The position numbers and the translations under genes are program-made. DNA of 64,000 nucleotides from Ancylobacter defluvii (GTDB lineage: Bacteria; Pseudomonadota; Alphaproteobacteria; Rhizobiales; Xanthobacteraceae): NCBI RefSeq assembly GCF_018390605.1, contig NZ_JAHBGD010000024.1, positions 806,001-870,000 of the forward strand. The letters run 5' to 3'. The notes under the pieces are model-generated. The model did no database searches, was not told where the DNA came from, and saw only the letters and a list, made by a program, of their open reading frames with translations. Within the stretch, counting starts at the first letter, position 1. Each line of letters opens with the position of its first letter. Below, in pieces: positions 1 through 64,000 of the stretch.

Positions 1-2
1 CT

Positions 3-1025
3 TCGCAGACCGCCCGCCTCCCGCTCGCCGAGGCGGTGGACGATCAGGTCACTCCCTTCCACGTCGACGGCCTCGACGTGCGCGGGCGCGTGGTGCGCCT
101 CGGCACCGCGCTCGATGCCGTCATGGCGCACCACGCCTATCCGCCGCTGGTCAAGCGGCTGCTCGGCGAGGCGGTGGCGCTCACCGTGCTGCTCGGCTCG
201 ACGCTGAAGATCAGCGGCCGCTTCATCCTGCAGACCCGCACCGACGGGCCGGTCGACCTGCTGGTGGTCGATTTCACCGCGCCGCAGGATGTGCGCGCCT
301 ATGCGCGCTTCAACACGGAGCGGCTGCAGGCGATGCAGGCGGCGCTGACGCCCGGCCAGCGGCTCGACAGCGGTGCGCTGCTCGGCGCCGGCCATCTCGC
401 CATGACCATCGACCAGGGACTGAGCGCCAACCGCTATCAGGGCATCGTGGCGCTGGAGGGCGGCAATCTCGAGGATGCCGCGCACCGCTATTTCGCCCAG
501 TCGGAGCAGATCCCCACCCGCGTGCGGCTGGCGGTGGCCGAGGAGGTGCACCCCGGCGATGCCGCCTCGTCGTGGCGTGCCGGCGGGCTGATGGTGCAGT
601 TCCTGCCGACCGAGGGCGGCCGCATCCGCCCGGTCGACCTGCATCCGGGCGATGCGCCGGAAGGCACCGAGCTTCCCGAAGCGGCGGAGGGAGACGACGC
701 CTGGATGGAAGCCCAGTCGCTGGTCGGCACGCTGGAGGATGTCGAGCTGGTCGACGGCGACCTTTCCGCCGAGCGGCTGCTGTTCCGGCTGTTCCACGAG
801 CGCGGCGTGCGGGTGTTCCAGGCGGAAAACGTCGTCGCCAAATGCTCCTGCTCGCGCGAGCGCGTCACCGGCGTGCTGGCGAATTTCTCCCGCGAGGAGC
901 GGGAAAGCCTGGTCGAGGACGGCAAGGTGGTGGTCACCTGCGAGTTCTGCGGCCGCTCCTACGACTTCAAGGCCGAGGAAATCGTCGGCCCGGAGGAGCC
1001 GGAAGCCTCGTCCGACGAGGCGTGA
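3..1025 (+). CDS. hslO: Hsp33 redox-regulated chaperone (5' partial)
   Basis: Cytosolic holdase chaperone that is activated when its zinc-bound cysteines are oxidised, protecting proteins during oxidative or heat stress. The frame is open from base 3 (S-Q-T-A-R-L-P-L-A-E-A before the GTG at 36), so the true start lies upstream of the window and the GTG is probably internal. The N-terminal substrate-binding domain fills about 260 residues. The C-terminal zinc motif is intact, CSC near base 845 and CEFC near base 942 (C-X-C with C-X2-C). About 340 residues are visible, a normal length for the alphaproteobacterial family. In relatives hslO often follows argD-argF, which fits argE lying just downstream on the other strand. 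Identity is secure. Confidence 0.95.
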   Translation, partial: SQTARLPLAEAVDDQVTPFHVDGLDVRGRVVRLGTALDAVMAHHAYPPLVKRLLGEAVALTVLLGSTLKISGRFILQTRTDGPVDLLVVDFTAPQDVRAYARFNTERLQAMQAALTPGQRLDSGALLGAGHLAMTIDQGLSANRYQGIVALEGGNLEDAAHRYFAQSEQIPTRVRLAVAEEVHPGDAASSWRAGGLMVQFLPTEGGRIRPVDLHPGDAPEGTELPEAAEGDDAWMEAQSLVGTLEDVELVDGDLSAERLLFRLFHERGVRVFQAENVVAKCSCSRERVTGVLANFSREERESLVEDGKVVVTCEFCGRSYDFKAEEIVGPEEPEASSDEA

Positions 1026-1104
1026 GCGGGCGCTCCCGCCCAAGCGTCATCCCGGACGGTTCACAGGACCGGTCCGGGATCGCGTGAGCCGCCAGAGCGA
1101 CGCG

Positions 1105-1215
1105 CTCCCTCTCCCCGTCGGGGAGAGGGCTGGGGTGAGGGGTCTGCAAGGCTTCCCAATGGCGTCTCCCCTCACCGACCCGCTTCGCGGGCCACCTCTC
1201 CCCGTCGGGGAGAGG
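1105..1215. repeat. Dispersed palindromic intergenic repeat, copy A
   Basis: This fills much of the 330-bp gap between hslO and argE, where I see no gene. Two blocks of the type CTCTCCCCGTCGGGGAGAGG flank a GGTGAGGGG...CCCCTCACC pair and the phrase GACCCGCTTCGCGGGCCACC, so the element can fold into a long composite hairpin. Near copies occur at 7446, 25058 and 37782. Just before it, at about 1047-1081, lies a second dyad built on TCATCCCGGAC and GTCCGGGAT. Confidence 0.85.
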
Positions 1216-1355
1216 AAAGGTAGATTCCAGGCAGCCGGGATCACGCAAACGGCGTTTCACCCTTGCCCTCGTAGGACATTGTCATCCTGAGGTCACCGGC
1301 CAGCCTCCCGGCATCACCGCGTCCCCCCAAGGACGCCCGCGCCCGAGCCGCTCCC

Positions 1356-2519
1356 CTACCGCGTGCACTCCGCGATCAGCCCGTCGAGGAACCGCTCGCA
1401 GGCGCGCAGCTGCGCCACCTCGATAAACTCGTCGGGCTTGTGCGCCTGGTCGATCGAGCCCGGCCCGCAGATCACCGTCGGCACGCCCTGGGCCTGGAAA
1501 TGCCCGCCCTCGGTGCCGTAGGATACGGCGAAGGTGGCGTTCTGCCCGGCAAGCCGCAGGGCGAGCCGCTCCGCCTCCGAGCCCGGCTGCGGCGACAGCG
1601 GCGGCACCCGGTAGGTGAAATGGGTGCTGATCTCCGCCTCCGGCGCGTCGGCCTGGAGCTTCGGCAACACCACCTGCTGGGCGAAGCGGTCGAAACCGGC
1701 GACGAGGCTCTCCTCGTCGAAATTCGGCAGCCCGCGCAGGTTCCATTTCACCACGCAGCGGCGCGGCACGATGTTGCCGGCGGTGCCGCCCTCGATGCCC
1801 ACCACCTGCAAGGTGGAGTTCGGCGGATCGAAGCGTCCCGAGGCGTCGCCAGCGGCGATCAGTTCCACCCGCAGCCGGTCGAGCTCGGCAATGAGTTCGG
1901 CGCTGGCGAAGATGGCATTGGCGCCGAGATGCGGCATGGAGGAATGCGCCTCACGGCCGATCACCGTCGTCACATAGCCGACGCCGGATTTGTGCGCGTC
2001 CACCACCTTCATCGATGTCGGCTCGCCGACGATGCAGGCGCGGGGCAGCGGCAGGTCCACGCCCAGCTTGCGCACCGCCGGGATCACCCCGGTGCAGCCC
2101 AGCTCCTCGTCATAGGAGATCAGCAGGTGGATCGGCGTGGCGAGCCGCGCCGCCACCATGTCCGGCACCTTGGCGAGGCAGGTGGCGACGAAGCCCTTCA
2201 TGTCGCAGGAGCCGCGGCCATAGAGCCGGTCGTCCTTCGGCGTCAGGGTGAAGGGGTCGGTGGTCCAGGGCTGGCCGTCCACCGGCACCACGTCGGAATG
2301 GCCGGAGAGGCAGACGCCGCCCACGCCCTCGGGGCCGATGGTGGCGAACAGGCTGGCCTTCTCGCCGTCGGCGCTCGGCACCAGCACCGAGGCGACGCCG
2401 AAGGCCTCCAGATAGTCGCGCACGAAGCCGATCAGCCGGAGGTTGGAATTGCGGCTCGTGGTGTCGAAGCCCACCAGATAGGCCAGCAATTCCTCGGTGG
2501 TTGTACGGCCTGCCAGCAT
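1356..2519 (-). CDS. argE: Acetylornithine deacetylase
   Basis: Zinc/cobalt-dependent M20-family amidohydrolase that removes the acetyl group from N-acetylornithine in arginine biosynthesis. The protein has 387 residues, as expected for ArgE. Recognisable M20 landmarks are the metal-binding GHSDVVPV near residue 74, YGRGSCDMKG near 100, the catalytic acidic YDEELGC near 135, and a C-terminal GPG-X-I-X-QAHK-X-DEF segment typical of ArgE/DapE enzymes. The ATG at 2519 starts the conserved sequence directly. The gene is alone on its strand, with trkH about 100 bp upstream. DapE or a related deacylase is the main alternative, but the C-terminal signature favours ArgE. Confidence 0.9.
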   Translation of the reverse strand: MLAGRTTTEELLAYLVGFDTTSRNSNLRLIGFVRDYLEAFGVASVLVPSADGEKASLFATIGPEGVGGVCLSGHSDVVPVDGQPWTTDPFTLTPKDDRLYGRGSCDMKGFVATCLAKVPDMVAARLATPIHLLISYDEELGCTGVIPAVRKLGVDLPLPRACIVGEPTSMKVVDAHKSGVGYVTTVIGREAHSSMPHLGANAIFASAELIAELDRLRVELIAAGDASGRFDPPNSTLQVVGIEGGTAGNIVPRRCVVKWNLRGLPNFDEESLVAGFDRFAQQVVLPKLQADAPEAEISTHFTYRVPPLSPQPGSEAERLALRLAGQNATFAVSYGTEGGHFQAQGVPTVICGPGSIDQAHKPDEFIEVAQLRACERFLDGLIAECTR

Positions 2520-2623
2520 GAACGCTCCCGGATTCCGCTCATTCGTCGATCCGCCCGAGCATAGACGGTATCATGCGGTCCACGGCAAGTCCGTTACGGT
2601 CGTCACCGCGACCGCAGGCAGCG

Positions 2624-4123
2624 TCAGCGTCGCCAGAAGCTCGGCAGGAACAGCACCAGCACGGTGAACAATTCGAGGCGCCCGAGCAGCATCCCGAAGG
2701 ACAGGATCCAGATCACGCTGTCCGGCAGGCCGGCGAAATTGGCTGCCGGGCCGATATGCGGGCCGATGCCGGGGCCGACATTGCCGATGGCGGTGATGGC
2801 GCCGGAAAGCGCGGTGACGAGGTCGAGGCCGAACCAGTTCAGCGCGATGCTGATCACCGCGAAACTGGCGAGATAGAGAAAGCCGAAGGACAGCACCGAG
2901 GCGACGACGGAGTCGTCGATCGGCGCGCCGCCATAGCGCACCGGGAACACGCCGCTGGGATAGACGATGCGCTTGAGATGTTGCACCAGCGCCGAGCCGA
3001 GAATGGCGATGCGGAACATCTTCATCCCGCCCGAGGTCGAGCCGGTGCAGCCGCCGAGAAACAGCAGGATGAAATAGAGCGCGTCGGTCGGCGGTCCCCA
3101 ATCGGTGAAGTCGACCGTGACGAAGCCGGTGGTCGACATCAGCGACACCACGTTGAACAGCGCATGGCGCAGCGCCGTCTCGCCCTCGGCGATGCCGCCG
3201 CGCACCTGCTCGAACATCGAGATCAGGGTGAACACGGCGGCGAGGCCGAGGAACAGCCGCACCTCGGCGTTGGCGAACAGCCGCGAGAAATCGCCCGCCA
3301 GCACCCGCACATAGAGCAGGAAGGGCAGCGAGCCGGTGATCATGAACACGATCGCCACATATTCGATGGCGGGGCTGTGGAAAAAGCCGATCGAGGCGTC
3401 ATGGGTGGAGAAGCCGCCGGTCGAGATCGTTGCCATGGCATGGGCGACGGCGTCGAACGCATCCATGCCGGCGAGCATGTAGGCGAGCCCGCAAATGAAG
3501 GTCAGCGCCACATAGGTGCCGAGAATGCCCTTGGCGAGCTGTGCCGCGCGCGGCAGCACCTTCTCGGATTTGTCGGACGATTCCGCCCGGAACAGTTGCA
3601 TGCCGCCGATCTGCAGCATTGGCAGGAACGCCATGGCGAAGACAATGATGCCGATGCCGCCATACCAGTGCAGGAAGGCGCGCCAGATCAATATGCCCGG
3701 CGGGCGGTCGTCGAGATTGGAGATCACCGTCGCCCCGGTGGTGGTCAGCCCCGACATCGCCTCGAAATAGGCATCGGCGAAGGAGAGCCGCGTCTCCGAC
3801 CACATGAAGGGAATGGCGGCGAACAACGAGAGCAGCACCCAGCTCAGCGTCGTCAATATGAAAGCCTGCCGCAGGCCGAGCAGCTCCACCTCGCCGGTGC
3901 GGCCGGCGAGCCACAGCGAAAGGCCGACGAAGACGGTGATCGCCGCGGTGGCGGCATAGATGATGAAGTCGTCCTCCCCCGCCAGCACATCGACGAGGGC
4001 CGGAATCATCATGGTGGTGCCGAGGACGGCCAGCAGCACGCCGAGCACGGCGGCGATCGGACGGAAATCGATCACGGATGCGAGGACTCGGCTCGTCACG
4101 GCGGGTTGCACGCAACCGAGCAT
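2624..4123 (-). CDS. trkH: TrkH-family potassium uptake protein
   Basis: Inner-membrane, ion-translocating subunit of a Trk potassium uptake system, normally partnered by the NAD-binding TrkA, which is not in this window. The 499-residue protein is almost wholly hydrophobic, with the four pore-loop repeats of the family. Selectivity-filter-like segments visible are TTTGATV near residue 130, TGGFSTHDAS near 235, TTGFVTVDF near 335 and IGNVGPGIG near 450. It ends in a short basic tail (FWRR). The ATG at 4123 is the first good start; a GTG nearer the VIDFRPIAAVLG segment is possible. Confidence 0.92.
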   Translation of the reverse strand: MLGCVQPAVTSRVLASVIDFRPIAAVLGVLLAVLGTTMMIPALVDVLAGEDDFIIYAATAAITVFVGLSLWLAGRTGEVELLGLRQAFILTTLSWVLLSLFAAIPFMWSETRLSFADAYFEAMSGLTTTGATVISNLDDRPPGILIWRAFLHWYGGIGIIVFAMAFLPMLQIGGMQLFRAESSDKSEKVLPRAAQLAKGILGTYVALTFICGLAYMLAGMDAFDAVAHAMATISTGGFSTHDASIGFFHSPAIEYVAIVFMITGSLPFLLYVRVLAGDFSRLFANAEVRLFLGLAAVFTLISMFEQVRGGIAEGETALRHALFNVVSLMSTTGFVTVDFTDWGPPTDALYFILLFLGGCTGSTSGGMKMFRIAILGSALVQHLKRIVYPSGVFPVRYGGAPIDDSVVASVLSFGFLYLASFAVISIALNWFGLDLVTALSGAITAIGNVGPGIGPHIGPAANFAGLPDSVIWILSFGMLLGRLELFTVLVLFLPSFWRR

Positions 4124-4178
4124 AGCCGCTTAGCCGATGCGCCGGAAGCGGCAAGCGTGCCCGGCGAAGCGACGGCGT

Positions 4179-4571
4179 TCAGTTGAGCGTGCGGGCGGTG
4201 CCCGGCATGTCCAGCGAGAAGCCCGGCACCTCGACGTCGAAGGTCTCGCCACCCTCGTCGACCAGTCCGTAGCTGCCCTCCATCGAGCCGGTGGAGGTCG
4301 GCAGCGGCACGCCGCTGGTATATTCGAAATGCGCGCCGGGCGGCAGCACCGGCCGCTCGCCCACCACCCCGGCGCCGCGCACCTCCTGCACCCGCCCCAG
4401 CGCGTCGGTGATGATCCAGTGGCGGGTCATAAGTTGCACCGTGGAGGCGCCGAGATTGACGATCTCGATGGTGTAGGCCCAGAAATACTGGCTGCGCGCG
4501 AGGTCGGAGCGTTCCGGCGAGAAACGCGGCGTCACCGTCACCTGCACGCCACGCGTGGTGGCCCTGTACAT
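4179..4571 (-). CDS. apaG: ApaG domain protein
   Basis: Small cytosolic beta-sandwich protein of the ApaG/Co2+-Mg2+-efflux family; its precise biochemical role is not settled. I start it at the ATG at 4571 (MYRATTRGVQV) because a GAGGAG Shine-Dalgarno lies just upstream and family members begin there; the longer frame to 4628 adds 19 unconserved residues. The 130-residue product shows the family core: YTIEIVNLG near 35, RHWIITDALGRVQEVRGAGVVG in the middle, and YTSGVPLPTSTGSMEGSY towards the end. It sits between trkH and metZ on the same strand, with weak evidence for co-transcription. Confidence 0.93.
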   Translation of the reverse strand: MYRATTRGVQVTVTPRFSPERSDLARSQYFWAYTIEIVNLGASTVQLMTRHWIITDALGRVQEVRGAGVVGERPVLPPGAHFEYTSGVPLPTSTGSMEGSYGLVDEGGETFDVEVPGFSLDMPGTARTLN

Positions 4572-4620
4572 TCCGCTCTCCTCGAATCCGTCGCCGGGCA
4601 GTGAAGGCCGATTGCGCGAC

Positions 4621-4660
4621 AAGGGCAAGGCGGCGGCAAGATCAAGGGCAAGGCGGCGGC
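4621..4660. repeat. Short direct repeat between metZ and apaG
   Basis: A 17-bp unit AAGGGCAAGGCGGCGGC occurs at 4621 and again at 4644, with a partial third copy following. The 217-bp spacer holds no gene that I can support; the Lys/Ala/Arg-rich reading frames across it are explained by the repeat. Confidence 0.6.
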
Positions 4661-4788
4661 CAGATAAGGCGGCCGCTCGGGCGAGGCAGCCGCCCGGAAA
4701 GCCCAGGACGGCGGAGCGGCCGCCGGCCTGCCGGTCCCCTCTCCGCCCGAGCCCGGCACCAGCCCGGCTCAGGCGGAAGAAGCGCCGC

Positions 4789-6006
4789 TCACACCGCCTT
4801 CAGCGCGCGCAGGATATCGTCGCCGAGGTCGTCGACATGCTCGAGCCCGACCGACAGCCGCACCATGCCGTCGGAGATCCCCATTTCCGCCCGCGCCTCG
4901 GCGGTGAAGCGCTGATGCGTGGTGGTCGCCGGGTGGGTGACCAGGCTCTTGGCGTCGCCGAGATTGTTGGAGATGCGCACCACCTTCAGCTGGTTGAGGA
5001 AGCGGAAGGCGCCGGCCTTGCCGCCCGCCACCTCGAAGGTGACCAGCGTGCCGCCCCCGCGCATCTGGCGCTTGGCCAGCGCGTGCTGGGGATGGTCGGC
5101 GCGGTAGGGATAGATCACCTTGCCGATCTTGCCCTCGCCGGCCAGCCGGTCGGCCAGCGCCGCCGCGCTGGCCTGCGAACGCTCGATGCGCAGCGGCAGC
5201 GTCTCCAGCCCCTTCAGCATCACCCAGGCGTTGAACGGCGACACCGACGGCCCGGTCTGGCGCAGGAAGGTCTGGAGATGGTCGTTGAGGAACTTCTCCG
5301 AGCACAGGATCACGCCGGCGAGGCAGCGCCCCTGCCCGTCAATGTGCTTGGTCGCCGAATAGACCACGATGTCGGCGCCGAGCGCGATCGGGCTCTGCAG
5401 CATCGGCGTGGCGAACACGTTGTCGACCACCAGCCTGACGCCGGCCTCATGCGCGATCTTGGCCACCGCGGCGATGTCGACCAGCTCCAGCGTCGGGTTG
5501 GTCGGGCTCTCGAGGAAGAACACCTTGGTCGCCGGCGTCACCGCCGCCTGCCAGGCGGCAAGATCGGTGCCGTCGACCAGCGTCGAGGTGACGCCGAAGC
5601 GCGGCAGCAGTTCCTCGATCACATAGCGGCAGGAACCGAACAGGGCGCGCGCCGCCACCACATGGTCGCCGGTGCTTAGCTGGCACAGCAGCGACGCCGT
5701 CACCGCCGCCATGCCGGAGGCGGTGGCCCGCGCCACTTCGGCGCCTTCCAGCAGCGCGAGGCGGGCCTCGAACATCGCCGTGGTCGGGTTGGAGTAGCGG
5801 GTATAGATGAAACCCGGATCTTCGCCCTTGAAGCGGGCTTCCGCCTGCTCGGCGGTGTCGTAGACATAGCCCTGCGTCAGGTAGAGCGCCTCGGAGGTCT
5901 CCGCGAAGGGCGAGCGCAGGATGCCGCCATGCACCAGGCGGGTATCGGGGCGCAGTTCGGCGATCTCGGCGGGGGTAAGCTTGGGTTCGGCAGAGGAAGC
6001 GGTCAT
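4789..6006 (-). CDS. metZ: O-succinylhomoserine sulfhydrylase
   Basis: PLP-dependent enzyme of the Cys/Met metabolism family that makes homocysteine from O-succinylhomoserine and sulfide in methionine biosynthesis. Its 405 residues are full length. The PLP lysine is in SATKHIDGQGR near residue 215, and the family segment YTRYSNPTT is near residue 70. A SAM-II riboswitch 60-125 bp upstream on the same strand independently supports a methionine role. Cystathionine gamma-synthase or O-acetylhomoserine sulfhydrylase are close relatives, but the sequence after the PLP lysine (GQGRCLAG) and the alphaproteobacterial context favour MetZ. Confidence 0.93.
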   Translation of the reverse strand: MTASSAEPKLTPAEIAELRPDTRLVHGGILRSPFAETSEALYLTQGYVYDTAEQAEARFKGEDPGFIYTRYSNPTTAMFEARLALLEGAEVARATASGMAAVTASLLCQLSTGDHVVAARALFGSCRYVIEELLPRFGVTSTLVDGTDLAAWQAAVTPATKVFFLESPTNPTLELVDIAAVAKIAHEAGVRLVVDNVFATPMLQSPIALGADIVVYSATKHIDGQGRCLAGVILCSEKFLNDHLQTFLRQTGPSVSPFNAWVMLKGLETLPLRIERSQASAAALADRLAGEGKIGKVIYPYRADHPQHALAKRQMRGGGTLVTFEVAGGKAGAFRFLNQLKVVRISNNLGDAKSLVTHPATTTHQRFTAEARAEMGISDGMVRLSVGLEHVDDLGDDILRALKAV

Positions 6007-6063
6007 TCGGCGACTCCGGTGTCTTGCGTAAGACCGGGGACGCCCACGCGCACACGCCGCGCG

Positions 6064-6130
6064 GCCCCGACCTTTTTAGCAACCTTGTTTAGCGTGGCGG
6101 CAAGCCGGTCGGCTTCAAATGACCACGTGG
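6064..6130 (-). promoter_or_regulatory. SAM-II riboswitch upstream of metZ
   Basis: On the minus strand, reading from 6130 down, the leader shows CGTGGTCATTTGAAG, CCGACCGGCTTGC, CGCCACGCTAAACAAGG and TTGCTAAAAAGGTCGG. This is the compact H-type pseudoknot of SAM-II: CGTGG pairs with CCACG, and the hairpin-loop bases CCGACC pair with the 3' GGTCGG. The conserved TAAACAAG and GCTAAAAAGG elements are present. S-adenosylmethionine binding would hide translation or transcription signals of metZ, whose start is about 60 bases downstream. Confidence 0.93.
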
Positions 6131-6238
6131 TGGAGGCAATTAGCGCCGCCGCCGGCTTGGCGTCAAGGGGCGCGTCCGGTAAAGCGAACGCGGGACATTC
6201 ACCCTTTTGGTGATCACTCAACCGAAGCGAGACGAAGC

Positions 6239-7381
6239 GTGTCCGAACTGGGTCTGCCCGCAACAGGTGACGGCATTCTGCCGGACAGCGCCATCGCCGC
6301 GCTCAATGCCGCCGGCGCCATCCGCACCATGGCGCCCTTCGATGCCGACCAGATCCAGCCGGCCAGCCTCGATCTGCGCCTCGGCGACACCGCCTGGCGC
6401 ATCCGGGCGAGCTTCCTGCCCGGCGCCGATGTCGATGTCGCCGACCGGCTGAAGCAGCTCGCCCTGCACAAGCTCGATCTCGCCACCGGCGAGGTGCTGG
6501 AGACCGGCTGCGTCTATCTCGTCGAGTTGCAGGAAGCGCTGGCGCTGCCCGACGGCATCGCCGCCTCCACCAATCCGAAGAGCTCCACCGGCCGGCTCGA
6601 CGTGTTCACCCGCGTCATCGCCGACCGCGCCCGTTCCTTCGACATCGTCCCCGCTGGCTATCAGGGCAAGCTGTATCTCGAGATCAGCCCCCGCACCTTC
6701 CCGATCCTGGTGCGCAAGGGCTCGCGGCTGTCGCAGATCCGCTTCCGCCGCGGCGACGCCCGCCTCGGCGAGGCCGAGACCGCGGCGCTCAATGCCGCCG
6801 AGCGCCTCGTCGACACCCCGCAGCCGGACGTCGCCGGCGGCGGCATCGCCGTCAGCGTCGATCTGTCCGGCGCCGGCTTCGGTGGCCTGCTCGGCTTCCG
6901 CGCCAAGCGCCATACCGGGCTGATCGACGTCGACAAGCGAGCCGCCTGCGATGTCGACGATTATTGGGAGCCGCTGGTGACGCGCGGCAAGCGCGAGCTG
7001 GTGCTCGATCCCGACGCCTTCTACATCCTCGCCTCCAAGGAAGCCGTGCATGTGCCGCCCGGCTTCGCGGCGGAGATGGTGCCGTTCGACCCGCTGGTCG
7101 GCGAGTTCCGCGTGCATTACGCCGGCTTCTTCGATCCCGGCTTCGGCCATGCGGCGGCCGGCGGGCACGCCAATGCGCATGGCGGCGCCCGCGCGGTGCT
7201 GGAGGTGCGCTCGCGCGAGGTGCCGTTCATCCTGGAAGACGGCCAGATCGTCGGCCGCCTGGTCTATGAGCGCATGCTGGAGACGCCGCGCTCGCTCTAT
7301 GGCGAGGGCCTCGGCTCCAACTACCAGGCGCAGGGGCTGAAGCTCTCCAAGCATTTCCGGCCGTGGGTGCGGGAAGGCTGA
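6239..7381 (+). CDS. dcd: 2'-deoxycytidine 5'-triphosphate deaminase, double-domain form
   Basis: Deaminates dCTP to dUTP for thymidylate synthesis, in the trimeric dUTPase/Dcd fold. The 380-residue length is about twice that of the enterobacterial enzyme, and the protein reads as two related halves. The first holds IQPASLDLRLGD near residue 40, NPKSSTGRLD near 115 and a YQGKLYLEIS stretch near 140; the second has YILASKEAVHVPPGFAAEM and a FDPGFGH segment. I chose the GTG at 6239 because the conserved sequence starts soon after it. The longer frame back to 6119 would run through the metZ riboswitch region and encodes unconserved residues. It is transcribed divergently from metZ. Confidence 0.85.
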   Translation: MSELGLPATGDGILPDSAIAALNAAGAIRTMAPFDADQIQPASLDLRLGDTAWRIRASFLPGADVDVADRLKQLALHKLDLATGEVLETGCVYLVELQEALALPDGIAASTNPKSSTGRLDVFTRVIADRARSFDIVPAGYQGKLYLEISPRTFPILVRKGSRLSQIRFRRGDARLGEAETAALNAAERLVDTPQPDVAGGGIAVSVDLSGAGFGGLLGFRAKRHTGLIDVDKRAACDVDDYWEPLVTRGKRELVLDPDAFYILASKEAVHVPPGFAAEMVPFDPLVGEFRVHYAGFFDPGFGHAAAGGHANAHGGARAVLEVRSREVPFILEDGQIVGRLVYERMLETPRSLYGEGLGSNYQAQGLKLSKHFRPWVREG

Positions 7382-7445
7382 CGCGGCAACAACGGCGAGG
7401 AAGGCTGGCACGCGAAGCAGCGACAGCGGACCCAAGCGCGACCGG

Positions 7446-7482
7446 CTCCCTCTCCCCGTCGGGGAGAGGGATGGGGTGACGG
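7446..7482. repeat. Dispersed palindromic intergenic repeat, half copy B
   Basis: A single CTCCCTCTCCCCGTCGGGGAGAGGG block followed by ATGGGGTGACGGG. It matches the left half of the elements at 1105 and 37782. It lies between the convergent dcd and carboxymuconolactone-decarboxylase genes and could serve as a bidirectional hairpin there. Confidence 0.8.
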
Positions 7483-7539
7483 GCCTTCTTCGCGGCCGGG
7501 GAGTGCGGCCCGCCGCTGCCGGGACGTGTTCCTCCCCGC

Positions 7540-7935
7540 TCACACGCCCCGCGCCGCGAACACCTCCTTCGCCACGAACAGCCCGTTCAGCGCCGCCGGA
7601 AAACCGGCATAGACCGCCATCTGCATGATGGTCTCGACGATCTCCTCCCGGCTCAGCCCGACATTCAGCCCGGCGGCGATATGCACCTTGAGCTGCGGCG
7701 CGGCCGTGCCGAGCGCGGTCAGCGCTGCGATGGTCGCCACCTCGCGCGAGCGCAGGTCGAGCCCGGGCCGCGTGTAGATGTCGCCGAAGGGAAACTCGAT
7801 CAGCAACCGGGCGAAATCGGGCGCGATGTCCTTGAGCGCATCCACCACTTTCTGCCCGGCCTCGCCGTCGATGCGGGCCAGTGCCTCCCGGCCCTTCTCG
7901 AACCGGCTGTCGTCAGGATTGCTCATCTGCGTCAT
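7540..7935 (-). CDS. Carboxymuconolactone decarboxylase family protein
   Basis: Small helical AhpD/CMD-like protein. Members range from gamma-carboxymuconolactone decarboxylases to alkylhydroperoxidase-type enzymes, and the substrate here is unknown. The 131 residues contain the family core RSREVATIAALTALG, QLKVHIAAGLNVGLSREEIVE and a final AVYAGFPAALNGL. The CXXC pair of true AhpD peroxidases is absent, and only the histidine of KVHI remains. I start at the ATG at 7935, preceded by GAGGAG. That overlaps the merR gene by 23 bp and suggests translational coupling. The MerR partner suggests induction by a small effector. Confidence 0.88.
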   Translation of the reverse strand: MTQMSNPDDSRFEKGREALARIDGEAGQKVVDALKDIAPDFARLLIEFPFGDIYTRPGLDLRSREVATIAALTALGTAAPQLKVHIAAGLNVGLSREEIVETIMQMAVYAGFPAALNGLFVAKEVFAARGV

Positions 7936-8299
7936 GGGAAGGCTCCTCGCTGTCGGTGCCGGCATATCCGGCGATCTTGGCGTCGAGGACGGTGAGGCAG
8001 GCCTGAAGCTCGCCGACATGCGCGCGCACCGCCTCGCGATGGCGCCGGAGCAGTTCGCCGCGCCTGGCGGCAGTCTCCTCGCCCTCGGCCCGCAGCGCGG
8101 CGTAGCGCAGCATGTCGCGGATCGGCATCCCGGTGGTCTTCAGCCGCCCGAGAAACTCGATCCATGTCAGGATGGAGGCGTCATAGTCCCGCTGGCGCGA
8201 GGCATCCCGCCCGGCGCGCGGCAGCAGTCCGATCCGCTCGTAATAGCGGAGGGTGTAAACGGACAATCCCGTGCGCCGGGCGAGCTCGCCGATCTTCAT
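7913..8299 (-). CDS. MerR-family transcriptional regulator
   Basis: DNA-binding regulator that activates promoters with over-long spacers by distorting them. The product is 128 residues from the ATG at 8299. The N-terminal winged helix-turn-helix reads MKIGELARRTGLSVYTLRYY, then ERIGLLPRAGR, and is followed by a long helix (residues 75-115) that would form the antiparallel dimer coiled coil. There are no clustered cysteines for metal binding, so an organic or redox effector is more likely. It overlaps the downstream decarboxylase-like gene and sits behind its own MerR-type promoter, suggesting an autoregulated two-gene operon. Confidence 0.92.
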   Translation of the reverse strand: MKIGELARRTGLSVYTLRYYERIGLLPRAGRDASRQRDYDASILTWIEFLGRLKTTGMPIRDMLRYAALRAEGEETAARRGELLRRHREAVRAHVGELQACLTVLDAKIAGYAGTDSEEPSHDADEQS

Positions 8300-8328
8300 G
8301 TCTGTCCCGAACCGTCTCGACGCATCTA

Positions 8329-8359
8329 CGTCTAGGTGCTGGAGCGCACTCCAGGTCAA
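8329..8359 (-). promoter_or_regulatory. MerR-type promoter with 19-bp spacer and dyad
   Basis: On the minus strand TTGACC (8359-8354) and TAGACG (8334-8329) are separated by 19 bp, the over-long spacing typical of MerR-controlled promoters. A perfect dyad CTGGAG-N4-CTCCAG (8339-8354) lies in the spacer and touches the -35 element. It is correctly placed to drive the merR and decarboxylase pair. Confidence 0.75.
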
Positions 8360-8384
8360 GCCCCGCCGACCGGAAAAACGAAGA

Positions 8385-9341
8385 TCACCCCGCCGGCGGG
8401 TCGCGTCCCTCGACGAAGGCGCGGAGCAGGTGATGCGCGATCGCCATTGGCGGCGGCGCCACCAGCCCTTCCGGGTGGGTGCGGGTCAGCAGCAGCCGTG
8501 CCTCGTCGCGGTGGAACCAGCGCGCCCCCTCCAGCTCGACATCGTCGATGCGGATGTCCCGGCTCGCCGCCTGAAGGTGGAAGCCGATCATCACCGACAT
8601 CGGGAACGGCCAGGGCTGCGAGCAGAGATAGCGCGCCGCCCCGGTGCGGATGCCGGCCTCCTCAAGGGTCTCGCGCCGCGCCGCCTCCTCGAAGGTCTCG
8701 CCCGGCTCGACGAAGCCGGCGAGACACGACCACATGCCCGGCGCGAAGCGGGCGGAGCGGCCGAGCAGGCAGTTATCGCCGTCGATCGTCAGCATGATCA
8801 CCACCGGATCGGTGCGCGGGAAATGCTGCGCCCCGCAATGCGGGCACTCGCGCCGCCACCCCGCCTCGCCGACCTCGAGCTTGGTGCCGCAATTCGAGCA
8901 GAAGCTCCGCCGCGCGTGCCAGGAGAGCATCGCCTTGCCGCAGGCGAGCTCGGCGAGCTCGTCCGGCGGCACCAGCCCCTGCACCGCGATCGAGCGCAGG
9001 TCGGTGAGCAGGAGTTCCTCCCGCTCGGCCAGCACCGCCACCGCCGCCGCGTGCAGCGGCAGCACGATATGCGGCACCTCGCCATCGAGGCCGAGCAGGC
9101 AGGCTTCGCCGGTGCGCCCGCCCAGCGCCACCGCCTCGGCGAACGGCATGAGAGCCCGCTGCGCGCCCTCGCCGGCCTTGGCCAGCACCACCGTCTCGCC
9201 GGCGATCAGGCAGGCCCTCGCCCGCGGGTCGGCGAGGAATTCCGGCATGCGCGCGCGCCGGTCGCTGGCCCGGTCGAGCCGGAAGGCGCTGTAGCCGAGA
9301 GCCGGCCACTCCCCGAGCCCGGCCGCATCGAAATCGCTCAT
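8385..9341 (-). CDS. nudC: NAD(+)/NADH diphosphatase, NudC type
   Basis: Nudix hydrolase that splits NADH, and in studied members removes NAD caps from RNA. The 318-residue protein has the full architecture: an N-terminal domain; a zinc ribbon FCSNCG...CPHCG around residues 140-170; the Nudix box GFVEPGETFEEAARRETLEEAG near residue 215; and the SQPWPFP motif about 20 residues after it that marks the NudC subfamily. The ATG at 9341 begins the conserved sequence; the longer open frame to 9833 only shadows the HIT gene. It lies two bases after the HIT-gene stop, so the two are probably co-transcribed. Confidence 0.93.
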   Translation of the reverse strand: MSDFDAAGLGEWPALGYSAFRLDRASDRRARMPEFLADPRARACLIAGETVVLAKAGEGAQRALMPFAEAVALGGRTGEACLLGLDGEVPHIVLPLHAAAVAVLAEREELLLTDLRSIAVQGLVPPDELAELACGKAMLSWHARRSFCSNCGTKLEVGEAGWRRECPHCGAQHFPRTDPVVIMLTIDGDNCLLGRSARFAPGMWSCLAGFVEPGETFEEAARRETLEEAGIRTGAARYLCSQPWPFPMSVMIGFHLQAASRDIRIDDVELEGARWFHRDEARLLLTRTHPEGLVAPPPMAIAHHLLRAFVEGRDPPAG

Positions 9342-9343
9342 GC

Positions 9344-9799
9344 TCACGCCAGATCCTCCAGCGCCGCCCTGAGCGGCTCGATCAGGTCCTGCGCCGCGGC
9401 GCGGGCATAGGGCACCGGCGCGCCGCGCCCCCAGACCGGGTTCGGCCAGGCGGCATCGGTCTCGAAGCGGGCGATGACATGGATGTGCAGCTGCCGCACC
9501 ATATTGCCCAGCGCCGCGACGTTCAGCTTGTCGCAGCCGGTCTGCACCTTCAGCGCCCGCGCCACCGCGTCGAGCTCGTGCATCACCGAGGCGCGGGTTG
9601 CCGGGTCGAGGTCGATCAGTTCGCTGGCGCCGGCGATGCGCGGCACCAGGATCAGCCAGGGATAGCGGGCGTCGTTCATCAGCAGCAGCGTGGTGCGGCG
9701 CAGTTCGGCGACGGGAAAGGTATCGGCCGCCAGGCGCGCATCGAGGGCGAAGGGCTCGGTGCCGGCGGCATCGGCGCCAGCGGTTTCCGGTGTCGTCAC
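9344..9799 (-). CDS. HIT-family (histidine triad) nucleotide hydrolase
   Basis: Histidine-triad protein expected to hydrolyse nucleotide phosphoramidates or dinucleotides. The 151-residue product has the triad region QLHIHVIARFETD near residue 95, where the first triad histidine is replaced by Gln, a variant seen in a bacterial subgroup. An AWPNPVWG segment follows. I prefer the GTG at 9799, preceded by GGGAG, over starts to 9943, because the extra 48 residues look unconserved. The following nudC also acts on nucleotide diphosphates, so the pair may clean up nucleotide by-products. Confidence 0.87.
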   Translation of the reverse strand: MTTPETAGADAAGTEPFALDARLAADTFPVAELRRTTLLLMNDARYPWLILVPRIAGASELIDLDPATRASVMHELDAVARALKVQTGCDKLNVAALGNMVRQLHIHVIARFETDAAWPNPVWGRGAPVPYARAAAQDLIEPLRAALEDLA

Positions 9800-9968
9800 G
9801 TCTGGTCTCCCTGCGGGTCGGCTCGTCGGCCACCTATAGCCGAGCCGGAGGGCGGAAGGCAGCCGCAATCGCGGATCGGCTCGGCCCGTCGCCCCGCTCC
9901 GCCGACTTTCCGGCTTGATAAGCTCCGCACCTGCGGTCTTCATGGCGCCCTCGACACTGGAGTCGCCG

Positions 9969-12288
<2,320 letters not shown>

Positions 12289-12290
<2 letters not shown>

Positions 12291-12318
12291 TGCCTCTGCC
12301 GGTCCCCACGGAGGCATC
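12289..12318. repeat. Inverted repeat at right edge of the island
   Basis: GATGCCTC (12289-12296) and GAGGCATC (12311-12318) form an 8-bp stem with a 14-base loop. No T-run follows on the plus strand, so it is a weak terminator candidate for the PIN-like gene; a boundary remnant is the other option. Confidence 0.45.
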
Positions 12319-12332
12319 AATGTCTGTAATCT

Positions 12333-12350
12333 AAAAACCCGCCGAAGCGG
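12333..12350 (-). terminator. Possible minus-strand terminator without a gene
   Basis: On the minus strand CCGC-TTCG-GCGG is followed by GTTTTT, a short stem with a stable UUCG-type loop and a T-run. No convincing gene ends into it; only a 23-codon frame (GTG start, ending GGFLDYRH) overlaps. It may be the leftover 3' end of a lost gene. Confidence 0.3.
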
Positions 12351-12468
12351 ATGCGCTCAAGATCGCGACGGGTGAAGCCCTCGACCACGATGGAACGCTA
12401 CGCCATCCGCAGCCACCCCCTGGGCTCGCCACATCGCCTAACCTCGCAACAGCGCGCACGCCTCCCCC

Positions 12469-12497
12469 TTGCATCCCCCGCCCATCTGCCCGATATA
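12469..12497 (+). promoter_or_regulatory. Promoter of the SRP RNA gene
   Basis: TTGCAT (12469-12474) and GATATA (12492-12497) are 17 bp apart and point to a transcription start near 12504, exactly where the SRP RNA stem begins. Confidence 0.7.
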
Positions 12498-12503
12498 GGC
12501 GGC

Positions 12504-12600
12504 GGGAGGTTGGCGGTGGACGAGCCACTCGCCAACCGGGTCAGGTCCGGAAGGAAGCAGCCCCAACGAGCCCGTCTCGGGTCGCATGTCAGCCTCCCAC
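12504..12600 (+). ncRNA. ffs: Signal recognition particle RNA, small bacterial 4.5S type
   Basis: RNA scaffold of the signal recognition particle, which with Ffh targets inner-membrane proteins. The universally conserved apical region is present: GGTCAGGTCCGGAAGGAAGC from 12539, followed by AGCCC. The termini pair, GGGAGG at 12504 with CCTCCC at 12593-12598, giving a single hairpin of about 97 nucleotides as expected for proteobacteria. It lies upstream of dnaX and ebfC, a common alphaproteobacterial order. Confidence 0.95.
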
Positions 12601-12629
12601 CCTCTCCCCTGTTGCCCGGAGCGCCGGCG

Positions 12630-12833
12630 ATGGCCGAGAACGTGCCCGCCGGCCGGCAGAGTGCCGCCCGCGGCGGCGTTGCCGCGGTGCTGGTGACGGC
12701 AATGGCAGCGATGTCCCGCCTGCCGCATGAAACCTTTTTCGATGGCATCGTCGTTGCCGGCATCGCGGTGGCCGCGCTTCTTGCCGCCTGGGTGCCGTGG
12801 CGGTTGCCACGCCGGCAGTCGATCGGCGGCTGA
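12630..12833 (+). CDS. Hypothetical small membrane protein
   Basis: A 67-residue frame between ffs and dnaX. It has a polar N-terminus and one good hydrophobic segment (GIVVAGIAVAALLAAWVPW, residues 40-58) followed by a basic end (RLPRRQSIGG), which would orient it with the C-terminus in the cytoplasm. No clear Shine-Dalgarno stands before the ATG at 12630, and I do not recognise a family. It may be real or a chance frame. Confidence 0.35.
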   Translation: MAENVPAGRQSAARGGVAAVLVTAMAAMSRLPHETFFDGIVVAGIAVAALLAAWVPWRLPRRQSIGG

Positions 12834-12953
12834 ACGCCGTCGCGTCTGCCTAGCCCCACAGCGCCTGGCCCCAGTGCCTGGCCCCGGCGATTTTTCCCCA
12901 CCCTTTCGCCCACCGGTTGCCTCGAAGCCACCCGGCGATGCTATGAAGGGACC

Positions 12954-14912
12954 ATGGAAGGGACCATGAGCGCCGACATGCCCGATACCCCCGACGACAT
13001 GCCGAGCCTGATTGCCGGGACGCCGCCGGCTGCCGTCCGGTCGGCGACGGCGACGCCCTATCGCGTGCTGGCGCGCAAATACCGGCCGCAGACCTTCGCC
13101 GATCTGATCGGGCAGGAGCCGATGGTGCGCACCCTGCGCAACGCCTTCGCCTCCGGGCGCATCGCGCAGGCCTATATCCTCACCGGCGTGCGCGGGGTGG
13201 GCAAGACCACCACCGCCCGCATCCTCGCCCGCGCGCTGAATTACGAGCCGATGGACGGCCCGGCGGGCGGGCCGACGCTCGACATGCCCACGCTCGGCCG
13301 CCACTGCCGCGACATCATCGAATCGCGCCATGTCGACGTGCAGGAGATGGACGCCGCCTCCAATACCGGCATCGGCGACGTGCGCGAGATCATCGAGGCG
13401 ACCCGCTACCGGCCCGCCCTCGCGCGCTACCGCGTCTTCATCATCGACGAAGTGCACATGCTCTCCAACGCGGCCTTCAACGGCCTGCTGAAGACGCTGG
13501 AGGAGCCGCCGGAGCATGTGAAGTTCGTCTTCGCCACCACCGAGATCCGCAAGGTGCCGGTGACGGTGCTCTCGCGCTGCCAGCGCTTCGATCTGCGCCG
13601 CATCGACTCGGGCGTGCTGGCGAACCATCTGCGCGGCATCTGCGCGACGGAGGGCGTCACCATCGATGCCGAGGCGCTCAGCCTCGTCGCCCGCGCGGCC
13701 GAGGGCTCGGTGCGCGATTCGCTCTCGCTGCTGGATCAGGCCATCGCCCATGGCAGCGGGACGGTGCATGCCGAGCAGGTCCGCTCGCTGCTGGGCCTCG
13801 CCGATCGCGGCCGGATCATCGATCTGTTCGAGGCGCTGATGAAGGGCGACATCGGCAGCGCCCTCGTCGAGCTGCGCGAGCAATACGACACCGGCGCCGA
13901 CCCGGCAGTGGTGATCGCCGACCTCGCCGAGTTCACCCATCTGGTGACGCGGCTGAAGATCCTGCCGCAGGCGGCCGAGGACGCGGCGCTGGTGGAGGCC
14001 GAGCGGGTACGGGGGCGCGCGCTCGCCGAGGCGCTGTCGATGCGGGTGCTGGCCCGCGCCTGGCAGATGCTCGTCAAGGGCCTTGCCGAAGTGCAGCAGG
14101 CGGCCAAGCCGATGCAGGCGGCGGAGATGGCGCTGGTGCGCTTCGCCTATGCCAGCGACCTGCCGACCCCGGACGAGGCGCTGCGCAAGCTGCGCGACGC
14201 CGAAGGGACTTCGGGCGGGGGGAGCGACGCTCCGGCTCCCCGCATGGGCGGCTCCGCCCCCGGCCCGCTGGCCCGCGCGTCCGGCCCGGCGACCGCCGCG
14301 GCCGTGCAATCGGTCGCGGTTTCGAAGCAACTGGCCTCACCGGTCGCCAGCGCCGCGCCATCGGCCGCATCGTACACCGCACCGGCCTCGCATCTGGCCG
14401 TCGCCAGCCGCACCGAAACCCCGCGCCCGGCCGAGCGGCCAGCGGAGGCGGCGCCGGGCATCCGCCTCGAGACCATGGCCGATCTGGTGGCGCTGGCCTC
14501 CGCCCGCCGCGACCTTAAGCTCAAGTTTTCATTGGAGAATCACGTCCGGCCCGTCGCCTTCGAGGACGGCAGGCTGGAGATCGCCCTCACCGCCGAGGCC
14601 GGCCCCGGCCTGCTCACCGAGTTGCAGAACAAGCTCAGCGACTGGACCGGCCGGCGCTGGCTGGTGGCGATATCGCGCGAGGCAGGCGAGCAAACCGTTG
14701 CGGAGAAAGCGAAATCCGCCCGCGAGACCCTGCTCACCGACGTGCAGGCCAACCCCTTGGTGGAGGCGGTGCTGTCCCGCTTCCCCGGTGCCCGGATCGT
14801 CGATGTGCGCACCACGGTCGAGGCTCCGCAAGATATTGATTATACGAGTGATTCAGACCTGATGGCCGCCCGTGACGACGGCCCGGGCCCGGATGATGAA
14901 ATCGAATTCTGA
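12954..14912 (+). CDS. dnaX: DNA polymerase III subunit gamma/tau
   Basis: ATPase of the clamp loader that couples the replicative polymerases and loads the beta clamp. The 652-residue protein has the AAA+ core: RKYRPQTFADLIGQ near residue 45, Walker A GVRGVGKT near 80, Walker B FIIDEVHML near 165, the sensor region EEPPEHVKFVFATTE and the arginine-finger region LSRCQRFDLRR. Only one cysteine (GRHC) remains of the zinc-finger module, as is usual in alphaproteobacterial DnaX. Residues 420-500 form an Ala/Pro-rich linker, followed by the tau-specific domain. It is followed after 15 bp by ebfC. Confidence 0.95.
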   Translation: MEGTMSADMPDTPDDMPSLIAGTPPAAVRSATATPYRVLARKYRPQTFADLIGQEPMVRTLRNAFASGRIAQAYILTGVRGVGKTTTARILARALNYEPMDGPAGGPTLDMPTLGRHCRDIIESRHVDVQEMDAASNTGIGDVREIIEATRYRPALARYRVFIIDEVHMLSNAAFNGLLKTLEEPPEHVKFVFATTEIRKVPVTVLSRCQRFDLRRIDSGVLANHLRGICATEGVTIDAEALSLVARAAEGSVRDSLSLLDQAIAHGSGTVHAEQVRSLLGLADRGRIIDLFEALMKGDIGSALVELREQYDTGADPAVVIADLAEFTHLVTRLKILPQAAEDAALVEAERVRGRALAEALSMRVLARAWQMLVKGLAEVQQAAKPMQAAEMALVRFAYASDLPTPDEALRKLRDAEGTSGGGSDAPAPRMGGSAPGPLARASGPATAAAVQSVAVSKQLASPVASAAPSAASYTAPASHLAVASRTETPRPAERPAEAAPGIRLETMADLVALASARRDLKLKFSLENHVRPVAFEDGRLEIALTAEAGPGLLTELQNKLSDWTGRRWLVAISREAGEQTVAEKAKSARETLLTDVQANPLVEAVLSRFPGARIVDVRTTVEAPQDIDYTSDSDLMAARDDGPGPDDEIEF

Positions 14913-14927
14913 GGTAAGGAACCCCGC

Positions 14928-15248
14928 ATGAAAGATCTGCTCGGCATGATGTCCAAGGTGAAGGAAATGCAGGCCCGCATGGAGCAGATGCAGGCCGAGC
15001 TCGACGCCATCGAAGTCGAGGGCGCCTCCGGCGGCGGCATGGTGACGGTGCGCATGAGCGCCAAGGGCGCCCTGAAAGGCGTCACCATCGATCCAAGCCT
15101 GCTGAAGCCGGAAGAGTCTGAAATCCTTGAGGATTTGATCGTCGCCGCCCATGGCGACGCGCGGGCCAAAGGCGAGCGGTTGATCCTGGAGCGTACCCAG
15201 GCGCTGACCGCCGGCCTGCCGATCCCGCCCGGACTGAAGCTGTTTTAG
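14928..15248 (+). CDS. ebfC: YbaB/EbfC nucleoid-associated protein
   Basis: Small dimeric DNA-binding protein that coats the nucleoid. The 106-residue product has the family hallmarks MSKVKEMQARMEQMQAEL at the N-terminus, GMVTVRMSAKGALKGVTIDPSLL in the middle and LTAGLPIPPGLKLF at the end. It lies 15 bp after dnaX behind a GAGGTAAGGA Shine-Dalgarno, so it is surely co-transcribed. The recR gene that normally follows in this order is missing; a convergent tetR gene occupies its place. Confidence 0.95.
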   Translation: MKDLLGMMSKVKEMQARMEQMQAELDAIEVEGASGGGMVTVRMSAKGALKGVTIDPSLLKPEESEILEDLIVAAHGDARAKGERLILERTQALTAGLPIPPGLKLF

Positions 15249-15283
15249 TCGATTGAATTATCTATGTCTTTTGACGTCCCCGC

Positions 15284-15895
15284 TCAGCCGAAGGCCGGCG
15301 CCCGCAGAAGCCGCAGCACGCCCTCGGTGATGGTCGGCGCATGGCGCGACAGCGGGCCATCCAGCCGGCCATAGAGCGCGAACACCGCCGGCTGCACCAG
15401 CAGGCCGAGCGCCATGGCCGCCGCCAATGCCGGCGGCTGCGGCAGCTCGAAGCCCGCATCCACGCTCCCGGCCAGCAGTTCGGCCAGCGCCGCGACGGCG
15501 TTGCGCGCCGGATCGTCCGGCACATGGGCGAGATGGTCATGCTGGTTGATGAGGAGATAGGCGAACAGCGCCGGCTCGTCGTCGAACAGCTGGCAGCCGA
15601 AATCGATCACGGCCCGCAGGCGTGGCGACAGCTCAGTATGTCGTTGGCCAATCTCGCAAATCGACTGCGCCAGGCTGGCGTAGCGATCAAGGAACAGCGC
15701 GCGCGCCAACTCCTCCTTGGAGGCGAAATGACGGTACAGCGCGCCCTCCGACACCCCGACCGCCTCGGCGATTTCCCGCACCGAAGTGCCGGCCACCCCG
15801 CGTGCCGCGAACAGCCGCAGCGCGGCTTCCTCGATACGCGCGCGGGTGCGCGTGCCGTCGCGGCCGCGACGGTCGGAGGTGGCGACGGGCGGCAC
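15284..15895 (-). CDS. TetR-family transcriptional regulator
   Basis: One-component repressor of 203 residues. The N-terminal helix-turn-helix is textbook: ARIEEAALRLFAARGVAGTS, then VREIAEAVGVSEGALYRHFASKEEL (residues 19-66), followed by a variable effector domain. It starts 2 bp after the stop of the large acyltransferase gene and is therefore probably its co-transcribed, autoregulated repressor. The palindrome upstream of that gene (19331-19350) is a natural operator candidate. The ligand is presumably a fatty acid or acyl-CoA, which is an inference from context only. Confidence 0.9.
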   Translation of the reverse strand: MPPVATSDRRGRDGTRTRARIEEAALRLFAARGVAGTSVREIAEAVGVSEGALYRHFASKEELARALFLDRYASLAQSICEIGQRHTELSPRLRAVIDFGCQLFDDEPALFAYLLINQHDHLAHVPDDPARNAVAALAELLAGSVDAGFELPQPPALAAAMALGLLVQPAVFALYGRLDGPLSRHAPTITEGVLRLLRAPAFG

Positions 15896-15897
15896 CG

Positions 15898-18800
15898 TCA
15901 GGCCTCGCCGCTACGCGGGGCGACACTGCGCGCCGCCACCGCCTCGAGCGCCTTGTGCCGGGCAGCCATGAAGTCGACCTTGCCGGAGCCGAGCAGCGGC
16001 AGGCTGTCCATCGGCAACACCTCGGCCGGGATCATCAACTCGGTGACACCGAGCTCACGGCCATGCGCCTGCAAGGCGGCGCGGGTCAGGTCGGCGGCGG
16101 TGGTAAGCAACAGAATCCGCTCGCCTTTCCTGGCATCGGGGATGGCGACGGCGACATGCTCGGCATCTGGCCGCAGCGCCGCCACCATCGCATCGACGGC
16201 GGCAAGCGACACCATCTCGCCGGCGACCTTGGCAAAGCGCTTGGCCCGGCCGCGAATGGCGACGAAGCCCTCCTCGTCGATGGCGACAATATCGCCGGTG
16301 TCGTACCAGCCGCCCTCCGGCGGCTGCATCTCGCCCGGCGCCTCGGCGCGCAGATAGCCGAGCATGATGTTCGGCCCCCTCACGTGCAGCCGGCCGCCAT
16401 CCTCGATGCCGGTCACGGCTTCGAGGCGGTGACGGATGCCCGGCAAGATGCGCCCGACCGTGCCCGCCTTGTTGAACATCGGCGTGTTCACCGCCACCAC
16501 TGGCGAGCACTCGGTGACGCCGTAACCCTCCAGAATGCGGTGGCCGAAACGCTCCATCCAGACCCGCCGCGTCTCGGCCTTCACCGGCTCGGCGCCGGCA
16601 ACCACGAAGCGCAGCGAACGGAAATCATAAGGGTTGGCGGTGCGGGCATAGCCGGCGAGGAAGGTATCGGTGCCGAAGATCGCGGTAGCATTGGTGGCGT
16701 AGACCAGCTCCGGGATGATCCGATAGTGCAGCGGCGAGGGATAGAGATAGGTCTTGGTGCCGGAAACGATGGGCAGCACCAGCCCGCCGAGCAGGCCGAA
16801 GGAATGGAACACCGGCAGCACGTTGAAGATGATGTCGGCCGGCGAGAAGTCGATGCGCGCCGCCACCTGCGCCACATTGGCCAGCATGTTGCGATGGCTC
16901 AGCACCACGCCCTTCGGCACGCCCTCGGAGCCTGAGGTGAACAGGACGACGGCCGGGCCGTCCGGGTCCATCTTCACCGGCAGCCGTGCCGGCAGGAAGC
17001 CCTTCAGCTTGTCGAACGACGTGATGCCCGCACGCACATCCTCCGTCATCACGACACGCACATGCTTGGCGAGTTCGGCGAGCTCCGGTTCCAGTCGTGC
17101 CTTCTCGATGAAGGCCCTGGAGGAGACCACGGTGGTGAGCTTCGCCGTCTTGCAGGCGGAGACGAGATTGGCGGCACCCGCCGTATAGTTGAGCATCGCC
17201 GGCACGCGGCCATGGCGGTGCAGGCCGAGCAGCACCACGGTGATGCCGGCGGCATTCGGCAACAGCACCCCGACGGTCTCGCCCGGACCGGTCAGCGCCG
17301 CGAGCTTGGCGCCGAGAATCTTGGCGCCAAGGAACAGCTTGCGGTAGGTCAGCTGAGTGCCCAGCGGATCCTCGACGATCAGCCGCCCACGGCCGAGACG
17401 ATCGGCCGTCGCCTCTACCGCCTCGTAGAGTGTCGTGCCGGTATGGCTGGTCTCGAAGACCAGGTCGCTCATCACGTCATAGAGGCCGGCACCGGCCGCC
17501 CGGCGTCGCTTGCGGCCAAACAGCTCGGGATCCACTTTCAGCCGGCGCGGTGGCAGGATGGTGACCCGCACTTTGGGGAACCAGCGCTTGCGGGTCTGGT
17601 CCGCCGTCAGGCGCGAGAACGGGGTCTGCTCCAGCCCCTCGATGCGCACCGGCACGATCTGCGCTTCCGACTTGTCGGCGACCAGCGCCGAGCCGTCATA
17701 GATCTTCATGATCGAGCCGGTGACGGTGATGCGTCCTTCGGGGAAGATCACCAGGGTCTCGCCCTGCTGCACCAGGCGGATGAGGTCGCGGGTGGCCAGC
17801 GGCCGCGTCGGGTCGAGCGGGAACGCCCGCACCAGCTTAAGGAACGGCTTGACCCACCACTTCTGGGCGATGCCGGCATCGACCGCGAAGATCGGATCAT
17901 TGTCCAGCAGCGCCATGATCAGCGGCGCGTCGAGAAAACTCACATGGTTGATCGCCACCACGGTGCGCTGGCCATTGGCGCGCAGATGCTCGGCGCCGGT
18001 GACCTCGACGCGGAACAGCACCCGAAAGATGACACGGATCAGATCCCGCATGACATGGCCCTGGAAGGCGCGCCCCACCCCGACAGCGACCAGCAGTGTG
18101 GAAATCCCGACCAACGCCATCAGCAGCGGCACGCCGGCGCCGGCGAATTGCAGCAGCGCGACCACGACCGCCGCCGCGGTCATGAAGGCAGCGTTGAGCA
18201 CGTTGTTGGCGGCAATCACGCGGGCGCGCTGGTCCTCCGGCGCCTCGCTCTGCACATAAGCGAAGGTCGGCACCACGAAGGCGCCCCCCGACGCCGCGAG
18301 CCCGGTAAGCGCGAGGGCAATCCACGGGCCGGAGCCCGTGGCGAGGAATTCCCGCCAGCCCATCAGCGCCGCCGGTGCCGGCTCGCCGGCGATGCCCCAG
18401 GCGATGAGCAGCGCAAAAATGCCGAGCGTGATGCCGGAGAGCGGCACCAGCGCCAGCAATATGTGGCCTTCCGACAGCTTGGCCGCCAGGATGGAGCCGA
18501 TGGCGACGCCGACGGTGAACAGCATCAGGAACAGGGTGACGACGCTCTGGTCGCCGCCGATGTTCTCCTGCACCATGGTCGGCAGCAGGGACAGCACAAC
18601 CGCGCCGACCAGCCAGAACCAGCTGACGATCAGCGCGCCGATCCATACCGTGCGGCGGGTTCTGAGCTCGCCGAGCAGCCGAACGGTGGCACGCAGGATG
18701 TTGGTGTCGATCCGGAGATCCGGCGCGGCGGCACCGGTCGGCGGGATGAAGCGGGCGGCGAGCCAGGTGAGAACCGTCACCACGAAGGTGAAGACGGCGA

Positions 18801-19311
18801 CCGACCATTCCCCCGTGTGGGTGATGGCGATGGCACCACCCACCGTGCCGGCGAGGATGGCGATGAAGGTCGCCATCTCGATCAGCGCATTGCCGGAAAC
18901 CAGTTCTTCCTTGGCGAGGTGGTCCGGCAGGATGCCGTATTTCACCGGGCCGAACAACGCGCTGAGCGCGCCCATGAAGAACAGGCCGACAAAGAGCAGG
19001 GGCAGCGACTGCAGCACGAAACCGATCACCGCCACGAGGATGATCCATATCTCGGCGAACTTCAGCCGGCGCGCCACCAACGCCTTGTCGTAGCGGTCGG
19101 CCAGCTGGCCGCCGAGCGCAGAAAGCAGGAAGAAGGGCAGGATGAACACCCCGCCGGCGGCGGTGACAAGGGCGCCGCCATGGGTTTCGCCGAGTCCGTA
19201 GAGAATCAGCAAAGCGAGGGCATTCTTCACGAAATTGTCGTTGAAGGCGCTGAAGAATTGGGCCCAGAATAACGGCGCGAAACGCCGTGCCATCATCAGC
19301 CGCGTGAACAT
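15898..19311 (-). CDS. aas: Acyl-[ACP]-phospholipid O-acyltransferase, MFS/PlsC/ligase fusion
   Basis: Three-part membrane enzyme that reacylates lysophospholipids. Residues 1-420 form a 12-helix LplT-like MFS domain that would flip the lysolipid inward. Residues about 435-620 are a PlsC/LPLAT acyltransferase, with the HX4D motif in NHVSFLDAP near 455 and FPEGR near 520. Residues about 650-1137 are an AMP-binding acyl-ACP synthetase, with LFTSGSEGVPKGV near 805 and GYGVTECSPVV near 935. I start at the ATG at 19311, 9 bases after GGAGG; the GTG at 19320 abuts the Shine-Dalgarno and is unlikely. The fusion matches the long Aas form known in alphaproteobacteria. tetR follows in the same operon. 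Confidence 0.92.
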   Translation of the reverse strand: MFTRLMMARRFAPLFWAQFFSAFNDNFVKNALALLILYGLGETHGGALVTAAGGVFILPFFLLSALGGQLADRYDKALVARRLKFAEIWIILVAVIGFVLQSLPLLFVGLFFMGALSALFGPVKYGILPDHLAKEELVSGNALIEMATFIAILAGTVGGAIAITHTGEWSVAVFTFVVTVLTWLAARFIPPTGAAAPDLRIDTNILRATVRLLGELRTRRTVWIGALIVSWFWLVGAVVLSLLPTMVQENIGGDQSVVTLFLMLFTVGVAIGSILAAKLSEGHILLALVPLSGITLGIFALLIAWGIAGEPAPAALMGWREFLATGSGPWIALALTGLAASGGAFVVPTFAYVQSEAPEDQRARVIAANNVLNAAFMTAAAVVVALLQFAGAGVPLLMALVGISTLLVAVGVGRAFQGHVMRDLIRVIFRVLFRVEVTGAEHLRANGQRTVVAINHVSFLDAPLIMALLDNDPIFAVDAGIAQKWWVKPFLKLVRAFPLDPTRPLATRDLIRLVQQGETLVIFPEGRITVTGSIMKIYDGSALVADKSEAQIVPVRIEGLEQTPFSRLTADQTRKRWFPKVRVTILPPRRLKVDPELFGRKRRRAAGAGLYDVMSDLVFETSHTGTTLYEAVEATADRLGRGRLIVEDPLGTQLTYRKLFLGAKILGAKLAALTGPGETVGVLLPNAAGITVVLLGLHRHGRVPAMLNYTAGAANLVSACKTAKLTTVVSSRAFIEKARLEPELAELAKHVRVVMTEDVRAGITSFDKLKGFLPARLPVKMDPDGPAVVLFTSGSEGVPKGVVLSHRNMLANVAQVAARIDFSPADIIFNVLPVFHSFGLLGGLVLPIVSGTKTYLYPSPLHYRIIPELVYATNATAIFGTDTFLAGYARTANPYDFRSLRFVVAGAEPVKAETRRVWMERFGHRILEGYGVTECSPVVAVNTPMFNKAGTVGRILPGIRHRLEAVTGIEDGGRLHVRGPNIMLGYLRAEAPGEMQPPEGGWYDTGDIVAIDEEGFVAIRGRAKRFAKVAGEMVSLAAVDAMVAALRPDAEHVAVAIPDARKGERILLLTTAADLTRAALQAHGRELGVTELMIPAEVLPMDSLPLLGSGKVDFMAARHKALEAVAARSVAPRSGEA

Positions 19312-19330
19312 CCGGCGCACCCTCCGCTTT

Positions 19331-19372
19331 GTTAGTGAACGATCACTTACAAAATAGGAACCGTTGCGTCAA
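19331..19372 (-). promoter_or_regulatory. Promoter and TetR-type operator of the aas-tetR operon
   Basis: GTTAGTGAACGATCACTTAC (19331-19350) is a 20-bp palindrome with 8 of 10 arm bases matching, a common TetR operator shape. On the minus strand TTGACG (19372-19367) lies upstream, placing the palindrome over the -10 region and start site, where a repressor would block initiation. It is 20 bp before the aas ATG. Confidence 0.7.
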
Positions 19373-19393
19373 TCGACGACTGCGCCGTGATTT

Positions 19394-20536
19394 TCACATC
19401 GCGCCGAGAAGGACCCCAGCAAGGGCGCCGAGCAGGATCACGCCGTCATGAAGCGCGAGCTGGGCGCGCGAGGCCCGGCCACGGGCGTGCAAGGCAAGCG
19501 TTGCGCCGAGCCCGGCAAGCGACCAGCCGGCACCGACGCCCATGAAGGCGATGGCGATGACCTCGGCTCCCTCGGCAAGGCGGGTCGCAGCGAGGCTGGC
19601 GACGGCGAGCGCCAGCCCCGCAATGGCGAGGCGACCGGCGCCGACACGCGCGGCCAGCCTGCCGCCCGCCAAGGCGGGCGCGTACATCGCCACCACATGC
19701 CAGGCGACGAAACCGGTCACCGCGGGGGCGGCCACGCCACAGGCCACGAGGCTGAGCGGCGTGCCGGACATGGCGGCACTCATGGCGCCCCACGCGAGCG
19801 CGGCGACGACCGTCGGCCCGGCAAGCGCGTGCCAGCCGAGGGCCGGGCGATTGGCCTCCCCGGCGCCATCGAGGGCATGGGCGAAGCGCGCCGCCGGCAG
19901 CAATACCGCAAAGATCAGCACGCCAAGCTGGGCGAGCGTGGCGGCGAGCAGCGTGCCGACAAAGACGAACGGCACGAACAGCGCCTCAGCCGCGCCCGCC
20001 AGCGCCGGACCGATCAATCCCGCCAGCACGCCGGCGGCGAGCAATCTGCCGACCGCGGCCGCGCGCATGCCCGCCTCGGCGCCGAAGGCGGCAGCGTGGC
20101 GATAGAACATGCCGAAGCCCTGTGCCGCGCCGAGCCAGACGCAACCGATGACAAGCTCGCGGAAGGACGCCACATGGATGCCGTGAGCGCCGATCAGCCC
20201 GCCGGCGACACCGAGGCTGGCGCCGAGGGCGAAACCGGCCCGGCGGCCGAAGGAACCCAGCAGGAAAGCGGCCGGCACACTCGCAGCCGCCGCCCCGCCT
20301 ATCAATGCCGCCAGCGGCAATGCCGCAAGCCGCGGGTCATCCGCCAGCATCGCCCCGGCGAGCGGCAGCACGCCGATGGTCAGCGCCTGCGCCAGCACCA
20401 CCAGCGCGAAGCCGGCGGCAAGTCTCCCCTCGCCCGGCACTCGGCGCAGAAACCGGGCGCTGTCTTCCGGGCAGGCGCAGCCGAGCCGACCGGCGCGGAC
20501 TTCCGGCATGTCGGAGCTGAAGCTCTCCACACTCAT
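19394..20536 (-). CDS. ccoA: MFS transporter, probable copper importer CcoA
   Basis: Twelve-helix MFS protein of about 380 residues. With the ATG at 20536 as residue 1, helix 7 carries M252-X3-M256 (GAMSAAMSG) and helix 8 carries H280-X3-M284 (WHVVAMYAP). From memory of the family, the Rhodobacter capsulatus copper importer CcoA has M233-X3-M237 and H261-X3-M265; the spacing of all four residues is identical. A 30-residue N-terminal extension contains a CAC motif. It follows ccoS by about 10 bp, so it is the last gene of the cbb3 cluster and would import copper for the CuB centre. A generic MFS exporter is the alternative. Confidence 0.8.
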   Translation of the reverse strand: MSVESFSSDMPEVRAGRLGCACPEDSARFLRRVPGEGRLAAGFALVVLAQALTIGVLPLAGAMLADDPRLAALPLAALIGGAAAASVPAAFLLGSFGRRAGFALGASLGVAGGLIGAHGIHVASFRELVIGCVWLGAAQGFGMFYRHAAAFGAEAGMRAAAVGRLLAAGVLAGLIGPALAGAAEALFVPFVFVGTLLAATLAQLGVLIFAVLLPAARFAHALDGAGEANRPALGWHALAGPTVVAALAWGAMSAAMSGTPLSLVACGVAAPAVTGFVAWHVVAMYAPALAGGRLAARVGAGRLAIAGLALAVASLAATRLAEGAEVIAIAFMGVGAGWSLAGLGATLALHARGRASRAQLALHDGVILLGALAGVLLGAM

Positions 20537-20546
20537 GGCCACGCCC

Positions 20547-20699
20547 TCACCGCCGCTTCAGGTCATCGTCGCTGAGCACGCGCACCGCGGCACCGTCCAA
20601 GTCGTCATACTGGCCGGAGCGCAACGTCCACATGAAGGCTCCCAAGGCGGTGAGCCCGAGACCCAGCGCCAACGGCAGGAGATAGATGAGCACGCTCAT
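20547..20699 (-). CDS. ccoS: cbb3 oxidase maturation protein CcoS
   Basis: Fifty-residue single-span membrane protein needed to insert haem and copper into CcoN. It starts MSVLIYLLPLALGLGLTALG (one transmembrane helix) and continues with the family motif FMWTLRSGQYDDLDGAAVR. Its ATG overlaps the ccoI stop codon (ATGA), showing translational coupling. It is too short for most gene finders but unmistakable in this position. Confidence 0.95.
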   Translation of the reverse strand: MSVLIYLLPLALGLGLTALGAFMWTLRSGQYDDLDGAAVRVLSDDDLKRR

Positions 20700-22963
20700 G
20701 ACCTTGCCTCCCTTCCATCGCCGCTCGAGCGCGCGCGCAAGGCGTTCAGCGTGACGATCACCGAGGAGCCGGACATCGCTGCCGCCGCCACCAACGGGGT
20801 GACGAAGCCTGCAATGGCCAGCGGCACGGCAAACAGATTGTAGATGACGGCGATCATCAGGTTCTCGCGCATCAACTGCCGCGCCCTGGTCGCCACCGCG
20901 ATGGCCGCCACTACCGGCGCCAGCCTGTCGCCGAGGAACACCAGGTCCGCCTGTGCCCGCGTGACGTCGGCTGCGGCGATCGGCGACATCGAGACATGAG
21001 CGGCGGCAAGCGAAGGGGCGTCGTTGATGCCGTCGCCGACCATCAGCACCCGTCGGCCGCGCGCGGCGAGGCGCTCCAGCGTGGCGATCTTGTCGGCCGG
21101 CGTCGCCCCGCCCTGCCATTCCTCAATGCCGAGTGCTTCAGCCACCGGCGTCACCGCCACCGGCCGGTCGCCGGAGACGATGACCAGCGATTTGCCCATG
21201 GCGCGCAGCCGCCGCACGACCTCCACCGCATCCGTACGCAGCGTCTGGCGGATCATCAATAGTGCCCGCTCCTCGTCCACGCGCAGGGCGACGAGGGAGG
21301 CATCGGCAATGGCAGCCCCGGCCGGCAAATCATTGCAGCCACAGAACTCCGGACTGCCAAGGCGGGCGAGCACGCCGTCCACTTCCGCCTCGACGCCGGA
21401 ACCGGCGACTTCGCGCATCTCGGGATAGGGCGTGGCGCCAGGCACGGCGGCGGCCACCGCGCGGGCCAGCGGATGGGTGCTGCCGGCCGCCAGCCGGCCG
21501 GCGATCTCCAGCAATGCCGGGGAGAGCGCATCGGCATTGGCGAGGTGCGGCTCGGGAGTGGTGAGCGTGCCGGTCTTGTCGAACACCACCGTATCGACCT
21601 CCGCCAGCCGCTCGAAGGCATCGCCGGCATTGATCAGCACCCCTGCACGCATCAGCGTGCCTGAGGCGACGACCTGAACCGCCGGCACGGCGAGCGCCAA
21701 TGCGCAGGGGCAGGTGATGATCAACACCGCCACCGCGATCAGCACGGCATGATGCAGCGAAGCGCCAACAAGGAGCCAGCCCACCAGCGACAGCAGTGCC
21801 GTGGTATGCACCATCGGCGCGTAGAGCCGGGCGGCACGATCGGCGAGGCGGACATAACGGTTGCGATCGGTGGACGCCCGCTCCAGCAGCCGTTCCACTT
21901 CCACGAGAAAGGTGTCTTCGCCGGCCGCCGTGGTGCGCAGATGCAGCACACCGTGATGGATGAGCGCGCCGGCATGCACCGTTGTGCCCTCCACCGCATC
22001 GCGCGGCAGGGTCTCGCCGGTGACCAGGCTCTCATCCACCGCCGCGCGGCCGGAGACCACGATGCCGTCCACCGGCACCCGCTCACCGGCTCGCACCAGC
22101 ACGAGATCGCCCGGCTTTACGGCGGCAGCCGGCACCAGGGTGATACCGCCGGTGGCATCGAGCCGGTTGGCCGTCTCCGCCTTCAACGCCGCGAGGTTGG
22201 AGGCCTCGATGCGGGTCTTGCGGCGCATCGCATGGTCGAGATAGCGCCCGGTCAACAGGAAGAACAGCAGCATCACCGCCGAGTCGAAGTAAGCGTGTTC
22301 GGCATGGTGCAACGTCTCGTAGACCGACACGCCCAGCGCCAGCATGACGCCGAGCGTGATCGGCACATCCATGTTGAGCGCGCCGTTTCGCAAGGCGCGC
22401 AGGGCGCTGTGGAAGAACGGCTGGCCGGCATAGGCGCAGGCCGGCAGCGCGATCAGCGCCGAGAGCCAATGGAAAAGATCGCGGGTCTCGGGGTCGATGT
22501 CGGTGACATTGCCCGACCACACCGACACCGACAGCAGCATGATGTTCATCGCCGCGAAGCCGGCTACCGCGAGGCAACGCAGCAAATGGCGGGAGATATT
22601 GCGCTCGATCTGCTCCGCCTTGTCGGCGCCGAACGGATAGGCCTTGTAACCGATGCCGGCGAGCGCGGCAAAGACAGCAGCGGGGTCGGCGGCGGTGGTG
22701 CTCCATGCCACTGCGAGGCGATGGCTGGTGTAGTTCAGCCGTGCCTCGGCAATGCCGGGGAGCCCCTCCACCGCATCCTCGATCTCGTCGATGCAGGCGG
22801 CGCAATCGATGCCTTCGACGGCGAAATCCATCGCCATCCGCCCATCCGCTTCCTCGCGCAGATAGAGCGACAGATCGTGCGCCGGCGCCGTGGCCGAGGG
22901 TGCGGCGGGCGCCTTGGCTGGCAGGTCGAACACGTCGCCGATGCTGGCTTGGCCGGAGGTCAT
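20696..22963 (-). CDS. ccoI: Copper-translocating P-type ATPase CcoI (FixI)
   Basis: P1B-type ATPase that moves copper across the inner membrane for cbb3 oxidase assembly. The 755-residue protein has an N-terminal metal-binding domain with GIDCAACIDEIE near residue 50, transmembrane segments with the ion-pathway motif TCPCALALAVP near 418, the phosphorylation site FDKTGTLTTPE near 460, and GDGINDAPSLAAAHVS near 690. It lacks the two-metal-domain N-terminus of general CopA. It sits 4 bp after ccoH and overlaps ccoS. Confidence 0.95.
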   Translation of the reverse strand: MTSGQASIGDVFDLPAKAPAAPSATAPAHDLSLYLREEADGRMAMDFAVEGIDCAACIDEIEDAVEGLPGIAEARLNYTSHRLAVAWSTTAADPAAVFAALAGIGYKAYPFGADKAEQIERNISRHLLRCLAVAGFAAMNIMLLSVSVWSGNVTDIDPETRDLFHWLSALIALPACAYAGQPFFHSALRALRNGALNMDVPITLGVMLALGVSVYETLHHAEHAYFDSAVMLLFFLLTGRYLDHAMRRKTRIEASNLAALKAETANRLDATGGITLVPAAAVKPGDLVLVRAGERVPVDGIVVSGRAAVDESLVTGETLPRDAVEGTTVHAGALIHHGVLHLRTTAAGEDTFLVEVERLLERASTDRNRYVRLADRAARLYAPMVHTTALLSLVGWLLVGASLHHAVLIAVAVLIITCPCALALAVPAVQVVASGTLMRAGVLINAGDAFERLAEVDTVVFDKTGTLTTPEPHLANADALSPALLEIAGRLAAGSTHPLARAVAAAVPGATPYPEMREVAGSGVEAEVDGVLARLGSPEFCGCNDLPAGAAIADASLVALRVDEERALLMIRQTLRTDAVEVVRRLRAMGKSLVIVSGDRPVAVTPVAEALGIEEWQGGATPADKIATLERLAARGRRVLMVGDGINDAPSLAAAHVSMSPIAAADVTRAQADLVFLGDRLAPVVAAIAVATRARQLMRENLMIAVIYNLFAVPLAIAGFVTPLVAAAAMSGSSVIVTLNALRARSSGDGREARS

Positions 22964-22967
22964 GGCG

Positions 22968-23471
22968 CTACCTCGTCCATACCCGGTTCTGCGAGCGGAA
23001 CTGGCGCTCGCCGTGACGCGACAGATCGATCATCAGTTCCCACTGGCCGGGAGGCACGGCGGGAGCGGCCCTCCACACGCCGGTGCCGGCCGGTTCCGCG
23101 TCGATGACGATATCGAGCCGGCGGTCGGTCGGATGATGCAACACCGCCGTAATGGCGAGATCGGGGAGCGGCCGGCCGACGGCGTCGCGGGCGCTTACCT
23201 CGAAGGCCCTGTCCGCCACATGGGCCGCGACCTGCCAGTGCAACGCTGCCTGCCGGGCGGCGGCCTCCGCCTCCTGCGCGAAGACGAGGCCCGCCTTGTA
23301 GGAGCTCTCGGTTTCCACTCCGCCGAAGCTGGAGAGCGCCGCGCGGACGAGAATGAAATTGGCCAGGAACACCACGCCGAAGAAGCCGACGAAGCAGGCG
23401 AGCACCATGCGACCGGTAAGAGGGCGACCGGCGGCCGGCGCATTCGGCGAGGAGAGAGGCGGATACGCCAT
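22968..23471 (-). CDS. ccoH: cbb3 oxidase assembly protein CcoH (FixH)
   Basis: Membrane-anchored assembly factor of 167 residues, required for a stable cbb3 complex. One transmembrane helix (MVLACFVGFFGVVFLANFILV, about residues 22-42) is followed by a periplasmic domain containing SSYKAGLVF, the typical FixH segment, and a C-terminal region of beta-strand character. It lies 3 bp downstream of ccoG and 4 bp upstream of ccoI, so the block is transcribed as one unit. Confidence 0.92.
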   Translation of the reverse strand: MAYPPLSSPNAPAAGRPLTGRMVLACFVGFFGVVFLANFILVRAALSSFGGVETESSYKAGLVFAQEAEAAARQAALHWQVAAHVADRAFEVSARDAVGRPLPDLAITAVLHHPTDRRLDIVIDAEPAGTGVWRAAPAVPPGQWELMIDLSRHGERQFRSQNRVWTR

Positions 23472-23474
23472 GGC

Positions 23475-24926
23475 TCAGGGTCCCTTGAAATGGTCGGCAA
23501 CCGAGACCGTCTCGCCGCCCGTCACGTCGGTGAGGTGGAAGACGATGTCGAGCGATGCGTTCGCTGGCAGCCGGGCGGCGGTGGAAACGAGCACGCGGAT
23601 CTCATGAGTCTGATCCGGGCCGACGGAGACCACCGGACCTCCGCTGGTGGTTGCCGCCTCGCCCACCACTTCCAGCCGCGCCTCCGGCACGCCCTCGACG
23701 GCGATCGCGAAACGGCGCGGTATCAACTGCTTGTTGACGAGGCGCAGCGTGTAGCCGTTGCGGATGGAGCCGTCGGATAGTTGCACGAACAGCGGATTGC
23801 GGTCGTGGATCACCGCCAGCCCTTCCCAGCCGCGGGTCGCCAGCACCGCGGCCATCAGGCCGCCGATCAGCACGATCAGCGCCGCATAGAGCACGGTGCG
23901 AGGACGCAGCATGCGGTAGATCGGCGCCTCGCCGCGCTGGCGGCGCTGTACGTTCATCTCGGTGTCATAGGCGATCAGGCCGGCAGGACGGCCGATCTTC
24001 TTCATCACCGTGTCGCAGGCGTCGATGCACAGGCCGCACTGCACGCAGGAGAGTTGCAAGCCGTCGCGGATGTCGACCCCGGTCGGACAGGCCGAGACGC
24101 ATTGGCGGCAATCGACGCAATCGCCGCCCGGCAAGCCCTGGAGCTTGAGCGCCTGCGTCTTCTTCAGCGAGCCACGCGGCTCGCCGCGGTCATAGCGATA
24201 AGTGACATTGAGGGCGTATTCGTCGGTGAGCGCCGCCTGGATGCGCGGCCAGGGGCACATATAGGTACAGACCTGCTCGCGCATATGGCCGGCAAGCACA
24301 TAGGTGGTGGCGGTGAGGGCACCGATCCACACATAGGCGACGGCGGGTGCCTCGCCCTTGAGCAGTTGCATCACCAGCGTCGGCGCATCGGCGAAGTAGA
24401 GCACCCAGGCGCCGCCGGTCCACCAGGCGAGCATCAGCCAGAGCACGTGCTTGGCCGCCGCCTCGAAGGCGCGGCGAGTGCGGGAGGCGGTCTTCAGCTT
24501 CTCGCGGCGCTGGCGCGGGTCGCCCTCGACCATGCGCTCGATGGCCTGGAACAGGTCGGTCCACACCGTCTGCGGGCAGAGATAGCCGCACCAGACCCGC
24601 CCGGCCACCGCGTTCATCAGGAACAGCACGAGGGCGGCAAGAATCAACAGACCGGTGAGGTAGTAGATTTCCTGCGGCCAGATCTCGATGAAGAAGAAAT
24701 AGAAGCGTCTATTGGCAAAATCGACCAGTACCGCCTGCGAGGGAGCACCCGGCCCGCGGTCCCAGCGCACGAAGGGCAGCAGATAGTAGATGCCGAGGGT
24801 GACGACGAGCAGCGCCCACTTGATGCGCCGGAAGGTGCCGCGCACCGCGATCGGGTAGATCTTGCGCCGCGCCTCGTAGAGCGGAGCCTCGTCGAGGGCG
24901 GTGTCGGACGGCGTGGCGGCGTTCAT
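23475..24926 (-). CDS. ccoG: cbb3 oxidase accessory iron-sulfur protein CcoG (FixG/RdxA)
   Basis: Polytopic membrane protein with two ferredoxin-type clusters. In studied members it reduces copper for delivery to the oxidase. The 483 residues include several membrane helices, CGYLCPQTVWTDLF near 104, CTYMCPWPRIQ near 216, the cluster-binding CVDCRQCVSACPTGVDIRD near 258 and CVQCGLCIDACD near 283, and a C-terminal immunoglobulin-like domain. It is separated from ccoP by 282 bp containing a dispersed repeat. Confidence 0.95.
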   Translation of the reverse strand: MNAATPSDTALDEAPLYEARRKIYPIAVRGTFRRIKWALLVVTLGIYYLLPFVRWDRGPGAPSQAVLVDFANRRFYFFFIEIWPQEIYYLTGLLILAALVLFLMNAVAGRVWCGYLCPQTVWTDLFQAIERMVEGDPRQRREKLKTASRTRRAFEAAAKHVLWLMLAWWTGGAWVLYFADAPTLVMQLLKGEAPAVAYVWIGALTATTYVLAGHMREQVCTYMCPWPRIQAALTDEYALNVTYRYDRGEPRGSLKKTQALKLQGLPGGDCVDCRQCVSACPTGVDIRDGLQLSCVQCGLCIDACDTVMKKIGRPAGLIAYDTEMNVQRRQRGEAPIYRMLRPRTVLYAALIVLIGGLMAAVLATRGWEGLAVIHDRNPLFVQLSDGSIRNGYTLRLVNKQLIPRRFAIAVEGVPEARLEVVGEAATTSGGPVVSVGPDQTHEIRVLVSTAARLPANASLDIVFHLTDVTGGETVSVADHFKGP

Positions 24927-25057
24927 CTCATTCCCCGGCAGGCGGCACCCGTCTGCCGGCGCCGTTGCTTCTGTGTACCGGCCACCGCCGCCGCTTTTGA
25001 TCCGGGCGATGACGGGCGGGAAAATGCTTATGCGGCAGGATGTCGCCGGTAGGCACG

Positions 25058-25169
25058 GCTCCCTCTCCCCATTGGAGGGAGGGGTGGGGTGAGGGGGCTT
25101 CCCCGCTTCCCAACCGCGTAGCCCCTCACCGACCCGCTTCGCGGGCCACCTCTCCCCGACGGGGAGAGG
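25058..25169. repeat. Dispersed palindromic intergenic repeat, copy C, inside the cco cluster
   Basis: Same family as the element at 1105. CTCCCTCTCCCC and GGGGTGAGGGG blocks, then CCCCTCACCGACCCGCTTCGCGGGCCACCTCTCCCCGACGGGGAGAGG. It lies between ccoP and ccoG, so any hairpin it forms in RNA could separate expression of ccoNOQP from ccoGHIS. Confidence 0.85.
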
Positions 25170-25208
25170 ATAGGGAAAGAGGAAGGAGAGGCGGAGGAAG
25201 GCTCCCCC

Positions 25209-26087
25209 TTACAGGCCGCCGCCCAGCGTGTGGACATAGACGGTGAGCGCCTTGAGGGTTCCGTCGTCGAGACGGCCCTTCCATGCGGGCATGAGCCCGG
25301 CCCGGCCATTGCTGATGGTCTGGATGATGGTCGCGCGGTCGGAGCCGTAGAGCCAGATCGGGTCGGCGAGGTTCGGCGCGCCGAGTTCCGAATTGCCCTT
25401 GCCCTCGGCTCCGTGGCAGGCGGCGCAGTTGGCGTCGAATACTTCCCCACCCTTGGCGAGATCCGCACCCGGCGCCGGGGCGAGACCGGCGATGTGCCGC
25501 ACATAATCGGCGGCGGCGACGATATCCGGGCGTGGCAGCATGCCATCGCGACCGAAGGCCGGCATGTCGCCGGCATGGGCGTCTGGATCGGCGGAACGGG
25601 CGCCGTGCTGGATGGTGGCGTGGATCTGGTCGAGCGTGCCGCCCCACAGCCAGTCATCGTCATTGAGATTTGGATAGCCCTTGGTGCCGGCCGCACCCGC
25701 CCCGTGGCATGGGGCGCAATTGTCACCGAAGGCGGCACGGCCCTGGGCGCGGGCGAAGGCGAGCAATTCGGGATTCTGCTCGATCTCCGGCAGGCTGGCC
25801 GCCGCCAGCTTGTCGGCGAACACCGCGCGCTGCGCCCTGAGCTGGGCGAGGTCGGCCTGGATCGCCTCGCGCGACTTCCACCCGAGCAGGCCATAAGTGT
25901 AGCCTGTCACCAGCGGCCAGGCCGGGAACAGCACCCAGTAAAGTACCGCCCAGGCGATGCAGGCGTAGAAGGTCCACAGCCACCAGCGCGGCAGCGGATT
26001 GTTGAGTTCGCGGATGCCATCCCATTCATGGCCGGTAGTGGAGACGCCGGTAACAGCGTCGATGTTTTGGCGATGCATGTCGGCCAT
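25209..26087 (-). CDS. ccoP: cbb3-type cytochrome c oxidase subunit III (CcoP/FixP)
   Basis: Membrane-anchored dihaem cytochrome c that passes electrons from cytochrome c to CcoO. The 292-residue product has a transmembrane helix at about 35-55 (WWLWTFYACIAWAVLYWVLFP) and two CXXCH haem sites, CAPCH near 130 and CAACH near 220, with distal methionines in DMPAFGRDGML and GLMPAWKGRLDD. I use the ATG at 26087, preceded by GAGG, rather than the TTG at 26093. It follows ccoQ closely. Confidence 0.95.
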   Translation of the reverse strand: MADMHRQNIDAVTGVSTTGHEWDGIRELNNPLPRWWLWTFYACIAWAVLYWVLFPAWPLVTGYTYGLLGWKSREAIQADLAQLRAQRAVFADKLAAASLPEIEQNPELLAFARAQGRAAFGDNCAPCHGAGAAGTKGYPNLNDDDWLWGGTLDQIHATIQHGARSADPDAHAGDMPAFGRDGMLPRPDIVAAADYVRHIAGLAPAPGADLAKGGEVFDANCAACHGAEGKGNSELGAPNLADPIWLYGSDRATIIQTISNGRAGLMPAWKGRLDDGTLKALTVYVHTLGGGL

Positions 26088-26089
26088 GA

Positions 26090-26245
26090 TCAATCCTCAC
26101 TCAGAGGCAGGCGGGCGGCTTCCTCGAACTCGTGCCGACGCCGGGGCGACAGCGCGTAGGCGAGGACGCAGGCGAACAGCGCGACGAAGTAGAGAAGGCC
26201 CCAGGTCTGGGCGAATTCGGCGAGAGCGCGATAGGTCTCGTTCAT
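26090..26245 (-). CDS. ccoQ: cbb3-type oxidase subunit CcoQ (FixQ)
   Basis: Single-span stabilising subunit of the cbb3 complex, 51 residues, starting MNETYRALAEFAQTWGLLYF. One helix (GLLYFVALFACVLAYALSP) is followed by the family tail RRRHEFEEAARLPLSED. It lies exactly between ccoO and ccoP, with its TGA just before the ccoP start. It is a small gene easily missed by automatic annotation. Confidence 0.95.
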   Translation of the reverse strand: MNETYRALAEFAQTWGLLYFVALFACVLAYALSPRRRHEFEEAARLPLSED

Positions 26246-26255
26246 GTGCGTTGCC

Positions 26256-27020
26256 TCACCGGATGTTGGCCTTGTCGTCGTACAGCTTGAAGTCGACCAT
26301 GGTGCCGAGCGCCTGCAGATAGGCGATCAGCGCATCCGCCTCGGAGACAAAGGCCAGGTTGCCGTCGAAGTCGCGGATCTGGGCGCCGGGATAGCGCTGC
26401 TGCAGCGCTTCGGCGTCGGCGGCATCGGTGGTCGCCTGGGTGCGCAGGTCGGCCGCGGCGGCGGCGATCATTTCCTCGGTATAGGGCACGCCATAAAGGG
26501 CGTTGACCTTCATGTCCTGGCCGATATCGGCAGCTTCCAGCCGGCTCTCGGCGAGGAAGGGATAGCCCGGCATGATCGAACCCGGCACCACCGAGCGCGG
26601 ATCGGCGAGATGCTGGCGCTGCCACTCGTCGGAATACTTGCCGCCGACACGCGCGAGGTCCGGCCCGGTGCGCTTGGAGCCCCACTGGAACGGCCGGTCG
26701 TACATGCTCTCAGCCGCCAGAGAGTAGTGGCCGTAGCGCTCGACCTCGTCGCGCAGCGGGCGGATCATCTGCGAGTGGCAATTGTAGCAGCCCTCGCGGA
26801 CATAGATGTTGCGCCCGGCGAGCTCTAGCGGCGTCCAGGGACGCACGCCTGACACCTTCTCGATGGTGCTCTTCAGATAGAACAGCGGCACGATCTCGAC
26901 GAGGCCGCCGACCGAGATCACCAGCAGGATGCCGATGATCAGCCAGATCGAGTTCCTCTCGAAGAAGGCATGCTTCTGCCAGAGCGACTTGCGGGGGGCA
27001 GGTGTGGTTGCGGTTGCCAT
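26256..27020 (-). CDS. ccoO: cbb3-type cytochrome c oxidase subunit II (CcoO/FixO)
   Basis: Monohaem membrane cytochrome c of the cbb3 oxidase. The 254-residue product has one N-terminal membrane anchor ([21 protein letters not shown]), the haem site [13 protein letters not shown] near residue 78, and the family segments [17 protein letters not shown] and MPGYPFL (haem methionine). It starts 12 bp after the ccoN stop. Confidence 0.96.
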
Positions 27021-27032
27021 GGTGCGCGCTCC

Positions 27033-28733
27033 TCACTCGGCCGGCAGAAAGGCAGGATTTCGAGCGAGGGAGACGGCGGGCTCGGCGCTTGGCGAGCGCA
27101 CCGTCATCCACAGGTTGAAGGCCATGATCAGGGCGCCGATCAGGAACAGCACGCCGCCTATGGCGCGGATCACATAGAAGGGGTGCATCGCCTCGACGGT
27201 CTCGATGAACGAGTATTCGAGGAAACCGAGCGAGGTGTAGGCGCGCCACATCAGGCCCTGCAGGATGCCCGCCACCCACATCGCCGAGATGTAGAAGACG
27301 ATGCCCAGCGTCGAGATCCAGAAGTGCCAGTTGACCAGCTTCAGCGAATAGAGCTCGCGCTTGTTCCACAGCCACGGCACCAGGCAGTAGATCGCGCCGA
27401 AGGAGATGTAGGCGACCCAGCCCAGCGCACCGGAATGCACATGGCCGATGGTCCAGTCGGTGTAATGGCTGAGCGAATTGACCGCTTTCACCGACATCAA
27501 CGGCCCCTCGAAGGTCGACATGCCGTAGAAGGCCACCGAGACCACCAGCATGCGCAGCACCGGGTCGGTGCGCAGCTTGTCCCAGGCGCCGGATAGCGTC
27601 ATCAGCCCGTTGATCATGCCGCCCCAGCTCGGCATCCACAGGATGATCGAGAAGGTCATGCCCAGCGTCTGCGCCCAGTCCGGCAGCGCCGTGTAGTGCA
27701 GATGATGGGGACCGGCCCAGATATAGATGAAGATCAGCGCCCAGAAATGCACGATGGACAGCCGGTAAGAATAGACCGGCCGCTCCGCCCGCTTGGGGAT
27801 GAAGTAGTACATGATGGCGAGGAAGCCGGCGGTGAGGAAGAAGCCCACCGCATTGTGGCCGTACCACCACTGCACCATCGCATCCTGCACGCCCGACCAG
27901 ACGATGTAGGACTTGGGCGAGTAGATCGACACCGGCACGCTGGCATTGTTGCCCAGGTGCAGCACGGCGATCGTCACGATGAAGGCGAGGTAGAACCAGT
28001 TCGCCACATAGATATGCGGCTCGCGGCGGCGCCAGATCGTGCCGAGGAACACCAGCAGATACGTGACCCACACCACGGTGAGCCACAGATCGGCGTACCA
28101 TTCGGGCTCGGCGTATTCCTTGCCCTGGGTGATGCCAAGCAGATAGCCGGTGCCGGCGATGAGAATAAAGAAATTATAGCCGAGCACCACGAACCACGGC
28201 GCCAGATAGCCGGCGAGGCGGGCGTGGCAGGTGCGCTGCACGACATAGAACGACGTGCCGATCAGCACATTGCCGCCGAAGGCGAAGATCACCGCCGAGG
28301 TATGCAGCGGCCGCAGCCGACCGAAGGCGGTCCACGGCAGGTCGAAGTTCAGCGCCGGAAAGGCCAGCTGGAAGGCGATGATCACCCCGACCAGAAAGCC
28401 GGCAATGCCCCAGAACATCGCCGCCACGGTGGCGAATTTAACCGGGCCGAAATTGTAGTTCGGCCGCCCGTCCACCTCGCGCGCCGGCAGCGCCGCCGGC
28501 CGCTCCACGTGATGGCTGATGATCACGAAGACGGCCGCGAGGCTGGCGAGCACGGTCAGCCAGGCGTGAAAGGCATAAGCCGCCGTCTCCGCTCCCGAGG
28601 CCACCGTGAGCGAGGCGAACGCGAGCAGCACGAGGCTCGCAACCAGTCCCCCTTCGCCGAAGGTGAGGCTCTTGCTGATTTGCCGGGGCACCCCGACAGG
28701 ATCCGGCGCCCCGCCCGTTGCCGATTGACGCAT
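27033..28733 (-). CDS. ccoN: cbb3-type cytochrome c oxidase subunit I (CcoN/FixN)
   Basis: Catalytic subunit with haems b and b3 and CuB, reducing oxygen at high affinity and pumping protons. The 566-residue protein has about twelve helices. Haem and copper ligands lie in recognisable segments: [12 protein letters not shown] near residue 143, the CuB histidine in [16 protein letters not shown] near 293, the HH pair in [14 protein letters not shown] near 343, and [18 protein letters not shown] near 430. I start at the ATG at 28733, preceded by GGAGGG; the frame to 28796 adds an unsupported extension. It is the first gene of the cluster behind the FixK/FNR box. Confidence 0.96.
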
Positions 28734-28819
28734 AAAACCCTCCACCCGCCCGGCCGCCGAAGCAGCGCGGGCGTCCCCAAAGTCCGGCCGGACCATCGGA
28801 GCAGGTGCGGGGCGCAGCC

Positions 28820-28833
28820 TTGATTCACATCAA
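28820..28833 (-). promoter_or_regulatory. FixK/FNR box of the cbb3 operon
   Basis: TTGAT-TCAC-ATCAA, a perfect match to the TTGAT-N4-ATCAA anaerobic activator box, is centred about 93 bp upstream of the ccoN ATG. The distance suits class II activation from about -40. It predicts induction under low oxygen by a FixK- or FNR-type protein encoded elsewhere. Confidence 0.88.
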
Positions 28834-29016
28834 CTCTAAGGAACATCACGGACCGGCGAGGTGACGCAGGCCGCAGACGCGTCGGTAGATGGCGGGATAC
28901 GGGCGGTGTGATGGATCGCGGTTTGCCGATGCTTGCCAGCCCGGCAGTGCTCGCCTAGACCGGAAGGGCCGATGCAAGGCGGACGCGCCCTGCATCCGGG
29001 TCGCGAAAGATGGGTC

Positions 29017-29307
29017 ATGATACGGTTTCTGCTGCGCTTTTTCGGAGTGTGGGTGCTCGCCGGCGGCTTCGTGGCGCTGGTGCTGGACGGGGTGCGCTCC
29101 ATCGCCGCCTCGCGGCTGCTCTACACGCCGCTCGGCGATGCCTGGGCGGCGGCGAGCGCGACGGGTCTCGGGCAGGCGCTCGGCGGCACCGACCTGCCGG
29201 GCGGAAGCTGGAGAAGCCTCATCACACCGCTGCTCGAGGCGCCGCTGGCGGCGGTGCTGGTGGTGCTCGGCATCCTTTTGATCCTGCTCGGACGCAAACG
29301 CGCCTGA
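29017..29307 (+). CDS. Conserved small two-helix membrane protein
   Basis: Ninety-six residues from the ATG at 29017. Helix one is FFGVWVLAGGFVALVLDGVRSIA (residues 8-30) and helix two is PLAAVLVVLGILLILLG near the C-terminus, followed by RKRA. The middle is soluble, with a Trp in GGSWRSLITPLL. Similar short proteins are widespread in Rhizobiales and carry no experimental function. It is transcribed divergently from ccoN, whose FixK/FNR box lies about 190 bp upstream. Confidence 0.75.
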   Translation: MIRFLLRFFGVWVLAGGFVALVLDGVRSIAASRLLYTPLGDAWAAASATGLGQALGGTDLPGGSWRSLITPLLEAPLAAVLVVLGILLILLGRKRA

Positions 29308-29370
29308 CCCCTCTCGCAATCGCGCCGCCGAATCACCATATCGGGCCGCGGAAAAGCGAGGGACGTAACC

Positions 29371-30024
29371 ATGTTCTTCTTCAAGAAATCGCTGGAATTG
29401 CCGACCCCGTCCGAGGCGCTGCCGGGCCGGGCAGCGCCGCTGCCGACGGCATCGACGCATTTCGTCTCCGGCCGGCCGCTCAAGGGTCCCTATCCCGAGG
29501 GGCTGGAGACCGCCATCTTCGCGCTGGGCTGCTTCTGGGGCGCCGAACGCAAGTTCTGGCAGACGCCGGGCGTCTGGGTGACCGCGGTCGGCTATATCAA
29601 CGGGCCGACGCTCAACCCCACCTATGACGAAGTATGCTCCGGCCGCACCGGCCACACCGAGGCGGTGCTGGTGGTCTACGACCCCAAGGTGGTGAGCTAC
29701 GACGAGTTGCTCAAGGTATTCTGGGAAGCGCACAACCCGACCCAGGGCATGCAGCAAGGCAACGATATCGGCACCCAATACCGCTCCGGCATCTACACGC
29801 TCTCGCCCGAACAGCAGCAGGCGGCGGAGGCGAGCAAGGCGACCTATGATGCGGCACTTGGGGCCGAGGGCTACGATCCCATCACCACCGAGATCGTGCC
29901 GGCGCCGGAATTCTATTTCGCCGAGGGCTATCACCAGCAATACCTCGCCAAGAACCCGAGCGGCTATTGCGGACTCGGCGGCACCGGCGTCTCCTGCCAG
30001 ATCGGTACCGGCGTCAACGCCTGA
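29371..30024 (+). CDS. msrA: Peptide-methionine (S)-S-oxide reductase
   Basis: Repairs methionine S-sulfoxide in proteins. The catalytic motif is [11 protein letters not shown] near residue 52. Further family landmarks are [52 protein letters not shown] and a C-terminal [16 protein letters not shown], with a resolving-cysteine region [11 protein letters not shown]. At 217 residues it is a normal long MsrA. A Shine-Dalgarno GAGGG precedes the ATG at 29371. A symmetric hairpin follows the stop. Confidence 0.96.
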
Positions 30025-30054
30025 GGCCGTATCGCTTCCCATCAGCACGCAGGC

Positions 30055-30086
30055 AATGGCCGGGGGATATCCCGGCCATTGTCGTT
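30055..30086 (+). terminator. Hairpin after msrA
   Basis: AATGGCCGGG (30055-30064) pairs perfectly with CCCGGCCATT (30071-30080) around a 6-base loop, and is followed by GTCGTTTC. The T-run is weak, so it is a probable but not certain intrinsic terminator. Confidence 0.65.
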
Positions 30087-30291
30087 TCAGCAATCTGCCG
30101 GGCGCGGTCGCGGCCGCGACGGTTCCGGTCGCGCCCTGCATCGGGGGCCGCACCGGCAGCCGATCGCACCTTCCCTCTTGAACCCGCCGCAAGGTCATGC
30201 CACCCATCTCGCATCTGCGAGAGGAGCGGCCGCCCGCGGCCGGACCGGAGGCAGACGCGACCGGGACAGACGCGACCAGGACAGGCGGGAC

Positions 30292-30789
30292 ATGGAAAAA
30301 CTGATCGAACGCTTCATTTTCGTCAGCCGCTGGATCATGGCGCCGTTCTATATCGGCCTCGTCATCGCGCTCTTGGTGCTGCTGTTCAAGTTCGGCGTCG
30401 AGCTGTGGCATTTCGTCAGCCATGCCAATGCCTTCGACGAGAACGACACCATTCTCGGCATTCTGGCGCTGATCGACCTCACCTTCACCGGCAGCTTGGT
30501 CATCATCGTCATCTTCTCCGGCTATGAGAACTTCGTCTCCAAGATCGACGCCGAGGGCCATGCCGACTGGCCGGAATGGATGACCAAGGTCGATTTCGCC
30601 GGGCTGAAGCAGAAGCTGCTCGCTTCCATCGTCGCCATCTCCGCCATCGCGCTGCTGAAGGCCTTCATGAATCTCGACAGGGGCGTCGACGAGAAGCAGC
30701 TCACCTGGCTCGTCATCATCCATGTGGTGTTCGTGGTCTCCGGCGTGGTGCTGGCCTGGACCGACAAGCTCTCGGAAAAGAGCCACTGA
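30292..30789 (+). CDS. YqhA family (UPF0114/TIGR00645) membrane protein
   Basis: Inner-membrane protein of unknown function, 165 residues from the ATG at 30292 ([20 protein letters not shown]). Four hydrophobic spans are visible: [59 protein letters not shown] and [18 protein letters not shown]. The motif [12 protein letters not shown] after the second span is characteristic. The longer frame from 30079 adds Arg/Gly-rich sequence with a repetitive GACGCGACC pattern and is not supported. Confidence 0.9.
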
Positions 30790-30832
30790 GAAAGAGGCCC
30801 TGAGGCCGGCATCCTGCCGCCCGGTCCGCATA

Positions 30833-30858
30833 CACGGACGGTCCGACCGTGGTATAAT
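30833..30858 (+). promoter_or_regulatory. Promoter with palindromic operator before cysG
   Basis: A perfect -10 TATAAT (30853-30858), with TG one base upstream (extended -10), lies directly after the near-perfect 19-bp palindrome CACGGACGGTCCGACCGTG (30833-30851, one mismatch per arm). No good -35 is visible, so the site may be bound by an activator. The cysG ATG is about 60 bp past the predicted start. Confidence 0.65.
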
Positions 30859-30925
30859 GGGCGTTTACCGCATCGTCGTCCGCTATGGCGGCGCAGCCTT
30901 GTGACTTGTCGTCAAGAGATCCGCT

Positions 30926-32443
30926 ATGGCCGATACACCGGGCGCCTCCCCCTCCCCGCGCCGCCCCGCCGAACAGCATGGCGGGCGCATGGCGCCGCTC
31001 GCCCGGCTGCCGGTGTTCTTCGCTCTGGAGGGGCGCCGCGTGGTGCTGGCCGGCGGTTCGGACGCCGCCGCCTGGAAGGCGGAGCTGATCGCCGCCGCCG
31101 GGGCGCAGCTGCATGTCTACGCCGCCGACCTCTCCCCCGCCCTCGCCCTGCTCGCCACCGAGGCGGGCGAACGCATTACGCTGCATGCGCGCGACTGGGC
31201 GCCGGAGGACCTCGCCGGCGCCGCCCTCGCCATCGGCGCCATCGAGGACGACGCGGAAGGCGCGCGATTCTCTGCGGCGGCACGGGCGGCCGGCGTGCCG
31301 GTGAACGTCGTCGACAAGCCGGCCTTCTGCGACTTTGCCTTCGGCGCCATCGTCAACCGCTCGCCGCTGGTGGTCGGCATCTCCACCGACGGCGCGGCGC
31401 CGGTGTTCGGCCAGGCGGTGCGGGCCAAGATCGAATCGGTGATCCCGCAGGGCTTCCGGCACTGGGCCGAAGCGGCACGGGCCTGGCGCCCCTTCGTCAC
31501 CGCGCTCGGCCTCGGCCATCATGGCCGGCGGCAGTTCTGGGAACGCTTCACCCGCCACGCGCTGGAAACCCCCGACGCCGCCCCGGACGCGACGCTGCGC
31601 GACGATCTCCTCGCGCGGGCGCGCGCCGGGCGCGAGGACGAAGGGCGGGGCTCCATCACCCTTGTCGGCGCCGGGCCGGGCGACCCCGAGCTGCTGACGC
31701 TGAAGGCGGTACGGATGCTGCAGGCCGCCGACGTGGTGCTCTATGACGACCTGGTGGCACCGGCGGTGCTCGATCTCGCCCGGCGCGAGGCCAAGAAGAC
31801 GCTGGTCGGCAAATCCGGCTACAAGCCCTCCTGCAAGCAGGACGACATCAACGCGCTGATGGTGACGCTGGCCCGCCAGGGCAAGCGGGTGGTGCGGCTG
31901 AAGGGCGGCGACCCGATGGTGTTCGGCCGCGCCGGCGAGGAAATCGCCGCCGCCCGCGCCGCCGGCCTGTCCATCGAGGTGGTGCCGGGCATCAGCGCGG
32001 CGCAGGGGGCGGCAAGCCGGATGGCGGTGTCGCTGACGCATCGCGATCATGCGCGCCGGCTGCAATTCGTCACCGCCCATGCGCGGGACGGCAAGCTGCC
32101 TGTTGACCTCGACTGGACGGCGCTCGCCGACAAGGCGGCGACCACCGTGGTCTACATGCCCCAGCGCACCTGGGGCGAACTCGCCGGAAAGGCGATGGAG
32201 GCCGGCCTCGATCCGCATACACCCGCGCTCGCTATCTTCTCCGCCACCCGCCCGGAGGAATACCGGGTGGCGGCGACCGTTGCGACGCTGAAGGATAAGC
32301 TCGATGCGGCGGTGGCGGATAAGTTTCGCGGCAGCTCGCCAGGCCCCTGCCTGATCCTGTTCGGCTTCGCCCTCGGCGAGGCGGAGGAGTTTGCCACGGC
32401 GCGGATGGCGGAAGCCGACACGGAGCGGGCGGCGCGGGGCTGA
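30926..32443 (+). CDS. cysG: Siroheme synthase
   Basis: Trifunctional enzyme that converts uroporphyrinogen III to siroheme, the cofactor of sulfite and nitrite reductases. Residues about 25-235 are the precorrin-2 dehydrogenase/ferrochelatase part, with a nucleotide-binding segment RVVLAGGSDAAAWKAELI in which the usual third Gly is Ser. Residues about 245-490 are the SAM-dependent methyltransferase part, with VGAGPGDPELLTLKA near 248, YDDLV, GKSGYKPSCKQDDIN, VRLKGGDPMVFGR and PGISAAQGAASR. At 505 residues it is slightly long owing to an N-terminal extension. No sulfite-reductase gene is adjacent. Confidence 0.93.
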   Translation: MADTPGASPSPRRPAEQHGGRMAPLARLPVFFALEGRRVVLAGGSDAAAWKAELIAAAGAQLHVYAADLSPALALLATEAGERITLHARDWAPEDLAGAALAIGAIEDDAEGARFSAAARAAGVPVNVVDKPAFCDFAFGAIVNRSPLVVGISTDGAAPVFGQAVRAKIESVIPQGFRHWAEAARAWRPFVTALGLGHHGRRQFWERFTRHALETPDAAPDATLRDDLLARARAGREDEGRGSITLVGAGPGDPELLTLKAVRMLQAADVVLYDDLVAPAVLDLARREAKKTLVGKSGYKPSCKQDDINALMVTLARQGKRVVRLKGGDPMVFGRAGEEIAAARAAGLSIEVVPGISAAQGAASRMAVSLTHRDHARRLQFVTAHARDGKLPVDLDWTALADKAATTVVYMPQRTWGELAGKAMEAGLDPHTPALAIFSATRPEEYRVAATVATLKDKLDAAVADKFRGSSPGPCLILFGFALGEAEEFATARMAEADTERAARG

Positions 32444-32446
32444 GCG

Positions 32447-33433
32447 CTAGCCCAGCCGCGCCGCCAGCTTGGCGTAGAGCGGGTTCTCGGCGGCGAAGAC
32501 ATAATCGAGCGGACCGACCGAGACGCTCGCCGCCCCCTTCTCGCGCAGGAACACCGCAAGCCCGTGCAACGTGTCCGGCGGGCAGTGCAGCGTCACCATG
32601 CCCGAGGAGGTCGGGGCGCCGAACGGGGCGACGGCGCGGAAGCGCTCGACCGCCTCGGTCACCACCGCGGTGTCGCAGGCGGAAAACCGGGTCTTCACCT
32701 CTCGCATCGTCGCGGCGCGCTTGGCGGCGGTGATGCGGTCGAACAGCGCGCGGACGGCGGCGCGTGCCGGCTCCGTCCATGGCGCGTTCAGCGAGGCGAC
32801 GAGGTTGGCCTCGGAGCGCAGCATCACCCCATCGTCGATCACCTTCAGCCCGTTGGCGGCCAGCGTGCCGCCGGTGGTGGTGATGTCGACGATCAGCTCC
32901 GCAGTGCCGGCGGCCGGCGTGCCCTCGGTGGCGCCGAGACTCTCGACGATGCGGTAATCGACAATGCCGTGGCGGGCGAAGAAGCCGCGGGTGAGGTTGA
33001 GATATTTGGTCGCCACCCGCATGCGGCGGCCGCGGCTGGCATGGAAATGCGTCGCGACATCGTCGAGATCGCGCATGGTGCGCACGTCGATCCAGGCCTG
33101 CGGCACCGCCACGACCACATTGGCATGGCCGAAGCCGAGGCCCTCGACCAGCAGCACCTTGGAATCGGCGTCGGGGATGGTCTCGCGCACCAGATCCTCG
33201 CCGGTGACGCCGAGATGCACCGCGCCGGCGGCGAGTTGCGCGGCGATCTCGGAAGCCGAGAGGAAGGCGACCTCCACTCCCTCGACGCCGGTGAGCGTGC
33301 CGCGATAATCGCGGGCGCCGCGCGACTGGGCGAAGCCCATGCCGGCGCGGGCGAAGAAGGCCGAGGCGTTCTCCTGCAGGCGCCCCTTGGAGGGGACCGC
33401 GACGATGAGCGAGGACGACGGCAGCGCGCTCAT
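32447..33433 (-). CDS. hisG: ATP phosphoribosyltransferase catalytic subunit
   Basis: First enzyme of histidine biosynthesis, joining ATP and PRPP. The 328-residue protein shows [19 protein letters not shown] at the N-terminus, [13 protein letters not shown] near 75, [15 protein letters not shown] near 145 and the PRPP-binding-like [21 protein letters not shown] near 188. It is shorter than full-length regulated HisG types and relies on HisZ for activity. Its ATG overlaps the hisZ stop codon by four bases (ATGA), so the two subunits are translationally coupled. Confidence 0.93.
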
Positions 33434-34548
33434 GAACGGGCCTCCAGGGCATCGAGCCGGCCGAGCCAGACGGCGAAGCCCACCGCCGGCACCGGCGAGG
33501 GCGCGCCGAGGCGGGCCAGCAGCCCATCATAACGCCCGCCGGCGACCAGCGGCGTATCGCCGCCATTCTCATGCAGCTCGAACACCATGCCGGTGTAGTA
33601 ATCCAGCGGGCGGCCGAAGGCGGCGGCGAAATGCAGCCGCTCGACCTCGACGCCATGGGCGGCGAGGAAATTGGTGCGGGTCTCGAAGGCGTCGAGCGGG
33701 GCGGACAGATCGAGCCCGGCGTCGGCGGCCAGCGCCCGCAGGGCGCGGGCGGCGGCGTCCGGTTCGCCGGCGACGGCGAGATAGCGCTCCAGCACCGCGA
33801 CCTTCTCGACCGGCAGGCCCTCGGCATCGCCGGAGGCCGCCTGTTCGAGGAAGCGCTCGGCGATTTCCGACACCGAGCGGCCGGCCACCGTCGAGATGCC
33901 GGCGATCGAGATGAGGTCGGTGACGAGGGCGTGCGCCGCCGCCTTGTCGGAACCGGCCAGTGCCTTCAGCACGCCGGCATGGGCGGCCACCCCGCCCCCG
34001 GCCGGGCGCTCGCGCAGCATGGCGAGATCGGCGCCGAGATCGCCGGAGCGGGCGAAGTCCTTCACCAGCCGCCGCCGCCAGCCGGGCGGCAGGTCGAGCG
34101 CATCGAGCAGCGCCGCGAACAGGCCGGCATCGCCGAGGCGGACATTCGGCTGGGTGACGCCCCACAGCGCCGCGGTCTCGAGGCCCAGCGCCAGCAGCTC
34201 GGCATCCGCCGCCTCGCGATCCGGCCGGCCGAAGGATTCGACGCCCGCCTGCAGGAACTCGCCATCCGGCGCATCCGAGCGGAACACCGGGCCGAGATAG
34301 CAGAAATCGCGCGGCTGGGCGGCGCCGTCCGCGATATAGAGCCGGCACACCGGCAAAGTGAGGTCGGGGCGCAGGCAAAGCTCGCTGCCGTCCTCGGCCA
34401 TGGTGACGAACATGGTTCGGCGCATCGCCTCGCCGGAGAGGTCGAGAAAGGCATCGGCCGGCTGCAGCACCGGCGGATCGACGCGCCCATAGCCGGCGCG
34501 GTCGTAGAGCGCGAGCAGCTCCTCGGCGTGGATGGGGGCGGCGGTCAT
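33430..34548 (-). CDS. hisZ: ATP phosphoribosyltransferase regulatory subunit
   Basis: Catalytically inactive homologue of histidyl-tRNA synthetase that activates HisG and carries histidine feedback. The 372 residues keep class II synthetase-like segments such as [15 protein letters not shown] near 55, [24 protein letters not shown] near 80 and [11 protein letters not shown] near 315, but lack a complete tRNA-binding C-terminal domain. It starts at the ATG at 34548. In many relatives hisS lies directly upstream; here a 670-bp repeat-bearing gap and an oxidoreductase gene intervene. Confidence 0.92.
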
Positions 34549-34689
34549 GATCTCGTCTCTGGCATTCGTGCCGGCCCAAAGGGCACCCCTTGGCCGGCGT
34601 CGGGTCCGCGGCTTCTAGCAAAGCGGGCCGGCCGGGTCCATGCACGGCGCGTGACATGGTTTCCGGCGGGGTGCGGCGAACAAGCGCCG

Positions 34690-35115
34690 AAAGCTCCGCG
34701 CCCTTGCGGGCCGGAGTTTGCGAGAGGCACGTTCCGGCCCGCCGCCCGACGGGCAGGGAGCCGACTTCCTTTGCGCCCGAAGGGCGCGCGGGACGCCTTG
34801 CCGGATCGCTCCGGCGGTCGCCTGCACCGAGGTTTGGTAGGTGGTGCAAGCCTTTAGTCAACCAACCGACACGCCGACAAGGCGCCCCGCACGCGGTGTT
34901 TTATGGCTTGCTCCCTGCGGCCCCCGGAGGACTTGGGCCTTGCTATCCTCCGCTGTGCGGTGCGTCGCGCGCGAGCGCGCTTCTCCGCGTGACCGGCGGA
35001 ACGGCCGGCCGGGAACACAGGGCTTGGGCCGCCATGTGCCGGGTGCGTTACTCCCGACGCATGGCCACCGCACCCCGCCCGCGCGATCGGTCGCTCCGGT
35101 TGCGCCCCTTCGTTG
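34690..35115. repeat. Long dispersed repeat (about 400 bp), copy 1
   Basis: Most of the 669-bp gap between hisZ and the oxidoreductase gene is a sequence that recurs, diverged but in the same orientation, at 63590-64000. Shared phrases in order are TTGCGAGAGGC, GGATCGCTCCGGCGGTCGCC, CAACCAACCGACA, TGCGGCCCC, ATCCTCCGCT, CTTCTCCGCG, GGGAACAC and ATGGCCACCGCAC or its variant. Short frames on both strands are by-products of GC-rich sequence. No coding gene is supported here. Confidence 0.8.
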
Positions 35116-35217
35116 AGCGAGGTGCGAGAAGGATACGGCAGGGCAAAGGGGGTGCGGATAAGTTTTTCGCACGGGCCGCGAAAGGCGGCACCAAGCCGGG
35201 CGTCGCCGCGCCGAGGC

Positions 35218-36123
35218 TCAGGGGACGGTGATGACCAGCTTGCCCGCAACATGGCCGCGGGCACTGACCTCGTGGGCCTCCGCGGTGCGTTCCAACGGAA
35301 AGAGCCGGTCGATACGCAGCCGGAAATGGCCTTCGCCACAAAGCCGGGCCGCCTCGGCAAGCACGCGATCCGGGTCCCTCGGCGGCCCGGCGGAAAAGCG
35401 GGCGCCATGGCGGGACGCGGTGAAATCGGCGACGGAGACGACGCGGGACGCCTCGCCGACGATATCGATCAGCTCGGGAACGATCCCCGATCCGGCGACA
35501 TCGAGCGCCGCATCGACACCGTGAGCCGCGAGGGCCCGCACCCGATCCTTGAGGCCCGTCCCATAAGGGGTCGGCATGGCGCCGAGTTCGCGCAGATAGG
35601 CCTGATTTCGCACGCTTGCGGTGCCGATGACGGCAATCCCGCGCGAGCGGGCGATCTGGAGGACGGCCGAGCCGATGCCCCCGGAGGCTCCGCTCACCAG
35701 CAGCGTCTCGCCGGGCCTCACCCCAAGATCGTCGAGACTGCGCAACGCCGTCTCGATAATCACCGAAAGGCCGCCGGCGACCTCGAACGACAAATCGTCC
35801 GGCTTGCGAACCCAATGGGTGAGAATCGCCTGCTGGGCCACGGTGCTCCTGCCCATGCCGAAGACGGCATCGCCAATCGACACGTTGGTGACGCCCGGAC
35901 CGATCTCATCGACGATGCCGGACGCCTCGACGCCGACGCCCGAGGGAAAGGCCACCACATCGAAAGCGCGATACAGCCCGGCGCGACGCTTCCAGTCGGA
36001 CGGATTGACCCCGGCGGCGCGGACAGCGATCCGCACCTCGCCCGGACCGGGGCGCGGCGCCTCGATGTCGACGACCCGCAGAACCTCCGGGCCGCCATAT
36101 TCAGCGAACTGGACCGCCTTTAT
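35218..36123 (-). CDS. NADP-dependent quinone oxidoreductase-like protein
   Basis: Medium-chain dehydrogenase/reductase of the quinone-oxidoreductase type. The conserved sequence begins KAVQFAEYGGPEVLRV and includes GVNPSDWKRRAG, GVEASGIVDEIG, and the nucleotide-binding LLVSGASGGIGSAVLQIARSRG near residue 135. The catalytic zinc ligands of alcohol dehydrogenases are absent. Where relatives have the initiating Met, the codon is ATA at 36123, with GAGGGAG 12 bases upstream at the hisS stop. No ATG or GTG lies nearby; the only ATG in frame (36252) is deep inside hisS. I therefore propose an ATA start or a recent start-codon mutation. About 301 residues. Confidence 0.8.
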   Translation of the reverse strand: MKAVQFAEYGGPEVLRVVDIEAPRPGPGEVRIAVRAAGVNPSDWKRRAGLYRAFDVVAFPSGVGVEASGIVDEIGPGVTNVSIGDAVFGMGRSTVAQQAILTHWVRKPDDLSFEVAGGLSVIIETALRSLDDLGVRPGETLLVSGASGGIGSAVLQIARSRGIAVIGTASVRNQAYLRELGAMPTPYGTGLKDRVRALAAHGVDAALDVAGSGIVPELIDIVGEASRVVSVADFTASRHGARFSAGPPRDPDRVLAEAARLCGEGHFRLRIDRLFPLERTAEAHEVSARGHVAGKLVITVP

Positions 36124-36140
36124 CCGCGAGCCGCGCTCCC

Positions 36141-37679
36141 TCAGCCCAGCGCGGCGCCGTGCGGCACGCCGTGATGGTCGAGCAGCTCGCGCACCTTGGC
36201 GACCAGTTCGGCCTCGCCGCAGGCGAACTGCGCCGGGCGGCTCTCGCGCCACTCGGCATTGTCGGTGATCGCCGCCGCCGCCTTGGCGCCCTCGATCAGG
36301 TCCTTGATCTGCACCTGCCCCGCCGCGCGCTCGTCCGAGCCCTGGATCACCACGCAGGGGCTGTTGCGGCGGTCGGCATATTTGAACTGGTTGCCGAGGT
36401 TCTTCGGGTTGCCGAGATACATCTCGGCGCGGATGCCGGCGGCACGCAGGGTGGCGACGAGGCCCATGTAATGCGCGGTCTGGTCGCGATCCATGACGAC
36501 GATGACGACCGGGCCGTAGTCGGGCGCGGCATCGGCCTTCTTCAGGTAGCTCAGCGCCGAGGCGAGGCGCGAGACGCCGATGGAGAAGCCGGTCGCCGGC
36601 ACCGGCTCGGAGCGGAAGCGCCCCACCAGTCCGTCATAGCGCCCGCCGCCGCCCACCGAGCCGAAACGGACGGGGCGGCCCTTCTCGTCCTTCACCTCGA
36701 AGGTCAGCTCGGCCTCGAAGACCGGGCCGGTGTAATATTCGAGGCCGCGCACGACGGAGGTCTCGACTGAAATTCTTTCGGCGCCATACCCAGCCGCACG
36801 CACAAGAGTGTTAATTTCTCTCAGCTCAGCAACACCCTCGGCCCCGACTGAATCCGCCTCAAAATAATCGGCCATCAAATCGAACAAAGGATGCCGACTT
36901 TGTTGTTCGGGAGACATTTTCGAGCAATTTTCGGAGAGGCTGAGAAAACTCAGAATTCCGTCAATTCTCTTTTCTGAAATGCCTGAGCCTTTGGTGAAAT
37001 CTCCACTTTCGTCGCGCCGACCCTCTCCAAGAAGCTGACGGACTCCCTCGATCCCAAATTTATCAAGTTTATCAATAGCTCTTAGGACGCTTAAGCGACG
37101 GGCGATATCGTCAGATGCAACCTGCCCTATGCTGCCAAGCACGCCATCCAACACCTTGCGGTTGTTGACCTTGATCACATAATCGCCGCGCTTGACGCCC
37201 AGCGCCTCCAGCGTGTCGGCGGCCATCATGCAGATCTCGGCATCGGCGGCGACGGTGGGGGCGCCCACCGTGTCGGCGTCGAACTGCATGAACTGGCGGA
37301 AACGGCCGGGGCCGGGCTTCTCGTTGCGAAACACCCAGCCGGCGCGGTAGGAGCGGAACGGCTTGGCGAGGCGGTCGAAATTCTCCGCGACATGGCGGGC
37401 GAGCGGCGCGGTGAGGTCGTAGCGCAGGCTCAGCCACTGCTCGTCGTCGTCCTGGAAGGAGAACACGCCCTCGTTCGGCCGATCCTGATCGGGTAGGAAC
37501 TTACCGAGCGCATCGGTATATTCGATGAACGGCGTTTCCAGCGCCTCGAAGCCGTAGAGCTCATAGACCTTGCGGATGGTCTCGAGCATGGCGCGGGTGG
37601 AGCCGAGCTCGGCCGGGCCGCGATCGGCGAGGCCGCGCGGCATCCTTGCCTTGAGCTTGGTGGGTTTGTCCTTGGCCAT
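36141..37679 (-). CDS. hisS: Histidyl-tRNA synthetase
   Basis: Class II aminoacyl-tRNA synthetase charging tRNA-His. The 512-residue protein has motif 1 near TPFIEY, motif 2 [29 protein letters not shown] around 110-138, the histidine-binding region [20 protein letters not shown] near 310, motif 3 GFSIGVSRL and a C-terminal anticodon-binding domain ([14 protein letters not shown] onward). I start at the ATG at 37679 ([16 protein letters not shown]); the longer frame only reads the repeat element. Bases about 36770-37140, encoding residues 180-303 (the insertion domain), are far richer in A+T than the rest, with TTA and ATT codons. Confidence 0.95.
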
Positions 37680-37781
37680 GATGGGGCGCCGTTCCTGAAC
37701 CGTCTGTTGCGCGCGGTTTAGAGGATGGGGCGCGGCACGGCAATGGTTCCGGGCGCGAGAGCGAGCGCTCCCCGACAAGGC

Positions 37782-37891
37782 GCCTCCCTCTCCCCGTCGG
37801 GAGGAGTGGGGTGAGGGGTCTTCCAGGCTTTCCGATGTCGTCCCCCTCACCGACCCGCTGCGCGGGCCACCTCTCCCCACCGGGGAGAGGG
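37782..37891. repeat. Dispersed palindromic intergenic repeat, copy D
   Basis: CCTCCCTCTCCCCGTCGGGAGGAGTGGGGTGAGGGG, then CCCCTCACCGACCCGCTGCGCGGGCCACCTCTCCCCACCGGGGAGAGGG (in pieces). It is the same architecture as the element at 1105, in the 272-bp gap between hisS and phnX. Confidence 0.85.
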
Positions 37892-37951
37892 AAAACAAGG
37901 GCCTTTAGCCTGCGCGAGGCAGCCAAGCCGCGAGGCGGGCCGGCGCTCCGC

Positions 37952-38752
37952 TCAGGGACGCAGCCCGGCCGCCAATCGCGCCTCGATGGCCTCCAGCACC
38001 GGCGGCAGCTCGGCGATGGTGTCGACGACGAAATGCGCGCCGGCGCTGTAGAGCTTCGCCGAGGCGCGGGTGCGCAGATGCGCGCGCTCGTCGGGGGCGA
38101 GCGCGGCGAGCTCGTCCTTGGACAGGCCGGCGGCGTTGCCGGACAAGGCCAGCCCGACCGTCCAGGTGCCGGCGGCGAGGCCCTCGGCAATGCCGGGCTC
38201 GGTGTCGTCGAGCTTCACGCACTCCCAGGCCGGCCAGACGCCGAGATCGGCGAAGGTGCGGTACATCATCAGCGGCGAGGGCCGGCCGGCGGCGAGGTCG
38301 CCGGCGCACACCACATTGTCCGGCGCGTAGCCCGCCTCGGCAGCGAGCGGCATCAGCTTCTCCATGATCGGCCGCGTATAACCGGTGGTGGAGCCGATCT
38401 TCAGCCCGCGCGCGCGGGCGCTCGCCACCACGTCGAGCAGGCCGGGGATGAGGTCGGCATGGCGCGGGATCACCTCGACGTTGAGCGGCTCGAAGATGGC
38501 GAGCACGCGGTCGACATCGGCCTCGGTCGGAGCGGTGCCGTAGAGCGCGTGCCAGCGCTGCGACACCGCCGGCGAATAGATCAACGCCGCCACGTGGTCG
38601 CGCTTGGGCAGGCCCATCGGCCCGCGCGCCTCCTCGATGGTGAGCGGGATGCCCACCTGCGCGAAGGCTTCGACGAAGGCGCCCATCGGCGCGCGCGAAC
38701 CGAAATCGACCGCCGTGCCGGCCCAGTCGAGAATGAGTGCCTTCAGCGCCAT
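37952..38752 (-). CDS. phnX: Phosphonoacetaldehyde hydrolase
   Basis: HAD-family enzyme that breaks the carbon-phosphorus bond of phosphonoacetaldehyde, giving acetaldehyde and phosphate. The 266-residue protein has the nucleophile motif LDWAGTAVDFG (phosphonatase-type DXAGT) near residue 9, the Schiff-base lysine in GLPKRDHV near 50, STTGYTRPIM near 123 and the C-terminal HAD acids in KLDDTEPGIAEG near 185. Its neighbour on the same strand is the FAD oxidoreductase typically paired with it. No phnW transaminase is seen in the window. Confidence 0.95.
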   Translation of the reverse strand: MALKALILDWAGTAVDFGSRAPMGAFVEAFAQVGIPLTIEEARGPMGLPKRDHVAALIYSPAVSQRWHALYGTAPTEADVDRVLAIFEPLNVEVIPRHADLIPGLLDVVASARARGLKIGSTTGYTRPIMEKLMPLAAEAGYAPDNVVCAGDLAAGRPSPLMMYRTFADLGVWPAWECVKLDDTEPGIAEGLAAGTWTVGLALSGNAAGLSKDELAALAPDERAHLRTRASAKLYSAGAHFVVDTIAELPPVLEAIEARLAAGLRP

Positions 38753-38790
38753 GCGATGCCCCCCAAGGTCTTGCCCCCGTTTGCAAACCG

Positions 38791-39912
38791 TCAGTCGAAA
38801 AGTTCGGCCACCGCCTCCTCGGCGATGGCGAAGCCGGTGGACGCGCCGGTGCCGCTGGTCACCACCGTGAGGCGGATCGACGGATCCGGCCGGTCGATGA
38901 AGGCGAGCCGGTCGGGCGCCGAGGCATAGGTGCCGGTCCAGCGCTCGAGAATGCCGGCCGGACGGCGGCCGAACACCGCTTCATATTCGTCGAGGATCAG
39001 CTCGTCGACGGCCTCGGGCGCGAAGGGATCGGGCGTCGCCGCGTAGTGATGGCTGTCGCCGACCACCAGCGAGCCGTCGGCGGACTGCACCACGATCAGA
39101 TGCACGCCATTGTCGAGGAGCTCGCCCTGCTCGGCCCGCAGCCGGGCCTTCAGCGGCTCGGCCTCGGGCAGCTCGGCATAGCCGAGATAGCGGCCGAGCG
39201 AGAGGTCGCTCATGACGGAGCCGGGCAGCGTGCCCACCGCCGGATCGGCGACGCGCAGCATGTGCAGCTTGCAGCGGGTGAGGTTGTAGGGCTTGAAGCG
39301 CTCGGGCAGCAGCGAGTGGAAATCGTCGCCCGGCGCCACCACGATGCGCGCCGCCTCGACGGTGCCGGTCGCGGTGCGGACGCGGCCGGGCTCGACGCCG
39401 GTGACGGCGGTGGAGCGGTGGAAGGCGACGCCCTTGGCCTCCTCCAGCCAGCGGGCAAGCTTCGGGATCGCCTGGCGCGATTCCACCCGCAGATCGTGCG
39501 GGCTCCACAGCGCGGCGCTCTGATGGCCATCGAGCGCCGGCAACTTTGCCCGGGCCTCGTTGCCGGAGAGCAGCGCGCACCCCTCCCCCATCTCGGTGGC
39601 GAGGAAGGCTTCCAGCACCGCCTCCGCTTCCGGCCGGCGCACGCTGACCAGCAGGCCGCGATGCACCACCTCGATGCCGGCCTCCGGGGCGATCTCCGCC
39701 CAGATGTCGCGCGAGCGCATGGCGCGGCGCCAGCATTCGCCACGCTGCTGGCCGGTGACGGTGACGAAGCCGAAATTGCGGATCGAGGCGCCGTTGGCCT
39801 GGGCGTCGCGGTCGATCACCACCACCTTGAGGCCGCGGCGGATGGCAGCCAGCGCATGGCCGAGGCCGACGACGCCCGCGCCGACGACGGCAAGATCGAA
39901 AGCCTGCGACAT
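38791..39912 (-). CDS. FAD-dependent oxidoreductase of the phosphonate-linked TIGR03364 type
   Basis: DadA/glycine-oxidase-like flavoenzyme of 373 residues. The FAD-binding motif AVVGAGVVGLGHALAAIRRG begins at about residue 8, with VVVIDRDAQANGASIRNFGF following, and a C-terminal GTYASAPDRL...GTGASTGFAIAEEAV region. Members of this family are usually encoded next to phosphonoacetaldehyde hydrolase. The likely reaction is oxidative removal of the amino or N-methylamino group of an aminoethylphosphonate to give the aldehyde that PhnX cleaves. The exact substrate is an inference. It ends 38 bp before phnX. Confidence 0.85.
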   Translation of the reverse strand: MSQAFDLAVVGAGVVGLGHALAAIRRGLKVVVIDRDAQANGASIRNFGFVTVTGQQRGECWRRAMRSRDIWAEIAPEAGIEVVHRGLLVSVRRPEAEAVLEAFLATEMGEGCALLSGNEARAKLPALDGHQSAALWSPHDLRVESRQAIPKLARWLEEAKGVAFHRSTAVTGVEPGRVRTATGTVEAARIVVAPGDDFHSLLPERFKPYNLTRCKLHMLRVADPAVGTLPGSVMSDLSLGRYLGYAELPEAEPLKARLRAEQGELLDNGVHLIVVQSADGSLVVGDSHHYAATPDPFAPEAVDELILDEYEAVFGRRPAGILERWTGTYASAPDRLAFIDRPDPSIRLTVVTSGTGASTGFAIAEEAVAELFD

Positions 39913-40005
39913 GAGTGGGTTCCGGCGCGATGGACGACGTCGCCCTGCTTAGCCTGTCGGCGGCACCAATGCCACGCGACGTTTGGCCCGTGACGCAGCG
40001 GAAAT

Positions 40006-42003
40006 TCAGGGCACCGGGTTGCCCAGCCCGAGGGCGGCGAGATCGGCGCCGACCTTCTTGGCGACATGGGGGGCGGGGAAGAAGCGCGCCAGCAAGGTGG
40101 CGGTGTCAGTCTTCCATGCCGGCACCAGCGCCACCAGCTTGTCGATATCCGCCCTGGCGGTGGGGTCGTCGCCGGCAAGGTGGGTGGCCAGCGCCCGGGC
40201 GAGCAGGCCCGGCGCATAGACCTCGCCCATCAGCCGGTCGGCAGCGGCGGCGGCACCGGCGGCATCGCCGCGCAGATAGGCGGCGAGAACGCGGAAATAA
40301 TCCACCGAGGGCGGCATGGCCGGCGCCGCCTTGAGCGCGCTCGCCAGCATCGCCTCGCCACGCTCCACCTCGCCGAAGGTGATGAGCCGGCCGCCATAAT
40401 CGGCCAGCGTATCGACGTCATAAGGATTAAGCTGCAGCGCGATGTCGCCCTGCGCCAGCGCCGCGCCGCGCTCGCCGCGATAGGAATGCACATCGAGCGC
40501 CACCCGGCGGAAGAAGCCGCTGGTCGGCGACAGTTCGATCGCCTGCTCGGCGGCGGCCAGCGCCCGGTTGAGCGCCGGCGGCGAGGGGCGCGGATTGGCG
40601 CCGTTACGGATCTCGTCGAGATAGAGCTCGGCGAGCAGCGCATAGCCGAGCGCGAAGGTGCCGTCGGCCGCCACCGCCTTTTCCAGGCAGGACCGCGCGG
40701 CGGCGTGGTCGGCGGGCAGGTAGCTGCGCCAGTAATCATAGGCGAGCAGCACGCAGCCATAGGGGCCGGCCTTGCCGGAGCCGCCGGACGACATCACCCG
40801 GGCGCGGGCACGGGCCTGGATGACGCCATAGGGCTCGGCCAGCGAGGCCATGATCTCGCGCACCAGCTCGTTCTCGACCGCGATCGGGTCCTCGGAGGGG
40901 CGCAGCGCGTCGAAGTCGCGCGACCACACGATGGTGCCGTCGCACAGATCCGACAGCCGCATCAGCAGCGAGATCGAGCCATCCTCATGGCTCTCGACGA
41001 GGCCGCCCAGCGCGAAGGCCGAATGCGGCGAGGCGCCGCCGACGCCGCAATCGAGACGCGGGCGGGCATCCGGGCTCGCCAAGACATCGAGCAGGTCGAA
41101 ACGCGCCAGCGCATCGCGGATGCGCATTTCCAGCGCCCGCGCCGGGAACTCGCCACCCGGCGGGCGGGAGGCCGTAGTGGCCGGCGCCCCCGGTGACACC
41201 GGCGCGGCGGCCGCCGCCGACGTCACCGGCACCGCGCCGGTAATGTCGAAGGCGCGCACCTCGACCATGGGAATGCCGAGCCGGTTCGACCGCTCGATCG
41301 GCCGCAGCGCAAAGCCGGGGAACAGCGCGCGGAGGCTCGACGTCTCCACCACGTCGACCGCCATCATGATCGCGACGGCAAGCACGAACAGCAGCAGCAG
41401 TCCGCCGGCCCAGCGCCATGGCCGCGTGCCGCCCGCGCGCGACGGCACATCCCGCGGCACGCCCGGCCCCGGCAGCGCGCCGGGCAACGCAACGCCTGGA
41501 ATCGCGGCCGGCACCCCGGCTTCCGCCGTCTCGGCTTCCGGCACGCCCCCGGCCGGAACCCCGACCCGGCGCGGCACGAAGAGCGGCACATAGGAACCGC
41601 GCGGGATGACGATCTCGATCTCGTCATTGGCACCGGCGCCGGCATAATAGCGCTGCAGCGCCCGGCGCAGCCGCGTCGCCTCCACGCGGACGATGGGATC
41701 GATCTGCGGATCGAAGGACGGGTCGCGCCCCAGCGCCTCCACCGCGATGGTGTAGCCCTTGATCGCCTCGCGACGCCCATCCAGCGTCGCCTCGACCACG
41801 AAGCGCAAAATGGTGGAAAGCTGAGGCGAGGCGCGCAGCTCCTCCGCCTCCAGCACGCGGGCGAGCGCCTCGCGCGCCTGCGCAGCGCCGGCCGCGGCGT
41901 CCTCGACCGGCGCCGCCTCGGGCGGCACGCCGCCGGGGCGGAGAGCCTGGTCCTCGCCCTCGGGCACATCCGTCGCGGTCGATAGGGACAGAGTGTCGGA
42001 CAC
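40006..42003 (-). CDS. Membrane-anchored TPR protein with N-terminal regulator-like module
   Basis: A 665-residue protein of unknown function. Residues about 50-130 form a module seen at the N-terminus of many rhizobial adenylate-cyclase-like or TPR proteins: ASPQLSTILRFVVEATLDG, GRDPSFDPQIDPIVRVEATRLRRALQRYY and IVIPRGSYVPLF, probably a winged-helix-like fold. A Pro/Ala linker and one transmembrane helix (WAGGLLLLFVLAVAIMMAVDVV, about 200-222) follow. The C-terminal 250 residues have tetratricopeptide character, for instance GYALLAELYLDEIRNG and LNPYDVDTLADYGGRLITFG. A membrane-tethered, CadC-like regulator is one reading. Two palindromes lie in its leader. Confidence 0.7.
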   Translation of the reverse strand: MSDTLSLSTATDVPEGEDQALRPGGVPPEAAPVEDAAAGAAQAREALARVLEAEELRASPQLSTILRFVVEATLDGRREAIKGYTIAVEALGRDPSFDPQIDPIVRVEATRLRRALQRYYAGAGANDEIEIVIPRGSYVPLFVPRRVGVPAGGVPEAETAEAGVPAAIPGVALPGALPGPGVPRDVPSRAGGTRPWRWAGGLLLLFVLAVAIMMAVDVVETSSLRALFPGFALRPIERSNRLGIPMVEVRAFDITGAVPVTSAAAAAPVSPGAPATTASRPPGGEFPARALEMRIRDALARFDLLDVLASPDARPRLDCGVGGASPHSAFALGGLVESHEDGSISLLMRLSDLCDGTIVWSRDFDALRPSEDPIAVENELVREIMASLAEPYGVIQARARARVMSSGGSGKAGPYGCVLLAYDYWRSYLPADHAAARSCLEKAVAADGTFALGYALLAELYLDEIRNGANPRPSPPALNRALAAAEQAIELSPTSGFFRRVALDVHSYRGERGAALAQGDIALQLNPYDVDTLADYGGRLITFGEVERGEAMLASALKAAPAMPPSVDYFRVLAAYLRGDAAGAAAAADRLMGEVYAPGLLARALATHLAGDDPTARADIDKLVALVPAWKTDTATLLARFFPAPHVAKKVGADLAALGLGNPVP

Positions 42004-42019
42004 GGAGGTTCCTTTAAAC

Positions 42020-42087
42020 GGGAATCATTCCCTTCATCGATCAACCCCCGGCGGGCGGAATATATGACGTTACGTGACAATGTCACG
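42020..42087. promoter_or_regulatory. Palindromes in the divergent region between the TPR and aminotransferase genes
   Basis: GGGAATCATTCCC (42020-42032) is a perfect 13-bp palindrome 17 bp before the TPR-gene start. CGTGAC-AAT-GTCACG (42073-42087) is a second one. On the minus strand GTGACA (42086-42081) and TATATT (42064-42059), 16 bp apart, could be the TPR-gene promoter, so the second palindrome would cover its -35. Confidence 0.5.
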
Positions 42088-42252
42088 GGGACAAGTTGAT
42101 GGACGCCGCACTCCCCGGGGTCAAGCACGCGGGGGTGGATTTCCCGAGCCGCCAGAAGCGAAGGTGATCACATCATCGAATTTTTTCGTGAACGAGACCG
42201 TGCCCACGCATTATACATGACCAAAATCACGGCCACCTCGCGGGAGCGGTTC

Positions 42253-43602
42253 ATGTCCCTCACCTATGATCTAGATGCCGCCAGCATCGCGGCGCCCAAC
42301 GACCTCGAAGCCTTCTGGATGGGCTTCACCGCCAACCGCGCCTTCAAGGCGCGTCCGCGCATGGTCTCCCGCGCCAAGGACATGCATTACTACACCCCGG
42401 AAGGACGGCCGATCCTCGACGGCTCCGCCGGCCTGTGGTGCACCAATGCCGGCCATAACCGGGATTCCATCGTCGCCGCCATCCAGAAGCAGGCGGCGGA
42501 GATGGACTTCGCCCCCACCTTCCAGTTCGGCCACCCGCTGGCCTTCAAGGCGGCCTCGCGCATCGCCGAGCTGGCGCCGGGCGATCTCGACCATGTGTTC
42601 TTCTGCAATTCCGGCTCGGAGGCCGGCGACACCGCGCTGAAGATCGCCCTCGCCTTCCACGCCGTAACCGGCAAGGGCACCCGCACAAGGCTGATCGGCC
42701 GCGAGCGCGGCTATCACGGCGTCGGCTTCGGCGGCATCACGGTCGGCGGCATCTCGCCGAACCGGCGCTTCTTCGGCAGCCTGCTGCCGGGCGCCGACCA
42801 CCTGCCGCACACCTATGACCGCGAGAAGCAGGCCTTCTCCAAGGGTGAGCCGGACTGGGGCGCCGAGCGCGCCGACGCGCTGGAGGGCATCGTCGCCCTG
42901 CACGACGCCCAGACCATCGCCGCCGTCATCGTCGAGCCGATGGCCGGCTCAACCGGCGGCCTCCCGGCGCCGAAGGGCTATCTCAAGCGCCTGCGCGAGA
43001 TCTGCGACAAATACGGCATCCTGCTGATCTTCGACGAAGTGATTACCGGCTTCGGCCGCCTCGGCTTCCCCTTTGCCGCCGAGCGCTACGGCGTCGTCCC
43101 GGACATGATCACCTTCGCCAAGGGCGTGACCTCCGGCGCGGTGCCGATGGGCGGCGTGATCGTGCGCAAGCACATCTACGACACCTTCATGAACGGCCAG
43201 GAGCATGTTATCGAGCTGTTCCACGGCTACACCTATTCCGGCCATCCGCTGGCCTGCGCCGCCTCGCTGGCGACGCTCGACCTCTATCGCGACGAGGCGC
43301 TGTTCGAGCGGGCGCGGGCGATGGAGCCGACCTTCGCCGACGCGGTGATGAGCCTGAAGGGCAAGCCCGGCGTGCTCGACATCCGCACCGTCGGCCTGGT
43401 CGCCGCCTTCGACATGGCACCGAGCGTCGAGGGCCCCGGCAAGCGCGGCTATCAGGCGATGGAAACCGCTTTCCACGACGAAGGCCTGATGTTCCGCGCC
43501 ACCGGCGACACCATCGCGGTGAGCCCGCCGCTGATCATCAACGAGGCGCAGATCGGCGAGCTGGTCGAGAAGATCGGCCGGACCATCGACGCGGTGATGT
43601 GA
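42253..43602 (+). CDS. Class III omega-amino acid aminotransferase
   Basis: PLP-dependent transaminase of 449 residues resembling beta-alanine/omega-amino acid:pyruvate aminotransferases. Visible landmarks are DGSAGLWCTNAGHN near 60, FCNSGSEAGDTALKIALAFH near 118, the YHGVGFGG segment near 156, the PLP-contacting FDEVITGFGRLG near 260, the lysine in ITFAKGVTSGAVPMGG near 290, and HGYTYSGHPLACAASLA near 330. I start at the ATG at 42253, which has GGGAG 8 bases upstream, rather than at 42217. The amine donor cannot be fixed from sequence; an aminophosphonate is possible given phnX nearby, but unproven. Confidence 0.92.
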   Translation: MSLTYDLDAASIAAPNDLEAFWMGFTANRAFKARPRMVSRAKDMHYYTPEGRPILDGSAGLWCTNAGHNRDSIVAAIQKQAAEMDFAPTFQFGHPLAFKAASRIAELAPGDLDHVFFCNSGSEAGDTALKIALAFHAVTGKGTRTRLIGRERGYHGVGFGGITVGGISPNRRFFGSLLPGADHLPHTYDREKQAFSKGEPDWGAERADALEGIVALHDAQTIAAVIVEPMAGSTGGLPAPKGYLKRLREICDKYGILLIFDEVITGFGRLGFPFAAERYGVVPDMITFAKGVTSGAVPMGGVIVRKHIYDTFMNGQEHVIELFHGYTYSGHPLACAASLATLDLYRDEALFERARAMEPTFADAVMSLKGKPGVLDIRTVGLVAAFDMAPSVEGPGKRGYQAMETAFHDEGLMFRATGDTIAVSPPLIINEAQIGELVEKIGRTIDAVM

Positions 43603-43638
43603 GCCGGCGGGCCTTGCGCCCGTCCTCGACGCTACCAG

Positions 43639-43676
43639 GCCCCCGGCCGCCGACGCGGCCGGGGGCTTTTGCTTTT
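43639..43676 (+). terminator. Strong intrinsic terminator after the aminotransferase gene
   Basis: GCCCCCGGCCGC pairs with GCGGCCGGGGGC around a CGAC loop (12-bp perfect stem, 43639-43666), and is followed by TTTTGCTTTT. It is the best intrinsic terminator in the window. Confidence 0.92.
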
Positions 43677-43735
43677 CGGTCGCGGCGGCTGGCGCCGGAT
43701 GACAGCCGCCGTGGCCGGCTTTATGGCATGCGCTC

Positions 43736-46210
<2,475 letters not shown>

Positions 46211-46402
46211 CGGACGGCAACGCCACCTCGCGTAGACATCTCGCTCACGCCTCCGAGAGCGAGTGAGCGCAAAGCATTAACCACGCAATCGCGCGGTTTC
46301 TCCGCGACGGCCCGCCTTAAGGAGCGGTCAACATCTGCGGCGCCAAGGTGCTCCCACAATAAAATCTGTCCCAAGGCAGATATCGGTGAGTTGAGCGCAA
46401 GC

Positions 46403-46447
46403 AGAGAGACGGCGATGAGAGAGGCAACGGTGAGAGAGCCGGCGATG
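46403..46447 (+). repeat. Three tandem 15-bp repeats at the pilin start region
   Basis: AGAGAGACGGCGATG, AGAGAGGCAACGGTG and AGAGAGCCGGCGATG are consecutive 15-bp units (46403-46447). Each pairs a purine-rich Shine-Dalgarno-like block with an ATG or GTG in the pilin reading frame, encoding RE(T/A/P)-type pentapeptides. Confidence 0.8.
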
Positions 46448-46633
46448 CGGGACATGCCCCATCGCCGGCGTGCGACGGTGGCCCGTCGCCCACAGGGCAC
46501 CGGGCTCGAATACGGCCTGATCGCCGCCGCGCTGGCGGTGGCGATCGTCACGGTGGTGGCGGGCCTCGGCGCCCGCTATAGCGAGCGCACCTCCGCTGCC
46601 ACCAGTTCCGCAATCGTGCAGAACATGCGCTGA
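46415..46633 (+). CDS. Flp-type (type IVb) pilin-like protein, orphan
   Basis: Small prepilin of about 72 residues. A basic leader (MPHRRRATVARRPQG) precedes the processing site G/TGLEYGLIAAALAVAIVTVV, the Gly-X3-Glu-Tyr plus hydrophobic helix signature of Flp pilins, and a short C-terminal end ERTSAATSSAIVQNMR. Flp pilins are cut by a CpaA/TadV peptidase and assembled by the Tad machine; no tad or cpa gene is in this window. The start is uncertain because three repeated ATG/GTG codons (46415, 46430, 46445) and an ATG at 46454 all fit. Confidence 0.75.
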   Translation: MREATVREPAMRDMPHRRRATVARRPQGTGLEYGLIAAALAVAIVTVVAGLGARYSERTSAATSSAIVQNMR

Positions 46634-46940
46634 GGAACCGGCGGGCCATGGCGGCCCGCCCAGATTTGGCGCGCCATCCGGCGCTCCGGCCCATGAACGG
46701 CACAGCGTCCCGATCGTCCGCCGAACGGCCCGGCACCGGGCCACCCCAATGATGAGAGCGCCTTCTCGGCGGTACGCGGCGGCAACCGGCAAGCCGCCGA
46801 AGACGGAAGGTTACCCGTCGCCTTCGGCGGTCCATAGGCGACCTCGGCCGCCAGGACCGCGCTCCACCGACAGATCCGCAAACCCCGATCCGCCCCGCCG
46901 CCGGGACGCCGGCGGCGCGACATGAGGCCGGCGACGCCGG
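46634..46940. other. Gene-free gap between the pilin and CNNM/CorC-like genes
   Basis: About 307 bp with no supported gene. A hairpin GGCGGGCC/GGCCCGCC at 46640-46660 follows the pilin stop and could act as a weak terminator; no T-run is present. Confidence 0.6.
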
Positions 46941-48260
46941 TCAGGTCCCCAGCGGCGCGCGGCGGCGGGGGGTGACGGCACGCGACACCAGGAGCTTGTC
47001 GATGCGCCTTCCGTCCATGTCCACCACCTCGAAGCGCCAGCCCTTGGCGGTGAAGGCCACGCCCTCCTGCGGGATCGCCTTCAATTCGTGCAGCGCATAG
47101 CCGGCGGCGGTGTGGAAGCCGGAATCCTGCGGGATGCTGATGCCGAGCAGATCGGCCAGTTCGTCGGTCGGCGTGGCGCCGGCCACCAGATAGGAGCCAT
47201 CCTCGCGCTCGACCGCATGCGGGCCGGAAATGCCGGCCTCGTCGACCATCACCGTGCCGGCGATGGCGTCGAGCAGGTCAGCCGGGGTGAGGATGCCGAC
47301 CATGGTGCCGTATTCGTTGACCACCAGCGCCAGCGGCGATTCGGCATGGCGCAGCTGCTTCATGGCATCGAGCGCGCCGGCGGTCTCCACCAGCACCGCG
47401 CCCTGCTTGACCAGCTGGCGCGGGTCCGGCGTCTCGCCCTGGAGATAGGCTTCCAGCAGGTCGCGGATGTCGATGACGCCGACCGGCTCGTCCGGCGAGC
47501 CCTCGCAGGCCGGCATGCGGGTGTGGCGGGTCTCGCGAATGGTCTGGCGCACCACTTCGGGATCGTCGTTGAGGTCGATCCAGTCGATGTCGTGGCGCGG
47601 CGTCATCACCGCCCGCACCGGGCGGTCGGCAAGGCGCATGACGCCGGCGATCATCCGCCGCTCCTCGGGATCGATGACGCCGGCGGTCTCCGCCTCGGCG
47701 ACGATGGCGCGGATCTCCTCGTCGGTGACGTTGCCCTCGCCGCCCTTGGTCTGGTCGCCCAGCAGGCGCAGCACGAGGCGCGAGGACAGGTCCAGCAGCC
47801 ACACCGCCGGGGCGGCGACGCGCGAGAGCATCATCATCGCCGGCGCGATCATGATGGCCAGCTTTTCCGGGCTCTGCAGCGCCAGCCGCTTGGGAATGAG
47901 CTCGCCGATGATCAGCGAGACATAGGTGATGGCGGCGACGACGAGAGTGTAGCCAAGGCCCTCGGCGAAATTGGGCGGGACCCCCTGGGTCTCCAGCCAA
48001 CTGCCGAGAGATTCGCCGAGCGTGGCGCCGGAGAAGGCGCCGGCCAGAATGCCGATCAGCGTGATGCCGATCTGCACGGTGGAGAGGAAGCGGCCGGGAT
48101 CGGCAGCAAGCTGGAGGGCGGCGCGGGCACCGGAGGAGCCCTGTTCGGCGCGTGAGCGCAGCCGGGCGGGACGGGACGACACGACCGAGAGCTCGGCCAT
48201 GGCGAGGACGCCGTTCAACAGGACGAGAAGAACGACGACGGCGATTTCAAATAAGGGCAT
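46941..48260 (-). CDS. CNNM/CorC-family (DUF21-CBS) membrane protein
   Basis: Predicted divalent-cation transporter or efflux-related protein, often labelled hemolysin. The 439 residues comprise an N-terminal DUF21 transmembrane domain (1-190: LFEIAVVVLLVLLNGVLAMAE, LSTVQIGITLIGILAGAFSGA, YVSLIIGELIPKRLAL), two CBS domains (about 205-340: RAVMTPRHDIDWID, SPLALVVNEYGTMVGILTPADLLDAI) and a C-terminal transporter-associated domain (345-435, SYLVAGATPTDELADLLG). The ATG at 48260 starts the first helix. It is transcribed divergently from aroC. Confidence 0.93.
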   Translation of the reverse strand: MPLFEIAVVVLLVLLNGVLAMAELSVVSSRPARLRSRAEQGSSGARAALQLAADPGRFLSTVQIGITLIGILAGAFSGATLGESLGSWLETQGVPPNFAEGLGYTLVVAAITYVSLIIGELIPKRLALQSPEKLAIMIAPAMMMLSRVAAPAVWLLDLSSRLVLRLLGDQTKGGEGNVTDEEIRAIVAEAETAGVIDPEERRMIAGVMRLADRPVRAVMTPRHDIDWIDLNDDPEVVRQTIRETRHTRMPACEGSPDEPVGVIDIRDLLEAYLQGETPDPRQLVKQGAVLVETAGALDAMKQLRHAESPLALVVNEYGTMVGILTPADLLDAIAGTVMVDEAGISGPHAVEREDGSYLVAGATPTDELADLLGISIPQDSGFHTAAGYALHELKAIPQEGVAFTAKGWRFEVVDMDGRRIDKLLVSRAVTPRRRAPLGT

Positions 48261-48416
48261 CGGTTCCAGATGGGGGACAAGCCACGGCTACCCTATAACA
48301 CAAAGCCGGCGGATTGCGATGCGGTGGCATACATGGCGTGCAAGCGGTGGTTTGACGGCGACCGGCATGGCGCCTAGAAGCCCTTGCGGATGCCCTTTTC
48401 AGCGTGATTTCCGGCG

Positions 48417-49541
48417 ATGTCCTTCAACACTTTCGGCCAGTCCTTCCGGGTGACGACCTTCGGCGAAAGCCACGGGCCGGCCATTGGCGGCGTCATCGAC
48501 GGCTGCCCGCCCGGCCTCGCCTTCACGCTGGAGGACATCCAGGCGGCGCTCGACAAGCGCCGGCCCGGACAATCGCGCTTCACCACCCAGCGGCGCGAAC
48601 CCGACCAGGTGAAGGTGCTCTCCGGCACGCTGGAGGGCGAAGGCGGGGTGCTGACCACCACCGGCACGCCGGTCGCCTTCCTGATCGAGAATGTCGACCA
48701 GCGCTCCAAAGATTATTCGGCGATCTCCGAGAGCTACCGGCCCGGCCATGCCGACTATGCCTATGACGTGAAATACGGCCTGCGCGACCATCGGGGCGGC
48801 GGGCGCTCCTCGGCGCGGGAGACCGCCGTGCGGGTGGCGGCGGGCGCGCTGGCAATGAAGGTGCTGGAGCAGGTGCTGCCCGGCGTCAGCGTGCGCGGGG
48901 CGCTGGTGCAGATGGGCGAGATCGTCATCGACCGCGCCCGCTGGGCGTGGGACGAGATCGACAACAACCCGTTCTTCTGCCCGGACGCCGAGGCGGCGGC
49001 GAAGATGGCCGACTATCTCGACGGCATCCGCAAGAACGGCTCCTCGGTCGGCGCGGTGATCGAGGTGGTGGCCGAGGGCGTGCCGCCGGGGCTGGGCGCG
49101 CCGATCTACGGCAAGCTCGACGCCGATCTGGCGGCCGCCTTCATGAGCATCAACGCGGTGAAGGGCGTCGAGATCGGCGAGGGCTTCGCGGCCGCGACGC
49201 TGACCGGCGAGGACAATGCCGACGAAATGCGCATGGGCAATGATGGAAGGCCGATCTTCCTCGCCAACCATGCCGGTGGCATCCTCGGCGGCATCTCCAC
49301 CGGCCAGCCGGTGGTGGCGCGCTTTGCGGTCAAGCCGACCTCCTCCATCCTCACGCCGCGCAAGACGGTGACCCGGTTCGGCGAGGACGCGGAAATCCTG
49401 ACCAAGGGCCGGCACGACCCCTGCGTCGGCATACGCGCGGTGCCGGTGGGCGAGGCGATGATGGCCTGCGTGATGGCCGATCATGTGCTGCGGGCGCGGG
49501 CGCAGGTGGCGACGCCACCGGCCTGGCCGTTTCCGCGCTGA
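48417..49541 (+). CDS. aroC: Chorismate synthase
   Basis: Last enzyme of the shikimate pathway; FMN-dependent conversion of EPSP to chorismate. The 374-residue protein is full length and shows all three family signatures: [18 protein letters not shown] near residue 16, [21 protein letters not shown] near 115, and [17 protein letters not shown] near 303. It begins at the ATG at 48417. The intergenic region that follows carries the ribB operator-like palindromes. Confidence 0.97.
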
Positions 49542-49570
49542 GGCGCTGCCGGCGCGGGGCATTCACGCAA

Positions 49571-49632
49571 TTTCAGTATCACTGAAAACGCAATGAGATT
49601 TCATTGCGAGTGAAGAAGCGTGCGCCTATAGT
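49571..49632 (+). promoter_or_regulatory. Twin palindromes and leaderless promoter of ribB
   Basis: TTTCAGT-ATC-ACTGAAA (49571-49587) and CGCAATGA-GATT-TCATTGCG (49589-49608) are two adjacent perfect palindromes sharing TTTCA-type half-sites. TTGCGA (49604-49609) and TATAGT (49627-49632), 17 bp apart, form a good promoter whose -35 is overlapped by the second palindrome. The predicted start falls at about 49639, the A of the ATG, so the long ribB message would be leaderless. No FMN riboswitch is seen. Confidence 0.7.
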
Positions 49633-49638
49633 CCCGGC

Positions 49639-50946
49639 ATGAAACTGGCGGACTGGCTCAGAGCGACCGGAACCCCACGCAGCGCGTTCGCCCGCGCCTG
49701 CGGCCTGTCGCCGGCCAGCATCACCGCCCTGTGCAAGGACGACCCGGCCTGGGTCTCGCGGGAGGCGGCGGCGCGCATCGCCGCGGCGACGGGCGGTGCG
49801 GTGACGCCGAACGACTTTCTCGGGCTCGACATCAGCGAGGTGAAGACCATGACCGACAATCTCCAGGCCCGCGTCCAGGCGGCCATCGAGGCCTTCGCTC
49901 GCGGCGACATGCTGGTGGTGACCGACGATGACGACCGCGAGAACGAAGGCGACATCATCCTCGCCGCCGTGCATGCGACACCGGAAAAGCTGGCCTTCAT
50001 CGTCCGCCACACCTCCGGCATCGTCTGCACGCCGATCACCGCCGAGCATGCGCGCAAGCTGCGGCTGAACCCGATGGTGAGCGACAACGACGCGCCGCAT
50101 TCCACCGCCTTCACCATCTCGGTCGACTACAAGCACGGCACCACCACCGGCATCTCGGCCGAGGACCGCACCGCCACGGTGCGCGGCCTCGCCAACCCCA
50201 ATGCGGGGGCCGCCGACTTCGTGCGGCCGGGCCACATCTTCCCGCTGATCGCCCGCGAGGGCGGGGTGCTGATGCGCTCCGGGCACACCGAGGCGGCAGT
50301 CGACCTGTGCAAGCTCGCCGGCCTCGAGCCGGTCGGCGTCATCTGCGAATTGGTCAATGACGACGGCACGGTGATGCGCGGGCCGCAGGTGGCCGACTTC
50401 GCCACCACCCACAAGCTCACCCGCGTCTCGGTGGCCGACCTCATCGCCTACCGCCAGTCGCGCGAGAAGCTGGTGACCCGCGCCGCCGAGTTCACCGCCC
50501 CGACGCTGGTCGGCGACATGCTCGGCATCTCCTATGTCACGCCTTTCGAGCCGGTGAACCATCTCGCCCTCGTCTATGGCAAGATCGGCGACGGGCGCGG
50601 CGTGCTGGTGCGCCTGCACCGCGCCGACCCGATCGGCGACGTATTCACCGGCGGCAAGGCGATCCAGACCTCGCTGGAGCGCATCAAGGCCGAGGGCCGC
50701 GGCGTGCTGGTCTATCTGCGCGACGGCACCGCCGGCGTGCCGACCACCGCCGTCGGGCAGGACGAGGGCAAGACCGAATCGACGCGGCTGCGCGACGAGG
50801 CCTGGCGCGAGGTCGGGCTCGGGGCGCAGATCCTCAAGGATCTCGGCATCACCTCGATTCGGCTCCTCGCCTCGCGCACCCGTACCTATGTCGGCGTCGC
50901 CGGCTTCGGCATCGAGATCGTCGGCACCGAGGTGCTGGACGCCTGA
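49639..50946 (+). CDS. ribB: 3,4-dihydroxy-2-butanone-4-phosphate synthase with N-terminal HTH domain
   Basis: Riboflavin-pathway enzyme making the four-carbon unit from ribulose 5-phosphate. Residues 1-65 are an unusual helix-turn-helix extension (MKLADWLRATG, SAFARACGLSPASITALC, WVSREAAARIAAATGG) of XRE/Cro character. The DHBP synthase domain spans about 75-275, with the active-site DDDDRENEGDIILAA near 95, HSTAFTISVDY and REGGVLMRSGHTEAAVDL. A C-terminal GTP cyclohydrolase II-like domain follows but lacks the zinc-binding cysteines and probably lacks that activity. An internal ATG at 49849 (MTDNLQAR) has GAGGTG before it, so a standard-length isoform may also be made. Total 435 residues. 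Confidence 0.92.
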   Translation: MKLADWLRATGTPRSAFARACGLSPASITALCKDDPAWVSREAAARIAAATGGAVTPNDFLGLDISEVKTMTDNLQARVQAAIEAFARGDMLVVTDDDDRENEGDIILAAVHATPEKLAFIVRHTSGIVCTPITAEHARKLRLNPMVSDNDAPHSTAFTISVDYKHGTTTGISAEDRTATVRGLANPNAGAADFVRPGHIFPLIAREGGVLMRSGHTEAAVDLCKLAGLEPVGVICELVNDDGTVMRGPQVADFATTHKLTRVSVADLIAYRQSREKLVTRAAEFTAPTLVGDMLGISYVTPFEPVNHLALVYGKIGDGRGVLVRLHRADPIGDVFTGGKAIQTSLERIKAEGRGVLVYLRDGTAGVPTTAVGQDEGKTESTRLRDEAWREVGLGAQILKDLGITSIRLLASRTRTYVGVAGFGIEIVGTEVLDA

Positions 50947-51147
50947 CGGTATCCAAAGGCCGCGATTCGGCATCCCGGTAGGGCCCGCTCACGCGAACGG
51001 CATCGCGTGGGCGCGCCTGCCCGCAATTTCGGCTTCTGGCACCGCCGGGCGCGTGTCACCATGCCGTCATCGGGTCGCGGATCGTCACCCTCTTGTCCGA
51101 GACCTCCTTCGTGCCGTCGTCGTGGTACCTCTCGGACGGAGGTCGCA

Positions 51148-51981
51148 ATGCCGCGTGTGCGTGTGGTTCTGCCGGTTGTCGCCGCGTTCCTGGCGATGGT
51201 GGCAGCAGGACTGGGGATCGCTTCGCCGGCCGCGGCGGACGACGTTGTCGATGTCGAGCTGGTGCTGGCGGTCGACGTTTCCTACTCGATGGATCTCGAC
51301 GAACTCGCGCTGCAGCGCGACGGTTACGTCGGCGCGGTGACCTCGCCGGAATTCCTCAACGCGCTCAAGCTCGGGCCCAACGGCAAGGTGGCGCTCGCCT
51401 ATGTGGAATGGGCCGGCGCCGAGGACCAGAAGCTGGTGGTCGACTGGACCGAGGTCGGCAATGAGGAAGAGGCGCGCGCCTTCGCCGCCGCCATCCGCAA
51501 CGCGCCGCTGCGCCGGGTCTACCGCACCTCGATTTCCGGGGCGATGAACTTCAGCGCCGAGCTGATCCGCAACAACCGCTTCGCGGGGTTGAAGCGGGTG
51601 ATCGACATTTCCGGCGACGGTACCAACAATCAGGGACCGCTGGTCGACGCCACCCGCGACGAGGTGGTGAAGCAGGGCATCACCATCAACGGCCTGCCGC
51701 TGATGATGAAGGAGCCGGCGGGCTCGATGCTCGATATCGGCCAGCTCGACGTCTATTACGAGGACTGCGTGATCGGCGGGCCGGGCGCCTTCGTGGTGCC
51801 GGTGCGCGGCATGCATGAATTCGCCACCGCCATCAAGACCAAGCTGGTGCTGGAGATCGCCGGGCTGCGGCTGCCGCCGCCGCGCATCGGCCCGGCGCCG
51901 GAGGTGCACCCGGTGGCCGGCGACAAGCGCGTCTCCTGCTCGATCGGCGAGCGCATGTGGATGGAGCGCTGGGGGAACTGA
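51148..51981 (+). CDS. DUF1194 (VWA-like) secreted protein
   Basis: Exported protein of unknown function, 277 residues from the ATG at 51148, which is preceded by GGAGG. A signal peptide (VVLPVVAAFLAMVAAGLGIASPAAA, cut near residue 30) leads into a von Willebrand A-like domain: the MIDAS-type motif LAVDVSYSMDLDE near 40 and a later ISGDGTNN near 155. These suggest metal-dependent binding to another protein. The domain continues to GPGAFVVPVRGMHEFATAIKTKLVLEI. It stands alone; the 490-bp region after it holds only repeats. Confidence 0.88.
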   Translation: MPRVRVVLPVVAAFLAMVAAGLGIASPAAADDVVDVELVLAVDVSYSMDLDELALQRDGYVGAVTSPEFLNALKLGPNGKVALAYVEWAGAEDQKLVVDWTEVGNEEEARAFAAAIRNAPLRRVYRTSISGAMNFSAELIRNNRFAGLKRVIDISGDGTNNQGPLVDATRDEVVKQGITINGLPLMMKEPAGSMLDIGQLDVYYEDCVIGGPGAFVVPVRGMHEFATAIKTKLVLEIAGLRLPPPRIGPAPEVHPVAGDKRVSCSIGERMWMERWGN

Positions 51982-52035
51982 GGGGTGGGAATGCGCCCGG
52001 CCGCCCGGACGGACGATGACGCGCTCCACCCGCAC

Positions 52036-52375
52036 AACGTCATCCCCGGGCGTGTCCCGGGGATCTACCCCTTCCTCCGGGCGGCCCCAAGACAGGGAGG
52101 GATAGCCGGGCAAAGCCCGGCCATGACGATCCTTGAAGCGGCGCAATGTTATTGCTGCCCGTCGGGGGAAAGGTGGCCCGCCCACGGGTCTCGCTTGTGG
52201 CAAGCCCGAGGTAGGGCTCCACGGTTCGATGAGAGGGAGCGTGGTGGAGGAGTGTCGAATTCCCCTCACCCCAACCCCTCTCCGCAGTATGTATCCGATT
52301 TGGGCCTCCCGAATGCCGAACCCGGCAACAGCCGGGTTCGCTGCGGGGAGAGGGGGCCGCCTCATTGGAGGCGTG
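52036..52375. repeat. Composite intergenic repeats after the DUF1194 gene
   Basis: This 492-bp gap holds no supported gene. ATCCCCGGG-N5-CCCGGGGAT (52042-52064) and GCCGGGC-AAA-GCCCGGC (52105-52121) form a two-hairpin element of the kind common between Rhizobiales genes. From about 52150 to 52375 a second element has CCCCTCACCCCAACCCCTCTCCGCAG paired with CTGCGGGGAGAGGG, related to the family at 1105 but with a different core. Confidence 0.7.
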
Positions 52376-52473
52376 GCTTCGGCAGGAAGAGGCACCGGAG
52401 GGGTCGGGTCGGGCTGGGCCGGCATCGGTTGGCGGACGAAACTCCGTGCGAAAAACGCTCCGCACGAAAACAT

Positions 52474-53757
52474 TCAGCGCCGGAACACCCCGACCAGCTC
52501 GACATGGGCGGAATAGCGGAACTGGTCGACCGGCGTGACATGCTCCAGCCGGTAGCCGCCCTCGATCAGCAGCGCCGCATCGCGGGCGAAGGTGACCGGA
52601 TCGCAGGACACGCCGACCACCAGCGGCACCTTGCTCGCCGCCAGCTGCACCGATTGCGCCTCCGCGCCCTGGCGCGGCGGGTCGAACACCACCGCGTCGA
52701 AGGCTTTCAGCTCCAGCGGCAAGAGCGGCCGGCGGAACAGGTCGCGCGCCTCTCCCGTCACCGGCTTGAGGCCGGAGACGCCGCGCACCGCCTTGTTCAA
52801 TGCTTCGACCGCCGGCGCCGAAGATTCATAGGCGGCGACCCGCGCCCGTTCGGCGAGGCGCAGGCCGAAGGTGCCGACGCCGGAGAACAGGTCGGCAATA
52901 TGGCGGGCGCCCTTGGTCGCCTCCGCCACCAGCGCCGCCAGCGTCGCCTCGCCGGCGGTGGTCGCCTGCAAGAACGAGCCGGGCGGCAGCGGCACGCGGG
53001 CCCGGCCCATGGTGAGCAGCGGCGGCTCGCGTTGCAGGACGAGCTCGCCATGGCGGGTCAGCCGGGCGAGCTTGTGCGCCTCCGCCAGCGCGGCAAGCGC
53101 GGCGATGCTGCGCGGCTTCAGCGGCCCCGAGCCGCGCACATCGACATCGAGGCCGGTTTCCGTGGCGGTGACCTGGATGTCCAATGGCTTGGCCACCGGC
53201 GCGAGCGCCTGCGCCAGCGCCCAGGCGGCCGGCAGCGCGCCGGCGAGCGAGGGCGCGAGGATCGGGCAGGCATCGATGGCGACCACCGCATGGCTGCGCC
53301 AGCCGGCAAAGCCGACGGCCAGCGTGTCCAGTCCCTTGGGAGCGGAACCGCCGGTGCCGCGGGCGTGGAAGGTGGCGCGGCGGCGGCCCTCGCCATGGGC
53401 ATCGACCAGCGGCGCGACGTCGGTTTCGATGCCGACGCGGGCCAGCGCCTCGACGACGAGGCTGCGCTTCCACGCCCGATAGGGCTCGGCCTGCCAGTGC
53501 TGGAAGGCGCAGCCGCCGCAGACGCCGACATGGCGGCAGAACGGATCGACGCGCTCCGGGCTCGCCTCGACGATGGAGACGAGGCGGGCGCGCTCACCCT
53601 GGCGCTCCACCTCGACCCGCTCGCCGGCCAGTGCCAACGGGACGAAGACCGGGCCGTCGGGCGTATCGGCGATGCCGTCGCCGCGATGGCCGAGGCGATC
53701 GATGCGCAGCGTAGCGAGGCCATGAGGAGACGCGCCGTGCGGGGATGGGGCGGACAT
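52474..53757 (-). CDS. RumA/RlmD-like iron-sulfur RNA (uracil-5) methyltransferase
   Basis: SAM-dependent methyltransferase that probably makes 5-methyluridine in rRNA or tRNA. The 427-residue protein has an N-terminal TRAM-like domain ([14 protein letters not shown]), a 4Fe-4S motif [15 protein letters not shown] near residue 78, the SAM-binding [17 protein letters not shown] near 290, [15 protein letters not shown] near 350 and the catalytic cysteine in [12 protein letters not shown] near 380. The ATG at 53757 follows the tlyA stop by 2 bp, so the two are co-transcribed. Confidence 0.9.
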
Positions 53758-53759
53758 GC

Positions 53760-54545
53760 TCAACTTTCGCTCAGGGTCATGTCGATCAGCGGCGTGGCGG
53801 TACGGGCGGCGACCAACAGATATTCCTCATTGCCGTCGCCGCCGAGAATCGGCGAGGCCAGACGATGAGTCACCAGCCAGCCGAGTTCGCCGAGCCGGGA
53901 CACCACGCGGTCGACGGCGGTCAGGCGGGCCGCACGGTCGCGCACGATGCCGCCCTTGGACAAATGCTCGCGACCGACCTCGAATTGCGGCTTCACCAGC
54001 GCGACGAGGCTGGCATGCGGGGCGGCGTGGGAGAGCGCCGCCGGCAGCACCTGCTCCAGCGCGATGAAGCTGACATCGATGGTGACGATCTCCGCCGGCG
54101 GCAGCTCGCCGGGCGCCAGCTTGCGGATATCGGTGCCCTCCAGCGAAACGAGCCGGGGATGGACGCGCAGCTTCTCGGCGAGCTGGTCGCGACCGACATC
54201 CACCGCATGCACGCGGGCAGCGCCGCGCGCCAGCAGCACTTGCGAGAAGCCGCCGGTGGAGGCGCCGACATCCAGCGCCTCCAGCCCGGTGACATCGATG
54301 CCGGCGGCGTCGAGCCCGGCCTCCAGCTTCAGCCCGGCACGGGAGACCCATTCATAGGCCTCGCGCGCCTCGATGACGGCATCGGGGGCGATGGTCTCGG
54401 CAGGCTTGGCGAGCACCTTGCCATCGGCGGTGACGAGGCCGGCCTCGATCGCCGCCTGGGCGCGGGCACGGCTGTCGAACAGGCCGCGCTCGACCAGCAC
54501 GCGGTCGGCGCGCTGGCGTTTTGGAGCCGGTGTGGCGTCCGCCAT
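53760..54545 (-). CDS. tlyA: TlyA-family rRNA 2'-O-methyltransferase
   Basis: Ribosomal RNA cytidine-2'-O-methyltransferase related to mycobacterial TlyA, formerly called hemolysin. The 261 residues start with an S4 RNA-binding domain ([27 protein letters not shown]) and continue with a FtsJ-like methyltransferase: [22 protein letters not shown] near 92, [16 protein letters not shown] near 153, [14 protein letters not shown] near 183. It is downstream of dxs (17-bp gap), the usual dxs-tlyA order of alphaproteobacteria. Confidence 0.93.
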
Positions 54546-54562
54546 CGAAATCTCTCCGCCGC

Positions 54563-56503
54563 TCAGCCCCGCAGCAGGGCGGAGGGCCCGTCCTCGGCAC
54601 GCCCCAGCGCCCCGAACACGCCGCGCACGATGCCCTCGGCGTCGAGCCCGGCCTCGCGCAGCTGGGTGGCCGGCGTGTCGTGGTCGATGAAGCGGTCCGG
54701 CAGCTGCAGGGTGCGGATCTTCAGCCCGCGCTCCAGCGCGCCGGCCTCGGCGAGCAGGGTCAGCACATGCGAGCCGAAGCCGCCGACCGCGCCCTCCTCC
54801 ACCGTCACCAGCACCTCATGCTCGCGCGCCAGGCGCAATATGAGGTCACGGTCGAGCGGCTTGGCGAAGCGGGCATCGGCGACGGTGGCGGACAGGCCGT
54901 ATGCCGCGAGTTGGTCGGCGGCGGCGAGGCAGGGGGCGAGACGGGTGCCCAGCGACAGCAGCGCCACCTTGGAACCCTCGCGCACGATGCGGCCGCGGCC
55001 GATCGGGAGCGGCACGCCGCGCTCGGGCCGCTCGACGCCGACACCCTCGCCGCGCGGATAGCGGAAGGCGATCGGGCCCTCGTCATAGGCGGCGGCGGTC
55101 GCCACCATATGCACCAGCTCGGCCTCGTCGGCCGCCGCCATCACCACCATGCCCGGCAGGCAGGCCAGCATCGGCACGTCGAAAGCGCCGACATGGGTGG
55201 CGCCATCGGCGCCGACCAGGCCGGCGCGGTCGATGGCGAAGCGCACCGGCAGCCGCTGGATGGCGACGTCGTGCACCAGCTGGTCATAGGCGCGTTGCAG
55301 GAAGGTGGAATAGATGGCGCAGAATGGCTTGTAGCCCTCGGTGGCGAGGCCGGCGGCGAAGGTGACCGCGTGCTGCTCGGCGATACCGACATCGAAGGTG
55401 CGGGCGGGGAAGGCCTGCTCGAACAGGTCCAGCCCGGTACCGGCCGGCATGGCGGCGGTGACGGCGACGATGCGGTCGTCGCGCCGGGCCTCGTCGATCA
55501 GGCTGTCGGCGAACACGCGGGTATAGGACGGCGCGTTGGAGACCGCCTTTGCCTGGGTGCCGGTGGCGACGTCGAAGCGCTGCACGCCGTGATATTTGTC
55601 GGCCGAAGCCTCGGCGGGCGCATATCCCTTGCCCTTCTGGGTGACGACATGCACCAGGATCGGCCCGGTGTCGCTGTCGCGGGCATTGCGCAGCACCGGC
55701 AGCAGGTGGTCGAGATTGTGGCCGTCGATCGGGCCGACATAATAGAAGCCGAGCTCCTCGAACAGCGTGCCGCCGGTCCAGAAGCCGCGGGCGAATTCCT
55801 CCGCCCGTGCCGCCTGGCGCTCGAAGAACTTCGGCAGGTTGCCGGCGAGCTGCTTGGCGGTTTCGCGGAGGGAACGGTAGGTGCGCCCGGAGAGCAGGCG
55901 GGCGAGATAGGCCGACATGGCGCCCACCGGGGGGGCGATCGACATGTCGTTGTCGTTGAGGATGACGATCAGACGCGAGTCCATCGCCCCGGCATTGTTC
56001 ATCGCCTCATAGGCCATGCCGGCCGACATGGCGCCGTCGCCAATGACGCAGACCACGTTGCGCCGCGGCTGCGCCGGGTGCTTCTCGCCCTCCAGATCCC
56101 GCGCCACCGCCATGCCGAGGCCGGCGGAGATCGAGGTCGAGGAATGGCCGGCGCCGAAGGGGTCGTAGGCGCTCTCGGTGCGGTTGGTGAAGCCGGACAG
56201 CCCGCCCCCCTGGCGCAGCGTGCGGATGTGCTCGCGCCGGCCGGTCAGGATCTTGTGCGGGTAGCATTGATGGCCGACATCCCAGATCAGCCGGTCGTCC
56301 GGGGTATCGAAAACGTGATGCAGGGCGACGGTGAGTTCGACCACGCCGAGGCCGGCGCCGAGATGGCCGCCGGTCACGGAGACGGCGGAGATCGTCTCCT
56401 CCCTGAGCTCGGCGGCGAGCTGGGGCAGCTGCTCGTCCGTCAGCCGGCGCAACTCGGCCGGCTCCCGGATGGTGTCGAGAAGCGGCGTGGAGGGACGGGT
56501 CAA
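54563..56503 (-). CDS. dxs: 1-deoxy-D-xylulose-5-phosphate synthase
   Basis: First enzyme of the MEP isoprenoid pathway, joining pyruvate and glyceraldehyde 3-phosphate with thiamine diphosphate. The 646-residue protein is full length. It has [25 protein letters not shown] near residue 55, the thiamine-binding [20 protein letters not shown] near 152, and the transketolase motif segment [22 protein letters not shown] near 418. In many relatives xseB and a prenyltransferase precede it; here xseB is 3 kb upstream and the prenyltransferase is not seen. Confidence 0.96.
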
Positions 56504-56855
56504 GAACTACCTCGGTGCTTCACGTCCGGCCGCGCGGGGCGCTCCACCGCCCGCCGGACGAAGTTCTAGGGCATACACGCTGCCGCGCAGGCGTGCAACG
56601 CGTGCTCCCGGCTACCGCCAGGTCGCGGGAGACGTGCTCGCGCCATCCACGGCGCACCCGACCTTGCCGGCCGGCTAAACGACAGGTGGCATGTGCCGGG
56701 TGAAAATCAACCCTTGTCGCCGATGACGCGGCAGCGGACCCGGACCCGGCCGGTAGGGCGAATTGCCGGCGCACCACGACCAAACCATGTGGAGACCACG
56801 CCATGGCGACATGACGGACATGGAAACGCCCGCCCGCATACATTAGAACCACGCC
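56504..56855. other. Gene-free gap between dxs and the lipase-like gene
   Basis: About 350 bp between divergent genes. It contains a GTCCGGC/GCCGGAC dyad (56524-56559) and scattered CCACGCCATG-like repeats. I see no supported gene, and no convincing promoter beyond a TACATT box near 56840. Confidence 0.5.
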
Positions 56856-58232
56856 ATGACAGTAGGGGACCCTCCCGACTCGCCCGGCCTCGAGGCGCCG
56901 CGTCCCACCGACATCGACGGCGGGCGACGGCTGGTGCTGTTTCTGCCCGGCCACGACCCGACCGACATGGATTATCACCACGGCCGCTTCGCCAACCAGG
57001 CCGGTCGCTTCGCCGCGCTATGGTCCTGCCGGGCCGAAGTATCGGCACTCCGCCACGAGCCGGACCTGCCGGTGAGCCTGTGGGGCGCCCGTAGCGAGGG
57101 GCCGAACTGGCGGCAGGCAACCGATTTCGCCCTGCTGCGCTGGGACGACATCGTGGTGGCGCTCGACAAGCGGCTCGCCGTGACGCGGCTGTGGCGGGGG
57201 CTGGCGGCACTGCTGGAATTCGCGCGGAACGGCACCAGCCGCCGCTACTTCAAGGCGACGCTGCGTTACGGCATCTTCTGCCTGTTCCCGGTCGGCATAT
57301 TGATGCTGTTCCTGCTCGGCGGACTTCTGGCCGGGTTGGCCGCCGGCCTGGGCACCAGCTTCCTCGTGACGCCCGGACAGGCCGGGCACCTGCCCCTTCT
57401 CGTCGGGCTGAGCGTGGGGCTGCTGGTGTTTCTCGGCCTGTTCCACCAGCCGGGGCGGCGCTGGCGGCTGCATCAGGCACTGGACGACTGGGACCTCGCC
57501 CGCGACTATCTGCACGGGCGCGCCCCGGTGATGGACGAGCGGCTGGCGCGTTTCGCCGAGTATCTGGTGGAGAGGGTCCGTAACGGCGGCTATGACGAGG
57601 TAATCCTGGTCGGCCACAGCCTCGGCGCCACGCTTGCCCTGCGGGTGCTGGTGCTGGCCTTCGCCCGCGACCCGGAGCTCGGGCGGCGCGGCACCCGGCT
57701 CAACCTGCTGACCTGCGGCGCCACCATTCCGAAATTCTCCCTGCATCCGGACGCCGCCGCCGTGCGCGCCGATGCCGAGCAGATCGCGCAGCGGCCCGAC
57801 CTGTTCTGGACCGAGTACCAGGCGCGGCACGACGCCATCAATTTCTACAAGTACCATCCGGTGAAGCTGCGCCGGGCGGAATTCGACACCGCGGAATACG
57901 GCCAGCCGATCCTGAAGAACGCCAATCTCAAGCAGATGATCTCGCGCGAGAAGTTGCGGGCGCTGCGCTGGCACATCATGCGCCTGCACTACCAGTCGCT
58001 GCTGGCGAACGAGATGAAGGCGCCGTACGACTTCTTCATGATCGCCCTTGGCCCGGTGCCCTTCGCCGAGCTCTGCGCCTCGCGCAACGGGCCGATCAGC
58101 CTGTTCGCCGACGACGGTTCGATGCTACTCCGCGAGGACGCGACGCCCACCGAGCCGGCAGATACCGCCAATAGGTCCGACCTCAACGACCCGGCAGGCC
58201 TGCAGCAAGACGCCCAAGAGGACGCCTCATGA
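56856..58232 (+). CDS. Membrane-associated lipase-like alpha/beta hydrolase
   Basis: A 458-residue protein of unknown substrate. The N-terminal part reads LVLFLPGHDPTDMDYHHGRF, followed by two hydrophobic spans (FCLFPVGILMLFLLGGLLAGLAAG about 147-170 and LLVGLSVGLLVFLGLF about 185-200). The nucleophile elbow VILVGHSLGATLALRVLVLAF lies near 250. An acidic tail ends the protein. The next gene overlaps its stop (ATGA). With an ICMT-family methyltransferase and a zinc protein downstream, lipid or quinone modification is possible, but this is a guess. Confidence 0.75.
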   Translation: MTVGDPPDSPGLEAPRPTDIDGGRRLVLFLPGHDPTDMDYHHGRFANQAGRFAALWSCRAEVSALRHEPDLPVSLWGARSEGPNWRQATDFALLRWDDIVVALDKRLAVTRLWRGLAALLEFARNGTSRRYFKATLRYGIFCLFPVGILMLFLLGGLLAGLAAGLGTSFLVTPGQAGHLPLLVGLSVGLLVFLGLFHQPGRRWRLHQALDDWDLARDYLHGRAPVMDERLARFAEYLVERVRNGGYDEVILVGHSLGATLALRVLVLAFARDPELGRRGTRLNLLTCGATIPKFSLHPDAAAVRADAEQIAQRPDLFWTEYQARHDAINFYKYHPVKLRRAEFDTAEYGQPILKNANLKQMISREKLRALRWHIMRLHYQSLLANEMKAPYDFFMIALGPVPFAELCASRNGPISLFADDGSMLLREDATPTEPADTANRSDLNDPAGLQQDAQEDAS

Positions 58233-58816
58233 ACCTCATCATCGCCGCCAAGATCGTCTGGGCCATCGGCGTCATCGGCTGGTACGTCATCCGCATTCCC
58301 TTCGAGCAGAAGGTGAAGCGCGAGAAGGTGGTCGACGCCCGCCACAAGGTGCGCGAACTGATCCTGCTGTCCTGCTCGACCTGCGGGCTCGGCATCGTGC
58401 CGCTGCTGTGGGCGACCTCCGACTTGTTCGAGTTCGCCGACTATCCCTATTCGGCGGTGCAGTTCGCGCTGGGTGCGCTGACCTTCGCCTTCTCGCTTTG
58501 GCTGTTCCGCCGCACCCATGCGGATCTCGGCAAGAACTGGTCGGTGACGCTGGAGATCAAGGACAGCCACAAGCTGATCACCGGCGGCGTCTACCGCTAT
58601 GTGCGCCACCCGATGTACTCGGCCTTCTTCCTGTGGGCACTGGCGCAGTTGATCCTGATCCCCAACTTCATCGCCGGCCCGGCGGGGGTGATCGGCTTCG
58701 GCATCCTCTACCTCTTCCGCGTCGGCCGCGAGGAGGCGATGATGCTGGACACCTTCGGCGACGAATACCGCGCCTACATGGCCCGCACCGCCCGCATCGT
58801 GCCGGGCGTGCTCTGA
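58229..58816 (+). CDS. Isoprenylcysteine carboxyl methyltransferase (ICMT) family protein
   Basis: Integral membrane methyltransferase-like protein of 195 residues. Several hydrophobic spans precede the conserved C-terminal SAM-binding block: LGKNWSVTLEIKDSHKLITGGVYRYVRHPMYSAFF (in pieces from about residue 105), then GREEAMMLDTFGDEYRAYMARTAR. Bacterial members methylate small lipids or unknown substrates rather than prenylated proteins. It overlaps the lipase-like gene by 4 bp. Confidence 0.88.
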   Translation: MNLIIAAKIVWAIGVIGWYVIRIPFEQKVKREKVVDARHKVRELILLSCSTCGLGIVPLLWATSDLFEFADYPYSAVQFALGALTFAFSLWLFRRTHADLGKNWSVTLEIKDSHKLITGGVYRYVRHPMYSAFFLWALAQLILIPNFIAGPAGVIGFGILYLFRVGREEAMMLDTFGDEYRAYMARTARIVPGVL

Positions 58817-58830
58817 TCGAGGACCGCCCG

Positions 58831-59082
58831 ATGCTGGAACTGCGTCCCACCTGCGAGTGCTGCGACCGCGACCTGCCGCCGGCCTCGCGCGAGGCGATGA
58901 TCTGCACCTTCGAATGCACCTTCTGCGCCGATTGCGCGCGCGAGGTGCTCGGCGGCGTCTGTCCCAACTGCTCCGGTGAACTGGTACGCCGGCCGGTGCG
59001 GCCGGAAGCGGCGCTCGCGCGGCATCCGGCTTCAACGATGCGGGTGTTCAATCCCGATTGCGCGGCGCGCAAGGCAGGCTGA
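58831..59082 (+). CDS. DUF1272 zinc-ribbon protein
   Basis: Cysteine-rich cytosolic protein of 83 residues: LELRPTCECCDRDLPP, then ICTFECTFCADC and GVCPNCSGELVRRP, giving four CXXC-type pairs able to bind two metal ions. The function is unknown. It starts 14 bp after the ICMT gene and ends inside a direct repeat where its 3' end overlaps the convergent DUF1284 gene by 35 bp. Confidence 0.88.
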   Translation: MLELRPTCECCDRDLPPASREAMICTFECTFCADCAREVLGGVCPNCSGELVRRPVRPEAALARHPASTMRVFNPDCAARKAG

Positions 59083-59530
59083 GATCGCCAGGCAGGCTGA
59101 GGTCGCCGGCCGCGCCCGCGAGGCGCACGCGGCGGAAGCCGCCGGCGGCGATATCGTCGCAAAGCCGCGTCCATTGGCAGCCGGCACAGGCGGCACGACT
59201 GGCGCCGCTGGCGAAGGCGGCGCGCATCGCCGCGACGCGGGGCGCCGACAGGTCGATCAGGTCGCCCGGCGCGAAGCCGCCGCCGAACAGGCCGGCAAGC
59301 GCCGCGCGTGCCCGCGCATCGCGCTCGGTGACGCTGGCGTTCAGGCAATGATGGCCGCCGCCGAGCATCGGCGCGCAGACATCGTCCGGCCCCTCGACCA
59401 GCCGGACCGGCTCGCCGGCGTCGAGCCGGGCGACGATCGCGTCGTAATTGGCGGTGAAAGCCGGGGTGTAGCCCCGGCCGACATAGGTCATCAGGCAGAG
59501 CAGATGATGGCCGCGCAACCGGATGCTCAT
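59048..59530 (-). CDS. DUF1284 protein
   Basis: Conserved protein of unknown function, 160 residues, beginning with the family signature MSIRLRGHHLLCLMTYVGRGY. Cysteines and histidines (GHHLLC, DDVCAPML, GGHHCLN, CAGCQWTRLC) suggest an iron-sulfur or zinc site. The C-terminus carries a duplicated GDLSLPGDLSLP stretch from an 18-bp direct repeat (near 59071-59106). It converges with and overlaps the DUF1272 gene. Confidence 0.88.
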   Translation of the reverse strand: MSIRLRGHHLLCLMTYVGRGYTPAFTANYDAIVARLDAGEPVRLVEGPDDVCAPMLGGGHHCLNASVTERDARARAALAGLFGGGFAPGDLIDLSAPRVAAMRAAFASGASRAACAGCQWTRLCDDIAAGGFRRVRLAGAAGDLSLPGDLSLPCAPRNRD

Positions 59531-59566
59531 CCGCGAACGCTCATCCGCGTGTCCCGGCCTTCCGGC

Positions 59567-59812
59567 TCATTCCCCGTCGAGCGGCACGGTGCCGGCCGGG
59601 CGGCCATCGGCGCCGAGGGTGATCTTCTCCACCCGCGCCTCGGCGTCCTTCAGCAGCGCGTCGCAGCGGGCCTTCAACGCCTCGCCGCGGGCATAGAGGG
59701 TGATGGATTCTTCCAGCGGGACGTTGCCGCCCTCGAGCTTGCCGACGATGGTCTCCAGCTCCGCCAGCGCCTTTTCGAAGCTCAGCGTGCTGACATCCGC
59801 AAAATCGGCCAT
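59567..59812 (-). CDS. xseB: Exodeoxyribonuclease VII small subunit
   Basis: Small partner of XseA in a single-strand-specific exonuclease. The 81 residues match the family: [31 protein letters not shown] near residue 10, then [23 protein letters not shown]. It lies 58 bp downstream of the histone-deacetylase-like gene on the same strand, an order found in many Rhizobiales. xseA is not in this window. Confidence 0.96.
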
Positions 59813-59870
59813 GGCATCCTCCGCTCGGATCGGCGCCCGAATCGTCCGGGCGCCCCGGCTATATAGGCGA

Positions 59871-60800
59871 TCAGCCGCGCATCAAAGTCAGCACGTGCTG
59901 CTCGGCCGAGCGCGTCAGGCCGTCCAGGTCGTAGCCGCCTTCCAGCACCGAGACGATGCGTCCGGCGCAATGACGCTCGGCCATTTCCATCAGCTTCAGC
60001 GTCACCCAGCGATAATCGTCCTCCAGCAGGCAGATATTCGCCAGCGGGTCGCGCACGTGGGCATCGAAGCCGGCGGAGATGATCAGCAGCTCCGGCCCGA
60101 ACGCCTCCAGCCGCGGCAGAATGCGGCTCGTGAACGCCTCGCGGAAACGCTCGCCATTGTCGCCGGCGCGCAGAGGCGCGTTGACAACGTTGTCGCTGGT
60201 GCCGCGTTCGCCGACCGAGCCGGTACCTGGAAACAGCGGCATTTCATGGGTGGAGGCGTACATCACGCTCGGATCCGACCAGAAAATCTCCTGGGTGCCG
60301 TTGCCGTGATGCACGTCGAAATCGACGATGGCGACGCGGCCGATGCCGTGCACGCTCTGCGCATGGCGGGCGGCGATGGCGACATTGTTGAAAATGCAGA
60401 AGCCCATCGGCGTGCGCGTCTCGGCATGGTGTCCCGGCGGGCGCATGGAAACGAAGGCGTTGGCTACCTTGCCGGTCACCACCTCGTCCACCGCCAGCAC
60501 CGAGCCGCCCACCCCGCGCGAGATCGCCTCCTCGGTGCCCGGCGACAGCACGGTGTCGCCGTCGATGCGCACCAGGCCTTCGGTCGGATAGGCCTCGGCC
60601 AGCGCGTCGACATAGTCGGCCGGGTGCACGCGGATGATGTCCTCGCGGCTCGCCAACGGCGCCTGCTCGCGCACCAGCGTGGCGAACTCTTCCTTCTCGA
60701 ACAGCCGGTTGAGCACCCGCACGCGGTCGGGACGCTCCGGGTGGCCGGGCGGCGTGACATGGTTGAGCGAGGCGTCGTGCGAGATCAGCAGCGTGTTCAT
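59871..60800 (-). CDS. Histone deacetylase family protein
   Basis: Zinc-dependent amidohydrolase, probably acting on acetylated polyamines or small molecules rather than histones. The 309-residue protein has [20 protein letters not shown] at the start, [28 protein letters not shown] near 127, the zinc/charge-relay [16 protein letters not shown] near 165, and [13 protein letters not shown] near 250. I start at the ATG at 60800, preceded by AAGGA. It precedes xseB. Confidence 0.93.
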
Positions 60801-61070
60801 GGGCATCCTTGGGCACCGTTGGCGGGCGGCGGCGTTATTGGTCTTCTTGAACCGTCCGATGGTGGACGATATGCCAGGCACGCCCGGCAGGCCAGCGCGG
60901 CCGGCCCGCGACGTCGGCTTTTTTCGCCGCAGCGGAGGCCACGGCTCCCTCCCCCACCGCCGCCTTCAGCCTGGCGCAGCCACGCGGCCGTCGCTCCCCG
61001 TGCGGCGGAACTTGTTCAAATTGCGCCGGACATGCTCTAAGCCGGAGCCACACTTTCCGAGGACAGCCCC

Positions 61071-62060
61071 GTGACCCTTGCCGCTCCGATCATCGCTACC
61101 CGTCTGGTGCCGGCGGACGAGGACGGCATCGCGGAGACGGCGCGGGTGCTGCGCGACGGCGGGCTCGCCGCCATCCCCACCGAGACCGTCTACGGCCTCG
61201 CCTGCGATGCCACCGATCCGCACGCGGTGGCGCGGCTCTATGCCGCCAAGGGCCGCCCGAGCTTCAACCCGCTGATCGCCCATGTGGCGGACGTCGAGGC
61301 GGCGCAGAAGATCGGCCGCTTCTCGCCGACAGCGGCGGCGCTCGCCCGCGCCTTCTGGCCGGGGCCGCTGACGCTGGTGGTGCCGGCAATCGAGGAGGCG
61401 ACCTCGCCGCTCGCCCGCGCCGGGCTGGCCAGCGTCGCCATCAGGGTGCCGGCGCATCCGGTGGCGCGGGCGGTGCTCCGGGCGGCGGACCGGCCGATCG
61501 CGGCGCCGAGCGCCAACCGTTCCGGCCATGTCTCGCCGACCACCGCCGGTCATGTCATGGCCGACCTCCTCGGCGCCATCGACCTGGTGCTCGATGCCGG
61601 ACCGGCGCCGGTGGGGGTGGAATCCACCATCCTCGACTGCACCGGCGAGGTGCCGGCGATGCTGCGCCCCGGCGGGCTGGCGCGCGAAGAGATCGAGGCG
61701 GTGCTCGGCGCTCCGCTGGCGATGCCGGAGCGCGTCACCGACGACGAGACCCCTCAGGCGCCGGGCATGCTCGCCTCGCATTACGCGCCCTCGGTGCCGG
61801 TGCGACTGATGGCGGGCGAACTGCATGGCGGCGAGGCGCTGCTCACCTTCGCCGGGCGGGCGCTGCACGGCGCGCCGCCGGTGCGCACCCGCGATCTCAG
61901 CCCCGGCGGCGATCTCGTGGAAGCGGCGGCCAATCTCTACGCCTATCTGCGCGAACTCGACGCGCCCGGCGTCGCCGGCATCGCGGTGGTCGAGCTGCCG
62001 GCACAGGGACTCGGCGAGGCCATTGTCGACCGGCTCAAGCGGGCGGCGGCACCGCGTTAA
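61071..62060 (+). CDS. L-threonylcarbamoyladenylate synthase (Sua5/TsaC type)
   Basis: Makes the threonylcarbamoyl-AMP needed for t6A at position 37 of ANN-decoding tRNAs. The YrdC domain spans about residues 12-205, with GGLAAIPTETVYGLACDA near 29 and KGRPSFNPLIAHV near 60. A linker containing APGMLASHYAPSVPV near 225 and a Sua5-specific C-terminal domain follow, so this is the long Sua5 form. The start is a GTG at 61071, preceded by GAGGA. The gene is well separated from its neighbours. Confidence 0.94.
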   Translation: MTLAAPIIATRLVPADEDGIAETARVLRDGGLAAIPTETVYGLACDATDPHAVARLYAAKGRPSFNPLIAHVADVEAAQKIGRFSPTAAALARAFWPGPLTLVVPAIEEATSPLARAGLASVAIRVPAHPVARAVLRAADRPIAAPSANRSGHVSPTTAGHVMADLLGAIDLVLDAGPAPVGVESTILDCTGEVPAMLRPGGLAREEIEAVLGAPLAMPERVTDDETPQAPGMLASHYAPSVPVRLMAGELHGGEALLTFAGRALHGAPPVRTRDLSPGGDLVEAAANLYAYLRELDAPGVAGIAVVELPAQGLGEAIVDRLKRAAAPR

Positions 62061-62164
62061 CCGCGCAGCAAGGTTAATACGCGACAACCATAAGGCCCGG
62101 TGCGCGGGGGCTTGCCTGATGCGTGGCCGCCACGCCGGGCGGGGTCGGGGGCCGCCGGGCGGCC

Positions 62165-63538
62165 ATGTTGCGTAGGCGCCGCGTCATGAACTCTTCGCAT
62201 CGGTCGGTACGGACATCGCGATGGCGGCTCGCCGGTCTGGCGCTTGCCGGCGTGTTCACCCCGTTCCTCGCCAGCGGCATCGGCCATCAGGACATCGCCG
62301 CGCTGTTCACCCACAATCCCGAAGTGGTGGCCAAGGCACGCCTCGATGTGCTGCCCGGCACGTTCCGCACCCTGAAGGCCGCGACCTTCGCCTGGCCGGC
62401 GAGCACTTCGCTGCCGCCCGGCTCGGCCATTCCGGCGCCGCCGCGGCTGCTGCCGCCGCTGGCCAATGATGTCGACCGGTCCGGCAAGGGCGACCGCCTC
62501 GCCGGCATCGACCCGCCCAGCGGCCCCGGCCTGCCCGAAGCCCTGGCCAATGCCGGCACCGCAAGCGGCACGACGGCAGCGGGCAGCGGCACCGGCTCCG
62601 CGCTCGCCGCCACGACGGCGGGAACCGGCACCGGCGAGCGCCGCGCCGACGAACTCCGCGCCGGGATGGGCAGCGATCCCTATGAGGCCGGCGAGGACGT
62701 GGCCGACGCCAACGACCTTGCCGCCTATTCCTCCGACGCCGGCGACCCGACCGGCGATCCCGCCGAACTGGAAAGCGCCGCCAGCGCCGGCAACGACGCC
62801 GTCGCCGCCAGCTTGGGCGAAGGCGGCCTTGCCGGCCCGGCTTATGCCGATCCCTTCGCCAAGACCGACCGTGGGCTGATCGGCGCACCGGAGGGGGCGC
62901 TGCCGATCTACCGCCAGGCCAGCCTGATCTTCGGGCTGGATGGCATGCCGGCCCAGCGCTTCCACGGCGGCGAGACGGACGACGACGATTCCGGCACCTC
63001 GGTCGCCGCCAAGGGCGTGGACGGCGACGGCAGCGACGAGGTCGACGCCACCGATGGCGCCGAGACGCCGACGCTCGGCCGCATGGCCGGCGCCTCCCCC
63101 GCCGACCGACTCGGTCTCGACGGGCGCCGCCGGGCGCGAGCGGAAAAATGCCTCGCCGAGGCGGTGTATTTCGAGAGCCGCGGCGAGCCGGAGCGCGGGC
63201 AGATCGCGGTGGCGCAGGTGGTGATGAACCGGGTGTTCTCCGGTTATTACCCGGCCGATGTCTGCCGCGCCGTCTACCAGAACGCCCACCGCAAGCTCGC
63301 CTGCCAGTTCACCTTCGCCTGCGACAACATCCGCGACGTCGTCACCGAACCGCAATTGTGGAGACAGGCGCAGCGCATCGCCGCCGACATGCTGGACGGC
63401 CGCCTGTGGGACGCCCGGGTGGGACGGGCGACGCATTATCACGCCCGATCGGTGCGGCCGTTCTGGATCCGCGAGATGCGCAAGCTCGACCGCATCGGCG
63501 AGCATACCTTCTACCGGCCGCGTCGCTGGACCAGCTGA
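62165..63538 (+). CDS. SleB-type cell-wall hydrolase
   Basis: Exported peptidoglycan hydrolase of about 457 residues. A basic N-terminus and one hydrophobic signal anchor (LAGLALAGVFTPFLASGIG, about 22-40) lead to a long low-complexity Gly/Ala/Asp/Pro-rich region (residues 85-310). The C-terminal hydrolase_2 domain follows: CLAEAVYFESRGEPERGQIAVAQVVMNRVFSG near 340, the CQFTFACD disulfide segment near 388, and ATHYHARSVRPFW near 430. The catalytic glutamate is in YFESRG. The start is ambiguous between 62165 and 62186. Confidence 0.9.
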   Translation: MLRRRRVMNSSHRSVRTSRWRLAGLALAGVFTPFLASGIGHQDIAALFTHNPEVVAKARLDVLPGTFRTLKAATFAWPASTSLPPGSAIPAPPRLLPPLANDVDRSGKGDRLAGIDPPSGPGLPEALANAGTASGTTAAGSGTGSALAATTAGTGTGERRADELRAGMGSDPYEAGEDVADANDLAAYSSDAGDPTGDPAELESAASAGNDAVAASLGEGGLAGPAYADPFAKTDRGLIGAPEGALPIYRQASLIFGLDGMPAQRFHGGETDDDDSGTSVAAKGVDGDGSDEVDATDGAETPTLGRMAGASPADRLGLDGRRRARAEKCLAEAVYFESRGEPERGQIAVAQVVMNRVFSGYYPADVCRAVYQNAHRKLACQFTFACDNIRDVVTEPQLWRQAQRIAADMLDGRLWDARVGRATHYHARSVRPFWIREMRKLDRIGEHTFYRPRRWTS

Positions 63539-63589
63539 CGGCGAGGCCTCCCGGCCGGCCGCCGCCGAAGCGGCGACGTTTCGTGCACG

Positions 63590-64000
63590 TGCGAGCTTGA
63601 GCTTGCGAGAGGCGCGTCCCGGCTCGCTGCCCAGAGCCTTTTGCCTCGGCCTGAGCCTACGGGACCGTTCCTTCGCGCCCGGAGCGGGCGCGGGATGCCT
63701 AAGGCCGGATCGCTCCGGCGGTCGCCGGCACCGTGGGTTGGCGGATCGTACAAGCTGCTGGGCAACCAACCGACATGCCGAAAGGGCGTTCCGCACGCCG
63801 TGTTCTGCGGCTTACCCTGCGGCCCCGAGAACCATCGCTTGGGCGCGGGCCTTGCGATCCTCCGCTATGCGGTACGTCGCGCGCTTCTCCGCGCGATCGG
63901 CGTAACGACCTACGGGAACACGGGACTTGGGCCACCATGTACCGGGCATTCTACTGCCGCAGCACGGCCACCGCACTCGGCCCGGGCGGTTGGCCGCTCC
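63590..64000. repeat. Long dispersed repeat, copy 2 (cut by the window edge)
   Basis: The 462 bp after the hydrolase gene hold no supported gene. From about 63590 the sequence parallels the element at 34690 in the same order: TTGCGAGAGGC, GGATCGCTCCGGCGGTCGCC, CAACCAACCGACATGCCG, TGCGGCCCC, ATCCTCCGCTATGCGGT, CTTCTCCGCGCGATCGGCG, GGGAACACGGGACTTGGGCC and GGCCACCGCAC. Substitutions and small indels separate the copies, so they are old relatives rather than a recent duplication. Confidence 0.8.

Follow-up and report, generated by a model that had tools for sequence, protein, structure and literature searches.

A helix-turn-helix domain fused to RibBX in Hyphomicrobiales, a candidate autoregulated riboflavin enzyme with two predicted translation starts

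Enzymes that repress genes are already known. PutA, BirA and NadR are enzyme-repressors that control pathway or transport genes, and in archaea RbkR, a helix-turn-helix (HTH) domain fused to riboflavin kinase, controls several rib genes. Riboflavin genes can also be controlled by the FMN riboswitch (RF00050). Several short stand-alone XRE/Cro repressors with an HTH related to the one described here have a palindrome shortly before their start. RibBX proteins, in which RibB is followed by a degenerate RibA domain, have been described for Aeromonas (PMC10012899).

We analysed a stretch of 64,000 nucleotides of the Ancylobacter defluvii genome (contig NZ_JAHBGD010000024.1, positions 806,001 to 870,000), hereafter called the window. 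One of its genes codes for a protein with the same RibB-X architecture, in which the GTP cyclohydrolase cysteine cluster is missing, and adds to it an N-terminal HTH, putative operators and a predicted second translation start. Based on comparisons of sequences, we propose, with a probability of roughly three in four, that HTH-RibBX is an autoregulated, dual-start riboflavin enzyme whose long form would repress its own gene as a dimer. Like PutA, BirA and NadR, it would be a metabolic enzyme that is also a transcription repressor; it differs from them by the conserved target, its own gene, and by a predicted HTH-free isoform made from the same mRNA. Like RbkR, it is a riboflavin-pathway enzyme carrying its own HTH, but the enzyme, the HTH and the domain of life are different, and its own gene would be the one constant target. 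Pfam detected RibB, GTP cyclohydrolase II-like and HTH families in the window protein, and no riboflavin kinase family. In contrast with the stand-alone XRE/Cro repressors, the HTH is here the first domain of an enzyme. An HTH on RibBX with its own operators and isoforms would represent a new version of the enzyme-regulator idea, and no description of HTH-RibB or HTH-CoaBC was found in the titles and abstract openings covered, which included few subscription papers. For the control of riboflavin synthesis in a large order of bacteria, HTH-RibBX provides a candidate circuit. If the proposal is true, the enzyme is its own dedicated repressor, with isoforms generated via a leaderless and an internal start.

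The long ORF (49639-50946, plus strand) codes for an HTH-RibB-X protein of 435 aa, as supported by Pfam and by matches in the genomes of the family. Its RibB domain covers residues 81-271 (49879-50451, plus strand; Pfam PF00926, E=7e-84, and PDB alignments) and is followed by a degenerate GTP cyclohydrolase II-like domain, or X domain, at residues 281-429 (50479-50925, plus strand; PF00925 and alignment with 4i14). An earlier note on this DNA, made from the sequence alone, had described the gene as a plain ribB and missed this second domain. In the alignment with the RibBA chain 4i14, the RCDCG cysteines have no counterpart, and the cysteine cluster of the active enzyme is missing from the X domain. 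The protein scored 243 bits with TIGR00506 (cut-off 177) and 41 bits with TIGR00505 (cut-off 206), the ribA models being far under their cut-off. The absence of the RCDCG segment and these scores identify the window protein as being of the RibBX type. Protein-family models name the gene only RibB or RibBA. The full-length AlphaFold model was set aside, as it is poor outside of the HTH (mean pLDDT 60.9).

No second RibB was found in the 5.28-Mb genome at E≤0.001. We also considered whether a canonical RibA is encoded elsewhere. The genome harbours just one other PF00925 match, at contig positions 726157-726591 (locus L003), outside of the window. It looks like a pyrimidine-catabolism homologue, since it adjoins an ORF that we take to be URC4/Urg3-like, and it was not retained. 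This genome therefore shows no obvious enzyme for the GTP step that opens riboflavin synthesis. BrbF, as presented in PMC9478397, is a case to compare in this respect.

The HTH is of the XRE/Cro type and occupies residues 1-63 (49639-49827, plus strand), with a predicted recognition helix at approximately residues 25-33. The earlier note had correctly placed it in frame with ribB, but as an extension of 65 residues; 70 residues precede the internal ATG. With Pfam HTH_26, the window HTH scored 21.5 bits (E=0.00028), just under the domain-alone cut-off of 22 bits. In an alignment of 38 members, this family was matched at E≤0.01 in 31 of them, including the window protein, and 25 of 69 columns are invariant. 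The AlphaFold model of the HTH shows five helices in a compact, all-helical Cro-like fold (pLDDT 83.5). Foldseek searches with this model gave P22 Cro and YdaS as top matches with weak E values of 0.04-0.15, P22 Cro being best at 0.04; no match reached E≤0.001. The domain is 96% identical to the HTH of Ancylobacter oerskovii, and dN/dS values of 0.09-0.30 relative to nine near relatives indicate purifying selection. The HTH on RibBX is a real domain. A phage origin was considered and discarded, as the PHROGs matches are generic repressor families only and tblastn against 50,697 phage records gave no match at E≤0.01.

In the family of the window species, HTH-RibBX is present in 24 of 149 genomes. 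In 23 of them the match runs from residue 1 to residue 434 or 435, and in G001 it is in two pieces. At the level of the order, an HTH match was obtained in 96 of 397 genomes. In 62 of these it reaches an E value of at most 2e-23 and lies in an open frame of 397-644 aa. The HTH and RibB are encoded in one ORF in all of the best 80 named loci among 155 matches, from Ancylobacter, Xanthobacter, Azorhizobium, Aquabacter, Labrys, Bosea and others, as well as in all 28 order loci examined (L190-L217, of the 62 strong matches), to which we added the window genome and G022. A catalytic and a DNA-binding domain are thereby joined in a single chain, as in trigger enzymes that repress their own transcription. 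In a sample of 385 genomes of the class, 23 had a match; outside the order, only two genomes (family f94) matched at E<1e-20, both with the HTH fused to RibB. HTH-less relatives of the family have ribBX closely behind aroC in 14/14 parsed loci, as judged by eye (five of the 19 loci, L074, L075, L076, L078 and L079, were not parsed). Methylobacterium bullatum is likewise devoid of the HTH and has ribBX behind aroC. On a RibBX tree of 64 rows, the HTH-less label requires three changes, and the HTH was therefore lost or gained several times. The operators described below go with the HTH across these losses or gains.

We collected 131 genes of a first type (class A) and drew 61 representatives from them, whose HTHs are less than 90% identical to one another in nucleotide sequence. 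All 61 promoters harbour a 17-bp palindrome with a 7-3-7 geometry, similar to TTTCAGT-NNN-ACTGAAA. The best site matches 10-12 of 12 positions in 61/61 representatives, compared with 0.13% of block-shuffled promoters, the consensus having been derived from the same promoters that were scored with it. Sites similar to TTTCAGTATCACTGAAA are kept at about -68 and -40 in the promoters of the HTH form. In the window, operator 1 (49571-49587, -68 to -52 from the ATG) is a perfect palindrome, TTTCAGT-ATC-ACTGAAA, and a site with at least 9 of 12 positions occupies this place in 52/61 representatives. Operator 2, TTTCATTGCGAGTGAAG (49599-49615, -40 to -24), overlaps the -35 element and is imperfect in the window species; its place is filled at the same threshold in 50/61 representatives, as opposed to 2.2% of shuffles. 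Both places are filled (at least 9 of 12) in 43/61.

The earlier note had reported two perfect palindromes. That at 49571-49587 is both perfect and conserved. The other, CGCAATGA-GATT-TCATTGCG (49589-49608, 8-4-8), which overlaps operator 2, is perfect but lineage-specific: among 21 loci (the window and L108-L127), only 6 have arms that match at 7-8 of 8 positions. It was thus rejected as a conserved operator, the conserved second site being at 49599-49615. In some Ancylobacter, this palindrome shows compensating changes, such as TGCAATAA-TCTT-TTATTGCA in L118.

Homologues that have the HTH but lack conserved palindromes, which according to the earlier note would have spoken against its proposal, were not found among the class-A representatives, all 61 of which have the conserved site. 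Conversely, the best site before ribBX reached only 6-8 of 12 positions in 26/26 HTH-less loci, none of which has a class-A site there. Since HTH and operator are present, absent and diverged together, we infer that the long form very probably binds the palindromes of its own promoter, as had been suggested.

Some deviations from the general layout were observed. Operator 1 is degenerate or missing in some Xanthobacter promoters (L011, L012, L014, L017), which keep operator 2. Four representatives of the Methylobacterium/Beijerinckiaceae type have their site near -78 to -81, and in them neither a -10 element ahead of the start codon nor an internal Shine-Dalgarno (SD) sequence is clear. HTH-RibBX loci of this type (L129, L131, L143, L146, L147) harbour a TTTTTCATTGAC element downstream of the operator, and the acidic loop is REGEGD rather than RENEGD in L129, L131, L143 and L147, the four whose proteins were printed.

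Operator 2 overlaps a promoter whose geometry is conserved. A -35-like element, TTGCGA (49604-49609, plus strand), lies inside operator 2 and is separated by 17 bp from a -10-like element, TATAGT (49627-49632, plus strand), which ends 6 nt before the start ATG at 49639. This promoter, ending just before the ATG, is as had been claimed, and its layout is shared by most representatives (TTG at -37 to -33 in 56/61 and TA at -12 in 47/61). The first ATG is preceded by an SD match of 0-3 nt in 54/61 representatives and of 4 nt in 7/61, and none has 5 nt or more. Transcription would begin at or next to the A of the ATG, and HTH-RibBX would be translated from this predicted leaderless transcript. Leaderless mRNAs do occur in the order: taken as those with leaders of 0-9 nt, they account for 7% of the mRNAs of Methylorubrum (PMC9320726), and 171 leaderless start sites are given for Sinorhizobium (PMC3616915). 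The words 'ribB' and 'riboflavin' do not occur in the main text of the Methylorubrum paper (PMC9320726).

We scanned 24 class-A genomes for the class-A site with at most one mismatch. Among 66 matches, 35 are at ribBX, where every genome has one or more. The remaining 31 lie elsewhere and are about twice as many as in the reversed-pattern control (16). A wider regulon shared by all 24 genomes was not seen, and two of the places away from ribBX were looked at. One of these sites is exact in the related genomes G041 and G113 and has a one-mismatch version in G130. In G041 and G113 (L103, L107; site at 1501), it is found by eye between genes that we take to be of LysR type and nitronate-monooxygenase-like, and the other, in the window genome (L086; site at 1501), lies between presumed LysR-type and SDR-type genes. 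As each of them adjoins a LysR-type gene, these sites may be LysR boxes. In these scans, ribBX is the one constant place of the class-A site, and further targets are possible.

A second HTH/operator pair, class B, was found in family f23, where 38 of 69 genomes have an HTH-RibBX whose match begins at residue 1 or 2. The class-B HTH scored 27.4 bits with HTH_3 (cut-off 23). Its recognition-helix sequence is of the SQGRVSQL type, compared with SPASVTAL in class A, and its operator is TATTAGC-NNN-GCTAATA, with the same 7-3-7 geometry. In 19/27 parsed loci (three of 30, L250, L260 and L267, were not parsed), such a palindrome, its arms matching at 6 or more of 7 positions, starts at -23 to -26. 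In 20 of the 38 full-length class-B genomes, we searched for the consensus site with at most one mismatch. It was present exactly once in 18 of them, each time no farther than 25 nt upstream of the ATG of HTH-ribBX. The two others lack it, and the control gave one match in the 20 genomes. The class-B site covers the -10 element and the start, which, as judged from the sequence, is the position of a repressor.

RibB is a homodimer, and a dimer of two long chains would therefore present two HTH units to the two-fold, 17-bp operator. The XRE-type HTH of RibBX has such a two-fold operator at its own promoter, as read from sequence only. In class A, a dimer at operator 2 would cover the -35 element with the assistance of operator 1, and in class B a dimer would sit on the palindrome covering the -10 element; in both cases the gene would be repressed by its own product. 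Autorepression by the RibB dimer is likely from this arrangement. The HTH might instead bind its promoter as an activator, or act like lambda CI, with operator 1 recruiting the polymerase at low protein and operator 2 repressing at high protein. Operator 1 is at -68, a usual distance for an activator, and the spacing between operators 1 and 2 is mostly 26-29 bp, with 33 in L016. However, the class-B promoters have a single site over the -10 and the start, and the several Xanthobacter promoters mentioned above retain operator 2 with a degenerate or absent operator 1. We consider activation improbable.

The palindromes might also be bound by a separate, stand-alone XRE regulator, with the HTH on RibB having another role such as partner binding. 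Short XRE ORFs of the same family do occur in several genomes. Nevertheless, the site is present at ribBX in 24/24 class-A and 18/20 class-B genomes, HTH and operator co-occur and are missing together, and in the window genome, where 14 of the 56 candidates were scored with the HTH profile, the HTH of RibBX was the only match at E≤0.001. This explanation is thus very unlikely, and we favour binding by the HTH of RibBX itself.

The second start proposed in the earlier note, an internal ATG at 49849 preceded by GAGGTG (49837-49842, plus strand), is present, and the SD sequence is at a conserved position. It opens a short ORF (49849-50946, plus strand) that codes for a RibBX of 365 aa without the HTH. 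By eye, this internal start coincides with the beginning of ribBX in HTH-less relatives. We compared the junction between HTH and RibB with a synonymous-recoding null, which keeps the protein sequence. In 55/56 representatives the junction holds a start codon preceded by at least 4 nt of SD match, compared with 32.5 expected, and in 42/56 the match is of at least 5 nt, compared with 20.7 expected. Five class-A representatives that the RibB pattern had missed are outside of this count, namely L127, which has AAGG before the ATG, and L129, L131, L143 and L147, which have no clear SD. In the Xanthobacter type, the linker Arg-Gly-x-x-Val is written CGA-GGT-...-GTG in 14/14 representatives, which form one clade and do not count as 14 independent events. 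Elsewhere in the same genes these codons are rare, CGA being used for 8 of 476 Arg residues and GGT for 15 of 531 Gly residues. Other families have AAGGAG-GTG or GGAGG-ATG at this place. For class B, the internal site has an SD of at least 4 nt in 21/27 loci and GGA only in five, and one locus has no start.

By these comparisons, the internal SD and start are under synonymous constraint. On these grounds, the two isoforms that had been predicted from one gene are probably made. Another explanation is that the long protein alone is made and that the unfused ribBX start survives as a remnant in the internal SD and start, which are indeed located at its place by the comparison by eye with HTH-less relatives. 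HTH-CoaBC genes, in which no such conserved start was seen by eye, would also fit with remnants. Nevertheless, the retention of rare synonymous codons in 14/14 Xanthobacter-type representatives and the varied SD/start solutions elsewhere argue for selection over drift, and we find the remnant explanation rather unlikely. With two isoforms, initiation at the internal SD and ATG 49849 of the same mRNA would yield RibBX, which would supply enzyme without DNA binding. In mixed dimers the short form would weaken DNA binding, and thus the long:short ratio would set the feedback point.

A metabolite might also intervene in this circuit. DNA binding could be switched by a ligand of the RibB or the X domain, either ribulose 5-phosphate, the product of RibB or a flavin. 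Archaeal RbkR responds to compounds of the flavin pathway. Furthermore, the X domain regulates RibB activity in Shewanella, according to a report cited in PMC10012899. The genome scans, however, revealed no further conserved target, and simple abundance feedback would suffice. We view a metabolite-sensing repressor as a tentative option, somewhat on the doubtful side.

A related XRE HTH is fused to another cofactor enzyme, CoaBC, in family f32 (L219, L268-L275; TIGR00521, E=5e-122). In 8 of 30 genomes the HTH-CoaBC match spans the whole length from residue 1 to the C-terminus, and in one more it is partial. One of the eight loci (L271) was not parsed. Among the seven others, a 7-3-7 palindrome of the ATTACAT-NNN-ATGTAAT type is found at -25 in three and a dissimilar one at -27 in one; the remaining three have none. 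We also noted short stand-alone XRE open frames of 72-103 aa (L229, L231, L232, L236), each preceded by a palindrome at a distance of about 24-29 nt from its start. Such ORFs with their own palindrome suggest a source for a captured cassette. We lean slightly towards a scenario in which cofactor enzymes of Hyphomicrobiales, RibBX and separately CoaBC, captured short self-repressing XRE cassettes, made up of a promoter, an operator and an HTH, in frame and became their own dedicated repressors. RibBX would have kept its unfused start, giving DNA-binding and DNA-blind isoforms whose ratio provides the feedback. As part of the same scenario, the HTH and operator specificity would have changed together at least once, from TTTCAGT to TATTAGC half-sites. 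The HTH/operator pairs would represent a natural series for studying specificity change, and the similar arrangement on CoaBC suggests that the regulatory module can be reused.

Lastly, we searched for FMN riboswitches. None was found in the window, as the earlier note had stated, nor in the whole genome. With strict filters, an FMN riboswitch is present in 24/149 genomes of the family, none of them among the 24 HTH genomes, and 101/149 have neither HTH nor riboswitch. The proposal that the enzyme-repressor stands in place of the RNA switch is not supported by these data. Among the 24 riboswitch loci (L033-L056), ten of which were also read by eye, the ORF behind the riboswitch is ribH in the six tested by Pfam, and replacement of the riboswitch by the HTH was consequently not retained. 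Other RNA elements detected with Rfam in the window are a SAM-alpha riboswitch aptamer (6055-6136, minus strand) and a small SRP RNA (12505-12600, plus strand).
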